This document shows, piece after piece, positions 1 to 55,157 of a stretch of 55,157 nucleotides of DNA. The stretch is taken from NCBI GenBank assembly GCA_022360555.1, contig JAKSCQ010000128.1:1-55157 (forward strand), given 5' to 3'. Origin of the DNA: Pseudomonadales bacterium. Lineage in GTDB: Bacteria > Pseudomonadota > Gammaproteobacteria > Pseudomonadales > Alcanivoracaceae. The notes under the pieces were generated by a model that saw nothing but the letters and a program-made list of their open reading frames with translations, was not told where the DNA came from and ran no database searches. How positions within the stretch are numbered: position 1 is the stretch's first letter; every line of letters starts with the position of its first letter. The position numbers and the translations under genes are program-made.

Positions 1-513
1 AACGAACGCAGCCTGTTCTCTGGCCAGCTCATGGCGTTGCGCCTGGAGCACAATGGCTGGACACCACTGGCCTATGACCGGGTGGAAGGCGAATTCCTGC
101 CAGTGGACGACACCTCGCTGAAACCATACTCCATGCCGGCTTCCCTGGAGCTGGTCTGGCAGATTGATGAGCTGGACGAGGCGGAAGGGCAGGAGCAGGC
201 AACACTGGAAGATGTGGCCAAGGTGCTGGTCGAAGACGATGTCATGGCCGGCTCGGACGACCTGCTGGAGAATGACGAACAACAGCAAGACCGGGAAACC
301 GCCGACGAGGAAGAAGAGAAACCTTTTCCGCAGATGTTCTTCTTCCCCAGTGGTGAAGTGTCCCCGGTTACCCTGAGCGTTCGCTCCCTGGATGATCTGG
401 ATCAGGAACGTCGCCTTCAGGTAACCGCGCTGGGCCGGCTCACCGATCCGGACCGGGAAGAGGATGACTCAGAAGAGCAGGATCTGGACTGGTACGACAA
501 GGAAGAGTCATGA
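1..513 (+). CDS. gspH: Type II secretion system minor pseudopilin GspH (5'-truncated by window edge)
   Basis: Frame is open to base 1; immediately upstream of gspI with 4-bp overlap; acidic C-terminal part and synteny with gspI-J-K-L-M. Confidence 0.7.
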   Translation, partial: NERSLFSGQLMALRLEHNGWTPLAYDRVEGEFLPVDDTSLKPYSMPASLELVWQIDELDEAEGQEQATLEDVAKVLVEDDVMAGSDDLLENDEQQQDRETADEEEEKPFPQMFFFPSGEVSPVTLSVRSLDDLDQERRLQVTALGRLTDPDREEDDSEEQDLDWYDKEES

Positions 514-890
514 ACAGGCAGCACGGCTTTACCCTCATCGAAGTGCTGGTCGCGGTCATGATCCTGGCGGGCGTCATGGTCACCCTGGGGCAGACCATGG
601 GGGCAACTGCTCGAGCCTACAGCAATATCAATGAAACCCATCTGGGCTTTCTGGTGGCGTCCGACAAGCTGGTGGAAATGCAGGTCTATCAACAGTGGCC
701 TTCCACCGGCACCTCCGACAGTGAAGTCACCCGCAATGGCCGCGACTGGTGGATTGAAACCCAGGTATCAGAAGGGCCGTATCCCGATACCCGCCGTGTG
801 GATATCAATGTGGGTCTGATGCAGGCCGACGAAAAGGGCGGCATGGCCTACCATCTGGCCAGCCTGATAGGGAAACCGGCGGAACAATGA
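510..890 (+). CDS. gspI: Type II secretion system minor pseudopilin GspI
   Basis: Prepilin N-terminus GFTLIEVLVAVMIL; operon context. Confidence 0.9.
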   Translation: MNRQHGFTLIEVLVAVMILAGVMVTLGQTMGATARAYSNINETHLGFLVASDKLVEMQVYQQWPSTGTSDSEVTRNGRDWWIETQVSEGPYPDTRRVDINVGLMQADEKGGMAYHLASLIGKPAEQ

Positions 891-1522
891 AACAGCGTCG
901 TTCCCTGCTCGGCTTTACCCTGTTGGAAATGGTCATCACCATTGCCATCTTCGCCTTTATCTATGTGTGGGTGGCCAGCTTTCTTGGCAGTGCCTTGCAG
1001 GGGCGCGAACAGCTAACCGACAGCGCGGCCACCATGGAGCGCACCCAGCGGGCGGTTACCTTCCTGACCCTGGACTTCGAGCAACTGATCAGCCGCCCGG
1101 TGCGTGACCCCTACGGGGATCCTCAGCCGGCCATTCTCGGCCGCGACAACTATGTGGAATTTACCCGTCTTGGCTGGTCCAACCCCTTCGGCCTGCGCCA
1201 GCGCAGTGAAATGCAGCGGGTGATCTACACCCTGGAAGAGGGCAGGCTTTACCGTCGCTATTGGCCGGTACTCGATACCAATGTGGCCACCGAATACCAG
1301 GAAGATGTTCTGCTGGAAGACGTGGCGCGCTTCACGGTGCGTTATCTGGATCTGTCACCCCAGGGGGAGTGGCAATGGCTGGAACTCTGGCCGGACGTCT
1401 CCATGGCATCGATGCCGGTGTGGCAGCAGCGTCTGCCGAAAAGCATTGAAATTGAAATCGAGCTGGAAAACGGCGATATCCTGCATCGCTTCTACCGCAC
1501 GGTGGTGAACCCATGGGTATGA
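887..1522 (+). CDS. gspJ: Type II secretion system minor pseudopilin GspJ
   Basis: Prepilin motif GFTLLEMVITIAIF; size and order after gspI. Confidence 0.9.
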   Translation: MKQRRSLLGFTLLEMVITIAIFAFIYVWVASFLGSALQGREQLTDSAATMERTQRAVTFLTLDFEQLISRPVRDPYGDPQPAILGRDNYVEFTRLGWSNPFGLRQRSEMQRVIYTLEEGRLYRRYWPVLDTNVATEYQEDVLLEDVARFTVRYLDLSPQGEWQWLELWPDVSMASMPVWQQRLPKSIEIEIELENGDILHRFYRTVVNPWV

Positions 1523-2550
1523 AGTGGCGGCAGCAGGGGATGGCGCTGATCATTGTGTTGATGCTGTTTGCCATCCTTTCCACCCTGATGCTGGAGATCA
1601 TGTTCCGGCAGGACCGTTTCCTGACCCGGGCCGACAACCTGCTGCAATGGGACAAGCGTTACCAGTACGCCATGGCGGCAGAAGTGGTGGCCCAGCAGGG
1701 GCTGATTGACGATCTTCAGGATGACCAGAACAACAACGCACTGGTGGATGACTGCATTGAGGAGCAGTGGGCTGTTCAACTGCCACCGTCCCCCTACGAA
1801 GATGCCATGCTCAGCGCCAGCGTTCAGGATCTGCAGGGGCGCTTCAACCTGAACTGGTTGGTAACAGCACAGAATGACCAGTTTGTTCGCGACCCACAGC
1901 GTATTGACCAGTTAACCCGCCTGATTGATGCAACGTTCCCGGATCAGACCAATGCTTCGCGTCTCGCAAACGAGATGGCGGACTGGCTGGACAGCAACAA
2001 CATTGTCGATGGTGTGGAAGGGGCGGAAGACCCGGAATACCGTTCCCGGCGCACCCCCAACATGCCGGCAGCCCACGAATCCGAATTACGGGCACTGCTG
2101 GGCTTTCAGGTTACCGACCAGCCGGAAAACAGCGAAGTGTGGGGGCTGTTCACCGCCTTGCCGCTGGGGACGACGCTAAACGTGAATACCGCGCCGCCCC
2201 AGGTACTGGACGCGGTGGTGGGCAGCCTGGCCGGTACGGCCGCAGTCCAGGCGATTCTGGAGGCTCGCAAGGAAGAACCCATCACCGAGATCAGCACGCT
2301 GATGCAGAATGCCGCCTTCAATGGCCTAAAGGCCAACCAGAAGAGCGATCTTGCCAGTCTATTGGGTGTCAGCAGTGAGTATTTTCAGGTAATGGTAGAT
2401 GTGGAAGTGGATGGTCAGCTCAGCCGGCTGGTCAGCCGTTTGCGTCGGGGTAGCGGGCAAGGGCAGACTACGTCGGTGTTCAGTCGGCAGGTCAGTCCGC
2501 TGCTGACGCCGCTCGAACCAGCCTGCAATCCCTTTTACAATGTGCAGTGA
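1513..2550 (+). CDS. gspK: Type II secretion system minor pseudopilin GspK
   Basis: QQGMALIIVLMLFAILST N-terminus, LNVNTAPPQVL motif; operon context. Confidence 0.92.
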   Translation: MGMKWRQQGMALIIVLMLFAILSTLMLEIMFRQDRFLTRADNLLQWDKRYQYAMAAEVVAQQGLIDDLQDDQNNNALVDDCIEEQWAVQLPPSPYEDAMLSASVQDLQGRFNLNWLVTAQNDQFVRDPQRIDQLTRLIDATFPDQTNASRLANEMADWLDSNNIVDGVEGAEDPEYRSRRTPNMPAAHESELRALLGFQVTDQPENSEVWGLFTALPLGTTLNVNTAPPQVLDAVVGSLAGTAAVQAILEARKEEPITEISTLMQNAAFNGLKANQKSDLASLLGVSSEYFQVMVDVEVDGQLSRLVSRLRRGSGQGQTTSVFSRQVSPLLTPLEPACNPFYNVQ

Positions 2551-2616
2551 GCGGCCATAGACAGCGCAGTTGTGTTGCCGGTCCCGCAAAGAATAATGAG
2601 TAAAGGATAATAACGC

Positions 2617-3750
2617 GTGGCAGATGCCTCCTTGATCTATCTCAGTGGTGCCCCGGATGCCCCCTGGCAACCGCAAAGTACCGTGCTCTACCAGTCTCGA
2701 CCGGGAGAGCCGGTGCAGGCCGTGCCTCTGGAGCAGGCTTTCGCCTCGGCGAGTGGGCCGGTCAATGTGGTCGTCAGCGTGGCCAGCGCCCAACTGACCC
2801 GGGTATCGCTGAGCCGAAAACAGGCCAAGCACTTGCAGCGGGTGTTGCCCTACCTGCTGGAAGAGCAATTGCTGGATAACCCGGAAGATCTCTGGTTCGT
2901 TTCCCGCAAGGGGGAGGGTGACGACTACCAGGTGACGGCGGTGGCTCGTGAGCTGCTGACTCTGCTCAGGGAGCAGGCCGAACAGCATGATGTACAGATG
3001 ACATCAGTACAGGTGGATGCGGAGCGATTGCAGTCATTCAGCCCGCTGATTGCTGACCTGGGCGATGACCAGTGGCTTTTGGTGGCTGACCGGGAACGGG
3101 CGCTGGTTGCCGATGCGCAGCAGCGTGATGCCATTGTCCCCCTGTTCGGTGATGACTTGGATGCGGCAACCGAACTGCCCGATGCAGACAGCCTGTTTTC
3201 CGCCTTGCGCGGTGGCCAGGGGCTGGAGCTGCTCACTGGCGAGTACGCGCCACGGCAGCAGCGCAGTCAGGCCGCCATACTGGGTCCCTGGCGGCCGGTG
3301 CTGATGCTGGCCGCCTCGGTGCTGGTCCTGTCTTTGGTGGCGATCTGGGTGCAGCAGTGGCGCTACCAGAAAGCCGCCGATGCGGCCTTTGCCCAGGCCC
3401 AGCAGACCTACGAATCCCTGTTCCCGGGGGACAAGGCCACCTCGGCACTCAAACGCCAGTTTCAGGGGCGCCTGGCCCGGCTAGGTGGCGGCGAAGGCGG
3501 AGGCAGTGCCTTCTTCCCGCTGCTTGTTCCGGTGGCAGAGGTGCTCAAGCAGGTCAAGGTCGAGCCCAAACGCCTGCAGTATGATCAGCGCCAGAACACC
3601 TTGCTGCTGGACGTGGGCGCCAAGGATTATGCCCAGCTCGAAGCCTTGCAGAATGCCATCAAGAAACAGGGCGCCCGGGCGTCGATTGCCAACTACCGCA
3701 ATGGGGCTCAGGGAGTCAGTGCGCGAATCAAGGTGGAGCAACCCGGATGA
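2617..3750 (+). CDS. gspL: Type II secretion system protein GspL (GTG start)
   Basis: Actin-like cytoplasmic domain, single TM, order before gspM. Confidence 0.88.
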   Translation: MADASLIYLSGAPDAPWQPQSTVLYQSRPGEPVQAVPLEQAFASASGPVNVVVSVASAQLTRVSLSRKQAKHLQRVLPYLLEEQLLDNPEDLWFVSRKGEGDDYQVTAVARELLTLLREQAEQHDVQMTSVQVDAERLQSFSPLIADLGDDQWLLVADRERALVADAQQRDAIVPLFGDDLDAATELPDADSLFSALRGGQGLELLTGEYAPRQQRSQAAILGPWRPVLMLAASVLVLSLVAIWVQQWRYQKAADAAFAQAQQTYESLFPGDKATSALKRQFQGRLARLGGGEGGGSAFFPLLVPVAEVLKQVKVEPKRLQYDQRQNTLLLDVGAKDYAQLEALQNAIKKQGARASIANYRNGAQGVSARIKVEQPG

Positions 3751-4259
3751 CATCGGCAGAACTGAAACAGCTTGCCCGGCAGCGCTGGAGCCAACTGGAA
3801 AACTGGTACGACAGTCGCGAACCCCGTGAACAACAGGTTCTCAAGGTGCTCGCGGTCGTCGTCGCGCTGGTTCTGTTGTACTGGCTGGTGTGGGCGCCGA
3901 CCGTGAACAGCCGCGAACAGGCTCAGCGTCGCTATGTCGCCAACATGCAGACCCTGCGATGGATCGAATCGAACAGTGCAGCGGTTCGTGCCGCCAGTGC
4001 ATCCAGCAACGGGACGCAGCTCTCGCGCAACTGGGTCAGTGAAGTGAGCCGCAGCGCGGACAGCTACGGTCTGACGCTCAAGGGGTTCTCTCCGGACGGA
4101 AACCGTGCGGTGCGCATCCAGATGGAGAACCAGCCGGCTTCGCAAACGGTGATATGGCTGCAGTCGCTTCAGGAGAAAGGGGTGCAAATCACCACACTGG
4201 AAATGACACCCGGAGACAAATCCGGTACCGCGACTGTCAGAGCCACTTTGCAGCAATAA
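3747..4259 (+). CDS. gspM: Type II secretion system protein GspM
   Basis: Short cytoplasmic N-term, TM (VLAVVVALVLLYWLVW), order after gspL. Confidence 0.88.
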   Translation: MTSAELKQLARQRWSQLENWYDSREPREQQVLKVLAVVVALVLLYWLVWAPTVNSREQAQRRYVANMQTLRWIESNSAAVRAASASSNGTQLSRNWVSEVSRSADSYGLTLKGFSPDGNRAVRIQMENQPASQTVIWLQSLQEKGVQITTLEMTPGDKSGTATVRATLQQ

Positions 4260-4260
4260 T

Positions 4261-5523
4261 ATGACGCCACGCCTTCTGTTGGCGCTCGGCCTTGTCATGG
4301 CTGCCGCCAACCTTGCCGCCCAGTGCCGTTTTGGCCCGTTTGATCAGGGTCGGGTGGTAAAAGTCTCCGCCAGTGAATTGCCCATGGCAGTGGACAAGCC
4401 GCTGTCATCGTTATCGCTGATGCGGGTCGAGCAGGGCCGGTTTGTGCCCCTGGCATTCCAGTTTGATGAGCTGGATAGCCATGGCATGGTCTGGTTCGAG
4501 GATTCCGGCTTTTCCCTGGACGGCACCCCTGGCCGGTTTGACGCACAGGACCAGTTGCTGGCCATGCTCACGGATGCCGGCCCCGCCGCCCCGGACAGCC
4601 TCGAGCCGTCTTCCGGCAGAGTCCTGGCAGATATTGTCGTCGCCGACGATTGTCACCTTTACCTGGTGGAGGGCAATGACGAGCGCAGCGACAACTACTT
4701 TGTCGCCCACGATATTGAAACCGGCAGCACACGCACCGCCCTGTATGAACTGGACGTGGACCCGGACAACGAGCTCAACTGGCGCTACCTTGGCTACCGG
4801 GGTTATCAGGGGCAGGGCTCCATTATCGACACCCTGAAAATGCGCATGAGTGCCGGCGTGCTGTCCCGCTTTACCCGCATGACCCTGGATAACCATAACC
4901 TGCGCCCCAGGCAGGTGGGGCATACCGTCGGCCCCATACGCTCGGTGATGCATCTTCGCACCAAGGTGGTACTGGCCGGCATTCCGGTAATGACCATCCA
5001 GGTACAGGCGATGCGCTATGCCGCTCACTACGAAGCCCATACCTATGCCCGGATTCCCGATCTGTATCGGGCAACCCTGAAAGAGCCCGAGGTCTCCGTG
5101 ACCATTGATGGAAACAACCAGATGGGCGCGCAAATTTATACGGATGCCTTTTCCGATCGTCCGGTCACTGTGGACGGCCAGCCGGATGACGAGGAATTCG
5201 CCCGCCAGCCATTGAGCATGGACGCCAACTGGATTCTGTTCGACAGCGGCAAACAGTTTTCCCTGCTAACGGCGCTGACGGTTCCTGACGAGCTGCAATC
5301 GACACCGCTGGCCCTGATCTACCAGGATGATGCCACGCTGAATGTGGAGCCAGAACAGTTTTCCGGACAATTGCCCAATCTGGGTTATTCCCTGAAAGGC
5401 TGGCCGAGGCCGGAAGAGTTGCGTTTTACCGTCAGCCTCTACTTCGATGACGGCTTGCATGATGTGGATGCCGGTGAGTTTGCCCGGCAGCGCTCGGCCC
5501 CGGTAGAGGTCCACGTCGAATAG
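4261..5523 (+). CDS. Exported protein of unknown function, last gene of the T2SS run
   Basis: Signal-peptide-like N-terminus; starts 1 bp after gspM stop; no family recognised by eye. Confidence 0.7.
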   Translation: MTPRLLLALGLVMAAANLAAQCRFGPFDQGRVVKVSASELPMAVDKPLSSLSLMRVEQGRFVPLAFQFDELDSHGMVWFEDSGFSLDGTPGRFDAQDQLLAMLTDAGPAAPDSLEPSSGRVLADIVVADDCHLYLVEGNDERSDNYFVAHDIETGSTRTALYELDVDPDNELNWRYLGYRGYQGQGSIIDTLKMRMSAGVLSRFTRMTLDNHNLRPRQVGHTVGPIRSVMHLRTKVVLAGIPVMTIQVQAMRYAAHYEAHTYARIPDLYRATLKEPEVSVTIDGNNQMGAQIYTDAFSDRPVTVDGQPDDEEFARQPLSMDANWILFDSGKQFSLLTALTVPDELQSTPLALIYQDDATLNVEPEQFSGQLPNLGYSLKGWPRPEELRFTVSLYFDDGLHDVDAGEFARQRSAPVEVHVE

Positions 5524-5592
5524 GCTTGGCGGGAGCCGTCTCCAGGACGAAATCATAGAGAATTTCGCTGTTCGAAAGGTGGCTTTGAATGG

Positions 5593-5612
5593 GCGGGTGG
5601 TTAACCACCCGC
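5593..5612. terminator. Perfect 20-bp palindrome GCGGGTGGTTAACCACCCGC between convergent genes
   Basis: Seen in sequence; located between the stops of 4261-5523(+) and 5630-7312(-); no long T-run. Confidence 0.4.
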
Positions 5613-5629
5613 AATAGAACGAGGGCGGG

Positions 5630-7312
5630 CTAGAAGGGGCGTTCCGGGGCCAGTGAGATAGCTTCTTCCCGGGTCAGGGGCAGCCAGATATCGCCCTTGA
5701 TCGTGGCGTTGCGGGCCAGGAAGGCGGAGTTCAGTGGGAACTGGGTCGTAAATCCGTAAATCACCAGACCTACACGATCCCCCGGTTCCAGGGGCTGGGT
5801 GACAGCGGGCAGCTCAAGCTGGTGAATGCCTTTTTCCGGTAGCGGGGTGAGCTGCTCACTGGCCACATGCACCCGGCGACGGTTAGCGTGCTGTACACCC
5901 AGGCCGACAAAGACCGGCATGCTGTCGCCGCCGGAGGTACCGGCCAGATGCAGGTCAACGCGGGGTTTGCCCAGCAGCACTTCATCATCCCCGCGGGCCA
6001 CGTAGAGCGGCACGAACTTGGGCCGTCCAAAACCACCATTGGGCTTGAGGTCTCGCAGGTCGGCCCCCGGCCACATGGCCCGGAACAAATCGCTGCCCAC
6101 ATCGAAGGGCACCATCAACCACTCGAAAGCGCCGGCAAGGGGAATGGTGACCTTGCTCTTGGGAAGCTGGAAGCGATCCGCCGGCGGCAGCCCCTCGGAA
6201 AGAGCCAGCCCCCGCTCTTCGGTGACATTGACGCAGTACTGTGGCACCCGGGCCTCTTCGCCGCGCAGTTTTTCGTCCCACCAGTAAAGGATGGTGTCGA
6301 CGGTGCTCTCACTGTAATCGCCACAGTGGACCATCTCGTCAGTCTGGTAGAAAGGCAGCCAGCCACGCCATTTCTGGATGGGCCAGGGCATCACGTGCCC
6401 GCCCTGGATGCCCAACAGGCGCGCATCGCGACCGCGCTCCTGCCAGCAGTCATAGTTCTTCTCCGCTTCCTGGAAAGGGAAGATGGTGTCGCTGAAACCC
6501 TGGATGAACAGGGCGTCGGCATGGGGCGACAGGCCCTGGTCGCAGAAGCTGGCCGGGCTGCGTGCGTACATCATGTCCTGCATGTCGCGACTGACGGTGC
6601 CATCAAAGGCGCTGTTCCAGGGGGCGACAAACATTTCGCCAATATCAAAGCCGCTGCTGATGCCGCCGGCACCAAACAGGACGGCTCCCCAGGCGGTGCG
6701 GAATTCGCCGTTAGGTGCCAGGCTGTTCATGTCATACCAGCCTGTCAGTGGCACCAGCGCTTTCAGGCGGGGCTCGCTAAAGGCCGCCAGCGTTTGCACG
6801 CCAGCGCCGTAGGACTCGCCGATCATGCCGATGGCGGGATCGCCATCGGGCAGGCGCTGGATACCGGGTAGATGGGACAGGGACCAGTCGATAACCTGGC
6901 TGAGGTCGGCGACTTCATACTCCGGGTCCATCATGTGGACCCGGCCGTCAGACTGGCCCCAGCCGCGTTGGTCATAGAAAACGACCCAGTAGCCGGCTTT
7001 CCAGGCAGCGACGGCGGCTTGGCCGGTAAGCATGGCCTTGCCGTAAATGGACAGGGGACGCTTGGCTCGGAAGCCACCAAAGCCGTGAGTGGCAATGATC
7101 AGTGGTGCGCTCTGGCCGCTTTGCAGTTCCGGCTGGTAGACCGTGGCGGCGAGTTTCTTGCCGTCACGGGTGGGAATGCGGACCTGGTAGTAATCCTGCT
7201 CCAGCGGCTGGGTGGTCAGCCGGGCGTCGGTGGTCGGCAAGTGGGTGGTGGTACAGGCGGAAAGGCAAGCCAGCCCTAGCAGAAGGGCGATTGGCATGAA
7301 GAGCGGTCGCAT
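5630..7312 (-). CDS. CocE/S15-family alpha/beta hydrolase, predicted lipoprotein
   Basis: Lipobox LACLSAC; GxSYG nucleophile (GESYGAG), Xaa-Pro acyl hydrolase-like C-terminal jelly-roll. Confidence 0.75.
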   Translation of the reverse strand: MRPLFMPIALLLGLACLSACTTTHLPTTDARLTTQPLEQDYYQVRIPTRDGKKLAATVYQPELQSGQSAPLIIATHGFGGFRAKRPLSIYGKAMLTGQAAVAAWKAGYWVVFYDQRGWGQSDGRVHMMDPEYEVADLSQVIDWSLSHLPGIQRLPDGDPAIGMIGESYGAGVQTLAAFSEPRLKALVPLTGWYDMNSLAPNGEFRTAWGAVLFGAGGISSGFDIGEMFVAPWNSAFDGTVSRDMQDMMYARSPASFCDQGLSPHADALFIQGFSDTIFPFQEAEKNYDCWQERGRDARLLGIQGGHVMPWPIQKWRGWLPFYQTDEMVHCGDYSESTVDTILYWWDEKLRGEEARVPQYCVNVTEERGLALSEGLPPADRFQLPKSKVTIPLAGAFEWLMVPFDVGSDLFRAMWPGADLRDLKPNGGFGRPKFVPLYVARGDDEVLLGKPRVDLHLAGTSGGDSMPVFVGLGVQHANRRRVHVASEQLTPLPEKGIHQLELPAVTQPLEPGDRVGLVIYGFTTQFPLNSAFLARNATIKGDIWLPLTREEAISLAPERPF

Positions 7313-7360
7313 GGCGCTACGTCCTCTGTTTATTATTCTGTTTATACATTTGGGGATGCT

Positions 7361-8098
7361 ATGAAAATAACAGCCAATAATAAGCCGGCAGCGGCCACTT
7401 TAGTGTGGTTCTTCTATGCTGTCACGGCCATACTGCTCGCCGTGCTGATCAGCTGGGGCTTGTACAGCCAGTTCAATTATGGCTATCCCTTCTGGTACAA
7501 GCAGCTGGATATCGCTCAGCACATTGATGAATATGGCCCCCAGAATCGCTATAAATCCGGTTTTGAGCAATTGCCCGCTGATCAGCACTGGCGGGCATTT
7601 GAGCAAATACGCGATGCGGTTCACCAGCATGGCGAGGGTTTGGAGCAAATTACCTACACCCCGCCAGGCAAACCGACACGGCCATTGCTGCACCGTGCCG
7701 AGGTGATTCATCTGCAGGATGTGGCCAATCTGATCGACGCTGGCCGCTGGCTGTTACTGGTGCTGGCCGTGCTCTGGCTGCCTCTCGCCTGGCTGTGTAT
7801 CCGCCTTGGACTACCACCCATGAAATGGCGACTGGCGATCACTGTTATCACTATGGGGGCTGTGCTAGCGTGGTTGCTTATCGCTGGGCCGACCCAGGTG
7901 TTTTACCAGTTCCATCACTGGCTGTTTCCTGCCGATCACCCCTGGTTTTTCTACTGGCAGGACTCCCTGATGAGTACGCTGATGAAAGCACCGGTACTTT
8001 TTGGAGGTATCGCGGCGGTCATTGCTTTGGGGGCACTGCTGCTGACTCCGGCCATCTACCGGCTGGGGCTGTGGCTGTCGGGATCGTTCACCAAATAA
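7361..8098 (+). CDS. Integral membrane protein, DUF1461-like
   Basis: TM pattern, YPFWY motif and large periplasmic loop with HL.DV. Confidence 0.65.
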   Translation: MKITANNKPAAATLVWFFYAVTAILLAVLISWGLYSQFNYGYPFWYKQLDIAQHIDEYGPQNRYKSGFEQLPADQHWRAFEQIRDAVHQHGEGLEQITYTPPGKPTRPLLHRAEVIHLQDVANLIDAGRWLLLVLAVLWLPLAWLCIRLGLPPMKWRLAITVITMGAVLAWLLIAGPTQVFYQFHHWLFPADHPWFFYWQDSLMSTLMKAPVLFGGIAAVIALGALLLTPAIYRLGLWLSGSFTK

Positions 8099-8108
8099 GA
8101 ATCAGGTC

Positions 8109-10118
8109 ATGAGCATAGAAGTACTGACTGCGGATGCGCAGGGCAGCGAGAACCTGCAGCGCTGGGCCGCCATGGGGTTACCCGTGCCGCCAAGCTGGCG
8201 AGTGGATCGTCAGGTGGTTATGGAAAGTTCTGCGGATTCCCTGGCGCAACAGCTACGGGCGCTGCCCCGCATGTTCACCTGTGAACGTTACTGGGTCCTC
8301 CAGCAGGGCCCCATGAATCCGGATTCCTGCCGCGAGAGCCTGGTCAATCTGGATTCCGATGAATCCTTGGCGGCGGCCCTGCGCAGCATTTTCCAGCGTG
8401 ATCAGGGCCCCGACCACGTCATTATCCAGGCGCTGCCTCGGCAGCAGGCCGCCGGCGTGCTGTTTACTCGTCATCCTTTGCGTCAGGATTTACCGCATAT
8501 GGTGGTGGAGGGCGTGCTGGATGGCAGCAGCGAACGCCAGCGGCTGATCTTCGATGACGAAGGCAGACTGGTCCATGCCTCTGACAGCGAGCTGGCGCTG
8601 AGTGACCAGGTCAGCGAAACCCAGCTACGCCACCTCCATGAGCTGCTCAAACGCAATTTCGATCGCCCTCAAGCGGGGGAATGGGTCTTTGATGGTGACC
8701 GGCTGTGGCTGCTGCAGACCTTGCCGGTGGGCTCGTTGCCAACTCCCCGGGAAGCCTGGACCCGCCGGGCAGGCGTGGCGATTTTTTCTCAGGTGGAAAC
8801 GCCACTGTGGTATACCCTGGCCGGACGCTGGCTGAAAGCGGCATTCTGGGAGCCCCTGGTGGTGCGTCACGGTTGGGAACGACTCAACCGGGTGGAGCCA
8901 TACCGGCGGCAGCACAGCCACATTTATACCAACTGTGCTTTTTTCCGGGAGTTGCAGGCAACACACAAGGGCGCGGTACGGCTGATCCCGCCAGCCTGGC
9001 AGCCGGTGGAGCCACCGTGCCGGCCTGCTTCGCGGCCATTTCGCGAATCGGCCAGACTGTTCCGGCACCAGCTCAGCCTTGCATGGCTGAGCAAGGCCCT
9101 CAAGGACTGGCGCCAACCGCCCGCCACCCAGGAGGCCCTGTGGCGGGCTTTCATGCAGCTCGATGCCATGGGGGAAAAGCTCAGCCGCGTGGAAGGTGAG
9201 GTGGGTTACCTGACCCTGCCGGATCTTGCCTGCAGCTATCACCGCCCGCTCCCGCTGTCTCTGCTGCTGACCCCCAGCGAATCCCGGGCCATCGAGCAGT
9301 TGGCAAAAGGGCAGGGGGAGGCCTTGCGGGATACCGGTCTGCGCCCCGGCGCCGACCCGGTCCATGCACCGCTGCATGAGGGGCCTGCCCAGGCTGACAA
9401 CCTCAATCCTCCCCAGTCATCACCGCAAGGCGGCGAGGAACCGCAGTTCGCGACGCCCCAGGGCAATGATGACAAATGGCTGTTGCTGGCTCGCCGAGCC
9501 CGAGGGGTACGCTTTGCCCTGGGAAACCGGTTGAGGGAGCTGCTGCGTGCCATGGGCGCGATCGCTGTGGAGCAGAAACTGTTGCAGCATCCCGACGACA
9601 TCTACTTCCTGTATTTCGACGAACTTTGGCAACTGTGGATGGGGCAGCAACTGCCTGCCAGTGCCAGTCATGAGGTGATCGGCGAGCGCAAACTGCGCTA
9701 TCTGGACGATGGTCTGCAAGGTGCACCGGACTGGAAGATGGACCAGGTGGGGTACGGCTTCGGTGGTGGGCAGCGAATCAGCCCGTTGCTGCGTGGCCTG
9801 CCGCTGACCGCTGGCCAGGCCCAGGGGCCGGTACGGCGGGTATGCAGTGCCTGGAGCCTGAACCGAATCCGCCCCGGAGACATTGTCGTGGTGGATCAGG
9901 TGGACCCGGCCTGGCTGCCCTGGCTTGTGCAGGCCGGAGGCCTGGTGATTGCCGAAAAGGATCCGCTCAATGCCGCGGCCAGTCTGGCGGTGGCCCACGG
10001 CATCCCGGCCATCTGGTCGGCCAGTGATATCATGCACAGTTTGCAGGATGACCTGATCGGTCATCTGGATGCCTCTGGTGGCAGGCTTGATGTGACCACG
10101 CTGATCACCGACGATTGA
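8109..10118 (+). CDS. PEP synthase/PPDK-like protein (ATP-grasp + swivelling domain) with apparently degenerate catalytic motifs
   Basis: AAGVLFTRHP and C-terminal GIPAIW of PEP-utilising mobile domain; phospho-His position reads Ala. Confidence 0.7.
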   Translation: MSIEVLTADAQGSENLQRWAAMGLPVPPSWRVDRQVVMESSADSLAQQLRALPRMFTCERYWVLQQGPMNPDSCRESLVNLDSDESLAAALRSIFQRDQGPDHVIIQALPRQQAAGVLFTRHPLRQDLPHMVVEGVLDGSSERQRLIFDDEGRLVHASDSELALSDQVSETQLRHLHELLKRNFDRPQAGEWVFDGDRLWLLQTLPVGSLPTPREAWTRRAGVAIFSQVETPLWYTLAGRWLKAAFWEPLVVRHGWERLNRVEPYRRQHSHIYTNCAFFRELQATHKGAVRLIPPAWQPVEPPCRPASRPFRESARLFRHQLSLAWLSKALKDWRQPPATQEALWRAFMQLDAMGEKLSRVEGEVGYLTLPDLACSYHRPLPLSLLLTPSESRAIEQLAKGQGEALRDTGLRPGADPVHAPLHEGPAQADNLNPPQSSPQGGEEPQFATPQGNDDKWLLLARRARGVRFALGNRLRELLRAMGAIAVEQKLLQHPDDIYFLYFDELWQLWMGQQLPASASHEVIGERKLRYLDDGLQGAPDWKMDQVGYGFGGGQRISPLLRGLPLTAGQAQGPVRRVCSAWSLNRIRPGDIVVVDQVDPAWLPWLVQAGGLVIAEKDPLNAAASLAVAHGIPAIWSASDIMHSLQDDLIGHLDASGGRLDVTTLITDD

Positions 10119-10186
10119 AGGCCCGCCCCGGCAGTGCGGAGCTGGCTGGGGTTTCAGAGCTGGTGTGGCGACGATCAGGCGAACCC

Positions 10187-10990
10187 ATGGACAAGGACAA
10201 GCATTCGCAGGAAGAGGATACCCGGCCGTTCGTGGCGCCTTGCCGCGCAATCCCGCCATCAGCGCCGCTGCGCTGGTTGCGCAAGGGCTGGCAGGACTTT
10301 CGAGCGGCCCCGGGCCCCAGTCTGACTTACGGGGTCATCATGGTAGGAGTGAGTTACCTCATCACCGCCGTGACCTGGTGGTTTGGCAACATAGGGCTCT
10401 ATCTGGGCCTGATTTCCGGTTTTGTCTTTCTGGGGCCGATTCTGGCCCTAAACCTCTACGGCATCAGTATTCAGATCCAGCAGAACCGCAAGCCGGGGCT
10501 GGCCGAAAGCCTGCACCAGGCACGGCACTGTATCGGGGATGCGCTCACCTATACGGTGATCATGATCGTGGTTTTCCTGATCTGGGCCCGGGCAGCCAAC
10601 CTGATTTATATCTTCTACCCGGTCAACGAATGGCACTGGCAGGACATAGCGCTGTTCTTTGGGGTGGGAAGTAGTGTGGGGGCGGTGTTCTGCGCCATTA
10701 TCTTTACCGCCAGCGCGTTCTCTCTGCCCATGATCATGGATCGCAGGACAGACATGGTGACCGGCGTCATCACTAGCATTAATGCCGTATTGCGCAACAA
10801 GCTGGCGCTGTTTGTGTGGGCCACCCTGATCGGGGTGTGTTTACTGGCCGGTTTGCTGACAGCCTATCTGGGGCTGGCCGTGCTGCTGCCGGTGCTGGGT
10901 TATGCCACCTGGCATGGTTACCGGGAAGCCATTGATGCCTCGGAGTGGGAAGCGCGGTTTGAGTTGCCGCCGGAAGAAGAGACCGGTTAA
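10187..10990 (+). CDS. DUF2189-like integral membrane protein
   Basis: Multi-TM, LRWLRKGWQDF and YGISIQI patterns; internal Met at 10187 preferred over 10115. Confidence 0.65.
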   Translation: MDKDKHSQEEDTRPFVAPCRAIPPSAPLRWLRKGWQDFRAAPGPSLTYGVIMVGVSYLITAVTWWFGNIGLYLGLISGFVFLGPILALNLYGISIQIQQNRKPGLAESLHQARHCIGDALTYTVIMIVVFLIWARAANLIYIFYPVNEWHWQDIALFFGVGSSVGAVFCAIIFTASAFSLPMIMDRRTDMVTGVITSINAVLRNKLALFVWATLIGVCLLAGLLTAYLGLAVLLPVLGYATWHGYREAIDASEWEARFELPPEEETG

Positions 10991-11044
10991 TTAAGAGTTA
11001 ATTAATAGTTGCGCGTGCAACGCTGCTGTTTTTCCCTGAACGCA

Positions 11045-11076
11045 AGAGGCCGCGCCTTGGCCAGGGCGCGGCCTCT
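11045..11076. terminator. Bidirectional terminator-like hairpin
   Basis: AGAGGCCGCGCC-ttggccag-GGCGCGGCCTCT, 12-bp perfect arms between convergent genes. Confidence 0.7.
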
Positions 11077-11128
11077 GAGTCTCAGGAAAATCAAAACCTG
11101 AATCGCGACGCTATTAATTATTAACTAT

Positions 11129-14830
<3,702 letters not shown>

Positions 14831-15119
14831 GAACGGCTCCGAGCGGGACATCGAAAGTAGGGCGGGCATTATACCGGTCTGTCGCCGCGATACCCAGCCA
14901 TCACGCGATTTTGCGTTTAAGAACGGTAAGTTAGCGGCGTGAATACTGGTCAAGGGCGCCGAAACGTCCCATTATGTGGCTCAACAGGTCGGAGCCCGCC
15001 TGCTCGCCGGGTGCTGACAGATCAAACCTTTGTAAAATCCCCGGGTTTGGCGCCAACAGGCCTTGGGCCTGCCATGAAACGGGGCATAATCTGCGCTCAC
15101 TGGATGAGGAGTACGTTCA

Positions 15120-15938
15120 ATGGATCAATACCTGTCTCAACTTGAGACCTTCGCCAACGAAAACCTGATGCCCTACGCCTGGAATATCGTAGCGGCGCTG
15201 GTCATTTTCATTGTCGGTAAATGGATTGTCGGCAAACTGGCTGGCTGGCTCAGCCGGGTCATGGACAAACGGCTTGATACCGAAGTCGCCAAGTTCCTTG
15301 GCAATATTATTCATGTTCTGCTGTTTGCGTTCGTGATCATTGCCTCCCTGGATCAGCTTGGTGTGGAAACCACCTCTCTGGTCGCCATTCTCGGTGCCGC
15401 CGGCCTGGCTGTGGGCCTGGCGCTCAAGGATTCCCTGGGCAACTTTGCTGCGGGCGTGATGCTGATCCTGTTCAAGCCGTTCCGGGTTGGCCACTACGTG
15501 GAAGCGGGCGGTGCGTCCGGCACCGTCAAGGAAATCAAGATTTTTGCCACCATCATGAATACCCCGGATAACAAGGTGGTAACCGTTCCCAACGGTGCCA
15601 TCATGACCGGCAATATCATTAATTATTCTGAAATGCCCACCCGGCGGGTGGATATGGTGTTCGGCGTCGCTTACGATGCGGACCTTTCCGTGGTCAAGAA
15701 GGTGCTGGAAGAGGTGCTGGCTGCCGATGATCGGGTTCTGAAAGATCCGGAACCGACCATCGTAGTGGGTGAACTGGCTGACAGCTCCGTGAATTTCCTG
15801 TGTCGCCCCTGGGTGAACAGTGCCGATTACTGGCCAGTGCTCTGGGACACCACGGAAACCGTCAAGCGTCGCTTCGATGAAGCCGGGATTGGCATTCCGT
15901 TCCCGCAGATGGACGTGCACCTGGACAAGAGTGAGTAA
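15120..15938 (+). CDS. mscS: Small-conductance mechanosensitive channel (MscS family)
   Basis: GLAVGLALKDSLGNFAAGVMLI TM3 signature and beta domain. Confidence 0.92.
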   Translation: MDQYLSQLETFANENLMPYAWNIVAALVIFIVGKWIVGKLAGWLSRVMDKRLDTEVAKFLGNIIHVLLFAFVIIASLDQLGVETTSLVAILGAAGLAVGLALKDSLGNFAAGVMLILFKPFRVGHYVEAGGASGTVKEIKIFATIMNTPDNKVVTVPNGAIMTGNIINYSEMPTRRVDMVFGVAYDADLSVVKKVLEEVLAADDRVLKDPEPTIVVGELADSSVNFLCRPWVNSADYWPVLWDTTETVKRRFDEAGIGIPFPQMDVHLDKSE

Positions 15939-15949
15939 AGGAGATTTTC

Positions 15950-16735
15950 ATGCGCAGTAAGTACCTCGCTGCCATGCTGATTGCCGCTGGCCTGCCAGCG
16001 GTTTCAGTGGCTGCTGAAGAGGCGGCCGCAGAGGAAGGGAGCAAAGTCACCAAGTGGTCTGGCGATATTGGCGTTGGTTTGCTGTACAAGCGGGGCAACA
16101 CCAATTCGGATTCCGTTAACGCCAATGCCAACATGAGTCGTGACAGTGCCAAATGGCGCCACACCTTCAAGGCAGACGCGAACAACGAGAAAGAGGAAGA
16201 CCCGGACACTGAAGAGTACAACCGCACTGACGAGAATTACTTTGCCTCTTACAAGCTTGACCGCAAGCTTGGCGAAGAAGCAAAGAACTATCTCTTCAAT
16301 GTTCTGACCTATCAGAAAGACAACTTTTCCGGTTATCACTACCAGGCCAGTTATGCGATCGGTGTCGGTCGTCGCTGGATCGATTCGGAACGCCAGACGC
16401 TGGATGCGGAAATCGGTCCGGGTTACCGCGTTCAGTGCCTGGAGCCTCAGGATACCTACCTGAGCTGCCACAACACGGAGGAAGATGCCATTGCCCGTAT
16501 CGGTATCAAGTACGAGCTGCGCATCAGCGACAACACCACCTTCAAGGAAGACTTCTCCTCAGAAGTGGGCGAGGAAGGCTCGGACACCCGGGCAGAAACA
16601 TCCCTGACCACGGCAATCAATTCCAGTTTTGCCCTGCGTCTGCGTCATCTGCTCGAGCATGACTCCTCTGCACCTGATGGCACCAAGGAAAGTGATCACA
16701 CCTTCTCGGTGGGCGTGGTTTATACCCTGCAATAA
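15950..16735 (+). CDS. DUF481 outer-membrane protein (YdiY-like)
   Basis: Signal peptide, WSGDIGVGLLYKRGNTNSDS, beta-barrel end pattern. Confidence 0.85.
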   Translation: MRSKYLAAMLIAAGLPAVSVAAEEAAAEEGSKVTKWSGDIGVGLLYKRGNTNSDSVNANANMSRDSAKWRHTFKADANNEKEEDPDTEEYNRTDENYFASYKLDRKLGEEAKNYLFNVLTYQKDNFSGYHYQASYAIGVGRRWIDSERQTLDAEIGPGYRVQCLEPQDTYLSCHNTEEDAIARIGIKYELRISDNTTFKEDFSSEVGEEGSDTRAETSLTTAINSSFALRLRHLLEHDSSAPDGTKESDHTFSVGVVYTLQ

Positions 16736-16759
16736 GCCGGGTAATACAACCGCTTGAAA

Positions 16760-16795
16760 ATACCCCTGCGCCGAAGGGCCAGGGGTATTTTTTTG
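16760..16795 (+). terminator. Rho-independent terminator
   Basis: AATACCCCT...AGGGGTATTTTTTT downstream of DUF481 gene. Confidence 0.8.
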
Positions 16796-17088
16796 GTTCA
16801 TCGCACCTCAGAGCGGTCGGACGTCTGACACCAAAAACAAAACCGGCCTGCTTTCAACGTTTCAGGGCTTGCTGAGCACGCAAGGGGTTAGGTCATGCCG
16901 GGGGTATTCGCTGCGCCCCGGGGCAGGCTCTTCGGCTGTTCTGCGCTTCGCTTGTGTCCCGGTATTTCTCTGGGATGTCCAGGATCATTGGAGGCTGTCG
17001 GTTTTATGCCTTTCGCGTCAGACGTCCGACTTCAGACGTCTGACCCATCTGCTAACAGGACGAAAGCCGAGAGAAGGGTGTGCAGACA

Positions 17089-17118
17089 CAAAAAAAGGAG
17101 CCCGAAGGCTCCTTTTTT
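17089..17118. terminator. Rho-independent terminator for pnt operon
   Basis: AAAAAAGGAGCC-cgaa-GGCTCCTTTTTT. Confidence 0.85.
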
Positions 17119-17135
17119 CAGCAAGGCCGGAAGGA

Positions 17136-18509
17136 TCAGCCTTCTTTCAGGGCAGTGGTAATGTCCAGCACCGCGCCCTTGCCGTCGCCGAACAGCATCA
17201 GAGTGTTGTCCTTGGCGAACAGCGGGTTGGGCAGGCCGGCGAAACCGGCGCTCAGGGAGCGTTTGACCACAACCACGGTCTTGGCCTTGTCCACGTTGAG
17301 GATCGGCATGCCGTAGATGGGGCTGCCTTTGTCCTCGCGAGCCATGGGGTTGGTCACGTCGTTGGCACCCAGCACGATGGCTACGTCGGTTTGCTCGAAG
17401 GTGGGGTTGATCGCATCCATGTCCTTGAGCTGATCGTAGGGCACTTCGGCTTCTGCCAGCAGGACGTTCATGTGGCCCGGCATACGGCCGGCAACCGGGT
17501 GAATGGCGTAAGCCACTTCGATACCGGCAGCTTCCAGGGTGTCGGCCAGATCACGCACAGCGTGCTGGGCCTGGGCCATGGCCAGGCCAAAGCCGGGAAC
17601 AATGACGACGCGCTGGGCGGTTTCCAGCAGCATGGCCACTTCGTCGGCAGAAGTGGACTTCACCTTGCCGGCGTAGACTTCGTCTTCGTCCATGGCTTCG
17701 CCAGCTTCTGCCATCACACCGAACAGTACGTTGGTGAGAGAGCGGTTCATGGCTTTACACATGATGCTGGTGAGAATCAGGCCGGAGGCGCCCACCAGAG
17801 AACCGGTGATGATCAGGGCGCTGTTGCCCATCACGAAACCGGCAGCGGAGGCAGCCACACCTGAGTAGGAGTTCAGCAGGGCGATAACCACCGGCATGTC
17901 CGCGCCACCAATGGGCAGCACCAGGAACAGGCCGAGCACGGCAGCAGCGGCCACCAGACCCCAGAATACGGCTTCGTTACCCGGATTCACAACCAGATAG
18001 CCAATGCCGGCAATGGCACCGATCAGCAGGATGGCGTTGACCACTTTCATGCCGGGGAAGCCCATGGGCTTGCCGTCAATCAGTTCCTGCAGCTTGGCAA
18101 ACGCCACCAGGGAACCGGTGAGGGTAACAGAGCCAATCAGTACGGCGGCGCCAGTGGCGATGATGGATACCGTGTCGCCGGCGGAACCGCGGAAAAACTC
18201 GGCAGACGCCACCGCGAAAGACGCACCACCACCAAAACCGTTCAGCAGCGCAATCATCTGCGGCATGGCGGTCATCTGTACCTTCTTGGCCATCACGGCA
18301 CCAATCAGGCCACCGACAATGACGCCGGCGATGATGATTTCATAGGTAACAATGTGCTCGTTGAGCAGGGTAACAACGGCAGCCACACCCATACCGGCGG
18401 CAGCCAGCAGGTTGCCGCGCACGGCTGTCTTAGGCTTGGTCAGCCCCTTGATGCCCACCACGAACAGGCAGGCGGCGATCAAGTAGGCGATATCAATCCA
18501 GTTTTGCAT
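17136..18509 (-). CDS. pntB: NAD(P) transhydrogenase subunit beta
   Basis: Characteristic sequence, GFGLAMAQAQHAV, operon with pntA parts. Confidence 0.97.
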   Translation of the reverse strand: MQNWIDIAYLIAACLFVVGIKGLTKPKTAVRGNLLAAAGMGVAAVVTLLNEHIVTYEIIIAGVIVGGLIGAVMAKKVQMTAMPQMIALLNGFGGGASFAVASAEFFRGSAGDTVSIIATGAAVLIGSVTLTGSLVAFAKLQELIDGKPMGFPGMKVVNAILLIGAIAGIGYLVVNPGNEAVFWGLVAAAAVLGLFLVLPIGGADMPVVIALLNSYSGVAASAAGFVMGNSALIITGSLVGASGLILTSIMCKAMNRSLTNVLFGVMAEAGEAMDEDEVYAGKVKSTSADEVAMLLETAQRVVIVPGFGLAMAQAQHAVRDLADTLEAAGIEVAYAIHPVAGRMPGHMNVLLAEAEVPYDQLKDMDAINPTFEQTDVAIVLGANDVTNPMAREDKGSPIYGMPILNVDKAKTVVVVKRSLSAGFAGLPNPLFAKDNTLMLFGDGKGAVLDITTALKEG

Positions 18510-18512
18510 GAA

Positions 18513-18788
18513 TTACTTCCTCTTGAACATCGCCAGCATTCGATTGGTGACCATGAAGCCGCCAATCACGTTGATGGTCGCCAGAACCACCGCAATAAAG
18601 CCCAGTACATTGATCAGCATGCCGGAATCGGAACCGGCCGCGATCAGGGCGCCCACCAGGGTAATCCCGGAAATGGCATTGGAACCGGACATCAGCGGGG
18701 TGTGCAGGGTCGGCGGGACCTTGGTAATCAGTTCCACACCGAGGAAGATCGCCAGCACAAACAGGGTCAGTTGAGCTACGAAATCCAT
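18513..18788 (-). CDS. pntAB: NAD(P) transhydrogenase subunit alpha part 2
   Basis: Short 3-4 TM protein between pntB and pntAA. Confidence 0.93.
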   Translation of the reverse strand: MDFVAQLTLFVLAIFLGVELITKVPPTLHTPLMSGSNAISGITLVGALIAAGSDSGMLINVLGFIAVVLATINVIGGFMVTNRMLAMFKRK

Positions 18789-20005
18789 TATTTTTCCTCC
18801 TTGCTGTCGTCCGCTTCCTCAGCCGCCGGTGCTTCTGGCTTGGCCAGGGCCGGCAGACCGAGCAGGTCACGCAGGCGGGCCTGGGGCACATCGCCGTCGT
18901 GGCTGATCACGGTTTCAGCAACGATTTCGTCTTCAAAGTCCAGCTGCAGGTCGCCGTTGTCGTCGAGCAGCAGGTTGAGGAGATTTTCCATGTTCTTGCC
19001 GAACATCTGGCTGGCATGGAAAGACACAGAAGAGGGGACATTCTCGGGGCCGATGATGGTGACACCATGCTTGACCACGGTCTTGCCGGCTTCGGTGAGA
19101 TCACAGTTGCCGCCACGCTCTGCGGCCAGGTCCACGATGATGGAGCCGGGTTTCATGGCCTTGACCATGTCTTCGGTGACCAGAATCGGGCTCTTGGCGC
19201 CAGGCACAGCCGCGGTGGTAATGATCACGTCCATGTCCTTGACGACTTCAGTCATCAATTCACGTTGACGCTTGAGGAAATCTTCACCCTGGGCCTTGGC
19301 GTAACCGCCGGAGCCTTCGGCTTCACCGGTGTCCAGATCCAGCTCAACCGGCTTGGCACCCACAGACAGGATCTGTTCGCGGGCGGCGGGGCGGACATCG
19401 TAGGCTTCGACCACGGCGCCGAGACGCTTGGCGGTGGCACAGGCCTGCAGGCCCGCTACACCAGCGCCCATGACAAAAACGCGGGACGCGTTCAGGGTGC
19501 CGGCAGCAGTCATGTTCATGGGGAACATGCGCTGGGATTCTGTGGCAGCGAGCAGCACACACTTATAACCGGCGATCATGGCCATGGAAGACAATACGTC
19601 CATGGCCTGGGCGCGGGTAATACGCGGTACCAGTTCCAGCGCCAGGCCGGAGACTTTCTTCTCGGCAAGGGTCTGTGCAAATTGCGGGTTGGCCAGCGGA
19701 TCGGTCATGCCGATCAGGATCTGGCCTTCCTTCAGCTTGTCCAGGTCTTCATTGCCGTTGGCAGTGTTGCTGCCAGGAGTCTGAACCTGAAGAACAACCT
19801 GGGAAGAGGAGAAGATCTCGTCACGATCAACGAGTCTGGCACCGGCAGCTTCAAAGTCGCCATCCGGATAACCGGCAATGTCGCCGGCGCCGCGCTCGAC
19901 AATGATCTCGACACCTTGTTTTTTGAGCAGTGCGCTGACATTGGCAGGCGTTAAAGCAACGCGCTGCTCGCCAGGGCAGATTTCTTTGGGAACACCGATA
20001 ATCAC
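18788..20005 (-). CDS. pntAA: NAD(P) transhydrogenase subunit alpha part 1
   Basis: VIIGVPKEICPGEQRVALTP; likely GTG start near 20005 (ORF open to 20065). Confidence 0.95.
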   Translation of the reverse strand: MIIGVPKEICPGEQRVALTPANVSALLKKQGVEIIVERGAGDIAGYPDGDFEAAGARLVDRDEIFSSSQVVLQVQTPGSNTANGNEDLDKLKEGQILIGMTDPLANPQFAQTLAEKKVSGLALELVPRITRAQAMDVLSSMAMIAGYKCVLLAATESQRMFPMNMTAAGTLNASRVFVMGAGVAGLQACATAKRLGAVVEAYDVRPAAREQILSVGAKPVELDLDTGEAEGSGGYAKAQGEDFLKRQRELMTEVVKDMDVIITTAAVPGAKSPILVTEDMVKAMKPGSIIVDLAAERGGNCDLTEAGKTVVKHGVTIIGPENVPSSVSFHASQMFGKNMENLLNLLLDDNGDLQLDFEDEIVAETVISHDGDVPQARLRDLLGLPALAKPEAPAAEEADDSKEEK

Positions 20006-20225
20006 CTGCGTTACCCCCGTCTGTGGTTCGCAAATAACCGGCTTGTCAGAGGGGAAGATAGGCAACCCAACCCGCTGAAAGCCTCGAAAAACGGCCGATT
20101 CAGAGGAACCGGCCGATGAGCAGGGTGCTAACCATATTGTGCACGTGCCAGCTTGGCAAATGACAATTGGTTATCGTACCGATAAGTGGGTGAGAAACCG
20201 GCACTTTTGTCACTTTTCCACCGAT

Positions 20226-21653
20226 TTAGTCCACCGGACTGATCGTTTTTTGATCAACCAGCAGAATGTCCGCCTCTTCCTGCATGTGGATAAAGGGCTC
20301 GATAATGGTGTTTCCACGCACTTCCGCCTCGATGACATGCAGGAAGGTATAGGCCCCGAGCAGCTTTCTGAACAGGAAAATGAACTCCTTGGGCGGCACA
20401 TCGAAATGCACGGAAAGGGCGTTGCGGCCGGCCCGGTTCATGATTCGGGTGGGCAGATTGCTCTTTCCCCAGCGGTATTCCTGCTTGTCGTTGAGCAGAT
20501 CCGCCGGGGGCGGGAAGCGGTCCGGGTCCTGGAGCACTTCAATGGCCTCGAAACACAGTGCGGCGAAATCGTCCAGCAGCCGGCGCGGGGCCCCGCGTGA
20601 AAGGAAATCCAGGGCCCCCAGAGCGCGGATCAGGCGGTCCGTGTCGTGATAATAGGACGCCCGGATCATTTCCCGGCCAGGGCCCAGCACGTCATTGTCG
20701 AAGTCACGAATGGCGCCAAAGTCGAGCAGTACGATCTGGTCCTGCTCGGGGCTGTCACCGAATCGCAGCAGATAATTGCCGAAGTTGGGGTCGGTCTGCA
20801 TCTTGTTCCATTCGAACACCTCCCGGCAGCACAGCTCCATGATTGCCCGGCCAATAAAGTTGCGGCGTTCCTGGGAAAGTTCGAGCACTGACGGGTCGTT
20901 GACGCTGATGCCGCGCTCGAAGGTCATGCACATGATGTTGTGGGTGGAGTATTCCGTCACGATCTCCGGCACCACAAAACGGGTGTCTTCGGCCAGCACC
21001 TCGCGAAAGTGGCGGGTGGTATGGGCTTCCAGGTCGTAATCCACTTCCCGGCGCAGCATCTCCCGCACTTCGTCGAGCCACATGTTGAACTGTTCTGTCA
21101 TCGGCACCAGTCGGCTCAGCTTGAGCAGCCGAACCAGGGCGCGCATGTCTGAATCAATGGCATCGGCCACGCCGGGGTACTGGATCTTCAGCACCAGTTC
21201 CTTGCCGTCGGACTTGCGGATCGCCTTGTGGACCTGCGCCAGCGAGGCAGCGCCAATGGGGGTTTCCTCAATTTCCAGTTCGGCCAGCTTGACTTCACCG
21301 AGCTGGCGTTTGAGATGCCGTTCAATGGACGGCCATTCCAGCGCCGTGGTCTGGCTTTCCAGGGTATGCAGGGCGGTGGTGACTTCATCCGGAAGAAAAT
21401 GTTCACCGAACAGGGCCATCATCTGGCCGATCTTGACCACCGAGCCCTTCAGCCGGCCCAGCTCATCCACCAGCTCCTGGGCGCGGGCGGACAGAATTTC
21501 CTTGCGACGTTCCTCACGCTTGTCCCGGGCGGTGAACATGGACCCCGCACTGGCGGTGGCATATCTGGCGCCAGCCAGGAAACCGGCCTTGGCCATGGAA
21601 AAGCGACGCTCTACCGAGCCGGTCTTTACGCGTTTTACGGTTTTACGTGTCAT
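20226..21653 (-). CDS. ABC1/UbiB-family atypical kinase
   Basis: GSVVKIGQM KxGQ motif, AAxLAQVH, LLDFGAIR. Confidence 0.92.
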   Translation of the reverse strand: MTRKTVKRVKTGSVERRFSMAKAGFLAGARYATASAGSMFTARDKREERRKEILSARAQELVDELGRLKGSVVKIGQMMALFGEHFLPDEVTTALHTLESQTTALEWPSIERHLKRQLGEVKLAELEIEETPIGAASLAQVHKAIRKSDGKELVLKIQYPGVADAIDSDMRALVRLLKLSRLVPMTEQFNMWLDEVREMLRREVDYDLEAHTTRHFREVLAEDTRFVVPEIVTEYSTHNIMCMTFERGISVNDPSVLELSQERRNFIGRAIMELCCREVFEWNKMQTDPNFGNYLLRFGDSPEQDQIVLLDFGAIRDFDNDVLGPGREMIRASYYHDTDRLIRALGALDFLSRGAPRRLLDDFAALCFEAIEVLQDPDRFPPPADLLNDKQEYRWGKSNLPTRIMNRAGRNALSVHFDVPPKEFIFLFRKLLGAYTFLHVIEAEVRGNTIIEPFIHMQEEADILLVDQKTISPVD

Positions 21654-21776
21654 AGTCGCGGGAAAACTCCATTTGCCATTCTGAACGCCGGTGGCATTCT
21701 AGCCGGTATTACAGGACGGGTCATTGCCTCCTGTGTAAGCGGGCTGTTGCCGGAAGTCATACGCAAGGAGTACGAA

Positions 21777-22547
21777 ATGGGTAGAACCTGGGTGTTGCTC
21801 AGAGGCCTGGTTCGAGAGCAGAAACACTGGGAAGACTTTCCCGACCAGCTTCAGGCGGCCGTGCCGGATGACACCGTCATCACGCTGGATTTGCCCGGCA
21901 ACGGGGAGTTCTTTCGTGACAAGAGCCCCACGCGGATCGGCGCCATGGTTTGTCATGCCCGTGAGCAATTGGCCCGTCAGGGCAAAAACGGCCCCTACCA
22001 TGTGGTGGCGCTATCTCTGGGGGCCATGGCAGCCGTGCAGTGGCTGTGTCAGGCACCGGAAGAAGTGGCTTTCGCGGCACTGATCAATACCTCGGCCAGC
22101 CGTTTCAGTCCGTTCTGGCGGCGCCTGCGGCCGGCAAATTATCGCCGTCTTCTGCGCGATGCGGTATTCGGCAATGACCCGGTCCGCAAGGAGCTTGCCA
22201 TTCTGGAAATCACCAGCAATCTGCGAGACCCCGATTTTCTCCGGGCGTTGGCTGAAGCCTGGGCGGGGTACGCCCGCCAGCAACCTGTTTCCCTGAGCAA
22301 CAGCCTGCGTCAATTGCTTGCCGCCATCCGTTTTCGGGCCCCGGCCAACTTGCCGGAATCGGTGCCGGTAATGGTGATAAACGGGGCAGGGGACCGGCTT
22401 GTCAGCCCGTCCTGCTCCCGTCGCCTGGCCGATGCCTGGCAGTTGCCGCTCAAGGCTCACCCCCAGGCGGGCCATGACCTGCCCCTGGATGCCCCGCAGT
22501 GGCTAATCAATACGCTGCTGGAAGGGGTAACAGATTTCTCGGTTTAG
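21777..22547 (+). CDS. Alpha/beta hydrolase
   Basis: VALSLGAMA nucleophile elbow, C-terminal GHDLPLD; start at 21777 preferred over 21228. Confidence 0.8.
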   Translation: MGRTWVLLRGLVREQKHWEDFPDQLQAAVPDDTVITLDLPGNGEFFRDKSPTRIGAMVCHAREQLARQGKNGPYHVVALSLGAMAAVQWLCQAPEEVAFAALINTSASRFSPFWRRLRPANYRRLLRDAVFGNDPVRKELAILEITSNLRDPDFLRALAEAWAGYARQQPVSLSNSLRQLLAAIRFRAPANLPESVPVMVINGAGDRLVSPSCSRRLADAWQLPLKAHPQAGHDLPLDAPQWLINTLLEGVTDFSV

Positions 22548-22578
22548 TGTATTGACCCCCTGGCAGGTGTTGCCTAGC

Positions 22579-22610
22579 GTTATCACAGAACCCGTGAGTT
22601 CTGTGATAAC
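22579..22610. promoter_or_regulatory. Perfect 13-bp-arm inverted repeat GTTATCACAGAAC-ccgtga-GTTCTGTGATAAC upstream of 22632 gene
   Basis: Seen in sequence; AT-rich, no T-run, 22 bp upstream of start codon. Confidence 0.6.
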
Positions 22611-22631
22611 AACAATGCCCAGAGGTTAATC

Positions 22632-23774
22632 ATGGCAACACCGCAGGAACTGACCCGCTATCAGCACGGCCCGCAAAACCCGCAAGAGCGTGTGTGGTGG
22701 GACCGCTATTCCCATGAACGACTGAGCGCCTGGCGACAGGTGCAGGACCCCCTGGCGGATCGCTGCGCCGCACAGATCAAATTTACCCGGCCCTCCGGTC
22801 TGCTTGAGGAGGTGGAACGACGTGCCCGCGAAGAGGGCGGCGATTTTCAGGCCTTCCTGGACCACTGCCATACGGTGCCATCATGGGTGGATTTCGAGGA
22901 AATGGAGTTGGGGCGGCGGATGTATCGCCGCAACGGGGCCCTTCAGGGGCTGGTATTGATGTGCTCCAGCCTGGTGGAAGGCTATGCCCACAACAAACCG
23001 TCCCAGGTACTGGTGGCCACTGGCCGGCTGCAAAAGGATGTGTCCCGCCGGATCTATGAAACCGGTCAGATGCTGCACAACATCGTCGGTGACGAAGGGT
23101 TGCGTCCCGGTGGGCTGGGGCACCGGACCCTGATGGAAGTCCGCCTGCTCCATGCCGCGGTCCGTCAGTTTCTGCGCGACAATCCGCGCTGGGACGAGGA
23201 AAAGTACGACCTGCCGATCAACCAGGAAGACATGGCCGGAACCGTTCTCGAGTTCGACTTCATGGTGGTGCGCGGCCTGAAACGGCTTGGCCTGCAGATC
23301 AGCCGCCGCGAACACGAATCCATGCATTACTTCTGGCGCTATGCCGGTTATGTGCTCGGCGTGGATGAAGCTTTGCTTACCACCACGCTGGAAGAGCAGG
23401 AGGTGCTGGCCCTGCAGCTTACCTCGCACCTTTATGATCCCACGCCCGACAGCGAGCAGTTGGCAAAGGCGCTGCTGCGGGACATGTCGGGCAAGCCGCC
23501 TTTCAATCTATCTTACCCGGTATTGCTGGCCTTCAGTCGTTACCTGATCGGCGACAAGGTGGCGGATGACCTGAACATCCACAGTTCCGTGTCGGCAGCG
23601 GCGGCGGTGAGGATGGTAAAAACGGCGATAAGTGCCGCCAACTTCGGCTTGCGTATACTCCCGGAGCCGGCGAAAAGGGCGCTGGAGGACCTCAATCACC
23701 AGTTGGGGCGGCGAACCCTGGAAGTCGGTTTGGGGGACAATCCTGCCCGGTGGGGATTCAAGGCACTGGCCTGA
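22632..23774 (+). CDS. Oxygenase MpaB-family / DUF2236-like protein
   Basis: RRxYETGQMLHNI, GHRTLMEVRLLHAAVR, NQEDMAGTVLEF heme-oxygenase (Lcp-like) patterns. Confidence 0.8.
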   Translation: MATPQELTRYQHGPQNPQERVWWDRYSHERLSAWRQVQDPLADRCAAQIKFTRPSGLLEEVERRAREEGGDFQAFLDHCHTVPSWVDFEEMELGRRMYRRNGALQGLVLMCSSLVEGYAHNKPSQVLVATGRLQKDVSRRIYETGQMLHNIVGDEGLRPGGLGHRTLMEVRLLHAAVRQFLRDNPRWDEEKYDLPINQEDMAGTVLEFDFMVVRGLKRLGLQISRREHESMHYFWRYAGYVLGVDEALLTTTLEEQEVLALQLTSHLYDPTPDSEQLAKALLRDMSGKPPFNLSYPVLLAFSRYLIGDKVADDLNIHSSVSAAAAVRMVKTAISAANFGLRILPEPAKRALEDLNHQLGRRTLEVGLGDNPARWGFKALA

Positions 23775-23842
23775 AGGGAGCGAAAAGAGAGAAGGGGCAG
23801 ACAGGGCGGAGGGCTGCACGACCTCCGCCCTGCGTTTAAGAG

Positions 23843-25948
23843 TCAGCCCTTGCGCGCGACTTGCTTGTCCCGCATCAGATCCATGTAATCCACCAGAATT
23901 TCCCCGGTCTCACGGATGTAGGGGTCTTCCTCAATGGACTCATCATGACTTTCCGGGTCCAGGGCGCGTTGTTCCTCCAGATCCCTGAGCGCCTTGATGC
24001 TTTCCAGCGGCTCTTCGTCACGGGCGGCCCGGCGGCGATTCTCGATGGCCAGCCGCTGCTCGTCGAACTCGGCCTGCATGACCGAGCGCTCTTTCTCGTT
24101 GAGAGACAGCTCGACTCGGTTGCGGTTTTTATCCAGCAACTGGCGCAGCGATTCCACATAGACGAATTCCGGATCATCGCTAATACGCTGGTTGTGGCGC
24201 TCACGCAGCAATGGCAGGTAAGGCACCATGTCGTCCACGCGCTGGTACCTGGCTGACTCGATTTCGTCCCAGGGCAGGGCATTGGGCAGGGAGCTTTCCC
24301 CCACGTCCTCCTTGTCCACCAGGGAGGGAAGGTCAATATCAGGCACGATCCCCAGGTTCTGGTTGCTGGAGCCGGATACCCGATAGAACTTGGCATTGGT
24401 AATCTTGAGTTTGCCGTGGTTCAGGTCCACCAGAGTCTGCACTGTGCCCTTGCCGTAGGTCTGGTCACCGACGATCAGGGCGCGGCCATAGTCCTGCATG
24501 GCACCGGCAAAAATTTCCGAGGCCGAGGCACTGAACCGGTTCACCATTACCGCCATGGGGCCCGCGTAGAGGACACCGGGGAACTTGTCACCCTCGACAC
24601 TGACCCGGCCGCTGGCTTCGCGAACCTGGACGGTCGGGCCGCGATTAATGAACAGGCTGACCAGTTTGTTGACCTCCAGCAGTGAGCCGCCGCCATTGTT
24701 GCGCAGATCTATGACCAGGCCATCGATGTTTTCCTTGCGCAGTTCCACCAGCAGCTTGGCCACGTCACTGGTGGTGCTGGTGTAGTTGGGGTCACCCCGG
24801 TGGAAAGCGGCAAAATCCAGGTAGAAGGCGGGAATCTCGATAACGCCGAGCTTCAGGGTTTCGCCGTTGCGCTCGATATTGATGATTTCCTTTTTTGCTG
24901 CCTGCTCTTCGAGCACCACCTTGTTACGCACGATGGTGATGACGCGGGTGTCGTGTTCACTGGCGCTGCCGGCGGGAATGATTTCCAGATTGACCTTGGT
25001 GCCTTTGGGGCCGCGAATCTGATCGACAACCTCGTCCAGGCGCAGGCCGATCACCGGAACCGGGTCGTCGTCATCCTGGGAGACACCGACAATACGATCC
25101 GCCGGCTTGAGCTGGCCGCTTTTGGCGGCAGGGCCACCGGGAACCAGGCGCACCACCTTGGTGTAGCCGTCTTCGTATTGCAGCACGGCGCCAATACCCT
25201 CCAGGGAGCGGCTCATGCTGATGTCGAAATTTTCCGAATTATGCGGGGTGAAATAGGTAGTGTGCGGATCAAAAGTCTGTGCCAGGGCATTCATGTAAAC
25301 CTGGAAGACGTCTTCCGGGGTGTTCTGCTGGATACGCTTGAGCTGGCTTTCGTAGCGCCGGGTCAGCCGGGTACGAATGTCTTCTTCCGAGGCATCGTTC
25401 AGTCGCATGGACAGTACCGCATTTTTGAACTGGCGGTACCAGATTTCATCCAGCTCTTCTTCGCTCTCGGCCCAGGCCGCATCATTGCGATCGATGCGGA
25501 CGGTTTCTTCGCCTTCGAAGGATAGCTTATCCAGATCGGAATCGATCAGTTGCAGCATTTTCTCGAGCCGGGCTTCCAGGCGCTGCTGAAAACGGTTGAA
25601 AATGGTGTAGCCCGCTTCCAGGTTGCCATCGCTGAGCTGCTCATCAAGCTTGTCGTGATAGCGCTGGAATTCCTTGATGTCGCTGGCCAGGAAATACTGC
25701 CGGTTGGGGTCCAGATCCTTCAGGTATTGTTCCAGCACCTTGCCGGACAGTTCGTTATTGAACTCCAGGCGCCGATAGTGGTACTTGAGCTTGTCCGCGA
25801 TTTCCTCAGCCGCATCTGTTTGCTCTTCCGTGGGCTTGAGGTCACCTTCGATCTTTGCGTCGGGGCTCAGACTGCCCACTCCCTGCAGGGCGCCGCCCAG
25901 CAGTACGATGGCAAGACCAAGGGGGAACAGTTTTCGGGCTAGAGTCAT
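23843..25948 (-). CDS. prc: Carboxy-terminal (tail-specific) processing protease
   Basis: PDZ + S41 domain: NRFSASASEIFAGAMQDYGRALIVGDQTYGKGTVQ. Confidence 0.95.
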   Translation of the reverse strand: MTLARKLFPLGLAIVLLGGALQGVGSLSPDAKIEGDLKPTEEQTDAAEEIADKLKYHYRRLEFNNELSGKVLEQYLKDLDPNRQYFLASDIKEFQRYHDKLDEQLSDGNLEAGYTIFNRFQQRLEARLEKMLQLIDSDLDKLSFEGEETVRIDRNDAAWAESEEELDEIWYRQFKNAVLSMRLNDASEEDIRTRLTRRYESQLKRIQQNTPEDVFQVYMNALAQTFDPHTTYFTPHNSENFDISMSRSLEGIGAVLQYEDGYTKVVRLVPGGPAAKSGQLKPADRIVGVSQDDDDPVPVIGLRLDEVVDQIRGPKGTKVNLEIIPAGSASEHDTRVITIVRNKVVLEEQAAKKEIINIERNGETLKLGVIEIPAFYLDFAAFHRGDPNYTSTTSDVAKLLVELRKENIDGLVIDLRNNGGGSLLEVNKLVSLFINRGPTVQVREASGRVSVEGDKFPGVLYAGPMAVMVNRFSASASEIFAGAMQDYGRALIVGDQTYGKGTVQTLVDLNHGKLKITNAKFYRVSGSSNQNLGIVPDIDLPSLVDKEDVGESSLPNALPWDEIESARYQRVDDMVPYLPLLRERHNQRISDDPEFVYVESLRQLLDKNRNRVELSLNEKERSVMQAEFDEQRLAIENRRRAARDEEPLESIKALRDLEEQRALDPESHDESIEEDPYIRETGEILVDYMDLMRDKQVARKG

Positions 25949-26125
25949 GCGTCTTCTCGAACAATTTCCGTCAGTATAGTCGACAGCCCTGTGGCGGTCA
26001 TTCAAGGTTGAATTGGTTTCCTGATCATTGGACCATCTTCCATGCAGCGGGTTGCAGTGATCAAAAAAACGGCGAAACCGCCTTTATTCAACCATTTACA
26101 CAGACCCTAGCGCACGGGGGATGGT

Positions 26126-27349
26126 TTGCACAGACTGTTTAGCCTGTTTTTCCTTGCGGGTATCGCCGGGGCTGTCATTCAGCTCCTGTCAGGAGACATG
26201 GAGGCACCAGGGCGCCTGATCAATGCCCTGTGGGAGGCCGCCGATCTGGCCGTGGAAGTCAGCCTGGGGCTGATTGGCGTGCTGGCCCTGTGGAGTGGCC
26301 TGTTCCGGCTTGCCGAAGACAGCCAGTTGGCTGCCCGCCTGTCACGGAAGGTAGAGCCATTGCTGGCCCGTCTGATGCCCACCATTGGCAAGACTCCACA
26401 GGCGTCGGCGCCGGTGTCCATGAACCTGGCAGCCAACATGCTGGGGCTGGACAATGCCGCCACCCCGCTGGGTCTAAAAGCCATGGAGGCCCTCCAGCAA
26501 GGCAACCCACAGCCCCGGGTCGCCACCGACAGCCAGATCATGTTTCTGGTGCTCAATACGTCCTCGGTAACCCTGATTCCCGTCACCGTGCTGCTGTTCC
26601 GTGCGCAGCAGGGCGCAGACGACCCTGCGGCAATCTATCTGCCACTACTGATGGCAACCACCGTTTCCACCCTGGTCGGGGTGCTGGTGACCGCCCGGGT
26701 ACAGCGCCTTTCCCTGGCCAGCCCGTTACTGGTAGCCGTGGTGCTGATCTGGCTGGCCATGCTGGCCGGTCTGGGGGCCATGGTATGGCTGGCTCCCGCC
26801 GAGCTGGGCAACACGTTGTCCAGCCTGTTGGGCAACGGCATTCTGCTGCTGGTGCTGACCGCCTTCTTCGTGGCGGCCTGGCGCAGCGGAGTGGACAGCT
26901 ACGGTGCCTTTGTGGAGGGCGCCAAAGAGGGCTTTACCCTGGCGGTGAAAATCATTCCCTATCTGGTGGCCATGCTGGCGGCTATTGCCATGCTGCGGGC
27001 GGGGGGCGTACTGGCCCTGCTATTGGAGGGTATCCGCCAGGGCGCCAGTCTGGTTGGCCTGGACAATCGTTTCGTGGATGCTTTGCCGGTGGCCTTTCTC
27101 AAACCGCTCAGTGGCTCCGGCGCCCGTGCCGCCATGGTGGATGTGATGCAGACCCATGGGGTCGATTCGCTTGCCGGGCGAATGGCAGCGGTGATGCAGG
27201 GCTCGACGGAAACCACCTTCTATGTGCTGACGGTTTACTTCGGCAGTGTCGGTATTCGCGATTTTCGCTACGCCCTGTGGTGTGGGCTGGCCGCTGATGC
27301 CGCCGGCCTGATCGCCGCCATTCTGCTCAGCTATGCATTCTGGGGGTGA
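26126..27349 (+). CDS. Nucleoside-recognition/SpmA-SpmB fusion membrane protein (TTG start)
   Basis: MNLAANMLGLDNAATPLGLKAM (SpmA) and LPVAFLKPLSGSGARAAM (SpmB) in one ORF. Confidence 0.85.
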   Translation: MHRLFSLFFLAGIAGAVIQLLSGDMEAPGRLINALWEAADLAVEVSLGLIGVLALWSGLFRLAEDSQLAARLSRKVEPLLARLMPTIGKTPQASAPVSMNLAANMLGLDNAATPLGLKAMEALQQGNPQPRVATDSQIMFLVLNTSSVTLIPVTVLLFRAQQGADDPAAIYLPLLMATTVSTLVGVLVTARVQRLSLASPLLVAVVLIWLAMLAGLGAMVWLAPAELGNTLSSLLGNGILLLVLTAFFVAAWRSGVDSYGAFVEGAKEGFTLAVKIIPYLVAMLAAIAMLRAGGVLALLLEGIRQGASLVGLDNRFVDALPVAFLKPLSGSGARAAMVDVMQTHGVDSLAGRMAAVMQGSTETTFYVLTVYFGSVGIRDFRYALWCGLAADAAGLIAAILLSYAFWG

Positions 27350-27960
27350 CGGCCATACACCTGACGAAACGTGAGATTGATCCGTTCACCGCTGACCCAC
27401 TTGCGACGGGGCAGGGCATGTTCAAAGTGCTGCTGTACGGCCGGATGCATGAGCAGCAGGCTGTTATGGGGCAGGGCGATGCTGGCGTACTGCCGTGTCG
27501 AGCCTCTGCGGCGAAAGACAAAATCCCGCTGGCTGCCCAGGCTCAGTGAGGCAATCCAGGGTTGCGGCCCCAGCTCCGGCTCATCATCACTGTGATAGCC
27601 CATGGTATCCAGCCCGTTGCGATAGCGGTTGGCAAGTGCACTGTTGAAAGGCTGACCAGTGGTTTTCATGATCCGGTCAAGCACAGGCTGCAAGCTGTGT
27701 GGCCAGCCGGAAGCCACATGTTCGAGTCCGGAGTACCGGTAGCGCACCCCCGGGTCGCCAAACCAGGCGGTGAGGCGGGGCACGGGATGATCGCGCCCAT
27801 AAACCCTGACTGTCGGCTGTGCCCAGGCCAGCTCGCTGGCAAGCTGCTGTTGCAGGTCGTCGGCCATGGGGGCGGGCAGAAAGTCCCGCCATAGCCAGAG
27901 TGTGGCCTGGCCATCAAGGATGATTGTTTCCGCCACGGGTGGGGATATATTGACAGTCAT
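27331..27960 (-). CDS. alkB: Alpha-ketoglutarate-dependent dioxygenase AlkB family
   Basis: YHSDDEPELG (HxD), SLSLGSQRDFVFRRR, RINLTFR (RxNxTFR). Confidence 0.93.
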   Translation of the reverse strand: MTVNISPPVAETIILDGQATLWLWRDFLPAPMADDLQQQLASELAWAQPTVRVYGRDHPVPRLTAWFGDPGVRYRYSGLEHVASGWPHSLQPVLDRIMKTTGQPFNSALANRYRNGLDTMGYHSDDEPELGPQPWIASLSLGSQRDFVFRRRGSTRQYASIALPHNSLLLMHPAVQQHFEHALPRRKWVSGERINLTFRQVYGRHPQNA

Positions 27961-28015
27961 GGTTTACTGTTTCTTACTTGCCGGACAAGCTGGCGTTGGT
28001 GATCAGGGACACATC

Positions 28016-28966
28016 ATGCTGCAAATCTTTCGCATCGAAAATGGTGTGCTGCGGGAAAAGGACACCGAGAGCATTCTTCCCGTACTGGCCGAGGAGGCGA
28101 GCTGGATCGATCTGGTCGATTCGGAAGACAGTGAACGGGAGCTGGTTCAGCAGTTTCTGGAAACCGAGCTGCCGGATTCCGACGACATGGAGGAGATCGA
28201 GTCTTCCGCCCGTTACTTTAGTGACCAGCAAGGTTTGCACGTCCACTCCCTGTTTCTGTTCCAGTCAGAAGGGCGTTCACGCACCTCCACCGTTGCCTTC
28301 GTGGTTCAGGAAGGGCGCCTGCTGTCCTTCCGGGACTCGCGCCTGCCGGATTTCCGGCTGCTGCGCATGCGTGTGCGGCGCGGCTGGGTAAAGGTTCAGC
28401 AGCCGCTGGATATCCTGCTGAGCATCCTCGACCAGAAGGTGGAAAACCTGGCGGATGCCATCGAGGATGTCCACCGGGACCTGGAGAATGTCGGCTACAG
28501 TGTGCTGGAAGAAGAAAACGGTGAGCTGGAAGAAGACATCGACCGGCTGGCCCGGCTGGAGGACACCAACGGCAAGATCCGTCTGTGCCTGATGGATACC
28601 CAGCGCTCGATTTCCTTTATCCAGCGCTATGTGCGTTCGGACAAGAACCGTCGCCGCACCTGCGCGGAAATCCAGCATGACCTGGATACCCTGATGTCGC
28701 ACACCACCTTCCTGTTCGACAAGATCAACTTCCTGATGGACGCCGCCCAGGGGTTCATCAATATCGAGCAGAACCAGATCATCAAGATCTTTTCCATTGC
28801 CGCGGTGGTATTCCTGCCACCGACCATGATCGCCAGCATCTACGGCATGAATTTCCGGGTGATGCCGGAGCTGGGTTTCGAATTCGGCTACCCCATGGCC
28901 CTCGGCCTGATGATCCTGTCGGGGATTGCGCCGTACTGGTATTTCAAACGGAAAGGGTGGCTGTGA
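28016..28966 (+). CDS. corA: Magnesium/cobalt transporter CorA
   Basis: YGMNFRVMPEL (GMN motif), 316 aa with C-terminal 2 TM. Confidence 0.96.
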   Translation: MLQIFRIENGVLREKDTESILPVLAEEASWIDLVDSEDSERELVQQFLETELPDSDDMEEIESSARYFSDQQGLHVHSLFLFQSEGRSRTSTVAFVVQEGRLLSFRDSRLPDFRLLRMRVRRGWVKVQQPLDILLSILDQKVENLADAIEDVHRDLENVGYSVLEEENGELEEDIDRLARLEDTNGKIRLCLMDTQRSISFIQRYVRSDKNRRRTCAEIQHDLDTLMSHTTFLFDKINFLMDAAQGFINIEQNQIIKIFSIAAVVFLPPTMIASIYGMNFRVMPELGFEFGYPMALGLMILSGIAPYWYFKRKGWL

Positions 28967-29085
28967 ACGGCAGTTAATAGCTGGAAACAATGCCGTCGCT
29001 TATCGGGATGGAAGGTTTCAGCCGCGCAGGCTGATATTCTGCTGCAGGAGCCCCTCTTGAGGTGCGAACCTCGCGAAGCGAGGGC

Positions 29086-29107
29086 CGGCGCAAGCCGGCC
29101 TTTTAAA
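29086..29107 (+). terminator. Terminator downstream of corA
   Basis: GGCCGGC-gcaa-GCCGGCC-TTTT, preceded by CCTCGC-gaa-GCGAGG hairpin. Confidence 0.65.
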
Positions 29108-29939
29108 CCAACTTCGCCCAGCCTTCAGCAGATTCTTTCGCCTTGCCGTCTTCCGCCAGCTTGATCAGGTGAGCCTGGAGGGAAAGTTGCGCCACACCGT
29201 GGAGAAACGCCGGCACATCGTCATATACCGCCTTGACCAGTTCCGATAGCGGCTGCGCTGCAGCACAAAGGCAGCCAAGCACCTTGTCTTCGCGTTTCTG
29301 TCGGTGGGCGAGGGTGTGGCTGAGGGTGGCTTCCGGGTCCTGAATGACATCGCCGTGGCCGGGAGCCATCAACTGGATGCCACGGCCCTGCAGCTTGCGC
29401 AGAGAGGCGAAGTAGGCCTGCATGGAACCGGACGGTGGGGCGATGACCACGGTGGAGCCCTGGATCAGGTGATCCCCGGTGAATAGCAGCCCGGTTTCGC
29501 TCAAATAGCACAGATGGTTGCCCACATGCCCCGGGGTTTCGATGACCTCCAGCGCCACGCCACCACAGTCCACGGAGTCGCCCTCACGCAGCTCCCGGTC
29601 GGCCTGCCAGCTTTCGTCCTGCAGGCCGTCATCGGGCACCCAGGGACCAAGACAGCGGGCGCCTGTGCTGGCGACCAGGGCCAGGGCGCCCGGTGAGTGA
29701 TCACGATGGGTATGGGTGACAATCACCTGGTCAATGGGCTTGCCCAGCGATTCGGCGGCATGCATCAGAGCCTGCAGGTGTTCCTGATCCGCCGGGCCGG
29801 GATCAATGACGGTCAGGCTGTCCTTGCCAAACAAATAGCTGTTCGTGCCTGGCCCGGTCATCATGCCCGGGTTGCGTGCCAGCACCCGCCAGGCGTGCTC
29901 GCCAATGGGGGTGGGCTGGCCGGGAATCAGTGATGCCAT
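29103..29939 (-). CDS. MBL-fold metallo-hydrolase (LACTB2-like)
   Basis: THTHRDHSPG, TPGHVGNHLCYL, FTGDHLIQGS. Confidence 0.92.
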   Translation of the reverse strand: MASLIPGQPTPIGEHAWRVLARNPGMMTGPGTNSYLFGKDSLTVIDPGPADQEHLQALMHAAESLGKPIDQVIVTHTHRDHSPGALALVASTGARCLGPWVPDDGLQDESWQADRELREGDSVDCGGVALEVIETPGHVGNHLCYLSETGLLFTGDHLIQGSTVVIAPPSGSMQAYFASLRKLQGRGIQLMAPGHGDVIQDPEATLSHTLAHRQKREDKVLGCLCAAAQPLSELVKAVYDDVPAFLHGVAQLSLQAHLIKLAEDGKAKESAEGWAKLV

Positions 29940-30007
29940 AGTGACTCCAGGGTTTCGGGAAGCCGCATTGTGACCATTCCGCTTCCGTCATGCCAGTCCG
30001 ACCAGCT

Positions 30008-30487
30008 TTACTCGGGATACACCAGCTTGTCCACCGGCCGTAGTTGCCAGCGGTCCACCGGGGTGTCCTCGTCCGGGTAACGGCTTGCCACGGCAAAGGG
30101 GTAGGAGCGTCCCGCCGGAACAAACATGGCCAGGTTGATGTTTTCCTGGTGGATAACCTCGCAGGTATCAGTTCCCCCCTCGCAGCTCAGCGCCTGGGCC
30201 TGCAGGGTCAGTTCTGCCACGTCCAGCTGGCCGTCATTGGCCACCGTGCCGCTCAGGCGCACGCCGGATTCGGCGTTGCGGATATCGGTGATCACCACGC
30301 GGATATCATCCGGCGGCATGCGGGTCTGGTCGCCGGCACTGCTATGATAAATACCCGCCAGAAGGATCAGCAGGCCAATAATGACCGCACTCACCGTCAG
30401 ATAGAACGGACGCCGCCCCCATTGCCAACTGCCCCAAAGCAGCACACAAATGGCAATAACAACGACCAATACCAGTAATAGGCGCAT
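30008..30487 (-). CDS. Membrane protein with periplasmic FxLYD-like domain
   Basis: Two N-terminal TMs, VRLSGTVANDG pattern. Confidence 0.6.
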   Translation of the reverse strand: MRLLLVLVVVIAICVLLWGSWQWGRRPFYLTVSAVIIGLLILLAGIYHSSAGDQTRMPPDDIRVVITDIRNAESGVRLSGTVANDGQLDVAELTLQAQALSCEGGTDTCEVIHQENINLAMFVPAGRSYPFAVASRYPDEDTPVDRWQLRPVDKLVYPE

Positions 30488-30555
30488 TTATCCTCCTGAC
30501 ATGCAGACCTGGCTGCTTATGATTCTTATAATCCTATCATCCATGTGTAAAGGAG

Positions 30556-31335
30556 ATGGCAATGCTGATTGTAGTTTCACCGGCAAAGACCCTGGATTAC
30601 GAGTCCGAGCTGCCCGCGCTCAAGACCAGTCAGCCACGGCTGCTGGACGACAGCGAAGAGCTGGTGAAACGGGCCAGAAAGCTGTCTCCCGCCGATCTGT
30701 CCAGTCTGATGAAAGTCAGCGACAAGATTGCCCACCTGAATGTGGAGCGTTTTGCGCAATGGCAACGCCCCTTCAACAAGAAGAATGCCCGCCCGGCGGC
30801 GTTTGCCTTCAAGGGGGATGTCTATACTGGTCTGGAGATCGACACGTTCACGGACAAGCAGCTTGAGCGTGCGCAGGAATCCTTCCGGATGCTTTCCGGT
30901 CTGTATGGTGTGCTGCGCCCGCTGGATCTGATGCAGCCTTACCGTCTGGAAATGGGCACTCGACTGGACAACGACAGAGGCAAGGACCTGTATGCCTTCT
31001 GGGGTAATACCATCACCGAGCAGCTCAACAAGGACATGAAGGCGGCCAAAACCGATGTGCTGGTTAACCTGGCATCCAACGAATACTTTAAGTCGGTGAA
31101 CAAAAAACAGGTCAACGGCCGCATCATCGAGCCGGTATTCCAGGATGAAAAGAGCGGCAAATACAAGGTGATCAGTTTTTACGCCAAGAAGGCGAGGGGG
31201 CTGATGGCAGCCTGGATTATCAAGAAAGGCATCAAGGATCCGGCAAAACTGCAGAATTTCGATGTGGCGGGTTACCGGTATTGCGAGGCTGAATCCACAG
31301 CAGACAAGCCGGTGTTTCGTCGCGAAGAGCAATAG
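30556..31335 (+). CDS. yaaA: Peroxide stress protein YaaA (DUF328)
   Basis: MLIVVSPAKTLDYES and FKGDVYTGLE. Confidence 0.96.
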   Translation: MAMLIVVSPAKTLDYESELPALKTSQPRLLDDSEELVKRARKLSPADLSSLMKVSDKIAHLNVERFAQWQRPFNKKNARPAAFAFKGDVYTGLEIDTFTDKQLERAQESFRMLSGLYGVLRPLDLMQPYRLEMGTRLDNDRGKDLYAFWGNTITEQLNKDMKAAKTDVLVNLASNEYFKSVNKKQVNGRIIEPVFQDEKSGKYKVISFYAKKARGLMAAWIIKKGIKDPAKLQNFDVAGYRYCEAESTADKPVFRREEQ

Positions 31336-31347
31336 AGGCGGCGAGTG

Positions 31348-31403
31348 ACGAGTTTCGAGTGAGGAAAGGCCTGGTGGACTGGTGTTCGCTCCTCGAAACT
31401 CGT
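31348..31403. repeat. Perfect inverted repeat ACGAGTTTCGAG ... CTCGAAACTCGT
   Basis: 12-bp arms, 32-bp spacer, between convergent yaaA and coiled-coil ORF. Confidence 0.7.
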
Positions 31404-31409
31404 TGCTGA

Positions 31410-31709
31410 TTACTGATCCTTGCCTTCAAACTCACTGCGTGCGGCAAGCAGGCCGGTTTTCAGTCCATCCCAAGCCAGTTCCACCCCGTCCTTGAGGTCT
31501 TCCCAGGCCGCTTCCCCCTGTTCCTCGAGCCGCTTGAGGTCGGTTTCCAACTCCTTGCGGCGGGCTTCAAAGTCCGCCAGACGCTCTTTGGCGTCCTGTT
31601 GCCATTCGTCACGCAGATCTCCGATTCGTGCCATCAGCCGGTCGCGCTGGTAATCCCAGTCTTCCAGCTTCTGGCGCATGTACTCAATGAATTCCTTTTG
31701 CTCAGACAT
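31410..31709 (-). CDS. Coiled-coil protein of unknown function
   Basis: Charged heptad-rich 99 aa; in the fnr/usp neighbourhood. Confidence 0.6.
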   Translation of the reverse strand: MSEQKEFIEYMRQKLEDWDYQRDRLMARIGDLRDEWQQDAKERLADFEARRKELETDLKRLEEQGEAAWEDLKDGVELAWDGLKTGLLAARSEFEGKDQ

Positions 31710-31722
31710 TGTTGGCCTCACT

Positions 31723-32640
31723 TCAATCGGCTAACCAGGGTGACTGGAAGCCTTCCGGTTTGATCACCAACACATCCGTGCTGGCACGGGTAATCAGGGC
31801 TTCGGCGGTGGCACCAAGCAGCAAACGCTCTGGCAAACTGCGGTGAACCGTCCCCACCACCAGCAAATCCACCGGGTTGTCATTACAATAATTCGCCAGT
31901 GTCGAAGCCACGGGACCGTTCAGCGTTATCATCTGCTCGGGGTTTAGGCCATGAGAGGTACCGAAACGGAAAAAATTGTCCCGATAATGGGCCCGAATCT
32001 TTTCCATGCTGTCGCCGTAGTCCGGCAGGGTTTCCCCCACCAGCAGAACCATTCCTTCGTCGAGCTCGTCCAGCACATGGCAGACGGCCAGATCGGCGCC
32101 GAGATCTCGTGCCTGATTTCGGGCGGCCTCAAGCACGGCCACAGACAGCGCGTCGTCGCTGTCGTTGGTTGCCGGGTCCAGGGCCGCCAGTACCCGGGGA
32201 GTGGTCGGCCAGGGCGTTTCATGAACACACAGCACCGGGCAGGGGGCCTTGCGGATGAGCTGCCAATCTCGCGGCGTAAACAGGTGGCGTCGCAAGGTGC
32301 TGTCGTCACTGGTATGCACCACCACCAGCGATGGCTGGTGAGCCAGAATCATCTGCCGCAATCCGGCGGCACTGTCTTTCTCCCAGAGCGTGGTCAGGGG
32401 CGGCTCATCACTGCCAAGCAGTTCCGCAACCCGCTGCTGCCAGGCGTTTTCGATCTGCCTGCGGGCGGCGGCCAGCCGTTCGTTGTCCAGGCCGACGGCG
32501 CGCACCATGGCAGAGGAGTAGGCATTGACCACAATCCGCAGGGGTGCCTGGTTAGCGGCGGCCAACCTGGCGCCTTTGGCCAGTGCGGGCTGGGCACCTT
32601 TCAGCTCGCGATCAAGGATCACCAGGATTGGGGCAGTCAC
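31723..32640 (-). CDS. Tandem universal stress protein (UspE-like)
   Basis: Two Usp domains; GTG start overlapping stop of the Fnr gene. Confidence 0.88.
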   Translation of the reverse strand: MTAPILVILDRELKGAQPALAKGARLAAANQAPLRIVVNAYSSAMVRAVGLDNERLAAARRQIENAWQQRVAELLGSDEPPLTTLWEKDSAAGLRQMILAHQPSLVVVHTSDDSTLRRHLFTPRDWQLIRKAPCPVLCVHETPWPTTPRVLAALDPATNDSDDALSVAVLEAARNQARDLGADLAVCHVLDELDEGMVLLVGETLPDYGDSMEKIRAHYRDNFFRFGTSHGLNPEQMITLNGPVASTLANYCNDNPVDLLVVGTVHRSLPERLLLGATAEALITRASTDVLVIKPEGFQSPWLAD

Positions 32641-33353
32641 AGGTCGGCCTCCATGGCTCCGCGCTCCTGGCCGCATAGGCTGGCACGGTCGAGGATCTCA
32701 ACATCACGGCCTTCAACCCGCAGCCAGCCTGACTGCTGGAACCGTGTAAAAATGCGGCTGACAGTCTCTACCGCCAGCCCCAGGTAGTTGGCGATATCAT
32801 AGCGGGACATAGGCAAGCGGAAGGTGCTCTTACTCAATCCGCGCCGCTGGTTGCGTGCAGAGAGAGACAGCAACAGTGCCGCCAGCCGATCATCGGCGCT
32901 TTTCTTGCTGAGCAGCATGTGCAGTTCGCGATCGGCACGAATCTCGTTGCTCATCAGGCTGAAAAAGTGGTGTTGCAGCGAAGGGATCTTCTGCGACAGG
33001 CTCTCCAGGCGACCGAAGGGGATTTCGCAGACCGTGGCGGTTTCCAGGGCTCGGGCATTGGAGACATGATGCGCCGTGCTGATGCCATCCATGCCGAGAA
33101 TTTCGCCCGGAAGGTAAAAGCCGGTGACCTGCTCTTCACCATCATCACTGAGCACATAGGTTTTCAGGGCGCCGGAGCGGACCGCATAGACAGACTGGAA
33201 GTCATCGGCGGCCCGGAACAGGTGCTCGCCGCGCTTCAGTGGCCGACCGCGGTAAATAATCCGGTCCAATTCATCCAGTTGCGCCGGGGCGACGGCCAGC
33301 GGCAGGCAAATGGGGCTGAGGCTACAATCGTTACAGGAAACATGGTGGGGCAC
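32637..33353 (-). CDS. fnr: Fnr/Anr-family oxygen-sensing regulator
   Basis: N-terminal CNDCSLSPIC Fe-S cysteines, SRYDIANYLGLAVETVSR helix-turn-helix. Confidence 0.95.
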   Translation of the reverse strand: MPHHVSCNDCSLSPICLPLAVAPAQLDELDRIIYRGRPLKRGEHLFRAADDFQSVYAVRSGALKTYVLSDDGEEQVTGFYLPGEILGMDGISTAHHVSNARALETATVCEIPFGRLESLSQKIPSLQHHFFSLMSNEIRADRELHMLLSKKSADDRLAALLLSLSARNQRRGLSKSTFRLPMSRYDIANYLGLAVETVSRIFTRFQQSGWLRVEGRDVEILDRASLCGQERGAMEADL

Positions 33354-33411
33354 GATAGCGCTCCGGTTGTGGTGCTGCGTTATGATTTTAGGCTATTTCA
33401 GGGCGGCAGAC

Positions 33412-34785
33412 TCAAATTATTCGACTAAAATGCGGCTCACGGCTCCTGTCTGTATACCGATCGAAAGGCATCACCAGTGCGCGGCTGACCAGACGCCCTT
33501 TATCGGTGATGACAAGCCTGTCTTGGTCCACACTGACCAGTCCCTGGGCCTCGAATTCCACCCAGGAGGAAAGCGCTTCTGCGAAATAGTCTGCAAAGGA
33601 AATCTGCCAGCGTTCGCCGAACTGGACCATGTCCACGAACTGGTCGCACAGCAAGCGCATGATCAGGTCCCGACGGATTTCGTCATCACGGCTCAGCAGG
33701 TAACCCTGTTCCTGAGGCAGTCGCCCTTCGTCAATCGCTGCCTGCCACTGGCTCAGTGACTTGAAATTCTGGGCATAGAGCGGCCCGATCTGACTGATGG
33801 CGCTGACACCCAAGCCAATCAGATCGGCATCCCCGTGCAGGGTATACCCCTGGAAGTTTCGGTGGAGCAAGCCATTGGTTTGCGCTACAGCCATTTCATC
33901 ATTTGCGAGGGCAAAATGATCCATACCAATGAACCGATAACCGGCACTTTGCAGGTAGTTACCTGCACGGATCAGCATGCTCAGCTTCTCTTCGGCACCG
34001 GGAAGGGCCATTTCGGGAATCTGCCGCTGGATTTTGAACCGGGCCGGAAGATGCGCGTAATTGTAGAGCGATATACGGTCCGGTTTGAGCGTCATTAGCT
34101 GCTCCAGCGTGCGAAGCAGGCTGGATTCCGACTGCCAGGGCAGACCGTAAATGAGATCCGTATTTACGGATTTAAAGCCAAAGTCCCGTATCCACTCCAT
34201 GGTCTGGCGGACCAGCTCATAGGGCTGCACCCGGTTCACCGCCTGCTGGACACGGGGATCCAGGTCCTGGACGCCAAGGCTGACACGATTGAAGCCCAGC
34301 CCTCGCAGCAGCCCCAGGCGAGCCTGATCCACCGTTCGTGGGTCGATTTCGATGGCATAGTCGCCGCGATCGTCTTCACGCAGGTTGAAATGGCGGGCCA
34401 GATCGTAGACCAGTTCGGTCATCTGGGCGTCACTGAGAAACGTCGGCGTGCCGCCTCCCCAATGTAGTTGTGTGACGGGGCGACGGGGGTCAATCATCCC
34501 GGCTCTTGCCTTGATCTCTTTCTTGAGTCGCAACAGGTAATCGCCAGCCCGGGCCCTGTTGGCGGTGATGATCCGATTGCAGGCGCAGTAATAGCAAACG
34601 CTGTTGCAGAAGGGGATATGCACATAAAGTGATAACGGCCGCCGGGCGGTGTTACCGCTTTCCACTGCCCGCCGATAATCTTCGGGGGTCATTTCTCCAT
34701 GGAAACAGGTGGCTGGCGGATAGGAGGTATAGCGTGGGCCCGGTCCGCCGTAGCGATTGATCAGTGTCTTGTTCCAGGCGGTCAT
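33412..34785 (-). CDS. hemN: Oxygen-independent coproporphyrinogen III oxidase
   Basis: GGPGPRYTSYPPAT, HIPFCNSVCYYCACN, LHWGGGTPTFL. Confidence 0.97.
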   Translation of the reverse strand: MTAWNKTLINRYGGPGPRYTSYPPATCFHGEMTPEDYRRAVESGNTARRPLSLYVHIPFCNSVCYYCACNRIITANRARAGDYLLRLKKEIKARAGMIDPRRPVTQLHWGGGTPTFLSDAQMTELVYDLARHFNLREDDRGDYAIEIDPRTVDQARLGLLRGLGFNRVSLGVQDLDPRVQQAVNRVQPYELVRQTMEWIRDFGFKSVNTDLIYGLPWQSESSLLRTLEQLMTLKPDRISLYNYAHLPARFKIQRQIPEMALPGAEEKLSMLIRAGNYLQSAGYRFIGMDHFALANDEMAVAQTNGLLHRNFQGYTLHGDADLIGLGVSAISQIGPLYAQNFKSLSQWQAAIDEGRLPQEQGYLLSRDDEIRRDLIMRLLCDQFVDMVQFGERWQISFADYFAEALSSWVEFEAQGLVSVDQDRLVITDKGRLVSRALVMPFDRYTDRSREPHFSRII

Positions 34786-34841
34786 GGCTACCTCCCCGCA
34801 TCGTCATGGTTACCATTATGCGGGCCACTCAGGGACGGCTT

Positions 34842-34855
34842 TTGACTCAGATCAA
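34842..34855. promoter_or_regulatory. FNR/Anr box upstream of hemN (TTGACTCAGATCAA)
   Basis: One mismatch from TTGATnnnnATCAA; 57 bp upstream of hemN start. Confidence 0.7.
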
Positions 34856-35625
34856 GGTTGTTGTGTCTGGTGGAGATGATGTGCCGGTGGGGCGTTTTGC
34901 GCATCGCCATGGTGGTGCATGGGATGCTGACTCATGGCCCAGGCCTGCCAGAAGAACACCAGGGCCAGCAGGAAGGTCGCAGAGGCAGCCACCCGAGGCC
35001 ATATCCCTTGCCGGAAACGCTGCAATTGCGAAGCAATGACACCGGTTGTCGCTACGGGAATGATCGTGATGACACCGAAAACGAGCATGATCAGTGCACC
35101 GGACAGGGCCGAGCCAGCAGTGGCGGCCAGGGCCAGAGCCGTGTAAATCAGTCCGCAGGGCAGTAGCCCCCAGAGCCCGCCCAGCAGCAGTGCCTTGCCT
35201 GGGTGATCGACGGGGAGCAGGCGCCTGGTCAGCGGCTGCAACCGCCGCCACAGTTTTTTGCCCAAACCTTCCAGTCTTTTCAGCAGGTTGCCGCGCCCCA
35301 GCAGATAGCCACTGAGCAGCAGCATCAAGACACCGGACAGCGTCAGCCCCACCGCCATGGAGGGCCCGGGCAACCGATCGAGCAGGGCACCGCCAAGGAG
35401 GCCGGCCAGTGCACCCAGAATCACGTAGGTGGTGACACGGCCAGCACCGAAGAGGCATTGCCAGCCCCACAATGACTTTCCCTGGCGCCGGGCCTCGGGA
35501 ATGGAAAAGGTCAGGGCACTGCTAATGCCCCCGCACATGCCGATGCAGTGAATGCTGCCCGCGGACGCCACCAGGGCAGCACTGACCAACAGGGCGGCTA
35601 GCGAATCATGAGTTTCGGGAATCAT
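34852..35625 (-). CDS. Sulfite exporter TauE/SafE-family protein (cco-associated)
   Basis: SAGSIHCIGMCGGISSAL; LWGLLPCGLIY. Confidence 0.85.
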   Translation of the reverse strand: MIPETHDSLAALLVSAALVASAGSIHCIGMCGGISSALTFSIPEARRQGKSLWGWQCLFGAGRVTTYVILGALAGLLGGALLDRLPGPSMAVGLTLSGVLMLLLSGYLLGRGNLLKRLEGLGKKLWRRLQPLTRRLLPVDHPGKALLLGGLWGLLPCGLIYTALALAATAGSALSGALIMLVFGVITIIPVATTGVIASQLQRFRQGIWPRVAASATFLLALVFFWQAWAMSQHPMHHHGDAQNAPPAHHLHQTQQP

Positions 35626-35815
35626 CTGTGTCGTCTGTCCTGCTGGGCGTATCCCCGGAGGGGGATCGGTGTTGATCCCGGTCTTCAAAAACAACGCGCC
35701 AGGCCGCGTTGTCCAGGTCGTCGAACTGGTCCCGACGCAGGGCCCAGAACAGCGCCCAGATCGCCCCGGCAAGGAACAGCAGGGCCAGCGGGATCAGTAA
35801 CAGGACGATTTCCAT
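35606..35815 (-). CDS. ccoS: cbb3 oxidase assembly protein CcoS
   Basis: Short TM, FWALRRDQFDDLD. Confidence 0.92.
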   Translation of the reverse strand: MEIVLLLIPLALLFLAGAIWALFWALRRDQFDDLDNAAWRVVFEDRDQHRSPSGDTPSRTDDTDDSRNS

Positions 35816-38166
35816 CGGGTCACCCGTGTTGCGTTAAGGGTTACCAGCAGCGAGCTGGCGGACATGCCCAGCGCCGCTGCCCAGGGCGGAATCCAGCCGA
35901 CCACGGCAAAAGGCACGGCGAGGATATTGTAGAGCAGGGCCCAGGTCAGATTCTGCCGGATAGTGCGATGGCATCGCCGGGCCAGGTCGGGCAGGGCAGG
36001 CAGCGCCCCCAGGGAGTCGCGCAACAGGTAAACGCCGGCCGCGTGCTGGGCCAGACTGGTGGCATTGGCGGTGGCCACGGACACCCCGGCGCAGAGCATG
36101 GCCTGGGCATCGTTGATGCCGTCCCCCACCATCATTTGTTCAGTTTCCTGTTGCAGTTCGCGAAGCCACAGGGTTTTGTCATCCGGGCGAAGACCGGCGC
36201 GCCAATCGTCGATCTTCAGTGCCACCGCCACGGGTTGGGCGGCAGCAGCATTATCCCCTGTGGCCATGCGCACAGTGAGCCCTCTGCGGCGCAACGCCTC
36301 CAGTACGCCGGCGCTTTCTTCGCGCACGCTGTCCTCAAGCCAGAGGTAGAGTTCCACCTTGTCGTCGCAGCATAGTTGCAGACAGGTGGTTCCGGGGCGG
36401 GCCTGCTCGGGGGCGCCGCAGATCCGCCATTGTCGGTCCTGCATGAACCCGCTGATCCCCCGGTTGTCGGGGCGTATTTCCCGCAGGCCTGGATGGCGCG
36501 GGATATCCCGGAAAGGCCGGGCCAGTGGGTGCGGGTTGTTCCATTCCAGCGCCGAGGCGATGGCCAGCAATTCATCCAGATCACGGTCGCCGGGTTTGCG
36601 GGTCTCCACCAGTGTATAGCTCCCCTGTGTCAGGGTGCCGGTCTTGTCGAAGAGCACGCCGCCCAGCCGATCAACACGCAACAATTGCCGGGGTGAGGCC
36701 ACCAGCACGCCTTCGCGCAGAGCGGTGCCCAGTGTGGCGGACAGGGTCAGCGGCACCGCCAGGGCCAGAGCGCAAGGGCAGGTGATGACCAGCACCGCCA
36801 GCATGTGGTCGAACGCCTCGCCGGGCCCGGCTGGCCAGTGCCAGGCCAGTGTCGCAGCCGCCAACAGCAAGACCCCGGCGGTAAAAAGCGGCGCAATGCG
36901 CTGCCAGTCGCGTACCACATCCAGCCGCTCTTGCTGGGCCAGCTCCACTTGTTCCGCAATGCGCGCCACCTGGCTTTCGCTGGGGCGGCACAGCGCTTCC
37001 AATGTCACGGAGCCTTCCTGCAAGCGCGCGCCGGCGGAAAGGGCGCTGCCTTTCGGGCGGCTGACGGGGCGGGATTCGCCGGTCAGGGCGGAGTCATCAA
37101 AGACGCCGTCGCCATGGTGGATACGACCATCCACCGGGACCACATCCCCCTGAACCAGCAAGAGCCTGTCGCCAGCGTTAACCTGCCGCAGGCTGACCCA
37201 TTCGGGCTCATCGCCCCGCAACCGACGGACGGCCCGGGGCAGGGTGTCAGCCAGTCGACTGTAACTGGCATGGATAGCCTGACGCTGGCGATGCTCCAGC
37301 CAGCGACTGACCAGCAGGAAAAAGACAAACATGGCCGCCGAATCAAAATAGACATGGCTGCCACCGGCAAACATGGCCACCAGGCTGCCGCCCCAGGCCA
37401 GAAACAGAGCCAGGGCAATAGGCGTATCCATGGTCAGGTGACGCTGGCGAATTCCGCGCCAGGCACCCAGGAAAAAGGGCCAGCCGGCGTAAAACACCAC
37501 CGGTGTGGCCACCACGAAGCTGGCCAGCCGGAACACCCATTCGTAGACCGCGTCACTGCCGTCGAAGACCCCGATATACAGAGCCATGGAGTACATCATT
37601 GCCTGCATGGCCCCCAGCCCGGCCAGTATCAGCCGCCCCAGCAGGCGCTTATGGTCTTTACGGTGTTTGGCTGCAGCGGCGGGATCCCCGGGCAGGCTCA
37701 CGCCATAACCCAGTTGCTGGATTCGGCGGGCGGTGTCTCGGGCGCGGGCCTGGCCGACATAATCCACAGTCAGTGTCATGCCCGCCAGGTTCACGCTGAC
37801 GCGCTGGACATCCGGCTGGTCGGCAACGGCCTTCTCAATCAGCCAACTGCAGGCCGCGCAGGTCAGGCCGCTTAGTTGCAGGTGCAGGCGCTCTCCATTG
37901 GCCAGCGGCGAGCAGTGGGGCGACAGCAACTCGGCGATATCAAACAGGGCCAGGTCCAGTTCTGCTCTCTGGTTGTCCGGCGTGGGGGCACGGTCCTGGC
38001 GAATTTGATAGTAGTCGTCCAGCCCCAGCCCATAGATGGTTTCGATGGCGGCCGCACAGCCGGGGCAGCAGGCGTCACGATTTCCGTCCGGTGTCCGGGC
38101 CGGGAAGGCGCCCTGCGGAGCCGGCAGCCCGCAGTGCCAGCAGGGAAGCGTGAGGCTCTGATTCAT
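35794..38166 (-). CDS. ccoI: Copper-translocating P-type ATPase CcoI/FixI
   Basis: CAACSWLIE, CPCALALA, DKTGTLT, cco cluster. Confidence 0.96.
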   Translation of the reverse strand: MNQSLTLPCWHCGLPAPQGAFPARTPDGNRDACCPGCAAAIETIYGLGLDDYYQIRQDRAPTPDNQRAELDLALFDIAELLSPHCSPLANGERLHLQLSGLTCAACSWLIEKAVADQPDVQRVSVNLAGMTLTVDYVGQARARDTARRIQQLGYGVSLPGDPAAAAKHRKDHKRLLGRLILAGLGAMQAMMYSMALYIGVFDGSDAVYEWVFRLASFVVATPVVFYAGWPFFLGAWRGIRQRHLTMDTPIALALFLAWGGSLVAMFAGGSHVYFDSAAMFVFFLLVSRWLEHRQRQAIHASYSRLADTLPRAVRRLRGDEPEWVSLRQVNAGDRLLLVQGDVVPVDGRIHHGDGVFDDSALTGESRPVSRPKGSALSAGARLQEGSVTLEALCRPSESQVARIAEQVELAQQERLDVVRDWQRIAPLFTAGVLLLAAATLAWHWPAGPGEAFDHMLAVLVITCPCALALAVPLTLSATLGTALREGVLVASPRQLLRVDRLGGVLFDKTGTLTQGSYTLVETRKPGDRDLDELLAIASALEWNNPHPLARPFRDIPRHPGLREIRPDNRGISGFMQDRQWRICGAPEQARPGTTCLQLCCDDKVELYLWLEDSVREESAGVLEALRRRGLTVRMATGDNAAAAQPVAVALKIDDWRAGLRPDDKTLWLRELQQETEQMMVGDGINDAQAMLCAGVSVATANATSLAQHAAGVYLLRDSLGALPALPDLARRCHRTIRQNLTWALLYNILAVPFAVVGWIPPWAAALGMSASSLLVTLNATRVTRWKSSCY

Positions 38167-38705
38167 GGGGTGCTGATGTGTCCGAGCTGTAGTGACCGGT
38201 CGTGGATGATGACGGTTTCATAGAGACGCCAGTGGCCCTCCGGTGTGGACACTGTGGCGGTACGTCGGCCATTGTCCGGCAATTGACCATCGGCTCGATA
38301 AAGGCCCCCTTCCTGGTGGTGCAGGGTCAGGGCCATATCTTTTTCCTTGAGGGTCGGGTGCCGCAGTGCCAGCGTCAGGGTTTCGGGAGGGGGAGCCCCC
38401 GCCTCGCTGGTGAGTCTGGCCTGAATGCCTGCCCCCACCTGGGAAAGCGCCAGGCCGACGCCCAGGCGCGCGGCTATCTGCTCCTGCTCCATGGAACGAT
38501 TGATACCGCGACCTTCCTTGTACCATTCGTCCACCACCGGGCTGTCCGCATTGGTCACGGCGATATACAAGGTGACCAAGCCAGCTACCACCGAACTGGC
38601 TGGCAGCAGAATCGCCAGCCACAGCAATGGGTAACGGTACCAGGGCAGATCATCGCCGTGGGGCAATGAAGCGTGATTCATGTCGCTTCTCCAGGTCCGG
38701 GTCAT
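38163..38705 (-). CDS. ccoH: FixH/CcoH family protein
   Basis: N-terminal TM, position between ccoI and ccoG. Confidence 0.9.
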   Translation of the reverse strand: MTRTWRSDMNHASLPHGDDLPWYRYPLLWLAILLPASSVVAGLVTLYIAVTNADSPVVDEWYKEGRGINRSMEQEQIAARLGVGLALSQVGAGIQARLTSEAGAPPPETLTLALRHPTLKEKDMALTLHHQEGGLYRADGQLPDNGRRTATVSTPEGHWRLYETVIIHDRSLQLGHISTP

Positions 38706-40068
38706 CCAGGGAGGTTACCGTAAACCAGATGGTGGATGACGCCATTTCCACTTCATAGGGGTCGTAGCTCACCGTGACGGGCAGAGACAGGTGCTGGCCG
38801 GGTTCGATGGTGAATTCCGTGCGGTTTTCCATCCGCAAGCCGTCCGGGCCGTCCAGGGTCAGTTCGTAGCGCTGGGGTTCCTGTCCCTTGTTGAGAATCT
38901 CCAGCCGGTAAATGTTTTCCACCCGCCCACTGCTGGCCGTGCGATATAGCTGGTTGCGGTCACGGATGACATCTACCTGCAGGGGAACACGATTGTAGAG
39001 CGTGACCATGAACAAGGTGGCCATCAACAACAGGGCGATACCGTAACCGATCAGCCGGGGGCGGACGATTCGCGATTCCTTGCCCTCCAGAGCGTTCTCG
39101 GTGGTATAGCGAATCAGGCCCCGAGGCTTGCCGATATGGTCCATGACGTCATCGCAGGCATCGATGCAGGCGGCACAGGTGATGCACTCGTATTGGAGTC
39201 CCTCTCGGATATCGATGCCGGTGGGGCAGACCTGCACACAGAGGCCGCAGTCAATACAGTCCCCCTTTTCCACTTGGGTGTCGCTGTGTTGTTTTTTCTT
39301 GGCCCCGCGCCCCCGGGGCTCGCCCCGGTCTTCATCATAGGACACGATCAGGGTGTCGCGATCGAACATGACACTCTGAAAGCGCGCATAGGGGCACATG
39401 TACAGGCATACCTGCTCGCGCATGAAGCCGGCATTCATGTAGGTGGCCACGGTAAAGAAGCCCACCCAGAACAGCTCCCAGCCGCCCCAGCCCAGTGTGA
39501 AGATACGGGTGGTCAGATCGGTAATGGGGGAGAAATAGCCCACAAAAGTGAGGCCAGTGAGGAAAGCCAGTGCCAGCCACAACAGGTGCTTGCTGCCACG
39601 GCGCAGTATCTTGCTGGCTGTCCAGGGGGCGCTGTCCATTTTGATGCGGCTGTGCCGGTCGCCTTCACACCATTGTTCGATCCACTGAAAAAAGCGCGTC
39701 CAGGTGGTTTGCGGGCAGACGTAACCACAATAAACCCGGCCGGCCAGCACCGTGAAAAAGAACAGGGCAAAGGCAGCAATGATCAGGGCCCAGGACAGGA
39801 ACAGAAAATCCTGGGGCCAGAAGGTCAGGCCGAAAATATGGAATTCCCGGTTCGGCAGGTCGAAAAGCACCGCTTGTTGTCCGTCCCAGCGCACCCAGGG
39901 CAACCCCAGATACAGCCCCATAGTGCCGAGAATGGTGGCGTCCCGGATATGCTGAAAACGCCCCGAAACGGACTTGACCTGAATGCGCTGGCGTTTGGCA
40001 TACAAACTGATGGCCCCCTGCGCCTGCGGGCTGGCATCGACGGTCTTGATGCGGTCGGGGTCAGACAT
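38650..40068 (-). CDS. ccoG: cbb3 oxidase accessory protein CcoG
   Basis: CGYVCPQTTW, 4Fe-4S cysteine clusters. Confidence 0.96.
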   Translation of the reverse strand: MSDPDRIKTVDASPQAQGAISLYAKRQRIQVKSVSGRFQHIRDATILGTMGLYLGLPWVRWDGQQAVLFDLPNREFHIFGLTFWPQDFLFLSWALIIAAFALFFFTVLAGRVYCGYVCPQTTWTRFFQWIEQWCEGDRHSRIKMDSAPWTASKILRRGSKHLLWLALAFLTGLTFVGYFSPITDLTTRIFTLGWGGWELFWVGFFTVATYMNAGFMREQVCLYMCPYARFQSVMFDRDTLIVSYDEDRGEPRGRGAKKKQHSDTQVEKGDCIDCGLCVQVCPTGIDIREGLQYECITCAACIDACDDVMDHIGKPRGLIRYTTENALEGKESRIVRPRLIGYGIALLLMATLFMVTLYNRVPLQVDVIRDRNQLYRTASSGRVENIYRLEILNKGQEPQRYELTLDGPDGLRMENRTEFTIEPGQHLSLPVTVSYDPYEVEMASSTIWFTVTSLDDPDLEKRHESRFIAPRR

Positions 40069-40109
40069 GGTGTACCTCGCAACGGCTGGCGTGACCCGCT
40101 GTCAGGCTT

Positions 40110-40131
40110 CCGCCGCCGCGGATGGCGGCGG
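40110..40131. other. Intercistronic hairpin CCGCCGCC-gcggat-GGCGGCGG between ccoP and ccoG
   Basis: 8-bp GC arms, no T-run; possible processing/stabilising or attenuator hairpin. Confidence 0.45.
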
Positions 40132-40141
40132 CAGAAGCTGT

Positions 40142-41056
40142 TCATTGCTGGGCTGGCGGGTTGGACAGGCTATAGACATAAGCCGCGATCACGTGAATCT
40201 TCTCCTCGCTGAGCAATCCCTCGTGTTTGGGCATATGGCCACTGCGCCCCTGGCGGATAGCCACCTCGATATCTTCGAGCCGGGGCCCGTACAGCCAGGT
40301 GGTGTCGGTGAGATTGGGGGCTCCCAATGCCTGGTTGCCTTTCCCTTCCGGACCGTGGCACGCCGCACACACCGCAAATTTCGGTTTGGCGCGTTCAATG
40401 GCGGCGGCCTTGTCCGCCTCATTGGCCAAGTCGGGGCGGCTCAGGCTCTGCACATAGATCGCCATATCACGCACGGCTTCATCGGTATTGCCGACGGCAG
40501 CCGCCATGGGTGGCATCATGCCCTGGCGGCCCTGGGCAATACTGGTGAGAATCTGTTCCGGCTGCCCACCGTAAAGCCAGTCATCGTCGGTCAGGTTCGG
40601 GTAGCCCTTGGCTCCCCGGGCATCCGAGCCGTGGCAAATGGCGCAATTGTTGGCGAACAGTCGGCCACCAACGGCCAGAGCCTCCGGGTACTCGGCCAGC
40701 TCTTCCACCGGCACCTTGGCAAACTCTTCGAACAGCGGATCGGTCTGCCGTGCCACCAGAGCCACTTCCTTTTCATACTGGCTCGTGCTGGTCCAGTCCA
40801 GAAAGCCCTCGAACTTGCCCAGACCGGGATACAACGCCAGATAAATGCAGGCGAAGATCAACGTGCCGATGAACAGGAACAGCCACCAGCGAGGGAGGGG
40901 GGCGTTGCGCTCCTGAATGCCATCAAAACTGTGGCCGGTGGTTTCCTTGGCCGCTTCCTCTGGCGAAATCTGGTGATTCCACAGCAGCAGGCCGGCGCAG
41001 CCCAGCAGATTCAGGGCGACGATAATGATGATGAACCAACTCCAGAAATCACTCAT
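40142..41056 (-). CDS. ccoP: cbb3-type cytochrome c oxidase subunit III
   Basis: Two CxxCH motifs (CAICH, CAACH). Confidence 0.97.
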   Translation of the reverse strand: MSDFWSWFIIIIVALNLLGCAGLLLWNHQISPEEAAKETTGHSFDGIQERNAPLPRWWLFLFIGTLIFACIYLALYPGLGKFEGFLDWTSTSQYEKEVALVARQTDPLFEEFAKVPVEELAEYPEALAVGGRLFANNCAICHGSDARGAKGYPNLTDDDWLYGGQPEQILTSIAQGRQGMMPPMAAAVGNTDEAVRDMAIYVQSLSRPDLANEADKAAAIERAKPKFAVCAACHGPEGKGNQALGAPNLTDTTWLYGPRLEDIEVAIRQGRSGHMPKHEGLLSEEKIHVIAAYVYSLSNPPAQQ

Positions 41057-41205
41057 TGCTCGTCCCCCTCTTTGCGGCGTTCCGCCTCCAGGGCCAGGTG
41101 ACCCAGCTTTTCATAATCCTGCTTGCGGCTGGGGCGATACACCCACACCGCCATGGCCACGAAGGCCACAAAGAAGACCAGTGTAAACAGGGCGTGATAG
41201 CTCAT
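41053..41205 (-). CDS. ccoQ: cbb3-type cytochrome oxidase subunit CcoQ (50 aa)
   Basis: MSYHALFTLVFFVAFVAMAVWVYRPSRKQDYEKLGHLALEAERRKEGDEQ hand-translated; not in ORF track. Confidence 0.9.
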   Translation of the reverse strand: MSYHALFTLVFFVAFVAMAVWVYRPSRKQDYEKLGHLALEAERRKEGDEQ

Positions 41206-41837
41206 GGCGTCACCTCCTTGCGTTCCTGGCCCAGGGACAGCAGATAGGCGACCAGGGCATCCTCTTCGGTGGCATCAGCCCATTCACCTTCAATTTTCTC
41301 CAGTTGCTCGCTGATATCCTGTTCGCTGTAGGGCACATCAAAGACGTCCTTGAACAGGCGCAGCTTGCGCTCGGTATGGGTCCAGTCCACCGGCGTTTTT
41401 TCCAGCCAGGGGTAGGCCGGCATGTTGGATTCCGGCACCACCTGACGCGGATCGCGCAGGTGTTCGCGGTGCCACTGCTCGGTAATCGGACGCAGGCCAA
41501 CGCGGGCCAGGTCCGGGCCGGTACGCTTGGACCCCCACAGGAAGGGATGCTCCCAGACGTCTTCGCCGGCGACGGAATAGGGGCCGTAGCGCTCGGTTTC
41601 CGCACGCAGGGGGCGCACCATCTGCGTATGACAGACGTGGCAGCCTTCGCGGATATAAATATCCCGGCCTTCCATTTCCAGGGCGCTGTAGGGTTCCAGG
41701 GTTTCCAGTGGCTCGGTGGTGGCTTTCTGCCAGAACAGCGGCACGATTTCCGCCAGGCCACCGAAGCTCACGGCAATCAATGTCAGCACGATCATCAGGC
41801 CGACATTCTTTTCCACTCTTTCATGGGCATTGGACAT
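41202..41837 (-). CDS. ccoO: cbb3-type cytochrome c oxidase subunit II
   Basis: REGCHVCHTQMVRP. Confidence 0.97.
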   Translation of the reverse strand: MSNAHERVEKNVGLMIVLTLIAVSFGGLAEIVPLFWQKATTEPLETLEPYSALEMEGRDIYIREGCHVCHTQMVRPLRAETERYGPYSVAGEDVWEHPFLWGSKRTGPDLARVGLRPITEQWHREHLRDPRQVVPESNMPAYPWLEKTPVDWTHTERKLRLFKDVFDVPYSEQDISEQLEKIEGEWADATEEDALVAYLLSLGQERKEVTP

Positions 41838-41847
41838 GTCGGTCTCC

Positions 41848-43278
41848 TCAGGCGGTCTGCAAAACGTTGTCGGCGCCGCTGGTGTCGCGCTCCCCGACGA
41901 TGGTTTTGTAGACGTTAACGGCCATCAAAATCATACCGGCCAGGAAGATCACCCCGCCGAGCAGACGGATGATGTAGAACGGCTGTCGCTCCACCAGCTC
42001 CTGCACGAAGTTGTAGGTGAGGGTGCCGTCAGTATTGACTGCCCGCCACATCAGTCCCTGCATGATGCCGGATACCCACATGGAAGCGATGTAGAGCACG
42101 GTGCCGATGGTGCTGAGCCAGAAATGCGCATTGATCCAGCCGATGGAGTACATCTGCTTGCGATCGAACAAGCGGGGCACCATCACGTAGATGGCCCCAA
42201 TGGTGATCATGGCCACCCAGCCCAGCGCCCCGGAATGCACATGGCCAATGGTCCAGTCGGTATTGTGACTGAGGGCGTTGACGGTCTTGATGGACATCAT
42301 CGGCCCTTCGAAGGTACTCATGCCATAGAAGGACAACGCCACAATCATGAAGCGGATGATCGGATCGGTGCGCAATTTATGCCAGGCACCGGACAGGGTC
42401 ATCATGCCGTTAATCATGCCGCCCCAACTCGGCGCCAGCAGCACGATGGAGAACACCATGCCCACGGACTGGGCCCAGTCGGGCAGGGAAGAGTAGTGCA
42501 GGTGGTCCGGGCCGGCCCACATGTACACGGCAATCAGCGCCCAGAAGTGCACGATGGAAAGCCGGTAGGAATACACCGGTCGCTGGGCCTGTACCGGCAC
42601 ATAGTAGTACATCATGCCGAGAAAGCCGGCGGTCAGGAAAAAGCCCACCGCATTGTGGCCGTACCACCACTGCACCATGGCATCGATGGTCCCGGAGTAG
42701 ACCGAATAGGACTTCATGGCCGACACCGGAATTTCCAGGTTGTTGATCACATGGAGCAAGGCAATGGCAATGATGAAGGCGCCGTAGAACCAGTTCGCCA
42801 CATAGATATGCGGCTGCTTGCGCCTGGCAATGGTGGCAAAAAAGACAATGGCATAAGCCACCCAGACCAGGGTGATGAGAATATCAATGGGCCATTCCAG
42901 TTCGGCATATTCCTTGGTGCTGGTGTAACCCAGCGGCAAGGTGATGGCCGCCGCCACGATGACCACCTGCCAGCCCCAGAAGCTGAAGGCAGCCAGCTTC
43001 GGAAATGCCAATGTGGCCTGGCAGGTTCGCTGCACCACATAATAACTGGTGCCCATGAGCGCGGAGCCACCGAAGGCAAAGATCACCGCATTGGTATGAA
43101 GCGGTCTGAGCCGACCAAAACTGAACCAGGGGAGTTCGAAGTTGAGAGCCGGCCAGGCAAGCTGGGCGGCGATGATGACCCCCACCAGCATGCCAACGAT
43201 CCCCCAGACCACCGACATGATGGTGAATTGCCGAACCACCGTATAGTTATACGGCGGTGAAACAGCCGAGTTTTCCAT
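41848..43278 (-). CDS. ccoN: cbb3-type cytochrome c oxidase subunit I
   Basis: Heme-copper oxidase core, [15 protein letters not shown]. Confidence 0.97.
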
Positions 43279-43337
43279 GTGCGTTTCCTTCCAAGTGATG
43301 CGCCTGATGACGATACCAAGCGTGTTCCCTGTTCTTC

Positions 43338-43351
43338 TTGATGCAGATCAA
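43338..43351. promoter_or_regulatory. Perfect FNR/Anr box TTGATGCAGATCAA upstream of ccoN
   Basis: Exact TTGATnnnnATCAA, 60 bp upstream of ccoN start. Confidence 0.9.
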
Positions 43352-43503
43352 CAACACCTTGCCGCAACCGTGGACAAAATGTCCCATGCACCAGGAATAG
43401 GCACAGTCTCTTTGTGGGCAATTTTTAGCCATACGTCAACAGGCAGAAGGAATATTTGCGGCGAAATCTGCGGCTATTTTGGGTGAGAGCAGGAAGAGAT
43501 AAA

Positions 43504-43520
43504 GGCGGCCAGTGGCCGCC
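43504..43520 (-). terminator. Hairpin GGCGGCC-agt-GGCCGCC at the end of the RND operon
   Basis: Followed on minus strand by TTTAT. Confidence 0.6.
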
Positions 43521-46500
43521 CTACGTCTTTTTCTGTGTCAGCGACAGCACGAAGGCAGTCAACGCCGGCAGGAAGGTGATGGTGATGATGGCGGTGCCAA
43601 GCAGGCCAAACAGCACAATGGCCCCGACACCACGGTACAACTCGGTGCCTTCGCCGGGGATCAGCACCAGCGGGGCCAGCCCGCAGACCGTGGTGATGGT
43701 GGTCATGGCAATGGGGCGCAAGCGGGTCGCCACTGCCTCGCTGACTGCCTTGGCGGTGGCCATGCCATTGCGCACGTTTTCGGTGGCCTGATGCACGATC
43801 AGGATCGGGTTGTTCACCACCGTACCCATAAGAATCAAAAAGCCCAGCATGGTGATCATGTCGAAGGGCTGGCTGATCCCCACGGCATTCATCAGCGCCA
43901 GCCCCAGCAGGCCACTGGCAATCCCCAGCGGAATGGTGGTCATGATCAGCAGGGGGTAGCCCCAATGGGTGAAGATTGCCACCAGCAACAGATATACCAG
44001 CAGCAGCGCCACCACATAATTGCCGGACAGGGACTGCTGGGTGGCCTGCAACTGGTCACTGGCGCCGGACAACGAGATGCTGATGGCATCAGGAATCTGC
44101 CCCTCATCGCGTAACCGCTGGATCATCTCGCGCACCTGGGCCACGCCGGTTTCCAGCGCCACCTCGCGGGGAGGAATAATGTTCAACGTCACGGTGCGGC
44201 GTCCGTTGACCCGGCGAACCACACTGGTATCCACGGTTTCCGCCAATGTAGCCAGAGAGGCGAGGGGAACCGTGGCGCCGATGGGAGTATGCACCGGCAG
44301 CCCCGGCAAGGCATCCAGCCTGGGTTGGGTGCCGGTGCGACTGCTGTAGGCATAGATGTCGATCTTGTCATCGCCGAAGAAGAACTCGTCCAGGAAGGCG
44401 CCATCAGTCAGGGCCGCCACGGTGAACCCCAGGTCTCGGGTGGTGAACTGCACCTCCGCGGCCCGGCTCCAGATCGGTCGCACCTCGATTAGTGGCTGGG
44501 CCAGCGCCAGGCTGGATGGCTGCGACTGGATGCGCGGGTTATCGAATTCCCCTTCGGCCTGGCGGTACAGTGTGCGAGCCACATCATAGATTTGCGCCAG
44601 ATCCGCGCCGGAAATATCCAGGGTGACACTGCGCGTGCCGCCATCGTTACTGGAAATAATGGAGCCCCGGGCGGCAAAGGCGCGCATGCCCGGGTAGCGT
44701 TCGTAGATGTCAGTAATGGCGTCCATCATGGCATCCATGTGATCCGCCTTTACCGGCTCGGCGATAATGCGCATGCCCTGGGCATCCACCCCCAGGTTGA
44801 TGTACTTCAGCGGCGGCACGGGCAGCTCACCGCGCTCATAGTCTGCCGGATCGGCATCCACGTAAGGCAGCAACTGCGCTTCCACCTCATCGGCAATGGC
44901 CGCCATGGTGGCCAGGTTGTAGCCCGGCGGGGCATTCATGCTGGCGAAGGTCTTGGGTTCTTCTCCTTCCGGCAGGTATTCCGCCGGCGGCGTGAGAAAC
45001 CAGACAATGGCGCCCCCGAGCACCGCGGTGGCCGCCATGGTGGCAAGCTGCCGCCCGCGATTGGCGGACAGCCAGGCGGCGCCGTGCTGAAGAGCCGTCA
45101 TCCAGCGGCTGTGCTGGCCGTCATGAGCCACCACCGCGGAAAAATCCAGACGGGCGGACAGGGTAGGGATCACCGTCATGGCCACCAGCATGGATACCAG
45201 AATCGAAGCGGACACTGCGATGGCGATATCCGAATAGAGCTGCCCGGCTTCCTCCTGAATAAACACCACCGGCAGGAACACCAGCACCGTGGTCATGGTG
45301 GAAGCAAACACCGCCGGCCAAACCTTCTGGATACCGCTGATGGCGGCGCGCACTCGGTCCAGCCCCTTGCGTCGCTCCATCTCGATGCTTTCCAGTACCA
45401 CGATGGAATTATCCAGCGTCATGCCGATAGCAAAGGCAATGCCGGCCAGGGAAATCACATTGATGGTGCGGCCGGCCAGCAACAGCCCCAGGAAGGCGGC
45501 AATTGTACAGATGGGAATGCCGATCACGCCCACGGCGGTGATGCGCACCGAACGCAGAAACAGGAACATGACCAGCGTGGCCAGTGCCGCGCCAATGGCC
45601 AGGTTGGTCCAGACATTGGCCACCGAGGCTTCCACGTAGCGCACATCGTCGGCGATCAGGGATATCTGCATGCCGGCCGGCTTAAGTACGTCCTGGTTGA
45701 TCCGTTTTATCTGATCGACCATGGCGTACTTGATATCAATCACGTTGGAGCCGGTTTCCCGCCGCACGGACAACATGATGACCGGGTCGCCATTGACCCG
45801 GGAAATACTGCGCACCGGGAAATGGTCCAGCACCACCGTCGCCACATCCTGCAGCCGAACCACGGAATCGCCCCGGCGTGCCAGAATCAGGCTGTTAAGG
45901 CTATTGATGTCGTTAAAGCGCCCCACGGTCCGAAGCAGATAACGGCGCTTGCCACTGTCCAGCTCTCCGCCGGACACATCCTGGTTGCGTGCCTGCAGGG
46001 CATCACGCACATCCACCACCGTGAGCCCCAGTTGCGCCAGTTTGCGGGCATCGAGAAGCAGGCGCACCTGTCGCTCCGCGCCGCCGCGCAGTTCTACCTT
46101 GGAGACCCCCTGAACACTCTCCATGCGCGAGCGAACTTCGTCGTCGATGAAGTCCCGCATCATGTCCATATCCAATCCGCGAGGATTGCCGGGCAGGGGA
46201 GAGACCCGGTAGTACATGAATGAATTGCTGGAAAAAGACGTGGAGAGAATCTGTGGCTGATCCACATTATCCGGATAGGCGGGCACCTGGCTGAGTGCAT
46301 TATTGACGCGAATCAGCGCATCCGTGATATCCACCCCGAACGGAAATTCCAGCTCGATTTCCGCCTCGCCGCTGTAAGCCGTGGCCGTAAGCCGGCGCAG
46401 ATTAGGCAGATTGCGGAGAAATTCTTCCTGCTCAATCAGGATTTCCTTTTCCACATCCTGCGGCGTGGCACCGGGCCACTGGGTAAGCACGGTAATGGTC

Positions 46501-46622
46501 CGTACCTCCAGGTCCGGGATCATCTGCACGGGGATACGCAGCGCTGCGAGAATGCCGAGGAGGGTGATGATCAGCACAATCACCGTCATCAAGGTGCCGT
46601 TGCGGACGATCTTCTCGAACAT
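43521..46622 (-). CDS. RND-family efflux transporter permease (AcrB/HAE1-like)
   Basis: 1033 aa, IPVQMIPDLEVRTITVLTQWPGATPQDVEKEI, GMTLDNSIVVLESIE. Confidence 0.95.
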   Translation of the reverse strand: MFEKIVRNGTLMTVIVLIITLLGILAALRIPVQMIPDLEVRTITVLTQWPGATPQDVEKEILIEQEEFLRNLPNLRRLTATAYSGEAEIELEFPFGVDITDALIRVNNALSQVPAYPDNVDQPQILSTSFSSNSFMYYRVSPLPGNPRGLDMDMMRDFIDDEVRSRMESVQGVSKVELRGGAERQVRLLLDARKLAQLGLTVVDVRDALQARNQDVSGGELDSGKRRYLLRTVGRFNDINSLNSLILARRGDSVVRLQDVATVVLDHFPVRSISRVNGDPVIMLSVRRETGSNVIDIKYAMVDQIKRINQDVLKPAGMQISLIADDVRYVEASVANVWTNLAIGAALATLVMFLFLRSVRITAVGVIGIPICTIAAFLGLLLAGRTINVISLAGIAFAIGMTLDNSIVVLESIEMERRKGLDRVRAAISGIQKVWPAVFASTMTTVLVFLPVVFIQEEAGQLYSDIAIAVSASILVSMLVAMTVIPTLSARLDFSAVVAHDGQHSRWMTALQHGAAWLSANRGRQLATMAATAVLGGAIVWFLTPPAEYLPEGEEPKTFASMNAPPGYNLATMAAIADEVEAQLLPYVDADPADYERGELPVPPLKYINLGVDAQGMRIIAEPVKADHMDAMMDAITDIYERYPGMRAFAARGSIISSNDGGTRSVTLDISGADLAQIYDVARTLYRQAEGEFDNPRIQSQPSSLALAQPLIEVRPIWSRAAEVQFTTRDLGFTVAALTDGAFLDEFFFGDDKIDIYAYSSRTGTQPRLDALPGLPVHTPIGATVPLASLATLAETVDTSVVRRVNGRRTVTLNIIPPREVALETGVAQVREMIQRLRDEGQIPDAISISLSGASDQLQATQQSLSGNYVVALLLVYLLLVAIFTHWGYPLLIMTTIPLGIASGLLGLALMNAVGISQPFDMITMLGFLILMGTVVNNPILIVHQATENVRNGMATAKAVSEAVATRLRPIAMTTITTVCGLAPLVLIPGEGTELYRGVGAIVLFGLLGTAIITITFLPALTAFVLSLTQKKT

Positions 46623-46624
46623 AA

Positions 46625-47692
46625 TCAGCGCACCACCTGTAGCGCATCGCCGTCCTGTAGCCCTTCATTGCCGCGCACCACCACGCGATCCCCGGCGCTC
46701 AGGCCTTCCAGCACCACCACAGGGTCGGACTGGCCTTCCGCTACCCGGATCGACTTGCGGCGGGCCACCATATCGTCGCCCTGTTTTTCTGCCAGCCAGA
46801 CACTCACATTGCCCTGGGCATCGCGGAGCAGGGCGTCGCGAGCCACCATGGGCTGCTCATCCTCGCCCTGAAGCAACAAGCTGCCTTGCAGTGCCATGCC
46901 CGGAATCAGGCCGCTTTCGCTGATTTCGGCGCGAAGAATGAAGGTGCGCGCCATGGGGTCGTTGACCGGCACGATTGCCGCCACCCGAGCCTCGATCCGA
47001 GCCTCCTGTCGCCCAGCTTCCGGCGTCACCGTCAGCGGGGTTTCCCGGTTTATCCGGGGGAAATAGCGCTGGGGAATGGCAAAATCCGCATGCAGATTTT
47101 CCGTGCCGACCAGTTCCAGCACGGCCGTGCCCGGCGTGACCCATTCACCGATTTCCGTCAATTTCGCACTGACCACCCCCTCAAACGGCGCATTCAGTGT
47201 GTGGCGCTCCAGCAAGGCTTGCTGCCTGGCCACCTCGGACTGGCTGGCAGCGAGCGCCGCCTCGGCGACCTGTACCTGGGATTCCAGACTGCGCACTTCA
47301 CTGGCGGCAATGCTGCGTTTGGCTATCAGGCTGCTGGCTTCATCCAGCTGGCGCCGGGTGTCCGCCAACGTAGCCTGTTGCTGGCGATAACTGGCTCGCG
47401 CCTGTTGCAGCGCCAGCCGGTTCAATTCCGAGTCCAACTCCAGCAAGGGCGTGCCTGCCTGGACGCGATCACCGATATCCACGTGCAGCGCACTGACGAG
47501 ACCAGACACAGAGGTAGACAGACGTGCGGACTGGTTGGCGACGAGCGTCCCGTTAACCAGCAGGGTTTCGGTGGGACGTTGCAGGGAGACAGTCTCCAGC
47601 GTCACAGGTTGTGGCGCCGCCAGAGCAAGTAGCGGGAACAGCGTCATGCCGAGCACGCAGAAAGGTCTCGCAAGTCCAGATAGCAGAGCCAT
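46625..47692 (-). CDS. RND efflux periplasmic adaptor (MFP)
   Basis: Signal peptide then VSGLVSALHVDIGDRVQAGTPLLELD; start MALLSG at 47692 (ORF spuriously extends to 47890 across dif). Confidence 0.93.
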   Translation of the reverse strand: MALLSGLARPFCVLGMTLFPLLALAAPQPVTLETVSLQRPTETLLVNGTLVANQSARLSTSVSGLVSALHVDIGDRVQAGTPLLELDSELNRLALQQARASYRQQQATLADTRRQLDEASSLIAKRSIAASEVRSLESQVQVAEAALAASQSEVARQQALLERHTLNAPFEGVVSAKLTEIGEWVTPGTAVLELVGTENLHADFAIPQRYFPRINRETPLTVTPEAGRQEARIEARVAAIVPVNDPMARTFILRAEISESGLIPGMALQGSLLLQGEDEQPMVARDALLRDAQGNVSVWLAEKQGDDMVARRKSIRVAEGQSDPVVVLEGLSAGDRVVVRGNEGLQDGDALQVVR

Positions 47693-47827
47693 TGGTTCCC
47701 CTGAATGATTGTTGTTTATGAAAATCGTGAGCCCGAGTGTACCAGCCATAACGTGAAAGATATTTCGCGGGAAACGGTAAAAGCTGTAAGTTTCTGCGGG
47801 CCACTGCCATTCTAACGGCAACCTTAT

Positions 47828-47855
47828 ATTCTGCATAATGTATATTATGTTAAAT
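47828..47855 (+). other. dif: dif (XerC/XerD recombination) site: ATTCTGCATAA-TGTATA-TTATGTTAAAT
   Basis: Centre and XerD arm identical to E. coli dif (GGTGCGCATAATGTATATTATGTTAAAT); XerC arm keeps the GCATAA end. Confidence 0.92.
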
Positions 47856-47961
47856 AGAGCATTGCGGTTCACGCGCCCATCTTGCCCCACTGCTAGACAG
47901 AAAAATCGCCCTTGAACTAGGTTCGTGCCGCTTTTTCAGTGTCCGACAATCGACATGAAAC

Positions 47962-48013
47962 TTTCTAATGTTGATTTCGGGTGGAAATGAATAACTTTCA
48001 TTTTCTAACTGTT
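47962..48013. promoter_or_regulatory. AT-rich control region with TTTCTAA(c)TGTT direct repeats and AAATGA-n7-TCATTT inverted repeat
   Basis: 47962-47972 TTTCTAATGTT, 48002-48013 TTTCTAACTGTT, 47985-48003 inverted repeat; directly upstream of 48055 gene. Confidence 0.5.
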
Positions 48014-48054
48014 TAAGCGTTCACTTTTTAACCAGTTTCTGAGGGAAGAACATC

Positions 48055-48456
48055 ATGGACCGACGTGTTTTGAGGGTACCGGTTCCACCTGGGGTTAACG
48101 TGAAAGCGCCGTTTTGGATCAGCCAGGCGGCCGCCATGGCCCTGACTGGCCGCTCAGTGGGGACTGTGCGGCGCTGGATTCGCACTGGCCGCATCGCGGA
48201 TACCGCGGCGCTGCACCTGCTTCAGCTTCGCGTTTATGGGCAACTGCTGCACGATGGCTGGCAAGGCTGGCGTGTGGTTGACGGGGCGCTGATCGGCCCG
48301 GATGGCCGCACGCATGAAATAAAGCAACTGGAGACGCACTGGGTAACGCTACAGCTTGTGGGTGCCCTGCGGCGCCGCTGTGACGATCTGGAGCGAGAAT
48401 TGGGGGATGTGCGCCGGCGGGCGGCGAAGCGTCACCGCTTCCGCCTGGTGGACTGA
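48055..48456 (+). CDS. Phage HTH/DUF3653-like protein, putative regulator
   Basis: ISQAAAMALTGRSVGTVRRWIRTGRI HTH-like; GWQGWRVVDGALIGPDGRTHEI resembles DUF3653; only plus-strand gene of the element. Confidence 0.6.
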   Translation: MDRRVLRVPVPPGVNVKAPFWISQAAAMALTGRSVGTVRRWIRTGRIADTAALHLLQLRVYGQLLHDGWQGWRVVDGALIGPDGRTHEIKQLETHWVTLQLVGALRRRCDDLERELGDVRRRAAKRHRFRLVD

Positions 48457-48462
48457 TAGCAA

Positions 48463-48488
48463 AAAGCCCAGGGCAATGCCTGGGCTTT
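48463..48488. terminator. Bidirectional terminator AAAGCCCAGG-gcaatg-CCTGGGCTTT
   Basis: 10-bp arms between convergent 48055 gene and the structural/lysis operon. Confidence 0.8.
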
Positions 48489-48514
48489 CTCGATGTGTCG
48501 CCTTTTCAGGCAGA

Positions 48515-48598
48515 TCACTTTTTCTTTTTGCGCACGCCGCGCTTGGTCAGCCGGTACCCTTTTTTGATACGGCCCTTGCTGTCACGTCCCTTGGCCAT
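48515..48598 (-). CDS. 27-aa highly basic peptide MAKGRDSKGRIKKGYRLTKRGVRKKKK
   Basis: Hand-translated; 14/27 Lys/Arg; overlaps upstream gene by 17 bp, between it and the terminator; not in ORF track. Confidence 0.6.
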   Translation of the reverse strand: MAKGRDSKGRIKKGYRLTKRGVRKKKK

Positions 48599-48806
48599 GG
48601 TTCTGTTCCTCCAGGGCTGTTACTCGCCAGTTCAACAGGGTCACGTCCTTGGCGATCGCCTGCACCTCTTTCCGCAGCTCGCGGACTTCCTGTGCCACGG
48701 TGTGGCTTTGTGCCACGTTTCCCCCGCCCAGGGCCGTGACCAGGACGGCCAGGCCGATCAGGCTCTTATTCTTCGATGTGTCGCTCGATGGCTGCGTCAC
48801 TGGCAC
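48582..48806 (-). CDS. Small TM + coiled-coil protein (74 aa)
   Basis: LIGLAVLVTALGG TM followed by heptad region. Confidence 0.65.
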   Translation of the reverse strand: MPVTQPSSDTSKNKSLIGLAVLVTALGGGNVAQSHTVAQEVRELRKEVQAIAKDVTLLNWRVTALEEQNHGQGT

Positions 48807-48927
48807 TCTCCGCTGCGGTGGAAATGGTTTTGCTGGTGACGGGGTCCAGGCCGGTAAAGCTCAGGCCAAACCCGACCAGCAACCCCACTACCCCCCATTC
48901 GCTGACTTTCTTCAGAAACTTCTTCAT
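48766..48927 (-). CDS. Small membrane protein (53 aa) MKKFLKKVSEWGVVGLLVGFGLSFTGLDPVTSKTISTAAESASDAAIERHIEE
   Basis: Hand-translated; overlaps endolysin stop by 4 bp; one TM; not in ORF track. Confidence 0.65.
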   Translation of the reverse strand: MKKFLKKVSEWGVVGLLVGFGLSFTGLDPVTSKTISTAAESASDAAIERHIEE

Positions 48928-49475
48928 ACAAACGCCTCGCTGATGCTCACATAAACTTGTTTTCCGCCCCGGTAGACGCCGGCCCAGGTGGCCGGGTTGG
49001 CCGGGGTGCGGTCGGTGCGCACGTCCAGGTGCATGCCCGGGCGGTTCCAGTCCGGGTAGATGCCGATGCCGGTAAAGCCCACTTGCTTGGCGATTTCATA
49101 CCAGCGCCGGCGCTCCTGGGCGCTGGGGCCATCGGGTGGCAGCGGGTGCACGTCGATGGCCATGATTTCGCCGTGTAGCGCGTAGTTGTGCCAGGACTTC
49201 TCCGCCCCACTCTCTGCCTGACCGCCGCCGATGATGGGGCGGCCGATGGCGCCGGGGGCGCTGCTGATTGCCACGGGGTAGCCCAGGGCCTTCCTGAAGG
49301 CGTCCAGCTTCAGCAGCAATTCGACGTTCATCAGCGGCCAATAGGGGCCGAATTCCGAGGCGCTGAAGTGCTCCAGGGGCAACTGGTCACGCTTGGCCAC
49401 TTTTGCCCGCCGGGCCAACTCCAGGGCGCCCGCTATGGTTAGTGCTCCCATGATCCACCATCCAGCACGAGTCAT
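48924..49475 (-). CDS. N-terminally membrane-anchored M15-family peptidase (endolysin/virion lysin)
   Basis: N-terminal TM; SWHNYALHGEIMAIDVHP and GIGIYPDWNRPGMHLDVR match Peptidase_M15 metal-site pattern. Confidence 0.8.
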   Translation of the reverse strand: MTRAGWWIMGALTIAGALELARRAKVAKRDQLPLEHFSASEFGPYWPLMNVELLLKLDAFRKALGYPVAISSAPGAIGRPIIGGGQAESGAEKSWHNYALHGEIMAIDVHPLPPDGPSAQERRRWYEIAKQVGFTGIGIYPDWNRPGMHLDVRTDRTPANPATWAGVYRGGKQVYVSISEAFV

Positions 49476-49891
49476 TAGCAGCCTGTGACCGTGCCCGGCT
49501 GACGAACCTCAAGCCGGGCAGAAACCTGGGCAACCGTGCTGGCATCCGCAGCATTGGTGACCTCGAATTCCCAGCGCAATTTGCTTTGCCCCTCCACGCC
49601 GGCCAGGTCCACATCTTGAACGCCGGTAAAATCCTGGGCAGCACTCAGGTCCAAGGTGACTGTTGCCAACGTGTTGTTCCCATCGGTCAGGCGCAAGTCA
49701 GCACTGCCCCCGGCGCTGGCCTGGTTCAGTGTTACCGCATAACCGAAACGGGCCGGTTTATATGGCAGGTTGGCCAGGTCGTGGAGCTGGGGTTTCATCC
49801 CCTCCGGGGTTTCCGTAGTCGCTACGGTTGCAGCATCAACACTGCGCACGCCACCGAAAGCAAATTCGCCCACAGACGCGATAAATGGCAT
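49475..49891 (-). CDS. Beta-rich phage protein, possible minor capsid/vertex protein
   Basis: MPFIASVGEFAFGG start favoured; alternating beta pattern; between spike-like and endolysin genes. Confidence 0.55.
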   Translation of the reverse strand: MPFIASVGEFAFGGVRSVDAATVATTETPEGMKPQLHDLANLPYKPARFGYAVTLNQASAGGSADLRLTDGNNTLATVTLDLSAAQDFTGVQDVDLAGVEGQSKLRWEFEVTNAADASTVAQVSARLEVRQPGTVTGC

Positions 49892-49901
49892 TGTCTTACT
49901 C

Positions 49902-51368
49902 CTATTCAAGCGGCAGGTCGTCATCAATCGTGATGGCGACCCGGCAGGGAATGAAAATTGTCATGTGATCGGTGTAGCCACGGGCTTGCAGGCTGCGGCT
50001 GCCGCCTTCAAGCACTGTCGCCCGCCCACCAAACTGGCTGGATGACGCCTCGAACCGATAAACGTGGTCCAGGTATCCGGCACCTACTACGCGGCTGAAG
50101 TACATTTCCAGGGCCGCCTTGATCACTTCGCCTTGAACGGTTACCAGGCTGGCGCCTTGGGTCAGCGCGACATCGGCGGAGGGAATGAAGCGGTACCCGG
50201 CAGGCACAACACAACCGGCTTTCGTTACGTTGAAGCGGGCCGGGTCGGTGATTTCTTCATACGCATAAACGCCTACTTGTCCATCAGAGGCGTGGGTACT
50301 GGCCCCTGTTCCCTGGATCGCAACAAAACGCCCCAGCGGCGCAAATCCTTCAATGGCAGGGCTGCCCAGGTAGGCCGATCCACTAATGTCGCCGTGGTCC
50401 ACAATCTGGGACAGGTCCTCATTCACCACCATAAAATTCTGGCTGTAATACGCGATGACACCCACGCCCCGACGATCATCCCAGCGGATGCGGAGATTGT
50501 TGTTATTCAGCAGCCAGGCAGGCTCGGGAAACTGCTCGTGCGTCCCGTCTTTTGCCACTTTCCACCAGCGTTTGAGCGAATCACGAACGACCAGGTGCTG
50601 GCCATCTTTCCAGGTGCAGAATGTAACAATGTTGGCATTGTCAGGGCACGACCAGAAAACAGGCCCCGACGGGTCCAAGCCCCGAATAATTTCCCACGCA
50701 TTCGCGCTGCTGGTTTTGATGTGCCAGTCACCATCAAAATAGGCGGCATCGGCGACGGTCCCCATTTGATAGCGCTGACTGTCCCCCATGAAAACACCGT
50801 CAGCCGTCCAGGCACGCAGACAGGTTGCCCCCTGCCACACGCCCAGATTCTGGTCATACAGCGATTCCGAGTAGAACTGATAAAAGCCCCCGGGCCCCTG
50901 AGTCACAAAGAGCCCCGTTTCTCGCCGGTAATCGTTGTATTCCAGGTCGCGCAACACTCGGAACGGAGTGCCGAGTGGCCAGCTCTTTGCCTCATTGCGT
51001 GCGGGGTACAAATCCAGTTCGATAGTGTGCCGGGTGTCATCTTTCCAAGAGCCGTCAGCACCTCGAATACCCGGCAGTACCGACACCTCGCCCTGGATGA
51101 TCTTGTCGTCAAAGTCACCCTTGCCGATGAAGAACACGGCCGCGCACTCGTTGTCCGGGTCCGGGTTGGTGACCTCGATGACGGCGACGCCACCAGGCGG
51201 CCGGCGCATGGACCCGTTTTTCACTTCCACCGGGCCATCGCTATTCCCCTGCCCGTCCTGGATATTCAGAATCAACGGCCGGTCGGAGAATTTGCAGAAG
51301 ACGAAGTCACCGACGGCACGCAATACCACGGTGCTGCCGGCGGGAATCAGGGTGCGCTTATCAGCCAC
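49902..51368 (-). CDS. Putative spike/penton-type receptor-binding protein (488 aa)
   Basis: Largest gene in the element; beta-rich N-terminal domain plus long beta-repeat C-terminus. Confidence 0.55.
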   Translation of the reverse strand: MADKRTLIPAGSTVVLRAVGDFVFCKFSDRPLILNIQDGQGNSDGPVEVKNGSMRRPPGGVAVIEVTNPDPDNECAAVFFIGKGDFDDKIIQGEVSVLPGIRGADGSWKDDTRHTIELDLYPARNEAKSWPLGTPFRVLRDLEYNDYRRETGLFVTQGPGGFYQFYSESLYDQNLGVWQGATCLRAWTADGVFMGDSQRYQMGTVADAAYFDGDWHIKTSSANAWEIIRGLDPSGPVFWSCPDNANIVTFCTWKDGQHLVVRDSLKRWWKVAKDGTHEQFPEPAWLLNNNNLRIRWDDRRGVGVIAYYSQNFMVVNEDLSQIVDHGDISGSAYLGSPAIEGFAPLGRFVAIQGTGASTHASDGQVGVYAYEEITDPARFNVTKAGCVVPAGYRFIPSADVALTQGASLVTVQGEVIKAALEMYFSRVVGAGYLDHVYRFEASSSQFGGRATVLEGGSRSLQARGYTDHMTIFIPCRVAITIDDDLPLE

Positions 51369-51855
51369 GCTTTTTACTCCATGCCTGGGAAATGATGTAC
51401 AGCGCCACCACCACGGCCAGCGCGGTCAGGCCGTACTTGGCCAGCTTGTTCAGCAGGTCGGCGGTTTCGCTACGGTTGGACTCCTGGGCAATCGCCAGGG
51501 CCCGGTCGATGGTCTGGGCATTCATCTGGTCGGAGTAGCGCAGCTGGTCGGTCAGTTCATCGGCGAACAGCTTGTTTTGCTCGCCGGCCGCGTCGATCAC
51601 GCGACCGGTCAGCGACTCCGCCAGGGCGCCGGACTGCGCCACGCTCTGGCCGGCAAGGTCCAGGGCACCAAAGCCCAGATTCATGCCGGCGTCGATGGCG
51701 CCCTGGTCGCTCATGACGACCGACCCGTTAAAATCACCCTCGCTCAAGCCCAGGTTAAACCGGGCCCCATCACCGACACTGTTATCCGCCAGCTGTAGCG
51801 TATTTTCATCAATGTTGGTGATGTTGTTTGTGCGGCTGCTACTACGGCTGCCCAT
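51361..51855 (-). CDS. C-terminal TM protein with alpha-helical ectodomain (164 aa), putative virion membrane protein
   Basis: LAKYGLTALAVVVALYIISQAWSKKRG tail anchor. Confidence 0.65.
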   Translation of the reverse strand: MGSRSSSRTNNITNIDENTLQLADNSVGDGARFNLGLSEGDFNGSVVMSDQGAIDAGMNLGFGALDLAGQSVAQSGALAESLTGRVIDAAGEQNKLFADELTDQLRYSDQMNAQTIDRALAIAQESNRSETADLLNKLAKYGLTALAVVVALYIISQAWSKKRG

Positions 51856-52204
51856 GGGGTCGAATCCTCATTACCAGTTCATCCAGGGCCCAGCCCTCGC
51901 GCTCGTAAATGCGCCGCAGGCCGGGGCGCTGAATGTGTGTTCTCAAGCCCAGGCCCGCCGCCAGTGCCCGCCGGGTGACATGCTCGATCACCGGGCGGGC
52001 GCCCCGCCCTGCCCCGACCACAATCACCACCTCGTTCAGTTCCTGCCGCGTCACCATGTGGCCGGTGCCGCCGTCATGTTCCCAGCGCCACAGGTCACTG
52101 ATGCCCTGGGAAACTTCCTGCCGGATCACGTCCAGGTCGCCCCGTGCAGCCCCTTCCAGGGCCGCGCCGATTTCCGGCGTCCAGGGCACGCGGGTCACCC
52201 TCAT
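51842..52204 (-). CDS. GNAT-like small protein in capsid operon (120 aa)
   Basis: VIVVGAGRGARPVIEHVTRRALAAGLGLRTHIQRPGLRRIYEREGWALDE resembles GNAT motif A/B; start MRVTRV at 52204. Confidence 0.55.
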   Translation of the reverse strand: MRVTRVPWTPEIGAALEGAARGDLDVIRQEVSQGISDLWRWEHDGGTGHMVTRQELNEVVIVVGAGRGARPVIEHVTRRALAAGLGLRTHIQRPGLRRIYEREGWALDELVMRIRPHGQP

Positions 52205-52443
52205 TTTTTCTTGAAGACAAGAAACCAGATCAGCAGCGCCGCCACGGCCGCCAGGGCCAGCCACATGGGCCAACTGGCTTGCTGCCGATACAGGCCCTTG
52301 TTGGGGTTGCCGAAATTGAAGTCCTTGGACCCGGTGGCGACGTTTTGCTCGCCGTCGCTACCGCTGTACGCCGGTGCGGAGCTGGTGGCGCCCTGCAAGG
52401 CGTTGCCGCCCAGGGCCAGTGCTGCGCCCCCCATCAGATCCAC
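52201..52443 (-). CDS. Small C-terminal TM protein (80 aa)
   Basis: WPMWLALAAVAALLIWFLVFKKK. Confidence 0.65.
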   Translation of the reverse strand: MDLMGGAALALGGNALQGATSSAPAYSGSDGEQNVATGSKDFNFGNPNKGLYRQQASWPMWLALAAVAALLIWFLVFKKK

Positions 52444-52577
52444 CCCTTTTTGTAGGCCAGGTACCCGGCACCACCCAGCAGGGCCAGCGTGCCCAGGGTC
52501 TTGGCGCTATTGGTGACGGCCAGGGTGCCGCCGGCACCAGCCAGCAGCCCCAGACCACCCACGATCAGTAACGGCAT
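52434..52577 (-). CDS. Small hydrophobic protein (47 aa) MPLLIVGGLGLLAGAGGTLAVTNSAKTLGTLALLGGAGYLAYKKGWI
   Basis: Hand-translated, overlaps neighbour start; two hydrophobic segments; not in ORF track. Confidence 0.6.
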   Translation of the reverse strand: MPLLIVGGLGLLAGAGGTLAVTNSAKTLGTLALLGGAGYLAYKKGWI

Positions 52578-52579
52578 GA

Positions 52580-52873
52580 TCAGTCCTTAACAGCGGTATA
52601 GATCAGGAACCCCGCCAGCAGAGCGCTGCCCACCATGATGGGCACCTTGTACTGCTGCCAGACTTGCCCGGCCGGGTTGGTGGGGGTCGGCCCCACCGTG
52701 GTCGGGTTGGGTACCTGGTCCGGGATGGTTTCAGGGCGCGAGACGTTGGCCGGCTCTTCGTTCAGCTTGTTCACCACCTGGTTCTTGGCGGCGTCAAAGA
52801 CATCCCCGGCCGCATTGCCGAGGGTGTCCAGGCCTTCATCCAGCTTGCCCCAGATATCACCGAAGATACTCAT
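52580..52873 (-). CDS. C-terminal TM virion-type protein (97 aa)
   Basis: Amphipathic N-term, Pro-rich linker, TM VPIMVGSALLAGFLIYTAV. Confidence 0.65.
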   Translation of the reverse strand: MSIFGDIWGKLDEGLDTLGNAAGDVFDAAKNQVVNKLNEEPANVSRPETIPDQVPNPTTVGPTPTNPAGQVWQQYKVPIMVGSALLAGFLIYTAVKD

Positions 52874-52882
52874 GGCTCCCCC

Positions 52883-53722
52883 TTAGTCGCCCAGGACGCC
52901 CATGGTCTCCAGCAACATGGTGATGTTCTGCTGCCCGCTGGATGTCAGCAGGTAGCGGAAATCGTTGTAGCCGGCCAACTGGATGGGGTCGCCCCCGTAG
53001 CCGCGCTCGGTCTTGTCGATAACGACCATGCCGGACTGCGGCACCAGTTTGTTGTCCGACTGCAAGCGCTCGTTCAGGGCCTTGCTGCGCTCCCAGATAG
53101 AACGCAAATTCCGCTCCACCTTCACCTTGTCGATGGTCTCGCCCGACCCCTCGAACAGAAACGCCCGGTTCAGCGCGATGGTGGTGGGGCCGCCAAACGG
53201 GATGTCCGAAATCTCGAATTCACCCGCGCCAGACAGGTTCCGGCGGAACCGCTTGATGTGCATGATGGTGCCGGGGCCGTTGGCGCTCGGGTTCGCCTGG
53301 GTGGCATTCATTTCCAGGGCCGGGGCCGTGGCCGCCGGGTCGATATCAATTTCCACGTTAAACGCGGTGATCTGACGGCCGTCAGGGCCAGGCACCCCGG
53401 TGGTGATACCGGTTTCCACTTCGGCGGCCATGGTTTTCAGCTTCGACCGGATGAACGGAATGCGCAGGATGCCATTGGCGGGCGCCATGCCCATGTATTG
53501 GTTCATCTTGTCCCGCTCAGTGGCCGAGTACGTGTGAATGGCCTTGCCGTTGGCCATGACACGAATCTCGGTCATCTGGGCCAGCGTCACCCCGGAATAC
53601 ATCAGTTCCAGTTCCAGGTACTGCCGGCCAATCTGACACTTGAACGTGGCAGTCTGGCCCGCCGCCACCCCTTCCGGCGACGGTACGCGCTGCTCGATCA
53701 GGCTCATGTTTGCTACGGTCAT
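52883..53722 (-). CDS. Double-jelly-roll major capsid protein, PM2 P2-like (279 aa)
   Basis: VAAGQTATFKCQIGRQYLELELMYSGVTLAQMTEIRVMANGKAIHTYSA and FNVEIDIDPAATAPALEM...FEISDIPFG align well with my recollection of PM2 P2. Confidence 0.85.
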   Translation of the reverse strand: MTVANMSLIEQRVPSPEGVAAGQTATFKCQIGRQYLELELMYSGVTLAQMTEIRVMANGKAIHTYSATERDKMNQYMGMAPANGILRIPFIRSKLKTMAAEVETGITTGVPGPDGRQITAFNVEIDIDPAATAPALEMNATQANPSANGPGTIMHIKRFRRNLSGAGEFEISDIPFGGPTTIALNRAFLFEGSGETIDKVKVERNLRSIWERSKALNERLQSDNKLVPQSGMVVIDKTERGYGGDPIQLAGYNDFRYLLTSSGQQNITMLLETMGVLGD

Positions 53723-53731
53723 GACTGCCTC

Positions 53732-53848
53732 TTAGTCGTCGAAAATGAGTTCGTTGGCCGGCTCCAGGGCATCAATGTTCTTGATGGCCCAGATCACGGC
53801 GAGAGTGGCCACAACGGCCAGGCCGATGGTTTTATGCTGCGCTTTCAC
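53732..53848 (-). CDS. Small TM protein (38 aa, GTG start) MKAQHKTIGLAVVATLAVIWAIKNIDALEPANELIFDD
   Basis: Hand-translated; overlaps upstream ORF by 17 bp, 9 bp before MCP start. Confidence 0.55.
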   Translation of the reverse strand: MKAQHKTIGLAVVATLAVIWAIKNIDALEPANELIFDD

Positions 53849-53939
53849 GTTTGCGCTCCTTCAAATGCTCAATGATCAGGTAAGCCGCAACGCTGGCAGC
53901 GGCGCCAACTGCAAACTGCATCAGGTACTTTTTCTGCAT
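53832..53939 (-). CDS. Small TM protein (35 aa) MQKKYLMQFAVGAAASVAAYLIIEHLKERKRESAA
   Basis: Hand-translated; single TM and basic tail; first gene after terminator. Confidence 0.55.
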   Translation of the reverse strand: MQKKYLMQFAVGAAASVAAYLIIEHLKERKRESAA

Positions 53940-53991
53940 GGGTCCGCTCTCTGCGTTGTTGGTTTTTTCAGCAAACCCCAAACCGCAGGCA

Positions 53992-54018
53992 TAAAAAAAG
54001 CCCGCAAAATGCGGGCTT
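53992..54018 (-). terminator. Terminator AAGCCCGC-attt(t)-GCGGGCTT-TTTTT for the ATPase transcript
   Basis: Stem at 53998-54018 followed on minus strand by T7 run. Confidence 0.8.
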
Positions 54019-54053
54019 ACCTATAGGTTCGTACCGGTGGAAATTCGTTGATT

Positions 54054-54737
54054 TTAGTCGCTCCAGCGTACCCCTTTCGGGCTTTTCGCCTTGATGGTAA
54101 TCAACTCCGGCGCCTTCGCGCTGCCGTCATCCACATAGAACTGCAGCTTGTCCAGGGCCCGCAACTGATCCACCGTGACACCGATTTCCTCCGCCATCTT
54201 CTTAAGCTGCTTCAGGGTTTTCTGTTGGCCAACATACTTGTGCTCGCACTGCTCGAAATAGGTCTTGGGGATCTCCTGCGGCCGCTGGGTGGTGCCGTGG
54301 AAAACGCCCCCATACTTGCGCATCTCGTTCAGCAGGATCGCCGCCATGGGGGTGGCCTTGGCCGTGCTGATACTCACGGCTGACAGTTCCTCAGCCAGCG
54401 CATAGGTGCGGTACCGGCCATCCAGGGACCGCCAGACCGCCTCACACCACCATTCGTAGTTGTCCACCGTCCTGGGCCCGGAAAACGCTACCCGGAAACC
54501 GGCACCGGTTTTCAGGTTGCGCTCGATGCCCTTGCGCAGCGCCACCAGAAACCCCTTCTTTGTGCGGAAGTGGTCGCCCGGATGATCCGGCGCGTGGTCC
54601 CACAGGATCACCCGGGCGCCCCGCTTCGGAATCTTCGGGTTCTGTAGCAGCGCCTGAGACTTCCCCCCGCCACTAACGGACGTGTACAGGGTGTGGTCGT
54701 TCGGCCAGCGGCCGTCGGGGTTAGGCGGCGTCCACAC
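54054..54737 (-). CDS. Genome-packaging ATPase (FtsK/HerA-like, PM2 P9-type)
   Basis: TSVSGGGKSQAL P-loop-like, TYALAEEL Walker B, HGTTQRPQEIPKTYFEQCEHKYVGQQ sensor region; likely GTG start at 54737. Confidence 0.78.
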   Translation of the reverse strand: MWTPPNPDGRWPNDHTLYTSVSGGGKSQALLQNPKIPKRGARVILWDHAPDHPGDHFRTKKGFLVALRKGIERNLKTGAGFRVAFSGPRTVDNYEWWCEAVWRSLDGRYRTYALAEELSAVSISTAKATPMAAILLNEMRKYGGVFHGTTQRPQEIPKTYFEQCEHKYVGQQKTLKQLKKMAEEIGVTVDQLRALDKLQFYVDDGSAKAPELITIKAKSPKGVRWSD

Positions 54738-55157
54738 GTTTGGCGTCCCCCTCTGCGGCCCCGTTGTCGTCCTGGGAAAAATCCACCCGGCCGGCAGGCT
54801 GCGGCGCCGCACCGGTCTGCTGCTGGGCCCGGCGCCGGCGCTCCTCGATGATGCGGCGCTGTTCATCGGCCTTGTGTTTCTGTACCTGGACATAAACGGA
54901 AAAGCCAGCCGTGCCGATGGCCACGCCAAGGTCTATTTCTTCCTGGTATTTCTTCATCCAGGGCGGCGGCTCATAGTGATATTTTTTAAGCACCGGTGCC
55001 GCTTTATCGATCAGATTCTCCTTTTGTTTGTCGTCGATCTGCACATAAGGATATTTCGCCTCCAGGAGCTGACTGGTGAATCCAACGGCCATAGCTGCGC
55101 CCACACGCGCCGCTGCCAGCTCGGCGGCGTCCTGTTCGGCCTTCGCCTTGTCCGCCT
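54721..55157 (-). CDS. Membrane/charged-tail protein, start beyond window edge
   Basis: Frame is open through 55157 (ADKAKAEQDAAELAAARVGAAMAVGF...); TM-like LGVAIGTAGFSVYVQV and charged C-term. Confidence 0.55.
   Translation of the reverse strand, partial: ADKAKAEQDAAELAAARVGAAMAVGFTSQLLEAKYPYVQIDDKQKENLIDKAAPVLKKYHYEPPPWMKKYQEEIDLGVAIGTAGFSVYVQVQKHKADEQRRIIEERRRRAQQQTGAAPQPAGRVDFSQDDNGAAEGDAKRVDAA

Follow-up and report, generated by a model that had tools for sequence, protein, structure and literature searches.

We consider it probable that the end of the window analysed here (55,157 nucleotides, the entire contig C292) holds the left half, with the structural genes, of a temperate, icosahedral virus without a tail, from the order Vinavirales, carried as a prophage in the genus Alcanivorax and integrated through the host recombinases XerC and XerD with the help of a phage HTH/DUF3653 protein. 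The part in view comprises the left 7.3 kb of the prophage in an Alcanivorax-type bacterium, since position 55157, the contig end, lies inside the element. This prophage is a fresh representative of an already described kind: such tailless prophages have been known since 2007 (PMC1950889) and were also described in Vibrio (PMC9966536, PMC11630473).

As regards the kind of virus, the capsid protein matched both Pfam P2_N (8.6e-32) and P2_C (1.5e-28) above their cut-offs, as well as the solved chains 9t9v and 2vvf (PM2 P2). Its AlphaFold model (pLDDT 77, pTM 0.79, from an alignment of 7 rows) gave PM2 P2 as top fold match (E 5e-18, TM 0.73/0.75), with further double-jelly-roll capsids next in rank, which bears out the PM2 P2-like sequence that the earlier note had recognised and the two jelly rolls that it expected of the 279-aa protein. 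Directly upstream of the capsid gene lies the gene for a P9-type packaging ATPase, already proposed at this place; it matched PM2 P9 (29%, 4e-20) and also the NO16 ATPase, and was 58% and 53% identical to the ATPases of relatives L073 and L014, respectively. Both genes are marks of the Vinavirales (PM2 group) and support a corticovirus-like prophage of this order. Because the nearest capsids of isolated phages are those of Livvievirus 1.249.A (Autolykiviridae) and D526 (56% identity), with PM2 at only ~30%, no family was assigned. The previous description as a partial PM2/corticovirus-like prophage thus holds for the kind of virus and for the Vinavirales gene order, but the capsid is nearest to an autolykivirid and not to PM2.

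That capsid identity could also be read as the sign of an autolykivirus (Autolykiviridae) in the prophage state, which would have a linear genome and a PolB of the protein-primed kind, and the Vibrio phages 1.249.A and D526 do share with the window the order of the small TM proteins, the acyltransferase-like gene and the position of the spike. However, they carry PolB and a terminal protein, and have neither a DUF3653-family gene nor a convincing dif-like site; three autolykivirus-type genomes likewise lack the gene and any convincing site of this kind. Furthermore, the ATPase matches PM2 P9 and, by sequence comparison, does not match the autolykivirus ATPase, the dif/DUF3653 module is found in L021, L071 and L072, prophages of the clade of the window, and L071 and L072 also contain an NO16-type Rep homologue. 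We therefore regard an autolykivirus origin as highly improbable.

The remaining genes are consistent with a corticovirus-like element (Table 1). Small hydrophobic ORFs flank the capsid gene on either side in the ORF listing, in agreement with the many small TM proteins noticed before, and hint at the inner membrane predicted for this virus. The proposed lysin matched a PHROG endolysin family (7e-4), has a 65% identical protein at the equivalent position in L014 and equivalently placed counterparts in other relatives, and gave a weak match to Pfam M15_3 (E 0.019, under the cut-off). The 488-aa protein, which occupies the spike position and contains a stretch of ~115 aa that is 37-43% identical among relatives, would be the spike or receptor-binding protein, as had been suggested. 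No convincing portal, tail or terminase protein was found among the nine larger ORFs scanned, as the earlier note had stated. A PHROG 'terminase' match was rejected as evidence of a tailed-phage terminase, the matched protein being the PM2-type packaging ATPase, and the sole weak PHROG 'tail assembly' match (2e-4) corresponded to the HTH/DUF3653 gene.

Table 1. Features of the prophage part and of its junction with the host chromosome.
Feature	Position	Strand	Basis
dif site, left prophage/host junction	47828..47855	+	ATTCTGCATAA TGTATA TTATGTTAAAT (XerC arm, centre, XerD arm)
HTH + DUF3653 gene, candidate Xer recombination activation factor, 133 aa	48055..48456	+	Pfam DUF3653, NF040522
Small ORF, N-terminal hydrophobic stretch	48582..48806	-	ORF alone
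Small ORF with hydrophobic stretch	48766..48927	-	ORF alone
M15-type peptidase, likely lysin	48924..49475	-	PHROG endolysin, Pfam M15_3, position in relatives
150-aa protein, probable minor virion component	49475..49927	-	Equivalently placed homologues in L071, L026, L015, L013
488-aa spike/receptor-binding candidate	49902..51368	-	Position and conserved stretch in six relatives
164-aa TM protein	51361..51855	-	Homologous to D526 gene 9 and 1.249.A gene 16
N-acyltransferase-like protein	51842..52273	-	38% to 1.249.A gene 15 (annotated acyl-CoA N-acyltransferase)
Small TM protein	52201..52443	-	ORF, C-terminal hydrophobic segment
Small TM protein	52434..52577	-	Hydrophobic ORF
Small TM protein, P3 position, downstream of capsid gene	52580..52873	-	C-terminal hydrophobic segment, PM2 synteny
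Major capsid protein, PM2 P2 type, double jelly roll, 279 aa	52883..53722	-	Pfam, solved structures, fold match
Small TM protein, P7 position, upstream of capsid gene	53832..53981	-	ORF, PM2 synteny
Packaging ATPase, PM2 P9 type	54054..54737	-	Walker A GGGKS; start codon uncertain, open frame to 54929
Gene at PM2 gp h position, truncated by contig end	54722..55155	-	Homologues immediately upstream of the ATPase in L016, L014, L073

The left end of the prophage at 47856, a position given correctly in the earlier note, which did not name the host dif site, is the first base past the only dif match in the genome. One dif per genome was found in 18/18 genomes of the genus, and nine of these besides the window's keep the host gene to the left of dif, the right side being different. 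On the other side, the prophage is cut by an assembly gap, and contig C17, which ends ~100 bp beyond a gene that in relative G011 comes immediately after dif, is probably the second host flank. Profile searches of the assembly for homologues of P14 and of the repressor gave no match, which could point to a dead remnant, that is, a decayed provirus whose right half was deleted rather than left unassembled. Nevertheless, all genes in view have open frames, the end of the contig cuts through a gene, and C17, taken as the far flank, likewise stops at a contig end, as expected of an assembly gap; decay seems very unlikely to us. The search of the genome with PM2 P12 had its sole match in contig C137, where the Rep gene precedes a large helicase-like gene and not structural genes, and C137 was rejected as the missing right half; the replication region of the prophage would lie past the end of the contig. 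We infer that the prophage is inducible, as well as the content of its right half beyond the contig end.

Between dif and the structural genes lies the HTH/DUF3653 gene. Its 133-aa product matched Pfam DUF3653 (PF12375) with 31.3 bits (E 2.3e-7), above the gathering cut-off of 22.4, and NCBIfam NF040522, the VC1465-family Xer recombination activation factor, with 36.6 bits (E 3.8e-9). As the latter score does not reach the 70-bit cut-off of the model, the protein is, by sequence, a distant homologue of that family but falls short of the level that its curators set for membership. The same model matched 20 of 22 corticovirus-like homologues tested (E<0.01), always under 70 bits, and did not match the DUF3653-family proteins of L071 and L077. 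It should be noted that the Pfam model recognises part of the family only, and that the DUF3653-like genes of L013 and L015 were missed by BLAST and detected by profile. AlphaFold of the protein by itself was uninformative (pLDDT 51).

The distribution of this gene among the Pseudomonadales relatives follows the integration site. A DUF3653-family gene was present beside the intact dif in 13/13 dif-located elements and in none of the 13 located elsewhere, 12 of which carry an integrase instead. In the window the left dif is present and the right end lies in the assembly gap; ten two-ended relatives are flanked by dif-like sites on either side, and the screen of these ten showed no tyrosine integrase between the dif copies, as in an IMEX (Xer-dependent integrative element). 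On the capsid tree the dif/integrase state switches five times, at least four of them on supported branches. The Vibrio records include DUF3653-type and integrase-type classes with an equivalent split, and PM2, NO16 and one metagenomic viral contig are also consistent with it; among viral contigs, a scan with the single protein gave no match and an alignment-based scan gave three. Against an integrase-free reading, dif-located Vibrio tailless prophages were described as regularly having integrase genes (PMC11630473).

Alternatively, the HTH/DUF3653 gene could be a mere second lysogeny regulator, with XerCD alone integrating the phage and the adjacency to dif being inherited gene order. The protein does have an HTH domain, the NO16 authors proposed a role as lysogeny regulators for genes 6 and 7, the expression of gene 7 was 21-fold higher in lysogeny-favouring conditions (PMC9966536), and a separate repressor-like gene in each element makes two regulators possible. 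However, relatives with an integrase retain the structural genes and in most cases a regulator, and lose the DUF3653 gene exactly on leaving dif; the best curated match of the protein is a Xer recombination activation factor; and the dif-to-gene block is common to prophages of one host genus with unrelated capsids, as in the prophage of G017, which shares this block with the window (~78% DNA, 86% aa) while the capsids are 25% identical. Taken together, we find a purely regulatory role unlikely.

We therefore return to integration by the host XerCD with the aid of the HTH/DUF3653 factor, which is probably the mechanism. The free circular form would carry an attP flanked by the DUF3653 gene and the repressor gene, a 28-mer resembling dif in which one recombinase arm is good and the other degenerate; this position of attP is seen in free genomes, and a half-site between both genes was found in NO16, PM2, Cr39582, GXT1010, the viral contig L026 and a V. 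gazogenes plasmid. XerC and XerD of the host would carry out recombination between attP and dif. The phage protein, distantly related to XafT (VC1465), the XerD activator of TLCphi, would activate them at the phage site, presumably through XerD, so that a viral integrase would be unnecessary. After integration, the dif copy next to the DUF3653 gene would be intact and should still allow chromosome dimers to be resolved, with the degenerate copy at the far end. In the elements with a DUF3653-family gene, an intact arm faces this gene and a degenerate arm faces the repressor gene. A presumed independence of FtsK and a presumed order of strand exchange belong to the same scheme.

TLCphi of Vibrio cholerae is alike in having a dif element, the use of host XerCD and an encoded activation factor, according to a sentence of PMC9765430 that, together with the NCBIfam model, is the basis of the link to XafT; the window protein is homologous to XafT by NF040522, yet under the cut-off of that family, and TLCphi, a satellite, has no virion genes of its own (PMC4246890). 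The idea that the DUF3653 gene is tied solely to TLCphi-like sites, with a degenerate XerC arm, was rejected, as nine gene-bearing elements have a degenerate XerD arm; since this arm is degenerate in many homologues, the pathway may differ from that of TLCphi. The NO16-like vibriophages ('Asemoviridae', ~10.6 kb; PMC9966536) are also temperate, with a dif-like site and a DUF3653 gene, but their capsid is 31% identical and the authors took that gene as a possible repressor. In NO16 it carries the annotation S-adenosylhomocysteine hydrolase. The tailless prophages of Vibrio cyclitrophicus (PMC11630473) are Vinavirales, some at dif, and comprise the DUF3653-type and integrase-type classes, although from other capsid lineages.

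Tailless prophages are widespread and poorly annotated, and the 2024 survey, which termed the integration mode of the V. cyclitrophicus prophages at dif inconclusive, left undecided whether dif prophages use host XerCD or their own integrases (PMC11630473). The near-complete split between elements with a DUF3653-family gene plus a dif half-site and those with an integrase supplies a candidate gene and a predicted attP structure, and the dif/DUF3653 pattern is a precise means of locating the ends of such prophages. We lean towards the view that the DUF3653 protein and a one-armed dif half-site make up integration cassettes which, in different capsid lineages, are swapped whole for integrase cassettes and which are matched to the genus of the host, and that the HTH/DUF3653 proteins of tailless varidnaviruses, including PM2 gp a and the NO16 'SAH hydrolase', are Xer activators.

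PM2 and Cr39582 (Corticoviridae) share with the window the P2 capsid fold, the P9 ATPase and the gene order, and differ in a lysin of another type and in capsid sequence (only ~30% identity). Both also have a gene of the DUF3653 family, gp a, in convergent orientation to the structural genes, and the dif-like half-site lies between gp a and gp c. PM2 was termed strictly lytic in 2007 (PMC1950889); this arrangement suggests that it carries an integration cassette.

The source assembly comprises 339 contigs, is 92% complete, and contains the window as the entire contig C292. The earlier note had read its right end as a corticovirus-like tailless prophage, and what it observed stands, as does its main interpretation, on the basis of the P2 domains of the capsid, the fold match and the gene order. 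In the capsid protein both P2 domains scored above cut-off, the predicted model superposed best on PM2 P2, and there were structure-database matches to the solved PM2 P2 and 9t9v. Among isolated phages, the nearest proteins were those of Livvievirus 1.249.A and D526 (56% identity). PM2-like prophages have already been described (PMC1950889, 2007; PMC5894146), and this one is an ordinary member of its group; the interesting part is its integration module.

Genes of the tailless prophage, read leftwards from the contig end
Feature	Position	Strand
Truncated gene at PM2 gp h position	Contig end, first gene	minus
PM2 P9-like ATPase	After gp h-position gene	minus
Small TM protein	Between ATPase and capsid genes	minus
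Capsid protein	Left of that small TM gene	minus
Three small TM proteins	Left of capsid gene	minus
N-acyltransferase-like gene, then TM protein	Left of three small TM genes	minus
488-aa spike candidate, then 150-aa protein	Left of TM protein gene	minus
M15-type lysin, then two small ORFs	Left of 150-aa protein gene	minus
HTH/DUF3653 gene, 133 aa	48055-48456, after two small ORFs, convergent to structural genes	plus

The proposed prophage start, 47856, is the base directly after a dif site (47828-47855), where the host XerC/XerD recombinases act. It is the sole dif found in a search of the whole assembly, and a single dif is likewise present in every one of 18 genomes from the genus, judged to be Alcanivorax. 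The RND membrane-fusion gene at its left is kept beside dif in nine other genomes, whereas almost every one of these genomes has different DNA on the right; dif is thus an insertion hotspot that receives new DNA on one side. In G017, a different tailless prophage occupies the same place: from dif through the DUF3653 gene the DNA is ~78% identical (DUF3653 protein, 86%), but the capsid proteins share only 25% identity. Four Alcanivorax genomes, G001, G006, G013 and G016 (L045, L031, L037 and L028), have an almost identical right flank beside the dif variant TTATGTTAATA. That of G001 codes for two tyrosine-recombinase-like proteins, which also occur beyond the G017 prophage.

The capsid family was present in six genomes among 97 close relatives and in 22 among 394 from the order. 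Eleven fetched relatives are flanked by dif-like sites spaced 10.5-14.3 kb from each other; for a further two, whose contigs are short, a single site is visible. The copy next to the DUF3653-family gene is intact; that close to the repressor gene keeps its centre and has one degenerate arm (XerD in nine elements, XerC in G017 and G055). An unintegrated half-site lies between these two genes in the metagenomic viral contig L026, NO16, PM2, Cr39582 and GXT1010, and likewise in an 11.9-kb V. gazogenes plasmid carrying a P2 gene; dif-like sites in NO16 and PM2 were reported before (PMC9966536). The window shows the intact junction only, from whose orientation its site should belong to the G017/PM2 class. 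In L014 (G031, 3423-5338) two overlapping ORFs take the place of a single P12-like replication gene, which could mean a defective prophage or a frameshift in the assembly. The gene order of L085 (G106:C5, 9.8 kb) wraps round the contig ends, and no integrase, dif-like site or DUF3653-family gene was found on this contig; it is perhaps a circular extrachromosomal tailless virus.

An iterated DUF3653-family profile with seven seed members, scanned against 2190 ORFs, picked up one such ORF, and no more, in every one of the 13 elements at dif (10 of the hits being non-seed sequences) and none in 13 elements located elsewhere. Conversely, every non-dif locus except L076, 12 of 13 in all, contained a tyrosine integrase (PF00589); among the matches listed, which reach down to weak ones, none lay between the dif copies of ten two-ended elements in the searched genomes, which left out the Exilibacterium element L021. 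A plain Fisher test, which ignores phylogenetic kinship, gave 2e-7. On the capsid tree, dif location and gene switch together in all five state changes, at least four of them on supported branches, although four independent pairs alone fall short of significance (p 0.125). The split holds in Vibrio records as in the Pseudomonadales relatives: five have the DUF3653-family gene without annotated integrase, three the reverse, and one neither. Of the five, two have almost identical capsids and two carry an IS629-like transposase. Tailless Vibrio prophages at dif were known, their mechanism being called "inconclusive" (PMC11630473).

The NCBIfam model NF040522 ("VC1465 family Xer recombination activation factor") matched the window protein (E 3.8e-9), the NO16 protein (1.6e-12) and PM2 gp a (1.9e-7). 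Of the 23 corticovirus-like members compared with it, 21 matched at E<0.01, as did a protein found in a filamentous-phage context; every match fell below the family's 70-bit cut-off. XafT is described as an XerD-activating factor that frees a V. cholerae element from FtsK dependence (PMC9765430), and the DUF3653 gene is best read as encoding a distant homologue that would play a similar role. The NO16 authors regarded their gene, 21-fold up under lysogeny-favouring conditions, as a possible repressor (PMC9966536); such a rise would suit an integration factor too. The alphaproteobacterial phage Jorvik has a dif-like attP without a predicted integrase, and a variant changed in the HTH gene adjoining attP and the intervening DNA formed no stable lysogen (PMC10589892). 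Among the open-access papers searched, we found none linking the DUF3653 gene to Xer integration of tailless phages, and an earlier statement may exist elsewhere. The annotation "S-adenosylhomocysteine hydrolase" in NO16 (L010, 6606-7037) and PG21 (L095, 1-417) is probably wrong, since these proteins match DUF3653 and/or the activation-factor model. The same model matched a protein in L068 (6983-7339) and in ~70 Vibrio phage records, many filamentous, so unrelated virus realms have this factor in common.

As to the right side, the relative G011 has a 416-aa host gene 162 bp after dif; the window's genome has its best match to this gene (69%) where contig C17 ends. The prophage early region therefore probably falls in a stretch left unassembled between contigs C292 and C17. 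Profiles of P14 and the repressor had no match elsewhere in this genome, an empty answer that is weak evidence. A second PM2 P12-like replication gene of the genome (L019, G000:C137, 542-2452; 35-40% identity) lies near a contig start, followed on the other strand by a 1051-aa helicase-like gene and not by structural genes; L019 is perhaps another mobile element.
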